Of a stretch of 41,230 nucleotides of DNA, positions 1-41,230 are shown piece after piece. The stretch's first letter is position 1. Each line of letters begins with the position of its first letter. Under the pieces are notes generated by a model. That model had not been told where the DNA came from. It saw only the letters and a program-made list of their open reading frames with translations, and made no database searches. The position numbers were made by a program, and so were the translations under genes. Location: assembly GCA_024687185.1 (NCBI GenBank), contig JAILEX010000004.1:1-41230 (forward strand), read 5' to 3'. The stretch is from Bacilli bacterium. Its GTDB lineage: Bacteria > Bacillota_I > Bacilli_A > RFN20 > CAG-826.

Positions 1-1558
1 CGCGATATTCACGGATGACCGAGACTTTGATCTGACCTGGATAGGTGAGTTCCTTCTCGATCCTTTCTCTCATTTGCTGCGCCATTAAGACGGCATCGGC
101 GTCGGTGATCTTCTCCGGGATGACCATAACGCGGATTTCCCTGCCGGCCTGGACGGCATAGGCTTTGTCGACGCCTTCGAATTCCTTCGCGAGGTTTTCA
201 AGGGCCTCGATACGCTTGACGTAGGTTTCCATCGTCTCGCTCCTAGCACCGGGCCTAGCGGCGGATAGGGTATCCGCGGCGGCGACGAGGTGAGCGATGA
301 CGTAACGGGCGGGTTTATCGCCATGGTGAGATTCGATGGCGTTTAACACAACGTCATTCTCGCCATATTTCTTGGCAAGCTGGGCACCGAGTTCGACGTG
401 GCTTCCCTCGACTTCGAAGTCGACGGATTTGCCGATATCGTGGAGTAGGCCAGCCCTGCGGGCAAGGTTGACGTCTAATCCGAGTTCACCAGCCATGACG
501 CCGGTAAGATAAGCGACTTCCATGGAGTGCTCCAACTGGTTCTGGCCATAGGAGGTACGGTAATGGAGGCGTCCGATATAGCTGCAGAGTTCCTTGTTGA
601 CCCTGGGCAAGCCGAGTTTGAAGCAGGCCTCTTCACCGTATTTCTGGGTGCTTTCGGCAACTTCCTTCCTCATCTTGGAGACGACTTCCTCGATCCTTCC
701 GGGCTGGATACGGCCATCGCGGACGAGGGATTCGAGGGTACGCCTTGCTATTTCCCTACGGATCGGGTCGAAGCAAGAGACGGTGATGACTTCGGGGGTG
801 TCGTCGATGACGAGGTCGACGCCTAGTTCGGATTCGAGGACCTTGATGTTACGGCCTTCGCGTCCGATGATGCGGCCCTTCATCTCATCGCTAGGAATGG
901 CGACGACGCTTACGGTCCTTTCGGTGGCGACGTCCTGGGCGAATTTCTGGCAGGCGAGGGTTAGGAGGTCAATGGCTTTCGCTTTGGCGGTGTCCCTGGC
1001 CTCGTCTTCTGCGTTTTTGATGTACTGGGCGATTTCCATGGACATCTTGGATTCGACCCTGGCCATGATTTCGTCGCGGGCTTCCTGGGTGGACATGCCG
1101 GCGACTTTCTCAAGTTCTTGGAGGATGGTGTCGATCTTGGCGTTTAACTCATCCTGCTTCTTCTTATAGGAAGCGATGGAGGAGTCGAGCGATTCGGATT
1201 TCCTCTCCAAGTTGTTTTCCTTCTCGATCAAGGCGGCATCGCGGTTATCGATGGCCTGGACGCGAAGGGCTAGGCGTTGCTCCTCGGCGGCGATTTCGCC
1301 ACGACGGCTCCTAGCATCGTTTTCCGCCTGCTGGCGGGCATCGAAGATGAGTTGTTGCGCTTCGTGCTTGGCGTCGCGAACGATCCTCTCTCCGTCTATT
1401 TTGGCATCGTGGATAATGCCCTCAGCCTCCTTTGTGGCGGTTTTCTTCTTGTTTTTGCCAAGTAGGAAAAAGACCAACACGGTAAGGCCGACGGCCGCAA
1501 CGACGGAGCCGGCCAGGATGCCAACCCAGACTCCGACGTCTAAAAGTGTTACGAACAT
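1..1558 (-). CDS. rny: Ribonuclease Y (3' end truncated by window edge)
   Basis: Reverse-strand translation MFVTLLDVGVWVGILAGSVVAAVGLTVLVFFLLGKNKKK..., long coiled coil, KH-like IPSDEMKGRIIGREGRNIKVLE, HD motif AGLLHDIGKSVD; frame still open at position 1. Confidence 0.96.
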   Translation of the reverse strand, partial: MFVTLLDVGVWVGILAGSVVAAVGLTVLVFFLLGKNKKKTATKEAEGIIHDAKIDGERIVRDAKHEAQQLIFDARQQAENDARSRRGEIAAEEQRLALRVQAIDNRDAALIEKENNLERKSESLDSSIASYKKKQDELNAKIDTILQELEKVAGMSTQEARDEIMARVESKMSMEIAQYIKNAEDEARDTAKAKAIDLLTLACQKFAQDVATERTVSVVAIPSDEMKGRIIGREGRNIKVLESELGVDLVIDDTPEVITVSCFDPIRREIARRTLESLVRDGRIQPGRIEEVVSKMRKEVAESTQKYGEEACFKLGLPRVNKELCSYIGRLHYRTSYGQNQLEHSMEVAYLTGVMAGELGLDVNLARRAGLLHDIGKSVDFEVEGSHVELGAQLAKKYGENDVVLNAIESHHGDKPARYVIAHLVAAADTLSAARPGARSETMETYVKRIEALENLAKEFEGVDKAYAVQAGREIRVMVIPEKITDADAVLMAQQMRERIEKELTYPGQIKVSVIREYR

Positions 1559-1832
1559 TTTATAGTCTCCTTGATAACAAACCTATATTGCATGCGCCCA
1601 CCAAAACCTAATGAAAGGAATCGGGTGTCTATCTATTTTATATGGCAATAGCCATTAAGGGATTGATTGACCGTTGGGTGTACCAATTTCGGTTCGACTT
1701 ATTTTAGCGCGTACGCGACAAGTAGGCATAGCAAAACTTTTTCCAGTTTTTCGCTGGGTTTTTGTCAAAAATATTGGGGTTTTGAGGCGTTTTTGGAAAA
1801 AATCCTATTCCGTAACGATAAGTCAAATTTAA

Positions 1833-3320
1833 TTATGAAGTGTAACTTCCTACCAAATAGGAGTTGCTTGAATCGGCGTTAGTGAGGTCATAGGTATGGC
1901 CGCTTTTGAAGCTAGAGGTAAGCAAATCCGCGCTTTGCGGACCATCGCTTCCTTTGGTGAATAAGACGTTTGGGTAGGTGGCGGCGTCTAGGGTCAAGGA
2001 GAAGGTGCCATTACCGTCCATCTTCTTTCCAGGCCAGGGTTCCAAGGCCTTATTGGTTTCTAGATTCCAGGCATAGCAATAGCAATTTTGCCAACTGGTT
2101 TTGACCTTCATGGTTATGCTTTCGCTAGAGTTAGTGGAAAGCAATTTGCCTACGTCCACCCTGCCTTTGCCGCAATTGGAGGAAGAGACCTTGCTCGAGG
2201 TCGTTATGGCATGGCAACTCGCATAGAGGTCGCTTTCGAATTTATCGACGCTGGCATTTGGGTATTTTTCAAAATATAGTGCGGCCATCCCAGCCACCTG
2301 GGGAGAGGCAAAGGAAGTCCCCTTCCAGCCGCTATCATAGGTCTTGCCGTCATAATGGCAGCAACCGAACATATCTTCGGCGGGGGCGAAGACGTCGCAG
2401 AATTCATGATCGGGAGAGGAATTGTAAGAAGAGCCGCTCCAAATCTCCCCTGAGCTATTAGCGGCTAGGCCACCTACCCCAATCACGCCAGGGGTGGCGC
2501 CAGGCCAGGTATATTCGTTTGGCATATTGTCCAATCCGCCATTGCCGCCTGCGGAAATAACGACGGTCCCATGTTCCCTGCAGTATGAAATAGCGTTATT
2601 GAAAACATTCGATAAATCCGAGCCATCGTCAACCAAATCGCCTTTGTAGTTATAATAGGAACCAATGGAAATCGTGATGACCTTTGCCCCTTTTTCGACG
2701 GCGTAATAAAACGCCTTCTCGATCGATTTGGGTTTGCAATCCGTCTTTAACAATAATAATGACGCGTCGGGCGCGACGCCCGCGACGCCTTTTTTATTGA
2801 TGGCGGCCGCGGCCACGCCCGCGCAGAAGGTCCCATGGCTATTGCCGAGGTCTTTTACGGATTCTAAACCAACCGAGGTCTTAACTAGGCCATCCCCATA
2901 TTCAAAGGAAGCCGAGGTAGCTAGGACTTTGCTACTACCGTCTTCATAATAGAAATCCTCATGATAGGGATTAAAGCCCGAATCGATGACGGCGATGGTG
3001 ACCCCATCCCCGCGATAAGTATCCCAGGTCGAATAGATGTCCCCGATATGGTTTAGGTAATATTGCCTACCGATATAGGGCTCATCCATCGGATTTAGGC
3101 GTTCTTTTTTCTCCTCGCTACTTATTGAAGCACTAGAGGAAAGGGACGAAGATTCCTCTTCGCCACTATTTTCGTCGCTACTAGATTCCTCGCTAACGGA
3201 AGTGACTTCCATGGCGCTACTAGATTCCTCGCTAGTAGTTACGCTAACGCTAGAAGAGGCGCTAGGAGAAGAACACGCGCAAAGAGATAAGGCAAGTAAA
3301 AGCAATGGCAAGGGTTTCAT
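1833..3320 (-). CDS. Subtilisin-like (S8) serine protease lipoprotein with Ser/Glu-rich linker and C-terminal CBM26-like module
   Basis: Lipobox LSLCAC; catalytic motifs VTIAVIDSG (Asp), NSHGTFCAGVAAA (His), GTSFASPQVAG (Ser); C-term resembles starch-binding module 26 (WNLETNKALEPWPGKKM...LFTKGSDGPQSADL). ORF track starts at 3338; MKPLPLLLL at 3320 is the more likely start. Confidence 0.9.
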   Translation of the reverse strand: MKPLPLLLLALSLCACSSPSASSSVSVTTSEESSSAMEVTSVSEESSSDENSGEEESSSLSSSASISSEEKKERLNPMDEPYIGRQYYLNHIGDIYSTWDTYRGDGVTIAVIDSGFNPYHEDFYYEDGSSKVLATSASFEYGDGLVKTSVGLESVKDLGNSHGTFCAGVAAAAINKKGVAGVAPDASLLLLKTDCKPKSIEKAFYYAVEKGAKVITISIGSYYNYKGDLVDDGSDLSNVFNNAISYCREHGTVVISAGGNGGLDNMPNEYTWPGATPGVIGVGGLAANSSGEIWSGSSYNSSPDHEFCDVFAPAEDMFGCCHYDGKTYDSGWKGTSFASPQVAGMAALYFEKYPNASVDKFESDLYASCHAITTSSKVSSSNCGKGRVDVGKLLSTNSSESITMKVKTSWQNCYCYAWNLETNKALEPWPGKKMDGNGTFSLTLDAATYPNVLFTKGSDGPQSADLLTSSFKSGHTYDLTNADSSNSYLVGSYTS

Positions 3321-3363
3321 GGAAATATGGTAGACCATCTTCGTCCATTTACAAAATAGAAAA

Positions 3364-3379
3364 GGCCCATTGCTGGGCC
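3364..3379 (-). terminator. Hairpin downstream of recA
   Basis: GGCCCAgcaaTGGGCC followed on the minus strand by TTTTCTATTTT. Confidence 0.75.
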
Positions 3380-3398
3380 AATTGGGTTTAAGGGTCGA

Positions 3399-4412
3399 TT
3401 AGTCTGGGATGGCGGGGGTCTGACGGAGTTTCGTCTCGATCTCATCGGTTAGATCGGGGTTTTCCATCAGGTAACGCTTGGTGGCTTCGCGGCCATTGCC
3501 GATCTTATCGCCATTATAGCTATACCAGTTGCCGGATTTCTTAAGGATCTCCCTCTCCTCGGCAAGGTCGACGATTTCGCCGAACTTGGAGATGCCTTCG
3601 CCATAGATGATCTCGATGACGCAGCTGCGGAATGGGGGCGCGACCTTGTTCTTGACGATTTTGACCTTGGCGGTGTTGCCGACGATGTCGCTGCCGCTTT
3701 TGATGGGTTCGGCGCGGCGGATCTCGACGCGGATAGTCGCATAGAACTTAAGCGCACGGCCACCGGTCGTGGTTTCGGGGTTGCCATACATCACGCCGAC
3801 TTTTTCGCGGATTTGGTTGATGAAGATGACGACGGTCCCGGTACGGTTGAGGATACCGGCGATCTTTCTCATGCCCTTGCTCATCAAGCGGGCTTGTAGG
3901 CCAACCTGGTTATCGGCCATGGTGCCATCGAGTTCGGCTTGGGGAACCAAAGCCGCGACGGAGTCGACGACAATCAAATCGATCGCGCCGCTGGCCGCTA
4001 GCATCTCGGTGATTTCCAGCGCCTGTTCGCCAGAATCGGGTTGGGAAAGGATGAGTTCGTCGATATCGACGCCCAGCTTTGCCGCGTATTCGGGGTCGAT
4101 TGCGTGTTCGGCATCTACGAACACGGCCCTTCCGCCACGCTGCTGGCACTGGGCGATCGCCTCTAGGGCAAGGGTGGTCTTACCTGAGGATTCAGGACCA
4201 TAGATTTCGATGATCCTGCCCTTGGGGTAGCCTCCTACGCCAAGGCATTCGTCTAGTAGCAAGGAGCCACTGGGGATGGAGTCAACGTCGACCTTGGGCC
4301 TTTCGCCTAGGCGCATGACGCTGCCTTTTCCGAATTGCTTCTCGATTGTCTTTAGGGCGTCATCGAGGGCCGCCGTTCTTTCGTCTTTTGGATTGGTAGG
4401 GTTTGGTACCAT
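3399..4412 (-). CDS. recA: Recombinase RecA
   Basis: Walker [28 protein letters not shown], full-length typical RecA. Confidence 0.98.
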
Positions 4413-4468
4413 ACAATTGTCCTCCTACTTACTATTTCGTTGTTTATCTGAAAAACGGACAGAATTTT

Positions 4469-4957
4469 TTATTTTTTCCGTTGCACGTCGCGGAACAAAG
4501 AGGCCACAAATCCGAGCATCGCATCGACGGTATCCTCGCGGATTGCCCTCCTGCTGCCCTTCAAATCCAAGGGGATGCCCCAGGTGTAATTGTTGTAATA
4601 AAGGCCTAAACAGACCCTTCCGACGGCCTTGCCATCTGGTTCCACGTCTGGGCCGGCGTTGCCGGTGCAGCTGACGATGATGTCGGCCTTCAGTTTGCTT
4701 CTGGCCTTCAAAACCATATCGACCGCGACCTGTTGGGAGACCACGCCATGCTTTTCGATGATGGCTGGATCCACACCCACAAGCTTCTTCTTCAATTCGG
4801 TGCTATAGCAGACGATGCCGCCGACATAGACCTTGCTCGCGCCAGGGATATCGGTCATGGTCGCCCCGAACAAACCGCCGGTGACCGATTCGACGGATGC
4901 TAAGGTCAAACCCTTTTCCTGGAGTTTGGCGAGTACGTATTTGGCGCGTTCGTTCAT
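4469..4957 (-). CDS. cinA: CinA C-terminal domain protein (nicotinamide-nucleotide amidase, PncC-like)
   Basis: LASVESVTGGLFGATMTDIPGASKVYVGGIVCYSTELKKKLVGV...VSCTGNAGPD; 162 aa, lacks the N-terminal domain of long CinA. Confidence 0.92.
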   Translation of the reverse strand: MNERAKYVLAKLQEKGLTLASVESVTGGLFGATMTDIPGASKVYVGGIVCYSTELKKKLVGVDPAIIEKHGVVSQQVAVDMVLKARSKLKADIIVSCTGNAGPDVEPDGKAVGRVCLGLYYNNYTWGIPLDLKGSRRAIREDTVDAMLGFVASLFRDVQRKK

Positions 4958-4960
4958 GGA

Positions 4961-5614
4961 TCAGTCCTCCTTAAGCACGCTTCTATTTTGGACGACGTAG
5001 ATGACACCGGAGATAATGCTCATCGCGGTCGCGATATAAATCATAATGACGGATGGGGCGCAATATAGCCTCACTATCGGATCCCAGCCCTCGGTGAAAT
5101 AGCTAAAGGGGAAATCGCCTAGCATGATGAAGGGAAGGGCGACCATCTGGAAGGTGGTCTTCAGCTTTCCAAACATGTTGGCGGCCAAGACAACGCCTTT
5201 TTTGCTCGCGGCGAAGCGGAGGGTGTCCACGATCAAGTCGCGGATGACCATCACGATGACGCAGAACACGGGAACCTGGACGAAGTCGTTGATGCCGGTC
5301 CAGGTGACGCAGAAGAATATCATCATGGAGTTGACGAGCATTTTATCGGCGATGGGGTCTAGGAATTTGCCTAGGTTTGTGACTTGGTTGTTTTTCCTGG
5401 CCAAATAGCCATCGAGCCAATCGGTGGCGCTACCGATCACGAAGACGACCGCGGCCACAAGCCCTGGAATGGTGATATGGGTGTTCCCTAGCGTATCTAA
5501 AGGAGAGAGCTGATTGGCCACGGAAAGCATACCCATGATGCCTAGATAGACCAAAAGAACGAATACGGACACAATGCGGACAAGCGTGATTTTCGTTGGT
5601 GTGTTGATTTTCAT
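4961..5614 (-). CDS. pgsA: CDP-diacylglycerol--glycerol-3-phosphate 3-phosphatidyltransferase
   Basis: CDP-alcohol phosphatidyltransferase motif ATDWLDGYLARKNNQVTNLGKFLDPIADK; MKINTPTKITLVRI start; position next to cinA/recA. Confidence 0.95.
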   Translation of the reverse strand: MKINTPTKITLVRIVSVFVLLVYLGIMGMLSVANQLSPLDTLGNTHITIPGLVAAVVFVIGSATDWLDGYLARKNNQVTNLGKFLDPIADKMLVNSMMIFFCVTWTGINDFVQVPVFCVIVMVIRDLIVDTLRFAASKKGVVLAANMFGKLKTTFQMVALPFIMLGDFPFSYFTEGWDPIVRLYCAPSVIMIYIATAMSIISGVIYVVQNRSVLKED

Positions 5615-5632
5615 GATGATTCAACTTGAATG

Positions 5633-5970
5633 AGTATCCGACCCTATAAGCCATGTTATGTCGAGGACGACAATTTATCTCAGGTTTCCCTGGCCCCTCG
5701 CCCTTCAATTCGGGTTTGGCGCTTCCCCTACCGATTTTGGGTTTCTCGCTTGTGGGGTTTACCTATCGTTTCATCTTGGCGTCGCCGCCAAGCTCGTCTC
5801 TGTGGCACCTTAGGGGATCCTATCTACTGGAGATATTCTCCCGCCGTTACGCGCTCCCGCGTACCCAAGCTTATCGCTTCGCTTGGCGCAATCACTACAG
5901 CCATCGCAGGCTGTGCGAGCATGGACTTTCCTCTACTATCGCTAGCAGCAGTCGTCTAGGTCGGATGTTC
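5633..5970 (-). ncRNA. rnpB: RNase P RNA (rnpB)
   Basis: Minus strand contains GAGGAAAGTCCATGCTCGCAC, GGTGCCACAGAGACGA, GGTAAACCCCACAAGCGAGAAACCCAAA, AACATGGCTTATAG; ends pair (ATCCGACC/GGTCGGAT, P1). Exact termini approximate. Confidence 0.95.
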
Positions 5971-5987
5971 TTTCTTTTCCTTTCCCC

Positions 5988-6365
5988 CTACTTGATAGAA
6001 TTCGGGTCGATGCCTTGGCGGTAAAGCGCGTTCTCGAGCTTCCGGATACGTGAGATCAGCTGGATGTTCTCGCTGCTTACGTTATCCGAATCCTTGACCC
6101 CGCGGAACTTTGCCTCGTAGGACGCCTTGGCGACCTCCAGGGATTTGATCTTATCCCTCTCCTGCCTTAAGGCATTCTCGAGGTTGATCGTATATTCCCT
6201 TGATTCCCTATAATAGGATTCGAACGCCATATAATCGCGGATGATTTGGTCGAGGAAATCGTCGACCTCCTCGGGATCATAGCCATTGCCATGGGGCACG
6301 AAGGTCTTTTCCAAAATCGATTTGGCATTCAAAGAGATGGTGGTGTTTTCTCCGCTACTGGCCAT
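5988..6365 (-). CDS. gpsB: Cell division protein GpsB/DivIVA family
   Basis: DivIVA N-terminal motif SILEKTFVPHGNGYDPEEVDDFLDQIIRDY, coiled coil. Start MASSGENTT (6365) has an upstream SD-like GAAAGGG. Confidence 0.88.
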   Translation of the reverse strand: MASSGENTTISLNAKSILEKTFVPHGNGYDPEEVDDFLDQIIRDYMAFESYYRESREYTINLENALRQERDKIKSLEVAKASYEAKFRGVKDSDNVSSENIQLISRIRKLENALYRQGIDPNSIK

Positions 6366-6456
6366 TGTTTTCCCTTTCCGCGGCCATAGCCGCTCCTGCT
6401 TATTATTATAAGCAAGCCCAATCACAACTTAAAGGGAAAAGGCGCGCTTTTGTGGT

Positions 6457-7194
6457 ATGATTTTCGGGATGAAAAGTTTAGTCAAAGCCCTTAAAAAACG
6501 CACCACCGCCGTCTTCTTCGACCTAGAGGGCACCGGAACCTCCCACGAAATCGTGGAAATCGGCGCCATCAAGGCCACCCTCAAGCCCGACGGCACCATC
6601 AAAAAGGTCTTCAAGCCCTTCCATTACTATGTCATGCCCAAGGCCAAAATGGGCTCCTACGTCTCTAGCCTTACCGGATTGACCGACCGCTTCCTAGAGG
6701 AAAACGGCATCCCCTTCCGAGTCATGCAGAAAAGCCTCACCAAATACGTTGGCAAAGACTATAAGAACGCCGTCTATTTCTGCTATGGCGACCAAGATCC
6801 CCATATGTTCATCTATAGCGCCGAAAACAATATGGACGCCTCCATGGAAGAGGCCAAATTCGTCGCCCACCATTGCTTCAATTTCCTCTCCTTCTTCTCT
6901 AGATACGTCACAGGCGACGATGGCAACCCCATCAATTTGACCAAGGCCTGCGACCTATTCGGGGTCAAGCCTACCGGCAAGGCCCACACCGCCTTAGCCG
7001 ACGCCTATGGCCTAATGAACCTATATAGCGCGTTTTTGGAGAAGACGGACCTCGTCGCCAGCGAATACCGCAAGACCCTATTTAGGGGTAGGGGGCTTCC
7101 CGAACCCTTTAGGATTGTCTTAGCCAGGCTCCAAAAAGGGGAAAGCATCGATTTGGCGACCTTCGACAACATCCTGAAGGAGAGCCTTGAGTGA
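6457..7194 (+). CDS. DnaQ-like 3'-5' exonuclease family protein
   Basis: FFDLEGTGTSHEIVEIGAI, and AHTALADAYGLMNLY (Exo III-like). Start could be 6457 or 6469. Confidence 0.82.
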   Translation: MIFGMKSLVKALKKRTTAVFFDLEGTGTSHEIVEIGAIKATLKPDGTIKKVFKPFHYYVMPKAKMGSYVSSLTGLTDRFLEENGIPFRVMQKSLTKYVGKDYKNAVYFCYGDQDPHMFIYSAENNMDASMEEAKFVAHHCFNFLSFFSRYVTGDDGNPINLTKACDLFGVKPTGKAHTALADAYGLMNLYSAFLEKTDLVASEYRKTLFRGRGLPEPFRIVLARLQKGESIDLATFDNILKESLE

Positions 7195-7790
7195 ACTACC
7201 CAGGCGGCATCGTCCCAAAAGGCGCCAAAGAGGGCAACGAGTTTGCCAGGAAAAGCAAAAAGGGCGCCAAAATCGCCGCGGGCAACCGTGGCATGGAATT
7301 TGAGTCCGACATCAACAAGTCCAACGAATACTATAAGGAAAAGGGCCTTTGCCTCGTCACGAAACGTCCCACCCCAATCAACGTGGTCAAGGTGGACTAT
7401 ACTCGTGGCGCCATCATCACCCAGGCCTATTTCGAAACTCAATCGACGACCGACTATAACGGCGTTTACGGGGGGCGTTACCTCGATTTCGAGGCGAAAA
7501 GCACCGTTTCGAAAACCTCTTTGAGCCTATCCAATATCAAGCCCCAGCAAATCGATCACCTCGAAAGGGTGCTCGAGCAAAAGGGCATCGCCTTCTTCTT
7601 GATCCACTTCTCCGCCCACGACGAGGCCTACTTCGTCCCAGCCGGGGAGATCATCGCCTTCTATAAGGAAAAGCCGCGCGCCTCCCTCCCCTATTCCTGG
7701 ATGAAGGAACACGGCAAACTGATCAAACAGGGCTATAGGCTTCGTTACGACTACTTGCCTTTGGTGGATTTCTTCTTCCCGGCGAAGTAG
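7191..7790 (+). CDS. recU: Holliday junction resolvase RecU
   Basis: GNRGMEFESDINKSNEYYKEKGLCLVTKRPTPINVVKVDYTRG...YGGRYLDFEAKST; GTG start overlaps upstream stop. Confidence 0.93.
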   Translation: MNYPGGIVPKGAKEGNEFARKSKKGAKIAAGNRGMEFESDINKSNEYYKEKGLCLVTKRPTPINVVKVDYTRGAIITQAYFETQSTTDYNGVYGGRYLDFEAKSTVSKTSLSLSNIKPQQIDHLERVLEQKGIAFFLIHFSAHDEAYFVPAGEIIAFYKEKPRASLPYSWMKEHGKLIKQGYRLRYDYLPLVDFFFPAK

Positions 7791-8401
7791 CAACGGCTAG
7801 ACAACAGGCAATTCTCGCATTCAGGCCCACGGGCATGGCATATGCGGCGTCCCAAAAAGATCAACTGGTGATGGCTTTTGATATGCCTTTCCTTTGGAAT
7901 GAGGCTTTCCAACTTCCTTTCGGTGGTTTCCGGGGAATCCCCTTCCTTTGTTAGGCCAAGTCTAGCGGATACGCGGAGTACATGGGTATCGACCGCGATC
8001 GCGGGCACCTTATAGCATTCCGCGAGGACGACATTCGCGGTCTTTATGCCGACTCCGGAAAGGGAGGTGAGTTCTTCTTTGGTTTTGGGCAATTCCCCAC
8101 CGAAGCGTTCCTCGATATCCTTGGATAAGGCGATGAGGTTCCTTGCCTTATTCCGATATAATCCAAGGCTATGGATCAATTCCTCCACTTCCTTTATATC
8201 GGCATTCGCCATCTCTTTTGAAGTGGGGAAACGCGAAAATAGGGCAGGCGTCACACGGTTTACGCTTGCATCGGTGGTCTGGGCGGAAAGGCTAACCGCG
8301 ACGATGCACTGGAAAGGCGAGGCAAAATTCAATTCGCAATGCGCGTCTGGGAAGAGGGTGTCCAAACCCTCCAAAAGAAAGGGGATGTCCTTCTTATTCA
8401 T
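7751..8401 (-). CDS. nth: Endonuclease III
   Basis: LSAQTTDASVNRVTPALF, HhH LTSLSGVGIKTANVVLAECY, VDTHVLRVSARLGL; Cys cluster C-x6-C-x2-C-x5-C near C-terminus. Confidence 0.96.
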   Translation of the reverse strand: MNKKDIPFLLEGLDTLFPDAHCELNFASPFQCIVAVSLSAQTTDASVNRVTPALFSRFPTSKEMANADIKEVEELIHSLGLYRNKARNLIALSKDIEERFGGELPKTKEELTSLSGVGIKTANVVLAECYKVPAIAVDTHVLRVSARLGLTKEGDSPETTERKLESLIPKERHIKSHHQLIFLGRRICHARGPECENCLLSSRCYFAGKKKSTKGK

Positions 8402-8407
8402 CCCCGC

Positions 8408-9076
8408 TTAGTCCTCATCATCGTCATCTAGCCACTTGGTGTTGGCGATTTCGATGGTCTTCGCTAGGTCCTTATCCCAGTCCTCTCCTACGCCGGAATA
8501 GCCTTCCTTATCGATATCGCCCCTACGGCGATAGGTGCGGAGGTTCCTATCAATCGTCTTAAACGTCCTTTTCCCGGTCGCAATCGACTCTTCGAGGGCG
8601 CTTTCGATCTCCTCGACGGTATAGCCATCGTCAAGCCAAGTGGAGAACATATCGCTTTCTATCGGGGACAAGGTCCTCTTTAGCCTTTTTTCGAAATAGG
8701 AATATAGGGTCTGCAAAAGGATCGCCCTTTCCTCGGAGGCAAGGTTTTGCTTGTCCTTGGTGACCGCGAGTTGGAATACCTTGTATAGCTTTTGGCGAAG
8801 GGGCTCAAGGGTGGTAACCATGTCCTTTCCCTTCGTCTCATAGGAGAGGAAATCCTTCTTTAGCATCTCGGCGAGGATGGAATCGAGCTCGCTTACCTTC
8901 AGATTCATCTTAAGGGAGAGGATATCCGCGGTGATGAAGGTGTTGTTTTGTTTGGATAGGTGGTCGATCATCAAAATGACCACGAGCATATCCTCTTTGA
9001 TGCCTAATTTCTTGTAATACTCAAGGAGTAAGTAGCGGAAGTCGAGTGCTTCCATCGATAACGGTGCGTCTGCCAT
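8408..9076 (-). CDS. dnaD: DnaD-like replication initiation protein
   Basis: FEKRLKRTLSPIESDMFSTWLDDGYTVEEIESALEESIATGKRTFKTIDRNLRTYRRRG (DnaD C-terminal domain), next to nth. Confidence 0.9.
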   Translation of the reverse strand: MADAPLSMEALDFRYLLLEYYKKLGIKEDMLVVILMIDHLSKQNNTFITADILSLKMNLKVSELDSILAEMLKKDFLSYETKGKDMVTTLEPLRQKLYKVFQLAVTKDKQNLASEERAILLQTLYSYFEKRLKRTLSPIESDMFSTWLDDGYTVEEIESALEESIATGKRTFKTIDRNLRTYRRRGDIDKEGYSGVGEDWDKDLAKTIEIANTKWLDDDDED

Positions 9077-9090
9077 GGCTAGAATCCTTT

Positions 9091-9708
9091 TTAACCCTTC
9101 TTCTTTTCCATTTTAACCTTTTCGGGGTTGAGTTTGTCGAGTAAGGCGTAATTTCGTTCAATCGCCTCCTTCGAGCTCTTTTCTATCTCAAACCCAAGGG
9201 TTCTGGCAAAGCGTTCCGCGCGCAGTATCCTAAGTGGGTCTTCCCTAATCCTGATATCTGGGTCGCCGATGAAGCGGATCAGCTTATTTTCCAAATCCTC
9301 ATACCCATGGTGGAAGTCATAGATTTGTTTAACGCTATCTATATAGATCGCATTGATTGTGAAGTCTCTTCTAGCGGAATCCACTTCGATTTCCTTAATG
9401 AACTCTATCTTTTTTGGATGACGAAAATCAGCATAGTTTTCTTCCTTGCGGAAAGTGGCGATGTCGAACTTATCCCCTTCATGGTTCACCTTAATGGTCC
9501 CAAAGCGGGAGAAGGTATAGTCGGCATCGGGGAGGAATGCTTTTTCCTGTTCGGGAGTAGCATCCGTAACTAGATCAAAATCCCTGCAAAAACGCCCTAA
9601 AAGCAGATCGCGGCTACTTCCGCCAATTAAATATAGGGAAAATCCATTATCGAGGAATCTCTTCGATAACGATAGGAACGAGTTTGGTAAAGGGATATTG
9701 GTCTTCAT
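9091..9708 (-). CDS. CCA tRNA nucleotidyltransferase/poly(A) polymerase family head domain (short, 205 aa)
   Basis: LYLIGGSSRDLLLGRFCRDFDLVTDATPE; RRDFTINAIYID; DPDIRIREDPLRILRAERFARTLGFEI; ends after LLDKLNPEKVKMEKKKG. Confidence 0.88.
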   Translation of the reverse strand: MKTNIPLPNSFLSLSKRFLDNGFSLYLIGGSSRDLLLGRFCRDFDLVTDATPEQEKAFLPDADYTFSRFGTIKVNHEGDKFDIATFRKEENYADFRHPKKIEFIKEIEVDSARRDFTINAIYIDSVKQIYDFHHGYEDLENKLIRFIGDPDIRIREDPLRILRAERFARTLGFEIEKSSKEAIERNYALLDKLNPEKVKMEKKKG

Positions 9709-9756
9709 AGATAAAAGGCCCCGGGAGACCCCAGGGCCGAAAAAGTTTTTCCTAGA

Positions 9757-10029
9757 TTAGTTGACTTTTTCTTTCAAACCTTTGGAAGGCTTGAAGGCAA
9801 CGGTCGCGGAAGCGGGGATAACGATCTTCTCGCCGTTCGCGGGGTTGGTGCCAGCGCGTTCTGCACGGCTCTTCTTCTCGAAGATACCAAAGCCAGAGAG
9901 TTTGACTTCTTCGCCATTGACGAGGGCGCCTTCGATGAGGGCTAGCGCGGCGTCGATGACTCTTTCGGCATCAACTTTGGAAACGACTGCTTTCTCGGCG
10001 GCGGCAGCGATGAGTTCAGCTTTGTTCAT
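9757..10029 (-). CDS. hup: HU family DNA-binding protein
   Basis: MNKAELIAAAAEKA...VKLSGFGIFEKKSRAERAGTNPANGEKIVIPASATVAFKPSKGLK; SD AGGAGG upstream. Confidence 0.97.
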   Translation of the reverse strand: MNKAELIAAAAEKAVVSKVDAERVIDAALALIEGALVNGEEVKLSGFGIFEKKSRAERAGTNPANGEKIVIPASATVAFKPSKGLKEKVN

Positions 10030-10171
10030 GGATAAATCCTCCTATATTGCTGATTTGGGTGAGAAAAAATTAACATTTTATCGAAACAATTGTCAACATT
10101 TTTTGATTTTTTGCTGACGCTTTGCGATTTTTCTTATAGAAAAGAATCCATCGAGACTTTTTCTAATATTG

Positions 10172-11476
10172 CTATTTTTTCCTGCGGTAGACGATTCTAA
10201 TGGGGGTTCCAGTGAAGTCAAAGCTGTCGCGAAGCCTATTTTCTAGGTATCTGGTGTAGGAAAAATGGGCGAATTCCGGGTCGTTGCAGAACATTACGAA
10301 AGTCGGGGGATTGGTGGAGACCTGAGAGGCATAGTTGACCTTTAGCCTACCATGGTTGAATTCCGGGGTCGGATTCATCATCTGAGCGTCTTGGATGATC
10401 TGATTGAGAATGGAGGTTGGGATCCTTCTGGAGCCACATTCATGGGCCTGAAGGATCGCGGGAAGGATGTTGGCCACGCCTTTGCCGGTTTTGGCGGAGG
10501 TGAAGACGACTTTGGCGAAATCGAGGAACTTGAACCTGTCCCTGATTTCCTTTTCGAAATCCTGTTGTTGCGTCCCTTTGGCGACCGCGTCCCACTTATT
10601 GACCACGATCACGATGCCCTTATGGGCTTCTAGGGCGTAACCGATGACATGCCTATCCTGATCGACGATGCCATGTTCCGCGTCAATGACCAAAACGGCG
10701 ACCTCGGCCCTATCGATGGCGCGTAAGGCACGTAGGGCGCTATATTTATCCAAAGATTCATATATCCTGCCCTTGCGGATCAAACCCGCGGTATCGATGG
10801 CGACGTATTTTTGGCCATCTTTCTCGAAAGGGGTATCGATGGAATCGCGCGTAGTGCCCGCGATATCTTTTACGATGACCCTAGTCTCGCCCACTATCGA
10901 GTTGGTGAGGCTAGATTTGCCAACGTTAGGCCTGCCGATGAAGCAAAAGGGAATCGCATCCGCGTATTCGTCTTCCGCCTCTTCTGGGAAAAGGGGGACG
11001 ATTTTATCTAAAAGATCGCCCACGCCGATGCCGTGGCTTCCAGAAACGGGGTAGGGTTCTCCTAATCCAAGGGCATAGAATTCATAGATATCGGGGATCC
11101 TATCCTTGTTATCGATCTTATTGACGGCCAAAAAGACCGGCTTCTTGCTTTGGTAAAGAAGCCTCGCGACGGCCCTATCGTCGGGGGTGAGCCCGATTTT
11201 GCCATCGACCACGAACAAGATAACATCGGCCTCATCCATGGCGATTTGCGCCTGGGCGCGAATCTCCTCTTGGAAGGGGGCGTTTTTGATTTCGATGCCG
11301 CCCGTGTCGACGATGCGGAACTTCTTAGTCAGCCATTCGCCCATGCCGTATAGGCGGTCGCGGGTTACCCCAGGGGTGTCTTCGACGATGGAAAAACGCT
11401 CGCCAAGGAGGCGGTTGAACAAAGTGGATTTGCCTACGTTAGGCGCGCCGACGATCGCAAGTAAACCTAGTGGCAT
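10172..11476 (-). CDS. der: Ribosome biogenesis GTPase Der (EngA)
   Basis: Two G domains: GAPNVGKSTLFNRLLG and GRPNVGKSSLTNSIVG; NKIDN/NKWD; C-terminal KH-like domain. Confidence 0.98.
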   Translation of the reverse strand: MPLGLLAIVGAPNVGKSTLFNRLLGERFSIVEDTPGVTRDRLYGMGEWLTKKFRIVDTGGIEIKNAPFQEEIRAQAQIAMDEADVILFVVDGKIGLTPDDRAVARLLYQSKKPVFLAVNKIDNKDRIPDIYEFYALGLGEPYPVSGSHGIGVGDLLDKIVPLFPEEAEDEYADAIPFCFIGRPNVGKSSLTNSIVGETRVIVKDIAGTTRDSIDTPFEKDGQKYVAIDTAGLIRKGRIYESLDKYSALRALRAIDRAEVAVLVIDAEHGIVDQDRHVIGYALEAHKGIVIVVNKWDAVAKGTQQQDFEKEIRDRFKFLDFAKVVFTSAKTGKGVANILPAILQAHECGSRRIPTSILNQIIQDAQMMNPTPEFNHGRLKVNYASQVSTNPPTFVMFCNDPEFAHFSYTRYLENRLRDSFDFTGTPIRIVYRRKK

Positions 11477-12147
11477 GGGATCTCCAATCCGGTTTTCTCG
11501 GCGACGATTTTCAAAACGGCTTCCACCGATTCCTCGATATTTAGGTGGGAGGTGTCTAATTCGACGGCATCATCGGCTTTGCATAACGGGGCAAAGGCGC
11601 GGCCGGAATCGATGCGGTCCCTCTTCTTCACGTCCTCGATGACGTCTTCTAAGGAAGTGGGGATACCCTTTTCCTGGTTTTCCTTATAGCGGCGTTCGGC
11701 CCTGGTCTCAACCGAGGCGATTTGGAAGATCTTGACTTCGGCCTTAGGCAAAACGTAGGTTCCGATGTCTCTTCCATCCATGACGACGGAGCGGCTTTCG
11801 GCCATCTTCCTTTGCATATCGACCATCGCCAAACGGATTTGCTTATAGGAGGCGATGTAGCTTACGTTAGAGGAAACGCTAGGCTCGCGGATGACGCGGG
11901 TCACGTCCTCATCGCAGCAAAATACCTTTCCGTCTTCCCTAAGTTCGATGGTGACGGAGGGGATGAGGGAATTGCTTTCCTCCTCGTTTTGCGGATCTAG
12001 CCCGGCCTTAATGACGGCATAGGTGAAGGCGCGGTACATCGCGCCGGTATCGATATAGGTGAAGCCTAGGATATCCGCGACCTTCTTGGCGACGGTGCTT
12101 TTGCCTGCCGCGGCAGGTCCATCGATGGCGATAGAGATGTTTTTCAT
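11467..12147 (-). CDS. cmk: Cytidylate kinase
   Basis: IAIDGPAAAGKSTVAKKVADILGFTYIDTGAMYRAFT; VMDGRDIGTYVLP. Confidence 0.97.
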   Translation of the reverse strand: MKNISIAIDGPAAAGKSTVAKKVADILGFTYIDTGAMYRAFTYAVIKAGLDPQNEEESNSLIPSVTIELREDGKVFCCDEDVTRVIREPSVSSNVSYIASYKQIRLAMVDMQRKMAESRSVVMDGRDIGTYVLPKAEVKIFQIASVETRAERRYKENQEKGIPTSLEDVIEDVKKRDRIDSGRAFAPLCKADDAVELDTSHLNIEESVEAVLKIVAEKTGLEIPCH

Positions 12148-12162
12148 GTTCGTTGACCTCGC

Positions 12163-12492
12163 TTATTGGACGACAAAGAGGAAATACATGGCGATAAGGG
12201 CGCCGACCAAAGCCAAGGCGGCGATGATCTTGATAAGCCATACGATCCTCTTCTTATGAAGATAAAGGGAATAGGGGGAATCCTTCTTGTCGACCGGATT
12301 TAGCTCGCTATTAACGCGACCCATCGCGGAAGAATAGGTTATGGCCCCCGAACTTGAGCCCATGTGGGCTAAGGATTGTAGGTCCGATGAGGTCACCTTG
12401 GTCGCGAATTTGCCATCGTCTTTAAAAGCCCCTTCGGGAAGGCGACGGATTTGTTCGCGGTAACGTGCGTATCGATTGATCCTGGTTTCCAT
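12163..12492 (-). CDS. Small hypothetical protein with one C-terminal transmembrane segment
   Basis: METRINRYARYREQIRRLPE...; TM IVWLIKIIAALALVGALIAMYFLFV; typical codon usage for the window. Confidence 0.7.
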   Translation of the reverse strand: METRINRYARYREQIRRLPEGAFKDDGKFATKVTSSDLQSLAHMGSSSGAITYSSAMGRVNSELNPVDKKDSPYSLYLHKKRIVWLIKIIAALALVGALIAMYFLFVVQ

Positions 12493-12610
12493 AACGATAG
12501 TTATTGTACCTAAATTCATCTTATTAGATAACTCCCCTGCAAGAGTTTTTTCGGCTTTTTACCACATTCTTCGTTTTAGCGATATAATCATGGCGTTAGG
12601 AGGGGATTTC

Positions 12611-13282
12611 ATGAGAAAAATTCCATATATCAAATCCTTTGTGGCTATTGCGGTAAGCCTCATTCTGATCTTGTCGTCTATGAACTTCTTCACCGGTAAC
12701 GCGGGAGCCATCGCCATCGGGGTATTTGGTCTAGTGACGGGCCTAGTATTCGCCGGCTATGCAGTTTTGGAAATCATCACGGCCAAAGGCGGCAAGAACC
12801 CGTTGCCCTTTGTTAAGGATGCATTCATCCTTAGCGTTTTGCTTGTTTTCTACTTCGTTTATACCCTAATCGACGTCATCTACTTCTACGAAGGCTATAA
12901 CCCGGCTGACTGGGTCATCGCCATCTCGATGCTTCTAGTCACAATCGCCGGCGCGACTTTTGGAATGCTCAGCGTCTTCCTAGGCGAAAAACTCAATATG
13001 ATCCGCGATATCAGCTTCGGCTCCTTCGTCGCGGTATTCGTCGTCGGCATCGCCATCGGCTATTATGGCGGGGGAACGATCGGTTCCATCGTCTTGACCG
13101 ACCTCATCATCCTAGCGTCTTTTGCCTTTATAACCGTCTCTAACCTCAAGCCCATCGCCAGAAAGAGCGAAAAAGAGGAAGCGAAGGAAGAGGGAGAAGA
13201 AAAAGCTGATCCCATCACCCCCGAGTCGGAAGAGGCCGTCGAACCAAGCGACGTTTTAACTGACAAATTGGATATTAATTAA
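12611..13282 (+). CDS. Hypothetical multi-pass membrane protein with acidic C-terminal tail
   Basis: SD TAGGAGGGG before ATGAGAAAAATTCC; about 5-6 hydrophobic segments, EEAKEEGEEKADPITPESEEAVEP tail. Confidence 0.8.
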   Translation: MRKIPYIKSFVAIAVSLILILSSMNFFTGNAGAIAIGVFGLVTGLVFAGYAVLEIITAKGGKNPLPFVKDAFILSVLLVFYFVYTLIDVIYFYEGYNPADWVIAISMLLVTIAGATFGMLSVFLGEKLNMIRDISFGSFVAVFVVGIAIGYYGGGTIGSIVLTDLIILASFAFITVSNLKPIARKSEKEEAKEEGEEKADPITPESEEAVEPSDVLTDKLDIN

Positions 13283-13361
13283 GCTTAACTTTTTTCCATC
13301 ATAAAAGTTGGCTTATATTCGATGCGAACAAAATAAGTAAACCTAACATTCATTGAAAGTA

Positions 13362-13389
13362 TTTTCATTTCGATTTTCCTAGATATAAT
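13362..13389 (+). promoter_or_regulatory. Candidate sigmaA promoter for ferredoxin
   Basis: TTTTCA-N16-TATAAT upstream of 13413, SD GGAGG at 13401-13405; the -35 is weak. Confidence 0.45.
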
Positions 13390-13412
13390 TAGACCTATAC
13401 GGAGGTAAAACC

Positions 13413-13589
13413 ATGCCAGTTAAACCCACTGTCGATCAAGATCTCTGCATTGGCTGCGGTCTTTGCGCCGCTTCTCACCCCGACATCTTCGAACTCAACG
13501 ACGAAGGCAAAGCCGAAGCCGTTGCCGAAGGTGACGAAGCCGATGTCGAAGACGCCGTCGCGAGCTGCCCTGTCCAGGCCATCTCCTGA
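13413..13589 (+). CDS. Single-cluster [4Fe-4S] ferredoxin (58 aa)
   Basis: MPVKPTVDQDLCIGCGLCAASHPDIFELNDEGKAEAVAEGDEADVEDAVASCPVQAIS; CxxCxxC...CP pattern. Read directly (below the ORF-track size cutoff). Confidence 0.93.
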   Translation: MPVKPTVDQDLCIGCGLCAASHPDIFELNDEGKAEAVAEGDEADVEDAVASCPVQAIS

Positions 13590-13609
13590 TAGCTGACACA
13601 AGAAAAAAG

Positions 13610-13645
13610 AAACACCCCCGCGGATCTCCGTGGGGGTTTCTTGTT
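13610..13645. terminator. Bidirectional terminator between ferredoxin and parB
   Basis: AAACACCCCCGCGGATCTCCGTGGGGGTTTCTTGTT: stem-loop with A-tract on one side and T-rich run on the other. Confidence 0.85.
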
Positions 13646-13653
13646 ATATAAGG

Positions 13654-14487
13654 TCATTCGCCTTCTTCCAGCAACTTCAAGAAGGCTTCCTTCTCTTCCT
13701 CGCTAGCAAAACTAAGCTGTAGGGAAGAGCTTTTTTCCAATACCTTGGTGATACCGAATTTCGGGTAGGAAAGCGGGGTTTTGCATGGTTTTCCATCCTT
13801 TTTCATGCGCATGGCGATGGCTTCGGTCTCGTTGACGGAGAGGTGTTCCCTATGGATTCTATCCACGAGTTCCTTCACTTCCTTTTCCTCTAGTCCCGCC
13901 AAGACCTTGCCATGTCCATAGGAGAGTTTTCCAAGGGAGATGTCGTCTAGGATATTTTGGGGAAGAGACAAGATCCTAGTGATATTGGTGACCTGGGGAC
14001 GGGAAGAGTGGGAGAGCTCGGCGAGGGTCTGTTGGGTATAGCCCCTTTTCTGAAGCTCTTGGTAGACGAGCCCGATTTGGACCACGGATACATCCTTGGT
14101 GTCGCGGTTATCGGCTAGAAGCATAAGCAAGGTCTCCTCATCCTCTAGTTCCACGATGACGCAGGGTAAGGACACGGTGCCGATGCGCTTGGCGGCCAAA
14201 AACCTTTTCCTGCCTAGAATCAATTCGTAGCGTTCGCCCTTTTTCCTAACGACAAGAGGATTGTAAAAGCCCTTTTCCTTTAGCGTCTTGGCGAAAAAAT
14301 CGATGACCGATTCCCTAATGGGCACACTTGATATGAAGGAGGTATCGTCGATTAGGTTGGTCGGGATGAGCCTATTGGGCGCGTTTTGGTATTCCTTCTC
14401 CATGACCGCGATGATGTTTTCCTGCGAAAACTTCGCGATCAAAGATGCGAGGGAAGTCGTCGGAAGGATCTTCTCCTTATCTTTCAT
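13654..14487 (-). CDS. parB: ParB/Spo0J/Noc family chromosome partitioning protein
   Basis: LILGRKRFLAAKRIG (cf. GERR/GRKR box), LLMLLADNRDTKDVSVVQIGLVYQEL, HTH TQQTLAELSHSSRPQVTNITRILSLP. Confidence 0.93.
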   Translation of the reverse strand: MKDKEKILPTTSLASLIAKFSQENIIAVMEKEYQNAPNRLIPTNLIDDTSFISSVPIRESVIDFFAKTLKEKGFYNPLVVRKKGERYELILGRKRFLAAKRIGTVSLPCVIVELEDEETLLMLLADNRDTKDVSVVQIGLVYQELQKRGYTQQTLAELSHSSRPQVTNITRILSLPQNILDDISLGKLSYGHGKVLAGLEEKEVKELVDRIHREHLSVNETEAIAMRMKKDGKPCKTPLSYPKFGITKVLEKSSSLQLSFASEEEKEAFLKLLEEGE

Positions 14488-15247
14488 GGTCCATCACCTC
14501 TCTAGCCAAGGTCAGGTAGGCGACGCTACCCTGGGACGTGGGACGGTAAGTGATGACGGGGGTCTGCAGACCCTGGGATTCGACGATGGATTTGTTGCGG
14601 GGAATCGAGACGAGGAAGGTGTTTTCCTTGAAGAAGGTACGGACCTGTTCCTCGATTTCCTTCGCTAGCCTCATCTTGTTGTCGTACATGGTTAGCAAAA
14701 ACCCTTCGATATTGAGGTCTGGGTTATGGTCCTTTTTGATGTTATTGATGCTAGAAAGCACGGCGGCCACCCCTTCCATGGCAAAATATTCGCATTGGAC
14801 GGGGATGATGACACTATTGCTGGCGGTGAGGGCGTTGATGCTAAGTAGGCCTAAGGAAGGCGGGCAATCGATGATGATGTAATCGTAATCGCCTTCTATT
14901 TCGCCTAAGCAGTCGCGTAGAAGGTTGAAGGGATGCTCAACCGGATGTTCGTATAACCTGCTTTCTAGCGAAGCGAGGTGAAGATTGGCGGGGATCAAAT
15001 CAAGGTTTGGGAAAAGGGTATGGATAATCGCTTCCTTGATTCCCTTTTCCTTGGACAAGACGTCTTTGATGGTCGCAGAAGCCAAGGCATTATCGATGCC
15101 TAATCCCGTCCCGGAGTTGCCCTGAGGGTCCATATCGATAAGAAGGACGCGGCGCGAAAGTTGCGCCAAAGCGGCGGACAAGTTGATGGCGGTCGTCGTT
15201 TTGCCAACGCCGCCTTTTTGGTTTGCAATGGATATCACCCTGGCCAT
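14477..15247 (-). CDS. parA: ParA/Soj ATPase
   Basis: MARVISIANQKGGVGKTTTAINLSAALA; LLIDMDPQGNSGTGLG; YIIIDCPPSLGLL. Confidence 0.97.
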   Translation of the reverse strand: MARVISIANQKGGVGKTTTAINLSAALAQLSRRVLLIDMDPQGNSGTGLGIDNALASATIKDVLSKEKGIKEAIIHTLFPNLDLIPANLHLASLESRLYEHPVEHPFNLLRDCLGEIEGDYDYIIIDCPPSLGLLSINALTASNSVIIPVQCEYFAMEGVAAVLSSINNIKKDHNPDLNIEGFLLTMYDNKMRLAKEIEEQVRTFFKENTFLVSIPRNKSIVESQGLQTPVITYRPTSQGSVAYLTLAREVMDHER

Positions 15248-15281
15248 AGTGTGGTTATTCTATCCCAAAATCGCCCCTTCT

Positions 15282-15983
15282 CTAAAGAGGATGTTTTATG
15301 ATTTTCGCCCATTCGCGGGGGTATTTGGCCGAGGTTGGCTTATGTTTGAAAAGAAGGTAGTTGAGCCTAATGTCGCCTTGGCTAGGAAGGGTGGTGGCTT
15401 GCTTCCTTTCGTAGCGTAGCCCCAATATCTCCATCGCATTGGAGGCTTCCTTTAGCTCTTCCTTGCCCTTACTTCCCCTCATGGCGATTAGCTCACCATC
15501 GACTTTGCATAAAGGCGCGCCAACTTCTAGGAAGGTAGGCAAAGAGGAGAATCCCCTAGAGGTAACAAGATCAAAACTTTGTTTTTCTTGCTTCATCGCC
15601 TCGACCCTGCCGATTTTGAAAACGACGTTTTCGATTCCCAAAGCCTTCCTTACTTCTTCTAGGAAGAGGAATTTCTTCTGGGTGCTATCGACTAAGGTGA
15701 CTAGGCTAGTTGGATAGGCGATCGCGATGACCATGCCGGGAAAACCGGCCCCGCTACCGATATCGACGATCTTCTTCTTCGAAAAATCGGTTAGGGCACA
15801 GGGCAAAAGGGAGTCGAGGAAATGCTTTTCGACGACATCGTCTTCCTCTACGATCGAGGTTAGGTTGATCTTCTCGTTCCATTCCTTTAATAGCTGGGCA
15901 TAGGTCCTAAGCTTATCTAGAGGCAAATCGGGAAGATCGACCCCGGCTTTCTTAAGTTCGTCTTTTAGGTTTTCTAGTTTCAT
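15282..15983 (-). CDS. rsmG: 16S rRNA (guanine(527)-N(7))-methyltransferase RsmG
   Basis: WNEKINLTSI, DSLLPCALTDFSKKKIVDIGSGAGFPGMVIAIAYP, VTSRGFSSLPTFLEVGAPL. ORF track start is 16007; either start possible. Confidence 0.96.
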   Translation of the reverse strand: MKLENLKDELKKAGVDLPDLPLDKLRTYAQLLKEWNEKINLTSIVEEDDVVEKHFLDSLLPCALTDFSKKKIVDIGSGAGFPGMVIAIAYPTSLVTLVDSTQKKFLFLEEVRKALGIENVVFKIGRVEAMKQEKQSFDLVTSRGFSSLPTFLEVGAPLCKVDGELIAMRGSKGKEELKEASNAMEILGLRYERKQATTLPSQGDIRLNYLLFKHKPTSAKYPREWAKIIKHPL

Positions 15984-16015
15984 CTTTGGTTGGATTAATT
16001 GTAGCAAGGGGAAAC

Positions 16016-17896
16016 CTATTTCCCTATGGCCTTTTTCCTAATGGCCAATAGCAATATGGACAAATCGGCGGGATTGACCCCAGGGATCCTTGAGGCTTGG
16101 GCCAGCGTCAAAGGACGGACCTTATCGAGCTTTTGTCTGGCCTCTAGCCTTAACCCATCCATATGGAGGTAATCCAAATCGGAGGGCAAAGTCACTTCCT
16201 CGGCCTTCATTAGCCTATCCGCTTCCTTACGCTGCTTATTTAGATAGCCCTCGAATTTGACGATGGTTTCCAAAGAAAGCACCTCATCATAATCTAGGTG
16301 GAGGGCTTCTAGTTCCTCATCTAGCGATTCTAATTCCCTATAGGAGAATTCCGGGCGGCGGAGCAATTCGATCTCATGGTAGCCGACCTTTGGGGCCTCA
16401 AGTCCCTTCGACTCGAATAGCTGCTTTTGTTTTTCCTTATTGGAAGGGATATTGATGGTCAAGATATCGATGGCCTTTTCGATTCTAGATTTCTTATTCC
16501 GATAGGCCTCATACCTTTCTTCCGATAGCAAGCCGATTTTATGACCATATTCGCTAAGCCTGGCATCGGCATTATCATGGCGGAGCAAAAGACGATATTC
16601 GGCCCTAGATGAAAGCAAACGATAGGGCTCGTCGATTCCCTTTGTGACCAAATCGTCGATCATGACGCCGATATAGGATTCGTTCCTTTTTAGGATGAAG
16701 GGTTCCTTGCCATCGATTTTTAGCGATGCGTTTATCGCGGCCATTAATCCTAGACCCCCGGCTTCTTCATATCCTGAGGTTCCAATGACCTGACCCGCGG
16801 CGTATAGCCCAGAATAGCGTTTGCATTCCAAACTCGCCCCGAATTCGGTCGGGTAGATCGCGTCGTATTCGATTTGGTAGGCGTATTTCAAAATCTCGGC
16901 ATGCTCTAGTCCAGGTAGGGAATGGACCATCTCCTCCTGAACTTCTATCGGTAGGCCCGTAGAGAAACCCTGTAGATAGATCGATTCGCTATCAAGGTAT
17001 TCGGGTTCGAGGAAAAGCTGATGCCTCTCCTTATCCTTGAAGCGGACGATCTTGCTTTCGATAGAAGGGCAATAACGGGGTCCGATGCCGGTGATGGAAC
17101 CATCGAAAACGCTGCTTTCGTTAAGATGGTCCAAGATGAGTTGGTGGGTATATGGGGTCGTATAGATTAAATAGCAAGGAAGCTGTTCCGATAAGGGGGT
17201 ATAGTGCTTAGTCTGGTAAGAAAAGGCAAGGGGATCGTCGGAGCCGAGTTGAATTTCGGCCTTGGAGAAATCGATCGTGCTTTTCTTTAGCCTAGGCGGA
17301 GTTCCCGTCTTTAGCCTAATTAACGACAAACCCATGCCACGGAGATAATCGCTTAGCCCAATCGAGGCCTTCTCCCCGTCTGGGCCGCCTTGGAAATGTT
17401 CCCTGCCCCTAAAGATTTTGGAGTTCAAATAGGTGCCGCCAGTTAGGATGACGGCCTTCGCCCTAATCTCCAATCCGCCTTTTGTCATAACCCCATAAAC
17501 ATGGTTTTCATCGTTCAATAAAGCGGAGACTTCGTCCTCTAAAACGGTTAAATTATCCAGTTTTTGCAGCGTTTCTTGGATAAATGCTGGATAAATGTGC
17601 TTGTCTTGTTGTGAACGAAGACATTGCACCGCCGGACCCTTCCCGGTATTTAGCATCTTGATTTGGATAGGCCTATGATCGGCCGCGATTCCCATTAATC
17701 CGCCTAGGGCATCGATCTCCCTGACCACCACCCCTTTGGCGCTTCCGCCGATATGGGGGTTGCAGGGCATATTGCCCACCATCTTGAAATTGAGCGTGAC
17801 CAAAAGGGTCTTCTTGCCTAGTTTGCTAGAAGCATAGGATGCCTCAATTCCCGCGTGGCCTCCTCCGATGACTATGACGTCGAAGCTCTTTTCCAT
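16016..17896 (-). CDS. mnmG: tRNA uridine-5-carboxymethylaminomethyl modification enzyme MnmG
   Basis: DVIVIGGGHAGIEASYASSKLGKKTLL; CNPHIGGSAKGVVVREIDALGG; LKTGTPPRL. Confidence 0.98.
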   Translation of the reverse strand: MEKSFDVIVIGGGHAGIEASYASSKLGKKTLLVTLNFKMVGNMPCNPHIGGSAKGVVVREIDALGGLMGIAADHRPIQIKMLNTGKGPAVQCLRSQQDKHIYPAFIQETLQKLDNLTVLEDEVSALLNDENHVYGVMTKGGLEIRAKAVILTGGTYLNSKIFRGREHFQGGPDGEKASIGLSDYLRGMGLSLIRLKTGTPPRLKKSTIDFSKAEIQLGSDDPLAFSYQTKHYTPLSEQLPCYLIYTTPYTHQLILDHLNESSVFDGSITGIGPRYCPSIESKIVRFKDKERHQLFLEPEYLDSESIYLQGFSTGLPIEVQEEMVHSLPGLEHAEILKYAYQIEYDAIYPTEFGASLECKRYSGLYAAGQVIGTSGYEEAGGLGLMAAINASLKIDGKEPFILKRNESYIGVMIDDLVTKGIDEPYRLLSSRAEYRLLLRHDNADARLSEYGHKIGLLSEERYEAYRNKKSRIEKAIDILTINIPSNKEKQKQLFESKGLEAPKVGYHEIELLRRPEFSYRELESLDEELEALHLDYDEVLSLETIVKFEGYLNKQRKEADRLMKAEEVTLPSDLDYLHMDGLRLEARQKLDKVRPLTLAQASRIPGVNPADLSILLLAIRKKAIGK

Positions 17897-17899
17897 CCT

Positions 17900-19318
17900 C
17901 TATCCGACCGATCCGCTCATGTCGAGTTTGATAAGCTGGTTGAGCTCGACCGCATATTCCATCGGGAGTTCTTTGGCGAAGGGCTCGATGAAGCCCATGA
18001 TGATCATCTGGGTCGCATCCTTCTCGGAGATGCCCCTAGACTGCAAATAGAAAAGCTGGTCCTCGCTGATTTTGGAGACGGTGGCCTCGTGTTCGAGGAA
18101 GCTTTCGTTGTTCTTGACCTCGTTTTTCGGATAGGTGTCCGACTTGGAGAGGTTATCTAATATCAAGGTATCGCATTCGACGTGGCTCTTGCTGCCCTTG
18201 GCGTCTTTTTTGATGCGGACGGTGCCGCGGTAATTGGCGACGCCGCCATTCCTTACGATGGATTTGGAGACGATGGTCGAGGAGGTGTTCTTTCCTTCGT
18301 GGATCATCCTAGCCCCGGCATCCTGGTATTGTCCTTTGCTACCGACGGCGATGGTGATGCAGCTTCCCTTTGACCTATCGCCCCTTAATACGCAGCAAGG
18401 GTATTTCATGGTGATCATGCTGCCGATATTGCCATCGACCCATTCCATTAGGCCGTCTTCTTCGACCAAAGCGCGCTGGGTGACTAGGTTAAGGATGTTG
18501 CTAGACCAGTTCTGGATGGTGCTATAGCGGCACTTCGCCCCTTTGCCAACGTAGATTTCGACTACGCCTGTATGGAAGGAATCCTTGCTATATTGGGGCG
18601 CGGTGCAGCCTTCGACATAATGGATATCCGCGCCTTCGTCGACGATGATGAGGGTGCGTTCGAATTGCCCGGTCTTCTCATTATTGATGCGGAAATAGGA
18701 TTGAAGCGGCTTATCTAGATGGACTCCCTTGGGGACATAGACGAAGCTTCCGCCGCTCCAGGTGGCGCCATTTAATGCCGCGAATTTGTTGTCGCCGATC
18801 GGGATGACCTTATTGAAGTATTTCCTAAACAGTTCGGGATATAGCTTCAGGCCCATCTCGGTAGAAAGGAAGATAACCCCCTTCTCCTCGACTTCCTTAA
18901 GCATATTGTGATAAACGACCTCGGACTCATATTGGGTGGATACGCCCGCGAGGTATTTTTGTTCGGCCTCAGGGATACCTAGTTTTTGGAAGGTGTTCTT
19001 CACGGTTTCGGGAACCTCTTCCCAAGAGGAGGTTTCCTTATTGGCGACGCGGGTAAAATAGGTGTAGTCGTCGAAATCCATGAAGGATAGGTCCGGTCCA
19101 TAATCGGGCATGGGCAAAGCGCGGAATGCCCTTAATGCCTTTAAGCGGAACTCTAACATCCATTCGGGCTCGTTTTTGGCCGCGCTAATGGCCCTAACGA
19201 CCTCTTCGCTTAGGCCTTTGCCGGTGTTATAGATGGAAACGTCTTCGTCTTTGAAGCCGTATTCGTATTCCTTTTCCTTGTCTAGGACCGATTCGGGGGA
19301 TAGTTTTTCGTCTACCAT
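17900..19318 (-). CDS. sufB: Fe-S cluster assembly protein SufB
   Basis: [59 protein letters not shown]. Confidence 0.97.
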
Positions 19319-19320
19319 TG

Positions 19321-19764
19321 TTACTTCTCCTCCTTAAGCAGATCCCTAACGGCGTCCCAACCGATGGTGGCGCAATGGATCCTAGCCGCCTGCTTGGACG
19401 TGTTCTTAAACGCCAAAGCCTCCTCGAGGACGGAATCGTCATAGGCTTCCTCGTGGATCATGGAATTGAATTGCTTGATCAGATACTCGGCCTCTTCTTT
19501 GGTTTTGCCGATCAATAGGTCGCATAAGATGTCGCTGCTAGAGGTGGAAATCGCGCAGGCGACGCCATTCCAGGAGGCGTAAGTAACTTTGCCATTATCG
19601 TCTAATTTGAGATAGACATTGATATCATCGATGCAATTGACAGAGGAAGAATGGATGCTCAAACATCCCTCGACCTTCGGGTCTTCCTTATGGCGGGGAG
19701 AGGAATAATGGTCCATGATGATCTCTCTCATCATCTCGGGCGTCAGTTCAAATGAAATAGGCAT
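19321..19764 (-). CDS. sufU: SufU-type iron-sulfur scaffold/transfer protein
   Basis: [52 protein letters not shown]. Confidence 0.95.
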
Positions 19765-20989
19765 TGAGGTACTCTCCTTTGCAGGTCTTAACCGCTTCGA
19801 CTAGGGCATCGATTTCTTCTTCGGTGGTATAGAAATAGAATGAGGCGCGGATGGTGGCGACGGTACTCAGAAAATCGTTTAGGATCTTGGCGCAGTGCTG
19901 CCCGCTTCTTACCGCGATGCCCTTGGAATTGAAATAGGTGGCGGCGTCTTGGGCGAACACGCCATCGACGTTGAATGTGACGATGCCAGCCTCGCTATCC
20001 TCATTATATATAGTGACGGCACCGGTCTTCTTTAAGGCGTTAACCGCATACTGCTTCAACTCTTTTTCCCTTTTTTCGATGTTTTCGAAGCCGACGGAGG
20101 AAACGTATTCGATCGCGGCCTTTAGCCCCAAGATACCTTCTAGGTTCTGCGTCCCCGCCTCAAACCTGGCGGGGGGTTCTAGGAAGGAAGCAGTGCCGCA
20201 AACATCGAATTTGACGTTCATCCCTCCGCCTAGGCGGTAGGGGTCCATCCTTTTTAGTAAATCGTATTTCCCATATAGGAAGCCAATCCCGGTCGGACCG
20301 CACATCTTATGGCCGGAAAAGGCGAGGAAGTCGATGTCAAGTTCCTTCACATCGATTCTTTTATGGGGAACCGATTGCGCCCCATCGACCACGAAATAGG
20401 CCCCTACTTCATGGGCCAAAGCGGCTATTTCCTTCGTGGGCAAAAGATAGCCTAGGACATTGGTGACCTCGGCAAGGGCGATGATCTTGGTCTTATTGCT
20501 TATAGAGGCGCGGACGTTATCGATAGTGACCCTTCCTCCTTTGGAAAGGGGAATGAATCTGATAAGCGCCCCACATTCCTTTTGTAGGCGGTACCATGGC
20601 AAGACGTTGGAGGCATGTTCGGCTTCGGTAAGAAGGATCTCATCGCCTTCTTTTAATACTTCCTTGGCAAAGCACTCGGCCACTAGGTTCAAGGAATCGG
20701 TATCGCCGCTAGTGAAAACGATTTCCCTAGGCTCCGCGCCGATTAATTTTGCCGCGATTTCTCGTGTTTTCTCAACTTCGCGGTCCATTTCCGCGCATAG
20801 ATCGTAATCGCCGCGGTGGGAATTGGAGGTCCTATGGGTATAATAGGAGGATACGGCGTCGAGCACGCATTGGGGCTTGAGCGTGGTGGAGGCGTTATCT
20901 AACCACACCAAAGGATGCCCCTGCATCTTGATGCCATTAGAAAGCATGGGGAAGTCTTGACGGATCTTGTTTACGTCAAACCCGCTCAT
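19748..20989 (-). CDS. sufS: Cysteine desulfurase SufS
   Basis: PLVWLDNASTTLKPQ, VDGAQSVPHKRIDV, FLAFSGHKMCGPTGIGFLYGK, RSGQHCAK. Confidence 0.97.
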   Translation of the reverse strand: MSGFDVNKIRQDFPMLSNGIKMQGHPLVWLDNASTTLKPQCVLDAVSSYYTHRTSNSHRGDYDLCAEMDREVEKTREIAAKLIGAEPREIVFTSGDTDSLNLVAECFAKEVLKEGDEILLTEAEHASNVLPWYRLQKECGALIRFIPLSKGGRVTIDNVRASISNKTKIIALAEVTNVLGYLLPTKEIAALAHEVGAYFVVDGAQSVPHKRIDVKELDIDFLAFSGHKMCGPTGIGFLYGKYDLLKRMDPYRLGGGMNVKFDVCGTASFLEPPARFEAGTQNLEGILGLKAAIEYVSSVGFENIEKREKELKQYAVNALKKTGAVTIYNEDSEAGIVTFNVDGVFAQDAATYFNSKGIAVRSGQHCAKILNDFLSTVATIRASFYFYTTEEEIDALVEAVKTCKGEYLNAYFI

Positions 20990-21654
20990 ACCCTTTCCTC
21001 CAAAGCCTTAAGCAAGGCCTCTACTTCCCTTTCCTCGTAATAGGCGAGGACGGGATGGGTGTAGCCCATGGTGATGAGGCGCTTGGCCTCGTCCTTTTTA
21101 AGGCCACGGCTAGTCATATAGAAAAGATGGTCGTCATTGACCCTGCCAACGCTTGCGGCGTGGCTTGCAACGACTTCGTTCTCATCGATTTTCAAAGCGG
21201 GGGAGCAGAACCCCTGGGACTCTTCGTCGAATAGTATCGCCTTGGCTTCCTGACGGGTGGAGCAACTCACCGCGCCATGCTTGATATAGGAACAGCCATC
21301 GAAGCGAAGAAGCGACTTCCCTAAGCTTATGCCATAGCAGGAAACAAGCGATTTCCCTCTAGGCGCAAGGTGGTTGACGTTAACCTGAATCCTCTTCTTT
21401 TCGTTGACATTAGTTATGGAGGCGCAGTGCACGGTGAATTCTGCATCTTCCTCCAAGAGGTTCGCCTCGACGATCAATTCGCCTTCCCAAGCGCAAAAAT
21501 CCGCGAAATTCAAAACGAATACCGAATTTCTACGTAGATTTAGCGTGATTTTCCTACTAGAAAACCCATTGAGAGAGGTCAGCGATAATGAACGCGCCTC
21601 CCCCGCGGGTAAATCCATGGTTAAATTGACGTTTTCTAAATCTTCTTTAACCAT
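20986..21654 (-). CDS. sufD: SufD-like protein (short, 222 aa)
   Basis: C-terminal SufBD-family motifs (DENEVVASHAASVGRVNDDHLFYMTSRGLKKDEAKRLITMGY) between sufC and sufS. Confidence 0.88.
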   Translation of the reverse strand: MVKEDLENVNLTMDLPAGEARSLSLTSLNGFSSRKITLNLRRNSVFVLNFADFCAWEGELIVEANLLEEDAEFTVHCASITNVNEKKRIQVNVNHLAPRGKSLVSCYGISLGKSLLRFDGCSYIKHGAVSCSTRQEAKAILFDEESQGFCSPALKIDENEVVASHAASVGRVNDDHLFYMTSRGLKKDEAKRLITMGYTHPVLAYYEEREVEALLKALEERV

Positions 21655-21660
21655 CGTTTT

Positions 21661-22494
<834 letters not shown>

Positions 22495-22658
22495 GTCTCT
22501 ACCTCCTCGGATAGCCACGCTATTCTAGACTTCCGAAAAGGGAAGGACAACAAAAGTGATAAACTCCGCCAAAGGAATGGGAAAAACTTGTTTTTGGATT
22601 GACGGGGAAAGGCCAAACCCAAGCACCCAAAAAGTTGTTTCCGTGGTACAAAATATTG

Positions 22659-22687
22659 TTGTAACCGCTTAAGGGAAAGTATATACT
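22659..22687 (+). promoter_or_regulatory. Candidate sigmaA promoter for the PrsA-like lipoprotein, -10 inside a perfect palindrome
   Basis: TTGTAA-N17-TATACT; GAAAGTATATACTTTC at 22675-22690. Confidence 0.55.
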
Positions 22688-22730
22688 TTCGCCGCATGTC
22701 CATGCAAAAGACACAGGAGGAACGAGCTCA

Positions 22731-24845
22731 ATGAAATTGAAAAAACTCACACTCGGACTCGCTGGCACCTTGGTTGCTTTGGCCGGTATGACCGCCTGCA
22801 ACGAGGTCACTAAAAAGGATGGTGTCGTACTACAATTCACGGATAGCACCGGTAAGGTCCATGACTATACCGCCAAGGAACTTTTCGAGGATTACCTCCC
22901 GAGTTCCTCTTCCGCAAGCACCGTCTTCAGCAACGTCCGCAAAGTCTTGATTCGAAACTATTTCGAGAGTGATGAAAAGAAAGAAGCTCTAGCAGCCGCA
23001 AAGAAAGAAGCGGAAAACGACATCCTTGGCCTACGCGATACGGCCAAGACGAATGCCGAAAACAACGGAACGAGTTATCAGACCGAATGGGAGAAGATCC
23101 TAGACAGCGAAGGTGTTGATAACATCGAGGAACTCTACGACAAGAAGCTCCTAGAGGAAGAGGAGAAGGCGTTCGATAACGAATACTATACCACCGCTTC
23201 CTATAACGCCATCCGCGATGGCGATTTCTGGGACGACCTAAAGACCGCCGAACTCGTGGAGAAATACGGTCCCGTCAGCGAGGGCTACCTCGCCGAAAGG
23301 CTCCCCTACCACGTTTCCCATATCTTGGTGAAACTCGCGGCGGGCGGCAGCAACGAATACACCCAGGACACCCTATCCGAAGCGGAAGCCCGCAAGCTCT
23401 CCGCGGTCGTGAAGGAAATCGCAGGCGCCCATAACGACGAAACCGGCACCCCGCTCACCAGCGCGGAAACCCGTCTCCGTTTCGGCACCATCGCCCAGAA
23501 CCTTTCCGACGACGATACCTCCGCCGCCAACTATGGCGACCTTGGCATCATGGATAAGAACACCTCGTTCGTCCAGGAATTCAAGCTAGGCCTTTATGCC
23601 TATGAAGCCCTCTATAACCAGCAGACCAAATCCGAAGCTGGCGCAGCCGACTTGCTCCCAAGCGGCGAAGGCAGCCTAATCGACGCGACCGAGGCCGCCT
23701 CGATCAAGACCTCCTTCGAAAACCGTGGCATCGGCACCATCCCCTATGGCGCATTCGTCGCCCTAGGCTATGACGAAGTCGCCAACGATCCCGACCTTGG
23801 CTACCGCGTTAACGAGAATTCTTCGTTGTTCTATGCCCGCAACGTCTTGCTCAACAAGTATATGAACAACCACCAGATCGCGGTCATCACCCCGAACTAC
23901 ATTCCCTATAACGCCTATTACGAACCCGCGGTGTTCACCACCGACGCGGCTTGGACCGGAAACGACTATAACGCCGTCTACGCCATCGAATCCCCGACCG
24001 GCGATGCCGAAACCGGAGGAACCCTCACCAACGTGTATTCCTCCCTCCCCGGCTTCTCCGTCGATACCACTTCTATCCTTCCTGGCATCGGCAGCAACGT
24101 CCTAACCAACGAAAAGGGTCAGGTCGTCTTAGCCGTCCGTGCCGGCGCATCCTCCTACCAGGGCATCCACTTCATCGTGGTCGATCGCAGCGCCCTAGTC
24201 GAATATGCGGCCTATAACGAAACCACCGGTGCCTACGAGGAGATCACCGAAAGCGACTACACCACCAAGAAGGGCAGCGCCGACGTGAACTCGCTCTCCG
24301 AGTACTACACCATGGAAGTTCCCAAGAACATCCCCTCCACCGATGCCGCCGCGGCAAGTGAAGACGCCGAAGACCTCTACTACCCCTTCTATAAAGATAG
24401 TACGGGCGCGTATAAGGCCAAATCGACCTTCGTCAACAAACTCGTTGCCGGCGTTGCCGACTACGACGCCCAGGCGAACAAGGTCACCGAAGCCGTCAAG
24501 GCCGTCGTCAGCGACGACAACACCTACATCTTCGAGGAACTCATCGTCAACGGGAGCATCAAGTTCAACACTTCCGGCACCATGGGCGCCAAGCTCGAAG
24601 AACTCGTCAACTCTTATATCAAAACCACCCGTGAGAGCTCCTATATCTCCGGCAAAGAGAGCTTTGACAAAGACTGGAAGACCTATGCGGAATATCTCGA
24701 TCAGATGGACGCCGCCCGCAAGATGAAGGCGGATGGCAGCCAAAAGCTCATTTCCGAAGTCTGCGCCATCGGTTATGGCAGCAGCGACGCCAAAAACGGC
24801 GAAGGTCTCTGGGCGAAAGGAGGAGCCTGCTATGATGGCAAGTAA
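22731..24845 (+). CDS. PrsA-like foldase lipoprotein with parvulin-type PPIase region
   Basis: Signal/lipobox LAGTLVALAGMTAC; LPYHVSHILVKL (parvulin-like HILVK) with later FGTIAQNLSDDDTSAANYGDLGIM; SD AGGAGG. Confidence 0.8.
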   Translation: MKLKKLTLGLAGTLVALAGMTACNEVTKKDGVVLQFTDSTGKVHDYTAKELFEDYLPSSSSASTVFSNVRKVLIRNYFESDEKKEALAAAKKEAENDILGLRDTAKTNAENNGTSYQTEWEKILDSEGVDNIEELYDKKLLEEEEKAFDNEYYTTASYNAIRDGDFWDDLKTAELVEKYGPVSEGYLAERLPYHVSHILVKLAAGGSNEYTQDTLSEAEARKLSAVVKEIAGAHNDETGTPLTSAETRLRFGTIAQNLSDDDTSAANYGDLGIMDKNTSFVQEFKLGLYAYEALYNQQTKSEAGAADLLPSGEGSLIDATEAASIKTSFENRGIGTIPYGAFVALGYDEVANDPDLGYRVNENSSLFYARNVLLNKYMNNHQIAVITPNYIPYNAYYEPAVFTTDAAWTGNDYNAVYAIESPTGDAETGGTLTNVYSSLPGFSVDTTSILPGIGSNVLTNEKGQVVLAVRAGASSYQGIHFIVVDRSALVEYAAYNETTGAYEEITESDYTTKKGSADVNSLSEYYTMEVPKNIPSTDAAAASEDAEDLYYPFYKDSTGAYKAKSTFVNKLVAGVADYDAQANKVTEAVKAVVSDDNTYIFEELIVNGSIKFNTSGTMGAKLEELVNSYIKTTRESSYISGKESFDKDWKTYAEYLDQMDAARKMKADGSQKLISEVCAIGYGSSDAKNGEGLWAKGGACYDGK

Positions 24846-26466
24846 GTTTAAGAAAGGCCTATTGATCCTCGTGGCCTCGGCCACTATGTTGCTCGCTGGC
24901 TGCGACGACGTCACCGCCGAACTTCCCGAATCCGTTCAGGAAGAAGCCCTAGTCGTCGATGGCAAGACCTCTGGTCTCCCTGGCAATAACCTCAAGGAAA
25001 TCTGGGACTCCCTAGTCACTTCCGGCGACTCCAACTCCGAAAAGATCCTCAACAACATCCTCTACGCCTATGCCGAAAGCTACTTCGGTGCCTTCTATGG
25101 CGAAGATGGCGCGGTTGGCCTAAAGGACGTCTATGACGATAACTCCAAGGCCGAGAGCTTCCGCTCCGCCCATACAAGCGCCTATTCCACCAAGGAAGAA
25201 GTCATCGACCTAGCAAACGTCATCGTCAAATCCATCAAGGAATCCTTCTGGGAATTCCGCAACAATTCCTCCTATCAAGATAGGGAAGTCTTCTATGAAA
25301 GGCTATTCTACGAAGCCCAGGAAAAGAACCTCTATTCCTTCCCCGAAATCGCCGTTGGCGACTTCAAGGTGAAGCAATTATTGGGCGATGAGACCCCCGA
25401 AAAGGACATCGACCTCTACTTCAACGATTTCCTCGACACCTACCAAAGCTACATCAAGAGGAACCTCATCCCCAACCTCTACCGCAAAGCGCTCATCAAG
25501 GATTACCTAATCCGCACCAATAGCGGCGTCTTAGGACGTAGCTATGCCAGGAAGATCTCCTATATCGCCCTTCCCGACATCTCCTCTAGCGCCTCCGCGG
25601 CCCAAAACCTGATCCGTGCCTTCTGCAAGCTCTGCCTAGAAGCCGATAACGTCGCCGACGAATTCCGCGACCTCCGCTTCCTCGACAAGCTCTATTGCGG
25701 CACCGTCGCCCAGACGGGGGACGAATGGACCAAGGCCCAGGAAGTCTATACCGAAGCCGGCTGGACCCTAGGCGGTTGGACCGATGAAACCGCCACCGAC
25801 ATCGATGAGAGCAAGATCTACGTCGAATCCACCATGGGTGCGACCGTCAAGGATTACAACGAACTCTCCGATGACCGCAACATCTCCGGTTCCTCCACCG
25901 ACTTCACCAATTCCGGTGCCTACGTCAAGGAAATCGGCCTCGAGATCAAGGAAAGGGGTATCCAAAACACCTCCAAGGTCACCGAGGGCTGGTATAACGC
26001 CTCCTCCTCCTTGTCCCTACTTAACGACCTCAAGGACCGCCTATTCAAGATCACGGTCGCCAACGAAGTCGACTCCGACGAGGGCGAGACCTTCGGTAAG
26101 TACGTCCAGGGTTCCTACTACATGGTCCCCAAGACCTACGAAAGGACCGAATCCTACCCCTACGCCGTCTATGACAAGTCCTCCTCCACCTGGTATATCT
26201 GCCGCGTCGATCAGGCCGTCAAAGCCGCCAAACTCAATAGCGAAGGCGACGAATCCTACGACAACGCCAATATCGGCAAAGGATTCGGCAGCGATGGCAA
26301 GATGAGCCTCAACCAGGTCAAGTGGGCCGTCGCGGACCTTCTCGCCGACACCGACTCCTACAAGAACGCCGCCAACCAAGAAGCCGTCGAGAAAATGGCC
26401 TTGAGCTTCCACGATCAGGAAGTCTACAACTACTTCGTCAAGACCTTCCCCGACCTCTTCGAGTAA
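24832..26466 (+). CDS. Large hypothetical lipoprotein, co-transcribed with PrsA-like gene
   Basis: SD AAAGGAGG then ATGATGGCAAGTAAG; MMASKFKKGLLILVASATMLLAGCDDV lipobox; overlaps upstream stop by 14 nt. ORF track start at 24733 is upstream of the likely start. Confidence 0.85.
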   Translation: MMASKFKKGLLILVASATMLLAGCDDVTAELPESVQEEALVVDGKTSGLPGNNLKEIWDSLVTSGDSNSEKILNNILYAYAESYFGAFYGEDGAVGLKDVYDDNSKAESFRSAHTSAYSTKEEVIDLANVIVKSIKESFWEFRNNSSYQDREVFYERLFYEAQEKNLYSFPEIAVGDFKVKQLLGDETPEKDIDLYFNDFLDTYQSYIKRNLIPNLYRKALIKDYLIRTNSGVLGRSYARKISYIALPDISSSASAAQNLIRAFCKLCLEADNVADEFRDLRFLDKLYCGTVAQTGDEWTKAQEVYTEAGWTLGGWTDETATDIDESKIYVESTMGATVKDYNELSDDRNISGSSTDFTNSGAYVKEIGLEIKERGIQNTSKVTEGWYNASSSLSLLNDLKDRLFKITVANEVDSDEGETFGKYVQGSYYMVPKTYERTESYPYAVYDKSSSTWYICRVDQAVKAAKLNSEGDESYDNANIGKGFGSDGKMSLNQVKWAVADLLADTDSYKNAANQEAVEKMALSFHDQEVYNYFVKTFPDLFE

Positions 26467-26486
26467 GGCCAAACCCCTAACCCTAT

Positions 26487-26517
26487 GGCACCCTACCTTT
26501 CTAGGGTGCCTTTTTTT
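26487..26517 (+). terminator. Rho-independent terminator
   Basis: GGCACCCTA-cctttc-TAGGGTGCC then TTTTTTT. Confidence 0.95.
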
Positions 26518-26601
26518 AGTCCTTCTTTCCTATAACCCAAGCAAGGCAAAAGGATTACAATATCCCTATAAAGGCGATTCTAGCGTGAAAGGAGGCCCAA
26601 T

Positions 26602-27024
26602 ATGGCCGATGATGTATTCTGCATGATAATCAACGGGGAAATACCCTCTACGAAGGTTTATGAGGACGATGCGGTCCTCGCGATCCTAGATATCTCCCAG
26701 GCCACCAGGGGCCATACCCTAGTAATGCCCAAAGCCCACTACTCCAATATCCTCCATTGCCCTCCCGAACTCGTCCACCGCGTCTATGACGTGGCCCAGA
26801 AAATCGGCCAGGCCGCAATCGTCTCCATGGGCGCGACGGGGGTCAATATCCTTACCAATGCCGGGGAATCCGCGGGCCAAACCGTACCCCATTTCCATGT
26901 CCATGTCTTGCCTCGCTATGACCATGAAAACAATGGCTTTGAGATCACGATGAAAGACAATAAACCCGATACATTAGCTTTGCCAGCCATCGCGGAAGAA
27001 TTAAGGAAAAACCTCAAATTTTAA
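26602..27024 (+). CDS. hit: HIT family hydrolase
   Basis: DDVFCMIINGEIPSTKVYEDD; QTVPHFHVHVLPR (HxHxH). Confidence 0.96.
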   Translation: MADDVFCMIINGEIPSTKVYEDDAVLAILDISQATRGHTLVMPKAHYSNILHCPPELVHRVYDVAQKIGQAAIVSMGATGVNILTNAGESAGQTVPHFHVHVLPRYDHENNGFEITMKDNKPDTLALPAIAEELRKNLKF

Positions 27025-27042
27025 GACAAATATGTCGTTTTT

Positions 27043-27076
27043 AAAGGGTTTTCTAACCTAGAAGCCCTTTTTATTT
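27043..27076 (+). terminator. Rho-independent terminator after HIT
   Basis: AAAGGGTTTTCTaacctAGAAGCCCTTTTTATTT stem-loop plus U-rich run. Confidence 0.8.
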
Positions 27077-27156
27077 GAACGCCTTGTCCGTTAGTCTATG
27101 GTAAGCATGCTTACTCGTTTAACTAATAAGGAAGGTAAGAAAAGGAAGGTAAGAAA

Positions 27157-27558
27157 ATGAAGATCGAAATCAGATATTTCTCCAAACTCGGCCACACCAA
27201 AGACATCGCCAATGCTATCGGTGAGGAACTAGGTGTCGAGGCCAAATCCATCGTCGACGAACCTTCTTTAAAGGAGAAGGTCGATATCCTTTTCCTTGGC
27301 GGCGCACCCTATGCCAACGTCATGGACAATAAGCTTAGGCAATTCGCCAAAAGCCTAGATAAGGGCATGGTGGACTTAGTCGTCTTGTTCACTACCTCCA
27401 ACTGGTCTAGGAGGACAATACGTTCGTTAAGGAAGATCTTGCTTGGGAAAGGCATCAAGGTAAACGAAGAATATTTCTACGCCCATATGCTCAATATCAA
27501 AAACAGGATCCCCGAGGCGAAGAAGTTCGCCAATAGGGTCATCGAAGAAAATAAGTAG
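27157..27558 (+). CDS. Flavodoxin-like protein
   Basis: MKIEIRYFSKLGHTKDIANAIGEELG (flavodoxin-like phosphate loop), ILFLGGAPYA. Confidence 0.75.
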   Translation: MKIEIRYFSKLGHTKDIANAIGEELGVEAKSIVDEPSLKEKVDILFLGGAPYANVMDNKLRQFAKSLDKGMVDLVVLFTTSNWSRRTIRSLRKILLGKGIKVNEEYFYAHMLNIKNRIPEAKKFANRVIEENK

Positions 27559-27571
27559 GCACTTCCATATA

Positions 27572-27605
27572 AAAATGGAGGCATCCGCGTAGGTGCCTCC
27601 ATTTT
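27572..27605. terminator. Bidirectional terminator
   Basis: AAAATGGAGGCA-tccgcgtagg-TGCCTCCATTTT, 12-bp perfect arms between convergent genes. Confidence 0.92.
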
Positions 27606-27621
27606 CTTTGTTAAGAAATGG

Positions 27622-28659
27622 TTATTCGTCTTTACTGGGCCTAGTGCCGGCGGGTTCTTCCTCGTCTTTGGTATACATCGGCTTATAGAAATAACGGTTG
27701 TCCATCGAGTAGATCTTCGCGGTCCATTCGCCCTTTTCTATTCCTTCATAGGCTTTGGAGAGGATCATCATCTTGGCATCGATATCATCGATCATGGCGA
27801 TGGCTTGGCTCTCCCTAGTCAAAGGACGGATCGCCGCGCCGAATTCGGGCTGATTGTGATGGGAGATTAGGATATGCTCGAAGATGACGGCCACTTCCTT
27901 CTTATGGAAGGCAAGGCTGGTCTTATCGGCCTGCTCTTCTTCGGGTAGTGTATCGAAATCGAAATAATGGAGTTCGTTCGCGGCCTCCCTAACGATGTCT
28001 TGCCCTAAGACTAGGTGACCGACGAGTTTTCCTTCTAATGTGTAGCTAGTCGCGATCGGGCCAGATAATTCCAAGGTTTTGCCAATATCGTGTAGCATTG
28101 CCCCGGCGACCAATATGTCGCGATTTAACGCCGGATAGATTTTGGCGACTTCCCTAGCCAAATCCGCCATCGTAAGGGAATGGTAGAGGAGGCCATGCAG
28201 ATAATTGTGGTGGTTGCTTACCGCGGCCGGCCATTCGCGGTACTTCTTATAGAATTTATTGAAGACGCATTTGACCAAATCCAATACCACGGGGTCTTCG
28301 ATTTCGGCGATGTAGGCCTTGCATTTGTTATGGAGTTCGACCAATGGGATGGGGGCGCTAGGAATAAGTTCGTCTAGGGAAACCTCGTCGATACGGAGCA
28401 CCCTGCCGCCGAATACCTTGCCCTGCATCTTCTTGTCGAAGGTATTGGCGCTTAGATCGACCTCAACGAAATTGCCTTTGGCAAAGATATCGCTATCGCC
28501 ATCGTTTACGTCCCATTTGCGGGCGTCTAGGCTACCGGAAGCGTCTTCCAAAGCCAAAGTGAAATAGTTTTTGCCATTATTGCTAACGCATTTCTTGCAG
28601 TCTTTCACGACTACGCGCAACAGGGTCCTATCCCCATCGCGGAGAGCTGATATCTTCAT
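27622..28659 (-). CDS. yhaM: 3'-5' exoribonuclease YhaM (OB-fold + HD domain)
   Basis: NYFTLALEDASGSLDARKWD; NHHNYLHGLLYHSLTMADLA; AGAMLHDIGKTLELSG; ISHHNQPEFGA. Confidence 0.94.
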   Translation of the reverse strand: MKISALRDGDRTLLRVVVKDCKKCVSNNGKNYFTLALEDASGSLDARKWDVNDGDSDIFAKGNFVEVDLSANTFDKKMQGKVFGGRVLRIDEVSLDELIPSAPIPLVELHNKCKAYIAEIEDPVVLDLVKCVFNKFYKKYREWPAAVSNHHNYLHGLLYHSLTMADLAREVAKIYPALNRDILVAGAMLHDIGKTLELSGPIATSYTLEGKLVGHLVLGQDIVREAANELHYFDFDTLPEEEQADKTSLAFHKKEVAVIFEHILISHHNQPEFGAAIRPLTRESQAIAMIDDIDAKMMILSKAYEGIEKGEWTAKIYSMDNRYFYKPMYTKDEEEPAGTRPSKDE

Positions 28660-29459
28660 TTGAATTCCTCCTGGATCAATTCGTTGATGTCGTCATAGTG
28701 ATAGCCCTTCCTAAGGAGGTGGGCCAATATCTTCTGCTTCCTCTTATAGAGGTCGTCGATCTTGTAGTATTTATGCCTTGCGAGGTAGAAATCCTTTTCT
28801 AGTAGCTCCCTTTCTAGTTCCTCGGGGGTTTCCTCGATGCATTCCTCAATCACCTTCTTGGCCAAGGTATGGTCATAGCCTCTTCCAAGAAGATATTCAT
28901 ACGCCCTTTCCTTTTTCTTTTCGTAAGGGTATTTGGCGTATTTCTTATTTAGGGCAAGGCAACACCGCGTCGCCCTCTCCTCTTCCTCTTCGTCAGGGAA
29001 ATCGAATTTGGAGAGCACTTCCTCGCCAATGCCTTTTTCCTTTAGCCTTGCTATGGTCTTGTTTTTGCCATAGAGGCGGAATTCGGCGATATCCTCGACG
29101 TAGATCCTCGCATATTCCTCGTCGTTGATTAGACCATCGTTGATAAGCCTGGCGACAACGCGCTTGGCAACGATTGGCTCTGCGCCCTTACCGATCAATT
29201 TGCCCCTAAGGACATAGGAGGTGTACATATCCTTCGACAATAGGCGCAGGGCATAGACATAATAATCGTCCTCCTCCGCGTATTTTAGGATCTTCTTCAT
29301 CTCCTCGGGCTCGATCTTTTTGCCCACGTAAAGAAGGAATTCCACATAGGCGTCGGGGGAAAGGGAGACCTTTTCCCCATTAGAAAAGGAGATGGATACG
29401 GACTTCTTCTTTTCCTTGACCGAAACGACGGTAATATCACCAATATTTTTTTCTGACAC
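28656..29459 (-). CDS. recX: Regulatory protein RecX
   Basis: AEEDDYYVYALRLLSKDMYTSYVLRGKLIGKG; VARLINDGLINDEEYARIYVED; LLRKGYHYDDINELI. Confidence 0.9.
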   Translation of the reverse strand: MSEKNIGDITVVSVKEKKKSVSISFSNGEKVSLSPDAYVEFLLYVGKKIEPEEMKKILKYAEEDDYYVYALRLLSKDMYTSYVLRGKLIGKGAEPIVAKRVVARLINDGLINDEEYARIYVEDIAEFRLYGKNKTIARLKEKGIGEEVLSKFDFPDEEEEERATRCCLALNKKYAKYPYEKKKERAYEYLLGRGYDHTLAKKVIEECIEETPEELERELLEKDFYLARHKYYKIDDLYKRKQKILAHLLRKGYHYDDINELIQEEFK

Positions 29460-30606
29460 GGTTATATACCTCCATGACCCTTTCGTAGAATTTTTCCAAG
29501 GAATAGCTTTCCAGATTTTTCAAAGCCGCTTCCTTCATTTTCCTTTTCTCTTCGTTAGAGAAACCTAGCATTTCCTCCAACTTAACCGCGAAATCGTCCT
29601 CGTCGAAGAAGAATTTCCCAGTCACCCCGTCTATGATCGTCCCAACTAGGTTATCGTCGAATCTGGCCAAGACAAGGTTCTCCGCCGCCATGGCCTCAAT
29701 AAAGGTAAGGCCTTGGGTTTCCGATAGGGACGCCGAGACGAATATGTCGCCAAGATGATAGAAGTTTTGGGTTTTGTCCTGATCGACCTTGCCCGTGAAG
29801 ATGACGTCTTTTTTAAGCCCTAGTTCCTCGGCCAATAGCTTTAACGAGTCTTCCGCGGGGCCCCAGCCGGTGATGACGAGCTTCGTCTTGGAACTAGGAT
29901 GGGTCTTCAAAAATTTCGCATATCCCCTAATCAAGACGTCGATGCTTTTTTCCTCGGCAATCCTACCTAAGGAAAGGATCACCGTCTCATCTTCCGCGAT
30001 GCCATATCTGCTCTTTAGTTGGGCGGTAAGCCCTTTGTCTTCGTTTTCCTTGGAAAACCTCGTCAGTTCGATGCCGGTAGGGATAACCGAAATCGTCCTA
30101 TCCACGCCAACGAAACGAAGGTAGTCCTTACTCTTCTCACTTGGGGAGATGATTTCATCGTATAACACGCTTTTGCCGCGATAAAATAGCCTTACGATAT
30201 TCCTAGCGGCCCTTTCGAAGTGGCCCTTGGTCACGTAATAGGTATAATCCTCGATCATCGTATGGTAGGTATAGATGGCCCCGATTTTGAATTTGGCGGC
30301 CACAAAAGAACCGAATACGCCTACGCCGATATCGGATTGGATATGGACGATCTCGGGCCCAAAATCCTCGACGTACTTCATCGCTTCCTTGCTATAGAAC
30401 TTGGTCATGCGGTAGCCATAGACATATTCCTTGCCAGGAAGGCGAAGCACGTTATCGGTCATCTCGATCCTGTCGTTAAAGGGGTTCGTGGTCACGATCA
30501 AAACGTCATGGCCATGCTTTTCTAACATCTTCGCGAGGTTGTTGGTGGAAGTGGCCACGCCGTTGATTTCGGGAAGATAGGTATCGGTAAACAAGGCTAC
30601 TCTCAT
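29437..30606 (-). CDS. Glycosyltransferase family 4 (diacylglycerol glucosyltransferase-like)
   Basis: MRVALFTDTYLPEINGVATSTNNLAKMLEKHGHDVLIVT; LGRIAEEKSIDVLIRG; FVSASLSETQGLTFIEAMAAE. Likely start 30606 (ATGA overlap with upstream stop). Confidence 0.92.
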   Translation of the reverse strand: MRVALFTDTYLPEINGVATSTNNLAKMLEKHGHDVLIVTTNPFNDRIEMTDNVLRLPGKEYVYGYRMTKFYSKEAMKYVEDFGPEIVHIQSDIGVGVFGSFVAAKFKIGAIYTYHTMIEDYTYYVTKGHFERAARNIVRLFYRGKSVLYDEIISPSEKSKDYLRFVGVDRTISVIPTGIELTRFSKENEDKGLTAQLKSRYGIAEDETVILSLGRIAEEKSIDVLIRGYAKFLKTHPSSKTKLVITGWGPAEDSLKLLAEELGLKKDVIFTGKVDQDKTQNFYHLGDIFVSASLSETQGLTFIEAMAAENLVLARFDDNLVGTIIDGVTGKFFFDEDDFAVKLEEMLGFSNEEKRKMKEAALKNLESYSLEKFYERVMEVYNRVRKKYW

Positions 30607-32078
30607 ACGTCCCAGCTCTCCCATTCTTCGTTATCCTTGATCTTCTTCCTGGACTTGAAGATCCTCTTCTTTTCCTTCACGGGTTTCTCCTTAACGGGTT
30701 TGGCCTTGGTTGAAGCGGGCCTAACGGGCTTTGCGCCTCCATCCTTATCCTCGTTTTTGGCAAGGGGATTCTTCAGTCTGCCCGTTTTTAGGTTCAATAG
30801 TTTCTGTTGCAAGGCACGGCGGGACATCTGGGTCGTCTCATACATGGTATCCGCGGTCGCGGAACGCTCGGTCATAGTCGACATGGTAAGGGCGACGAAG
30901 GTCTTGCGGTTGGCGCTTTGAAGCGGCTGATTGTGGCGGCTACGGTAGAATGCGGCGGTGAATCCGGAAACGACAAGGGGCACGTGGAAGGTGACGATCC
31001 TCCATAAGATCTGCGTGGAGGAAAGAACGACCGAAAGGTTATTGATGTTCGTGCTTGTCACCCCGTTATATTCCTTGAAATAGGATGGGAAAAGCAATGT
31101 GTAGAATAGTTCCGATACGCCTGCGGCGCCAGGAATTGGGAGTAAGCCCGTGACCATTTGGTGGAAGGCGCCTAGGAAGGAGGCGTCCATCATCATATGG
31201 AAGGAGAATCCATCGGCCGCATCGCCCCATGCGTCCATGGCCATACCCGCGAAATAGGGTATCGATAGGCGGCAGAACAAAAGGATGGTGAACAATATCA
31301 AGTTGAGCACGACCACCGGGATGTTGGAGGAAAGGCGCTTCAGCTCGATTTTGAAGTTCTCTACCTGAGCCCTTAAATTCTCCCTGGTGACATCGGGCTT
31401 TTTGACGAGTTTGATCTTGGCGAGGAAACCGACGACATAGTGCAGGACGAAGTTATGGAACCCATGCCAGAAGCTCATCGTGAAAAGAAGCAAAATGACC
31501 GATACGTTAAGCAAGAATCCGGCGATGATAAGGGGAATCATCGATATTTCGCCTAGACCCTCTAACCCGGGGATGACGACGGTTAACTTCAATATGGCCT
31601 CCCTTTCGACGATGAAGGCGACCACGTCATATATCAAAAGCGCGCTTTGGTAGAGGATGAACCACATAACCATGATGGAGGCGGCGTTAGAGACGACGAC
31701 GCCTTGGCTTCTAAGGGTGTAGATCTGCATGACCTGACCCCCACTTGCGCCAGGGGTGACGTCGCTATAGAACTGGCCAACCAAACTGGTGGCCAAGCCT
31801 TGGTGAAAACGGTATCTCCTGGTGTAAAGCCTACAGAAGACGAAAATGATGAGGCCATCCACCAAATAGGAGAGGAAGACGATGCCAATCATGAGCAAGA
31901 CATAGCGCCAATCGCTGCTTACCAAAGCCTGCAAGGTTCCCTGGAAGTTGTCTTTTAGGGAGAGCCATAGCGAAATGCCGGTCGCGACGAAAACGATCAA
32001 GATATAGATGATGTACTTGACCTTCTTGTGGGAATCCTTGGTTCCCGGGGTTTCCGTTGGCGACTTTTTGATGTCCAT
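30603..32078 (-). CDS. LPG synthase transmembrane/flippase-like domain protein (UPF0104 type)
   Basis: Multi-pass membrane protein; GQFYSDVTPGASGGQVMQIYTLRSQGVVVSNAAS and LLPIPGAAGVSELFYTLLFPSYF motifs; Lys-rich C-terminal tail. Confidence 0.88.
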   Translation of the reverse strand: MDIKKSPTETPGTKDSHKKVKYIIYILIVFVATGISLWLSLKDNFQGTLQALVSSDWRYVLLMIGIVFLSYLVDGLIIFVFCRLYTRRYRFHQGLATSLVGQFYSDVTPGASGGQVMQIYTLRSQGVVVSNAASIMVMWFILYQSALLIYDVVAFIVEREAILKLTVVIPGLEGLGEISMIPLIIAGFLLNVSVILLLFTMSFWHGFHNFVLHYVVGFLAKIKLVKKPDVTRENLRAQVENFKIELKRLSSNIPVVVLNLILFTILLFCRLSIPYFAGMAMDAWGDAADGFSFHMMMDASFLGAFHQMVTGLLPIPGAAGVSELFYTLLFPSYFKEYNGVTSTNINNLSVVLSSTQILWRIVTFHVPLVVSGFTAAFYRSRHNQPLQSANRKTFVALTMSTMTERSATADTMYETTQMSRRALQQKLLNLKTGRLKNPLAKNEDKDGGAKPVRPASTKAKPVKEKPVKEKKRIFKSRKKIKDNEEWESWDV

Positions 32079-32088
32079 AATCTAAGGT

Positions 32089-32117
32089 TTCAGACTTTTC
32101 AAACTGAAAAGACTGAA
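32089..32117. repeat. Imperfect inverted repeat in the 5' leader of the flippase-like gene
   Basis: TTCAGACTTTTCA-aac-TGAAAAGACTGAA, 12/13 pairing. Confidence 0.7.
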
Positions 32118-32233
32118 TGTAATTTTAACTCTTGTAGAGCATAAATGAAACCTACCCCACGCCCGTTACCTCCCGATTTGAGGGTGAAAATCTTGGCCCA
32201 ATCACTTTACATTCAGCCTGATTCCCTAAATTC

Positions 32234-32403
32234 AACTTTACACTTTCTTTTGCTTCATTCCCCGTTCAAATAAAACGTAAAAAACGTGCAAATTCTCTAT
32301 TAAAACACGCTAAAACCCCATTTTTCTCATTTTCAAAAAAATTTTTTAAGCGATTTAGGAGAAAGTTATTAACTTTACAAAATTTGACAAAACTTTACAC
32401 TTT
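32234..32403 (+). repeat. Repeated AACTTTACA boxes upstream of the HTH-like gene
   Basis: Exact 13-mer AACTTTACACTTT at 32234-32246 and 32391-32403; AACTTTACAA at 32371; ACTTTACA at 32204-32211. Confidence 0.85.
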
Positions 32404-32413
32404 GGTTTACAAT
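32384..32413 (+). promoter_or_regulatory. Candidate sigmaA promoter of the HTH-like/membrane-protein pair
   Basis: TTGACA-N18-TACAAT, followed by SD AAAGGAGG before 32443; repeat box lies in the spacer. Confidence 0.75.
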
Positions 32414-32442
32414 GTTGCCGAACCAAGAAAAGGAGGTAGCAA

Positions 32443-32769
32443 ATGAGAATAAGCGACGCCATCACCATCACCGAACTCTCGAGGCTATTGAAGAAATCGA
32501 GACCGACCGTCTATAAGTACATCTCCGACTTCGAATCCGGGGATGAGCTTGCCGTGCCCCAGGCAGTGTGCGATCTCTTCCACCTAATCATCGACTCGGA
32601 GATCTCCAAGGCCGAAATCACAAGATACTGCAAAAAGCGCTTTGGGGAACCTGACATCTCCATCTCCGAGCAATGCCAGGACATCATCGAACTATTGAAA
32701 CGCTACGAGAAAAGAATCGACCTCGACCGCATTGAAAAGATCATCAGAAAGGAAATCGAAAGACTATGA
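32443..32769 (+). CDS. Hypothetical protein with putative N-terminal helix-turn-helix
   Basis: AITITELSRLLKKSRPTVYKYISDFESG resembles HTH; SD AAAGGAGG; ATGA coupling to next gene. Confidence 0.75.
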   Translation: MRISDAITITELSRLLKKSRPTVYKYISDFESGDELAVPQAVCDLFHLIIDSEISKAEITRYCKKRFGEPDISISEQCQDIIELLKRYEKRIDLDRIEKIIRKEIERL

Positions 32770-33833
32770 ACCAAAAACGCCGTTCCGCTTTGGAAAGAGA
32801 TATCGTCACCTCGCTTAGGAGATACCGTCTCCAAGAGGAAATCCGCATCATAGAAGAAGAGAAGGCAGCCACCGCAGCCACTTCTGAGAAAGAAACCAAG
32901 AAGGGCTTTGTCCAAACCGTCAAAAGCATGCTGAAGCAAGACGTAAGGGACATCAAAAGCAAAGTGACCGGCGACGACCTCCCCAAGGCCAAAAAGAACC
33001 TTGAGGACTTCGAAGCTAGCGTTGAAGATCCTTCAAGCACCGATTACACAACCGACATCGAAGACTTCAAAAGGATATTGGACGTCTATTTCGACCGCGA
33101 TGGCGGTAGCGCAAGGCTAAGCATGGCCTTAGAGCTTGGATTCGATGAATTCGATCAGGAAAAACCCAAGTTCCTACGCACCGATAAATCCCGCGAATCC
33201 TTGTCCTCACTACTTCTAGGCGATCCCAAGAAACTCGGCGAGATGCTGGCCTTCTATTCCTATTCCTACCGTCAAATCGGCGCCCCAAAGGCCAATACCT
33301 TCTCCAAAGGGTTCCTTATCGGGCTTACCGCCGGTAGCCTAGCGATGTTTGGAATCCCCCTATTCCTATTCGGCGCCTTCCGCTCGAAAGCCGCGATGGC
33401 CGCGGCCGGGGGAGTTGCCGCGGTTGGGGCGAGCGAACTGCTCCTATTCTCCACCCTCGTTGGCAGCGGCTTCATCAAAAAGAACAAATATAAGAGGAAG
33501 TCCGTGCGTCACGTGAAAGCCATGGCGAAGAATTGCCTCGACACCGAGATCGCCTGCTCCATCGCCACCGCTTTGACCCTATATGAATTCTCCGCCAAGG
33601 AAGACGAAGAGAAGGCGAAGGAAACGCTGGATCTATTGATCAAAATGGTCGATGACATCCGCGCCGACGCCGAATTTATGGGGTTGGTCGAACGCGTCAA
33701 CACAAAGGAAAACCTCAAGAAGATTGTCGTTTGCGATAACGCCATCAACCATATCGGCAAATTGATCCTTGGGGAAGCCATCACCTCGACAAAAGGCGAA
33801 GAATCCCCAAAAGATGCGACCACATCTATATAA
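32766..33833 (+). CDS. Hypothetical protein with central glycine-rich double transmembrane region
   Basis: FLIGLTAGSLAMFGIPLFLFGAF and AAMAAAGGVAAVGASELLLFSTLVGSGFI flanked by charged helical regions; ATGA overlap with 32443 CDS. Confidence 0.8.
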   Translation: MNQKRRSALERDIVTSLRRYRLQEEIRIIEEEKAATAATSEKETKKGFVQTVKSMLKQDVRDIKSKVTGDDLPKAKKNLEDFEASVEDPSSTDYTTDIEDFKRILDVYFDRDGGSARLSMALELGFDEFDQEKPKFLRTDKSRESLSSLLLGDPKKLGEMLAFYSYSYRQIGAPKANTFSKGFLIGLTAGSLAMFGIPLFLFGAFRSKAAMAAAGGVAAVGASELLLFSTLVGSGFIKKNKYKRKSVRHVKAMAKNCLDTEIACSIATALTLYEFSAKEDEEKAKETLDLLIKMVDDIRADAEFMGLVERVNTKENLKKIVVCDNAINHIGKLILGEAITSTKGEESPKDATTSI

Positions 33834-33854
33834 ATTAACACAACACTTTTATGA

Positions 33855-33882
33855 AAAGGGAGGTTTTATAAAGCCTCTCTTT
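33855..33882 (+). terminator. Stem-loop downstream of 33833 (possible terminator)
   Basis: AAAGGGAGG-ttttataaag-CCTCTCTTT (9 bp with one G-U); poor U-run. Confidence 0.5.
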
Positions 33883-33909
33883 CGTCTAGAATAAAGTATA
33901 CTAGGTACC

Positions 33910-33927
33910 TTGAACTTTAAAGTTCAA
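33910..33927. promoter_or_regulatory. Perfect 18-bp palindrome upstream of repeat protein
   Basis: TTGAACTTTAAAGTTCAA, about 40 bp upstream of ATG at 33965. Confidence 0.8.
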
Positions 33928-33964
33928 CCCAAATAAGCGATCCAAAACGAAGGAGGATTACACA

Positions 33965-36781
33965 ATGGGCGAATTAACAGACAGGCAAACTCAGAAATAT
34001 ATCCGCAGGGGCAGAGGCAGAGGTTGGAAGAACCTCCTCTGGTGGCTATTCGGCTTCCTAACCCCGCTTATCCTAATCGGAACCGCGGCGGCGGTCGCCG
34101 TGTTCGCGATCCCCGTTTCCACCTATACCGGCGGCAACGAATTCTTCATCCCCGAAATCGCAAACGGCACCATTTTCAACTTCGTTCAGAACTATACCAA
34201 ATACACCGTCGCCGACCTCCCGATCGTCGAAAAGTTGCTCAGGCAATACGTCGATGAGGGCGAGCTAAACAAATACATCGAACTCAATTACGATAACATC
34301 AACGGCATCAAGCTCGATGGCTCCACCTTCGACGACAAGGACTTCGACATCAATAACTATGTCACCGTCACCGCTTCCATCAGAAGCCTAGGATTCGAAA
34401 ACGAAATGGGCGACTTCGGCAAACTTAGCGCCTTCTCCTCCTGGGATGAGGTAACCGAAGAAGTCGATACCTCCGCCAGCAACTTCGATCCCAAACTATA
34501 TTATTATAAGGTTAATACCGCTAGCTCGAGCTCCAAGGTAAAGTGCAAGCCGATCACCGATCCTTCCGGCAACACCTATGCCAGGGCCTTCAACGACGAT
34601 AAGTCGAAGGTCGAAGGCGCGACCTTGCCCTACTATTACCCCGCGCTATTCGATTTGCCCATTTTCGACATGACCAACGTCATCGGCAACCGCGTCGGTA
34701 CCTCCAAAGCCGTCTCGTTGCTTAATATGTTCGGCATCGAATCCACCTCGATGTTAGGCAAAATCGTCGGCGATAGGACCGTTACCGGGCTTAGCACCCT
34801 TTCCACCAAGGACATCAAGTTGTCCGTGATCATGGACCTAAGCCAGAACGCAAAGCTTAGCAGCATCCTCACCTCCGTCACCGGAGTGGAAAAGGCCAAT
34901 GACATCACCCTAGCCGACATGGAGAAGGAATGGAACACCTCCGCCATCAAGCTAAGCACCGTCATGGACTTCAGCCAAAACGAAAAGCTTACGGCCATCC
35001 TCACCGACCTCACCGGGGCAAGCGACGTAAACGAAATCACCCTAGGCGACCTAGAATCCGACCTAAATACCGATAACATCCGCCTTGAGACCTTCCTCCC
35101 CGAGGCGCAAAACCAAAGCCTATACGACATCATCCGTTCGGCCCAAAACCTAGAACCCGGCTCCGTCATCAGGATCGGCAGCCTCAATGGTATCAACACC
35201 GATAACATCAAGATGACCGTTGTCATCCCCTATGACACCGATAGCACCGACCTCTACCGCATCCTCTCCTCTTGCTGCAGAGACGAAAACGGCGACCCGA
35301 TCGCACCGGAAAACATCACCGTCAGGGATGTCCACAAGATGCAATCCGACAAAGCGCGTCTAGCCGACCTACTCAAAAACACGACCGCGGATAGCCAAAT
35401 CGCCAAGATCCTCGCCTCCGCCTGCAATAAGAGCTATGAGGCATTGACCGTCGGCGACCTTTCGAGCTTCAATGCCCAAAACATCAAGATCAAGGATATC
35501 GGCACCATCGATGATTCGACCTTCAATATCCTCGCCCAAGGCTCTGGATTCACCGGCGATAAAGAGAACCTAACCGTTGGCGCCATCGAAACCTTCAACA
35601 TCAAAAACGTCTATATCACCAACGTCATCGGCCAAACCACCGAAAACGAAAAGCTCTACACGATCCTAGAAAGCACCCTAGGCGTCACCAGGGCCAACAT
35701 GAAGGTAAGCGACCTCGATAACTTCAACATCAATAACTGCAAACTCTCGACCATCCTCTCCACCACCAATAACGAAACCCTATTCAGCATCCTCAACGAT
35801 GCCACTGGCAAAGATCAAGACACCATCACCGTCGGCGACCTAGATTCCGGCATCAACTTCGATAACGTCAAACTCACTTCCCTATTGCCCTATGCCGGCA
35901 ACGAGAAGATGTATGACATCCTGGTCGAATGCACCTCCGCCACAAGCTATACCGAAGTCACCATCGATAGCCTTAAGGCGTTTAGCACCGGCGACTTGCA
36001 CCTTTCCACCATCGTCGATTACACCGGCAACGAGAAGATGTATGACATCTTGGTCGAGTGCACCCCCGCCACAAACTATAGCGAAGTCACCGTCAGCAGC
36101 CTTTCTAGCTTCAGCACGGATAACCTCCATTTGTGCAAGGTCCTCGATCCCGCCACCAACGGCCCCCTATACGACATCCTCAGGGAAGGTTTGGGCGCCG
36201 CGGATAACGAAAGCATCAAGATGAGCGATTTCAGCAGCTTCGATATCACCACCGTCAGCCTAAAGACCGTCCTAACCGACAAAAACGGCAACGCCATCGT
36301 CACCGGCAACGCCATCTTGGATAAGCTACGCGAAGACGAAACCGTCACCATTGGCAACATCGGCACCAAATTCGATGAAATCGAGCTCTACGAAGCCTAT
36401 GGCGCGGATGTCTTCACCACCGATAGTTCCCTCTCCGTCAGGAAAGATAAGTATAGAAGGGAACAGCAAAGCGACGGCTATCACTATATCCTAGACGCCT
36501 CTGGCACCTACTATGTCTCAAAGAACGCCAACACCTGGCTCCTATTCTGCTATGACGTCGTTAGCGTCAACGGTTCTAACGGCTGCCCCACCGAATATAA
36601 GCCCTCGACCGCCAATTTCGGCAACCTAGCCGATGGTAACCTCAGCACCAAGATCACCGCCACCACGATCTATAACCTCATCGCCGGCGGCATCATCAGC
36701 GAAGGCGGAACCCCCTATAAGGATGCCGTCACCGCCATGACCATCGACGCCGTCATCGCCGCGATCAACGCAGTGTCTTGA
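33965..36781 (+). CDS. Membrane-anchored protein with about 12 tandem ~43-aa repeats
   Basis: N-terminal basic segment plus TM (NLLWWLFGFLTPLILIGTAAAVAVFAIPV); repeats of form N..NIkLstil....NeklydIL........iTvgDL.sF; SD AAGGAGG. Confidence 0.92.
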   Translation: MGELTDRQTQKYIRRGRGRGWKNLLWWLFGFLTPLILIGTAAAVAVFAIPVSTYTGGNEFFIPEIANGTIFNFVQNYTKYTVADLPIVEKLLRQYVDEGELNKYIELNYDNINGIKLDGSTFDDKDFDINNYVTVTASIRSLGFENEMGDFGKLSAFSSWDEVTEEVDTSASNFDPKLYYYKVNTASSSSKVKCKPITDPSGNTYARAFNDDKSKVEGATLPYYYPALFDLPIFDMTNVIGNRVGTSKAVSLLNMFGIESTSMLGKIVGDRTVTGLSTLSTKDIKLSVIMDLSQNAKLSSILTSVTGVEKANDITLADMEKEWNTSAIKLSTVMDFSQNEKLTAILTDLTGASDVNEITLGDLESDLNTDNIRLETFLPEAQNQSLYDIIRSAQNLEPGSVIRIGSLNGINTDNIKMTVVIPYDTDSTDLYRILSSCCRDENGDPIAPENITVRDVHKMQSDKARLADLLKNTTADSQIAKILASACNKSYEALTVGDLSSFNAQNIKIKDIGTIDDSTFNILAQGSGFTGDKENLTVGAIETFNIKNVYITNVIGQTTENEKLYTILESTLGVTRANMKVSDLDNFNINNCKLSTILSTTNNETLFSILNDATGKDQDTITVGDLDSGINFDNVKLTSLLPYAGNEKMYDILVECTSATSYTEVTIDSLKAFSTGDLHLSTIVDYTGNEKMYDILVECTPATNYSEVTVSSLSSFSTDNLHLCKVLDPATNGPLYDILREGLGAADNESIKMSDFSSFDITTVSLKTVLTDKNGNAIVTGNAILDKLREDETVTIGNIGTKFDEIELYEAYGADVFTTDSSLSVRKDKYRREQQSDGYHYILDASGTYYVSKNANTWLLFCYDVVSVNGSNGCPTEYKPSTANFGNLADGNLSTKITATTIYNLIAGGIISEGGTPYKDAVTAMTIDAVIAAINAVS

Positions 36782-36804
36782 TCTTTGGGATTAAGGAGAA
36801 AAAC

Positions 36805-37365
36805 ATGAGAATCAAACTAAAGCCCGCGGCCAACGTCGTGCCGCTACCCGTTTTGATGATTGCCACCTATAACGAAGATGGTACCTGCAACGTCATGAAC
36901 GCGGCCTGGGGAACCCAATATAGCGAAGATGTCATCTCCGTTTATCTCTCTAAGCATAAAACCACCGAGAACATGTTTAGAACCAAAGCCTTTACCGTAA
37001 GCTTCGCCACTAGGAAAACGGTAGAGGAAAGCGACTACTTCGGAATTGTCAGCGGACATAAGGCCAACAAGGTCGGAAAAGTCAATTTCCACCCCATTAG
37101 AAGCGAAGTGGTGGATGCTCCATTGCTAGAAGAATATCCCCTGACCCTAGAATGTGAAATCGATCACCTCGACGAAGATGGACCAGACGCCTATATCCTT
37201 TTTGGCAAGGTCAAAGGCGTCAGCGTAGACGAAAGCGTTTTGACCGATGGCAAAGTCGATATTGAAAAGCTTGAGCCCATTGCCTTTTGCCCCTATGACC
37301 ATACTTACCGCGTGGTTGGCGAAGTGGCTGGGAAAGCGTTCAATTGCGGTTTGAAATTCCGTTAA
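36805..37365 (+). CDS. Flavin reductase-like (FMN-binding split barrel) protein
   Basis: MRIKLKPAANVVPLPVLMIATYNEDGTCNVMNAAWGTQYSEDVISVYLSKHKTTENMF; SD AAGGAG at 36793-36798, so likely start is 36805 rather than 36778. Confidence 0.87.
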   Translation: MRIKLKPAANVVPLPVLMIATYNEDGTCNVMNAAWGTQYSEDVISVYLSKHKTTENMFRTKAFTVSFATRKTVEESDYFGIVSGHKANKVGKVNFHPIRSEVVDAPLLEEYPLTLECEIDHLDEDGPDAYILFGKVKGVSVDESVLTDGKVDIEKLEPIAFCPYDHTYRVVGEVAGKAFNCGLKFR

Positions 37366-37388
37366 TCAACCCGCATAAGATTAAAGAG

Positions 37389-37417
37389 GGCGAAACGTAA
37401 TTGCTTCGCCTTTTTTT
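37389..37417 (+). terminator. Rho-independent terminator
   Basis: GGCGAA-acgtaattgc-TTCGCC then TTTTTTT. Confidence 0.85.
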
Positions 37418-37478
37418 GTGGCAAATATTGGGGTTTTGCGCCATAAAAATAATTTTTGCAGGGTTTTAGAACAAAAAT

Positions 37479-37500
37479 TAGCGGCCCCGAAGGACCGCTA
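37479..37500 (-). terminator. Rho-independent terminator of the minus-strand lipoprotein
   Basis: Minus strand TAGCGGTCC-TTCG-GGGCCGCTA followed by ATTTTTGTT; UUCG tetraloop. Confidence 0.9.
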
Positions 37501-37525
37501 AATTGAACTATGGCGCGACTAAGTC

Positions 37526-39871
37526 TTAGGAGACTTTGCTAACGCTAGAAAGACTTCCATAGTCGCTATAGGCGGTGCATCCGCTGAAGGAGGCTCCGCT
37601 ATAGAGCTTGCCAGTGGTGACGGTGCCGTTAGCGAAGGTTAGAGTATAGGCATATCCGCCGCTATAGGTGCCGCTTTTGCTGGATTTGGTGACGCCGCTA
37701 TAGGAGACGTTCCCATATCCGAAGACCGCGAGGGTACCGCCTTTTACGGAGACCGTGTTATCGGCGTCGATCGCCGCCATGTTCTCAGAATTGGGGCCGC
37801 TAGCAACAACGATACCCGCCGTCTGAGTATAATAGCCATTACTGTCAATACAATCAGTATCTCCGCTAGTGGGGACAGAAGCGAATAGATAGCCGCCGGT
37901 GACATTGATATTGGGAGTCTTTGCAGGGCCGCTACTTCCGGCGTTGACCGCATCGTCGGTAGCATAGACATAGCTTTCGCCACCGCTTATTGCAATCTGG
38001 TTGCCTTCTAATGCCTCATAGGATTCGGAGACGTTTATGGTGCCACCGGAGATATTGAGGTTATAGTCGGCATGGATGCCATCGTCTTTGGAAACCACGT
38101 CGATTGTGCCACCGGAGATATAGACGTTGCCTACGCCGGTTTCGCCATTATCCAAGACATCGCCATAATTGGCATGGATACCATCGTCGGCTGCTTCGAT
38201 ATCGATGGTGCCACCAGAGACATAGATCTCATTGGCGGCCTTGATGCCCTTAGCGGAGACATCGCTACTTTCGGAGGTGGAGCTGCTTCCGCTGCCGCCA
38301 GGACCCCAACCGCCGCTAGATTGAGCGCTATAGGTGGTCCAGCCCGAGGTGGAGATGGAAGATCCGCTTAACGAGAAGGTGACGGTGTCGTAGTTGGTGT
38401 TGATGGTGTCGCCGCTACTGCAAGCCACATAGGTGGACGTACTATCCTCGCTTTGGCTGGAAGAGAAGGCATAGATTTTGAAGTTGCCATAATTGCTAGG
38501 ACGGTCAAGGTCATAGTAATAATAGGTAGAACTTCCGCCCATTCCCCTGCCGCCGCTGCTCATTGAGGTCAAATAATCGGCATCGGACCAGGAATAGTTG
38601 CCATCGTTATCGTAGAAATAGACGGCATAGCGGTAGGAAGAGTAATTGCTCGTGGTACGTAGATACATCGTCTCGGTCGAACTTTCGATTACGTCACCCG
38701 TATAAGAGGAATAGCTATTGGTCTTCATATTGACCGTGCCACCCTGGATATCAACATTATAGGCCGCGTCGATTGCGTCGCAGGCGGCATAGATATCGAC
38801 GGTGCCATCTATGATCGTAACGGTACCCCTTTGCTTTGAGGTGGAACTAGAGATATCGCTATCGCTTGTCTTGATGCCATCTCCGCCGGTAGAAATAACC
38901 GTTAAGGTACCGGATTTGATTTCGACGGAGTCATTGCCTTTGAGTGCATTGTTGGGGGCGGTGACCTTTAGGGTCTGTTTTTGGATGGTTAGGTCCTTTG
39001 TGGAGTGAACGCCGTTATTGTAGGTGCCGGTAACCGTTAATTCGCCAGTCCCCTTAAGCTTAAGGTCGCACTTGGAATAGATCGCACCATTACCCTGAGT
39101 ATCATCCTCAGTTGATTCTAAATCACGTAAATCGGTAACCGTGTTGGTGGTTCCGCTTTTTGCCGAGATATCGACGCCGTCGGCATTGGAAATATATATC
39201 GGGGAGTTCTCGCCATAGGAGATATTGACCCCATTCAAATCGATTTCAACGGAGTCCTCATCACCTGCTTCTACAACGATTTGGGCCTCTTTGGTGCCGG
39301 TGACGGTATAGGTTCCGGCGCTAAGAAGGGTATAGACATTATCGACGATGGTCATGGAACCATCGGTGGTGGAGCAGAAGTCGTCGCCAAGGGTGGTTTC
39401 AACAGAACTCGATTCTTCGCTAGTATCTTCAGAGGAATCCTCACTTGTTTCTTCGGAGGATTCTTCGCTGGAAGAGGATTCTTCGCTACTTTCTTCTTCC
39501 GAACTGCTTTCTATGCTTGTAGACTCGCTGCTACTTTCCTCTTCGGAACTGCTTTCTTTAGAAGAGGATTCGGAGGAGGATTCCGAGCTTTCTTCGCTAT
39601 CCGAAGAGCTAGATTCCTCATCGCTACTAGACGAATGGGAATGGTGACCTCCCTTAGAGGAAGATTCATCGCTACTTTCCTCGTCGCTGCTTTCTTCTGC
39701 TGAGCTAGAGGTTGCGGCGCTACTGGAATCCCCATCGGTAGACGAGGCTACGGTAGCGGAAGTTTCGGTTTCGCTAGAAGAAGCCGTCGTAGACGAATCA
39801 GCGGTTTTCGCCCCGCAGCTAGCCATTGTCACGGCAGCCAGGGAGAGAACCAATAAACGTAATTTTTTCAT
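37526..39871 (-). CDS. Carbohydrate-binding (DUF4353/Cthe_2159-like) beta-helix lipoprotein with long Ser/Glu-rich stalk
   Basis: Lipobox VTMASC; about 130-aa Ser/Glu-rich tract; repeated DGIKTSDSD / DDGIHANYGD / DDGIHADYNLNISGGTINVSESYEALEGNQIAISGG motifs typical of that family. Confidence 0.85.
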   Translation of the reverse strand: MKKLRLLVLSLAAVTMASCGAKTADSSTTASSSETETSATVASSTDGDSSSAATSSSAEESSDEESSDESSSKGGHHSHSSSSDEESSSSDSEESSESSSESSSKESSSEEESSSESTSIESSSEEESSEESSSSEESSEETSEDSSEDTSEESSSVETTLGDDFCSTTDGSMTIVDNVYTLLSAGTYTVTGTKEAQIVVEAGDEDSVEIDLNGVNISYGENSPIYISNADGVDISAKSGTTNTVTDLRDLESTEDDTQGNGAIYSKCDLKLKGTGELTVTGTYNNGVHSTKDLTIQKQTLKVTAPNNALKGNDSVEIKSGTLTVISTGGDGIKTSDSDISSSTSKQRGTVTIIDGTVDIYAACDAIDAAYNVDIQGGTVNMKTNSYSSYTGDVIESSTETMYLRTTSNYSSYRYAVYFYDNDGNYSWSDADYLTSMSSGGRGMGGSSTYYYYDLDRPSNYGNFKIYAFSSSQSEDSTSTYVACSSGDTINTNYDTVTFSLSGSSISTSGWTTYSAQSSGGWGPGGSGSSSTSESSDVSAKGIKAANEIYVSGGTIDIEAADDGIHANYGDVLDNGETGVGNVYISGGTIDVVSKDDGIHADYNLNISGGTINVSESYEALEGNQIAISGGESYVYATDDAVNAGSSGPAKTPNINVTGGYLFASVPTSGDTDCIDSNGYYTQTAGIVVASGPNSENMAAIDADNTVSVKGGTLAVFGYGNVSYSGVTKSSKSGTYSGGYAYTLTFANGTVTTGKLYSGASFSGCTAYSDYGSLSSVSKVS

Positions 39872-40068
39872 AATGCACTCCTTACGATAGCCTCATCGTA
39901 CAAGGGCTAACTTAAAAATAACTAAATGGCGAAAATCTATTTATTAATTTGGTTACGCGCGCGTGCAAAAAGGGCAAATACCCCTTGAATTGTTTTAAAA
40001 GAAGAGTATGGTTAGCGGTTTTGCTCATGGGGCAAAACAAAAAACATTCGAAGAAAGGAGGGATAATC

Positions 40069-40221
40069 ATGATCCAATTCATCATCACCCACCTCGCCAA
40101 TAAAGCACAGTCGAAGAGGAAGCAAAATAAAGAAAGCTTCCTTCGCCGTCACCAAGACGAGGTCGCGGAAGCCTACGCAATCAATTATATCGGTAACATC
40201 AATAACGACTTCATGAACTAG
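40069..40221 (+). CDS. Small hypothetical protein (50 aa)
   Basis: SD AAAGGAGGG directly upstream; MIQFIITHLANKAQSKRKQNKESFLRRHQDEVAEAYAINYIGNINNDFMN; codon usage matches local genes. Confidence 0.6.
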   Translation: MIQFIITHLANKAQSKRKQNKESFLRRHQDEVAEAYAINYIGNINNDFMN

Positions 40222-40251
40222 AAGCGCAAGGAAAAAAGAGGAAAGAATCGA

Positions 40252-40290
40252 GGCTGGAATGGGCAAAGGGCCCAATCCGGTTTTCTTTTT
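40252..40290 (+). terminator. Probable terminator downstream of the 50-aa ORF
   Basis: GGAATGGGCaaagGGCCCAATCC stem-loop followed by GGTTTTCTTTTT. Confidence 0.65.
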
Positions 40291-40392
40291 ATCTTCGTCC
40301 CCCCACCGAATTCGGCGTCAAAATCCGCTCTTCCTTTTCTTTCCCCTCTTCACTATAATTTTTTGGCTTTAGGGAATACCCTAATGGCAGTT

Positions 40393-40475
40393 GCGGGCGT
40401 GGCGGAATAGGCAGACGCGTATGACTTAGGATCATATGGGCAACCGTGCAGGTTCGATTCCTGTCGCCCGCACCA
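40393..40475 (+). tRNA. tRNA-Leu(TAG), CCA encoded
   Basis: Acceptor GCGGGCG/CGCCCGC, anticodon loop CTTAGGA, GGTTCGATTCC T-arm, ends ACCA. Confidence 0.95.
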
Positions 40476-40597
40476 TTCTGGTCTTATAATCTCTGATACA
40501 ATGTCAGGGATTTTTTCTATTTTTGTTACTTTTTATTAGGTTTTGGCTTTTCATTGATTTAACATGATAGATTTTTGTCAAAAATAAATAGGAAATA

Positions 40598-40630
40598 ATG
40601 GCAAAAATATTGAGAATATGGCAAAAATAT
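40598..40630 (+). repeat. Tandem direct repeat ATGGCAAAAATAT x2, 20-bp period
   Basis: Exact 13-mers at 40598-40610 and 40618-40630. Confidence 0.85.
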
Positions 40631-40658
40631 GATATCATTTAAATACGAGATGATAAAA

Positions 40659-41230
40659 ATGTATCGTGAATCAGAAGTTGTTGAATTAAAAGAAAAATAT
40701 GTTGATGCAATTATTAGAGATATTGTTGCTTTTCTAAATGCCAATGGTGGAGATATCTTTGTGGGTGTAACTGATTGGGGCGATGTCTTAGGTATTCTAG
40801 ATAAAGATTTGGATGAAACACAAAGAAAGATATCAGACATCATTACAATGCAAATAGAACCTAATCCACAAAACGAAATATCTACCGCTTTATTAACTGA
40901 GGATGGGAAAAGAATAATTAAAATATCAGTTCCTAAAGGATACAAACCTATTTACTGTATTAAGAAATACGGTTATTCATCCAAAGGATGTCTTATTAGG
41001 GTAGGCACGACTTGTAAAGAAATGAGCCCAGAAGAAATTGAATATCGTTATTCTAAAAACTTTATTGATAATGATTTCATTTTAGAAGCACCTGCCCATT
41101 ATTCTCCTTTGTCCTTTGACATGATGAAGATTCTTTTAACAAGCAGAGGATACCATATTAACGAGTTATCCTTTGAACAGAGTTTTAACTTATTAAGAAA
41201 AGACGGCTCTTACAATTTGATGGCGGAATT
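40659..41230 (+). CDS. AlbA_2/Schlafen-like putative DNA/RNA-binding protein (3' end outside window)
   Basis: MYRESEVVELKEKYVDAIIRDIVAFLNANGGDIFVGVTDWGDVLGI...KGCLIRVGTTCKEMSPEEIEYRY; frame open to window end. Upstream in-frame ATGs at 40629 and 40650 possible. Confidence 0.85.
   Translation, partial: MYRESEVVELKEKYVDAIIRDIVAFLNANGGDIFVGVTDWGDVLGILDKDLDETQRKISDIITMQIEPNPQNEISTALLTEDGKRIIKISVPKGYKPIYCIKKYGYSSKGCLIRVGTTCKEMSPEEIEYRYSKNFIDNDFILEAPAHYSPLSFDMMKILLTSRGYHINELSFEQSFNLLRKDGSYNLMAE

Follow-up and report, generated by a model that had tools for sequence, protein, structure and literature searches.

The window, that is, the whole analyzed stretch of 41,230 nt from a member of the Bacilli, contains a gene for a repeat protein whose coordinates and length had been given correctly in the original prediction (Table 1). 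From the N-terminus, the product consists of a basic segment and a single transmembrane (TM) helix, an N-terminal ectodomain, a repeat array and a C-terminal cap. In the window and at the homologous loci L031 and L032, the gene has as neighbors a flippase-like gene and a glycosyltransferase gene on the opposite strand, and a flavin-reductase gene lies downstream. In the window, the flippase-like gene and the repeat gene are separated by a two-gene cassette (32443–33833, + strand) that L031 and L032 lack at the syntenic position. The cassette encodes a 108-aa HTH protein and a 355-aa protein with hydrophobic stretches, which gave no family match above cut-off.

Table 1. Features of the repeat-protein gene and its upstream region (window coordinates).
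Feature	Position	Strand	Basis
Hairpin and T-run, which probably terminate the upstream two-gene cassette	33856–33881	+	Sequence read by eye, inferred
Ribosome binding site aaggagg, 8 nt 5' of ATG	33950–33956	+	Sequence
Repeat-protein ORF, 938 aa	33965–36781	+	Homologues; pN/pS of L042 vs. L043 homologues 0.02–0.12
Basic cytoplasmic N-terminus, residues 1–18	33965–34018	+	Charge bias across TM, 36/38 homologues
Single TM helix, residues 19–47	34019–34105	+	AlphaFold2 helix 19–47 (low confidence there); hydropathy
N-terminal ectodomain, residues 48–280	34106–34804	+	Family conservation
Unit 1, residues 281–324	34805–34936	+	Unit profile
Unit 2, residues 325–368; 55% identical to unit 1	34937–35068	+	Unit profile
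Unit 3, residues 369–411	35069–35197	+	Unit profile
Unit 4, residues 412–460	35198–35344	+	Unit profile
Unit 5, residues 461–503	35345–35473	+	Unit profile
Unit 6, residues 504–545; weakest unit	35474–35599	+	Unit profile
Unit 7, residues 546–588	35600–35728	+	Unit profile
Unit 8, residues 589–631	35729–35857	+	Unit profile
Unit 9, residues 632–674; recent tandem partner of unit 10	35858–35986	+	91/129 nt identical
Unit 10, residues 675–717	35987–36115	+	Unit profile; DNA comparison with unit 9
Unit 11, residues 718–760	36116–36244	+	Unit profile
Unit 12, residues 761–804; unit type closest to divergent superfamily	36245–36376	+	Superfamily unit HMM
C-terminal cap, residues 805–938: beta hairpins and helices	36377–36778	+	AlphaFold2 C-terminal model; pN/pS

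About 12 units had been predicted between positions 34793 and 36385. Using a unit profile refined on homologues, we obtained exactly 12 units of about 43 aa (42–49) that tile residues 281–804 without gaps, placing the repeat region at 34805–36376. The predicted unit motif was likewise recovered, with the consensus TDNIKLSTVLPYTEGNEDLYDILADATGKESYEDITIGDLSGFD. Residue autocorrelation peaked at a lag of 43 (0.156, compared to −0.33 for the best of 1000 shuffles). A unit HMM built exclusively from other genomes detected all 12 units with E-values between 2e-16 and 1.4e-4, and yielded no match on 200 shuffled copies. The copy pair reported at a spacing of 129 nt is real and corresponds to units 9 and 10, but its near-identity is confined to a core starting at 35899 (55 of 60 bases; 91 of 129 over the unit). 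A second pair, units 1 and 2, is similar at the amino acid level. Conserved unit positions are mostly buried-type hydrophobic residues, helix caps and a turn glycine.

The structure was predicted by AlphaFold2 from an alignment of 12 sequences, the window protein and those of related loci. The full model reached a mean pLDDT of 79.2 and a pTM of 0.35, the model of residues 632–938 a pLDDT of 91.2 and a pTM of 0.70. Each unit is predicted to comprise one helix of 10–11 residues and two short HHH-E-HHHH motifs, and the array as a whole is predicted to be well ordered and mostly helical. In the predicted cap, beta hairpins are followed by helices. With respect to topology, 36 of 38 homologues carry more positive charge on the N-terminal than on the C-terminal side of the TM helix, and hydropathy analysis revealed no further TM-like window in any of the 38. 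This single N-terminal TM with its positive-inside bias represents the cell-surface anchor, and it lends indirect support to the surface location that had been proposed. The ectodomain is acidic (pI ~4.4). Cysteine accounts for 1.3% of the residues in the repeats, which is on the high side for a Bacillota protein that is exposed and was also seen in other probable exported proteins of the window.

Scans of the window protein against Pfam, NCBIfam and PHROGs returned no family at cut-off or with a convincing E-value. Pfam gave no match for 12 aligned family members and none above cut-off for six relatives; domains typical of the stalks or adhesive regions of fibrillar adhesins were missing from all of these Pfam scans. 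Among PDB sequences, the window protein had no match, and nothing significant was found with the family, C-terminal or unit profiles. Foldseek searches yielded best E-values of 0.83 and 1.9 against PDB, with nothing at E≤0.001, and of 1.1 against the viral BFVD. Literature searches retrieved no description of the repeat. Within these resources, the results support the original view of an undescribed repeat family. A role as phage or plasmid cargo was rejected, as PHROGs and tblastn searches against phage and plasmid records gave no relatives.

A contig scan with the single window protein as query produced no match, and a 12-row alignment proved too diverse to yield patterns, while a 4-row alignment gave a working homologue search. 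From relatives, we extracted 11 homologous ORFs. In the genus, 16 of the 31 genomes contain a homologue, including 10 of the 13 near-complete ones (the gene is absent from the other three), and a sister genus has homologues as well; one of the 16 matches, in G122, is weak and belongs to a divergent group described below. Named records with homologues derive from uncultured Erysipelotrichaceae, including RUG-series isolates, and from several MAGs labelled Clostridia, Clostridiales or Firmicutes. The family is real and looks undescribed, and it appears to be kept vertically within lineages. In the Clostridia-labelled homologue L051 (270–3683) the gene is split into two ORFs, and the N-domain motif LYYY...RAFDD occurs about three times; at L046 (5680–8316) the cap is encoded on a separate downstream ORF, which points to a frameshift, an assembly error or a decayed gene.

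The comparison of unit number among related genomes that had been suggested revealed complete copies with 3, 5, 6, 7, 9, 11, 12, 13 and 15 units. Four further members of the genus have 3 units, one of them being truncated on the 5' side where the contig ends. Since relatives carry 3 to 15 units, protein length looks to be set by gain or loss of units. In a tree of the non-repeat parts, the 12-unit window protein is placed beside the 15-unit pair L031 and L032, the 9- and 13-unit proteins pair with each other, and the 3- and 6-unit proteins form one group. As near kin on this tree differ in unit number, we concluded that it has changed repeatedly.

Weak cross-matches of the window-family profile led to ORFs of 529–1300 aa at loci L084–L102, which belong to genera g7, g22, g26, g28 and g35 and to G122. 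These members of a divergent superfamily share with the window family an alignable N-terminal TM domain, a single TM and a related unit, SKILKALKDKTIGDLSDTINSLKLSDVFD; the first ~125 residues of the N-terminal ectodomain, counted from the TM, are recognizable throughout. In contrast to the 43-aa units of the window family, their units measure only about 30–37 aa and contain more insertions, and the neighboring genes differ (in g22, surE – ORF – FBP aldolase). The repeats at L084–L102 are of a TIGDL type, with one copy of the gene per genome among the matches listed, and the superfamily members that were scanned have no Pfam or NCBIfam annotation. The N-terminal profile A4 matches 42 of the 196 genomes of the taxonomic family and 10 of its 35 genera, counts that include the members from which A4 was built and which necessarily match. 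No match fell outside this taxonomic family when class and phylum samples were searched, although Clostridia-labelled members may have been missed there. In several window-family proteins the superfamily unit HMM scores best on the last unit, and the terminal unit may therefore represent the older form of the unit. Unit 12 of the window protein shares 61% identity with the last unit of L031 and L032.

For the homologues at L042 and L043, pN/pS was 0.117 in the N-domain, 0.063 in the repeats and 0.016 in the cap, the last value resting on one species pair with a single non-synonymous change. These ratios indicate purifying selection on the protein, which in this pair seems strongest in the cap. 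In wider relatives, cap and N-domain are conserved about equally, and we therefore regard the cap signal as suggestive only. A diversifying surface antigen is not supported by pN/pS.

The window genome possesses neither a transpeptidase (PF00905) nor a sortase. PF00905 is missing from 190 of the 196 genomes of the taxonomic family, and FtsW/RodA (PF01098) from all 31 genomes of the genus. Of 14 control genomes, 10 were positive for transpeptidase, 3 for sortase and 10 for FtsW/RodA. We regard the genus as probably wall-less, given that transpeptidases and FtsW/RodA are missing and that no sortase is present in the window genome. The organism is a rumen-type gut bacterium that seems to have lost its cell wall. 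As the genus is devoid of wall-synthesis markers, wall crossing cannot be the general role of the protein, and a peptidoglycan-spanning stalk was dropped as such. In another study, reduced expression of surface proteins was inferred from absent sortases (PMC10868615). Transpeptidases are present in six of the seven Clostridia- or Firmicutes-labelled genomes with homologues that were searched, and we therefore rejected a protein specific to wall-less cells. The gene neighbors shared by the window, L031 and L032 differ elsewhere in the genus, and in the Clostridia-labelled L046 and L047 the gene is located between a tRNA nucleotidyltransferase gene and rpsF-ssb-rpsR (assignments outside the window were read from the sequence). 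As no partner is common to the lineages, the genomic context does not reveal a function or a link to a pathway.

With about even confidence, we propose that the protein is an extracellular rod, anchored in the membrane and adjustable in length, that presents a conserved cap. The signal-anchor would hold the single-pass protein in the cell membrane and leave its C-terminus on the outside. Projecting from the surface, the 12 units would build an uninterrupted and mostly helical rod or superhelix, which would carry the cap at its far end. Duplication or loss of whole units would change the length while anchor, N-domain and cap are kept. This reading is based on the gapless units, their variable number, the helical model and the charge bias across the TM, and also on the order of the pN/pS values, the core-type conservation of the units and the acidic ectodomain. 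The stalk of the original prediction fits the variable unit number, but the rod shape itself is predicted, and the low pTM of the full-length model leaves the overall shape unfixed. Further points against the proposal are the varying gene neighbors, a cap constraint derived from one pair, the cysteine content and the three near-complete genomes without the gene.

Other functions have to be weighed against a cap-presenting rod. The original prediction also considered a binding array. In one form of such an array, every unit would bind the same ligand (a host or plant glycan, or another cell) and unit number would set avidity; the protein would then be a fibrillar adhesin in its function. Tandem units with a recent duplication, their variable number and the gut hosts named in record titles agree with such an array, as does the composition of fibrillar adhesins from a stalk, an adhesive region and an anchor (PMC9210967). 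The window family shares a surface anchor, a non-repeated region and a variable repeat number with Bacillota stalk proteins and fibrillar adhesins (PMC9210967, PMC8286594), and its repeats are predicted to form a rod as in those proteins. It differs from them, however, in its N-terminal membrane anchor without a sortase route, in its mostly helical units, in the purifying selection acting on its repeats and in lacking any Pfam domain known from stalks or adhesive regions. Furthermore, conservation within the units falls on hydrophobic, helix-cap and glycine positions, mostly of core type, without an obvious polar patch, and between the two close relatives it is the cap and not the repeats that is most constrained. 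We thus consider a binding array unlikely. Rods packed side by side could also form an envelope coat and thereby take the place, in part, of wall and S-layer. The missing wall-synthesis genes and sortase, with positive controls, favor such a coat, but the transpeptidases of the Clostridia- or Firmicutes-labelled genomes do not, and a single-copy gene that is missing from some near-complete genomes of the genus would be odd for a coat protein; this makes the coat improbable. Least probable of all appears a membrane-tethered spacer, chaperone or transport scaffold that would act close to the membrane on an exported protein or a lipid. Strong purifying selection and the occurrence in lineages with and without transpeptidases would suit it, but there is no conserved operon partner, and neither lipid-transfer bridges nor chaperones emerged as fold matches.

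A separate question, compatible with any of these functions, is whether the fold belongs to a known helical-repeat class but has diverged so far that the searches missed it. Solenoids of the HEAT, TPR, LRR and Sel1 classes consist of tandem units of 20–45 aa with a hydrophobic core, and the window family resembles them in both its tandem units and its core. The units are short and helical, the structure alignment held only 12 sequences, and the fold search covered PDB and BFVD, all of which leaves room for a missed relationship. However, no profile of these classes scored above cut-off, the Foldseek results against PDB contained no match to their folds, and the predicted unit combines one long with two short helical elements instead of a helix pair. 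Membership in a known class is therefore quite unlikely in our estimation. It is tempting to speculate, though we would not expect it, that a new repeat fold is involved and that length-adjustable rods partly replace wall-anchored surface proteins in Bacilli devoid of peptidoglycan and sortase. How wall-less gut Bacilli without sortases build their surface is a question for which this family, with a large, conserved, membrane-anchored ectodomain of adjustable unit number, provides a concrete candidate. If the fold is truly new, it would add a repeat class and a modular scaffold.

Two probable lipoproteins are encoded on the minus strand of the window. One, of 781 aa (37526–39871), carries a very Ser/Glu-rich N-terminal stretch followed by a Cthe_2159 carbohydrate-binding domain (PF14262), and the other (1833–3338) is a subtilase with a CBM26 starch-binding module.
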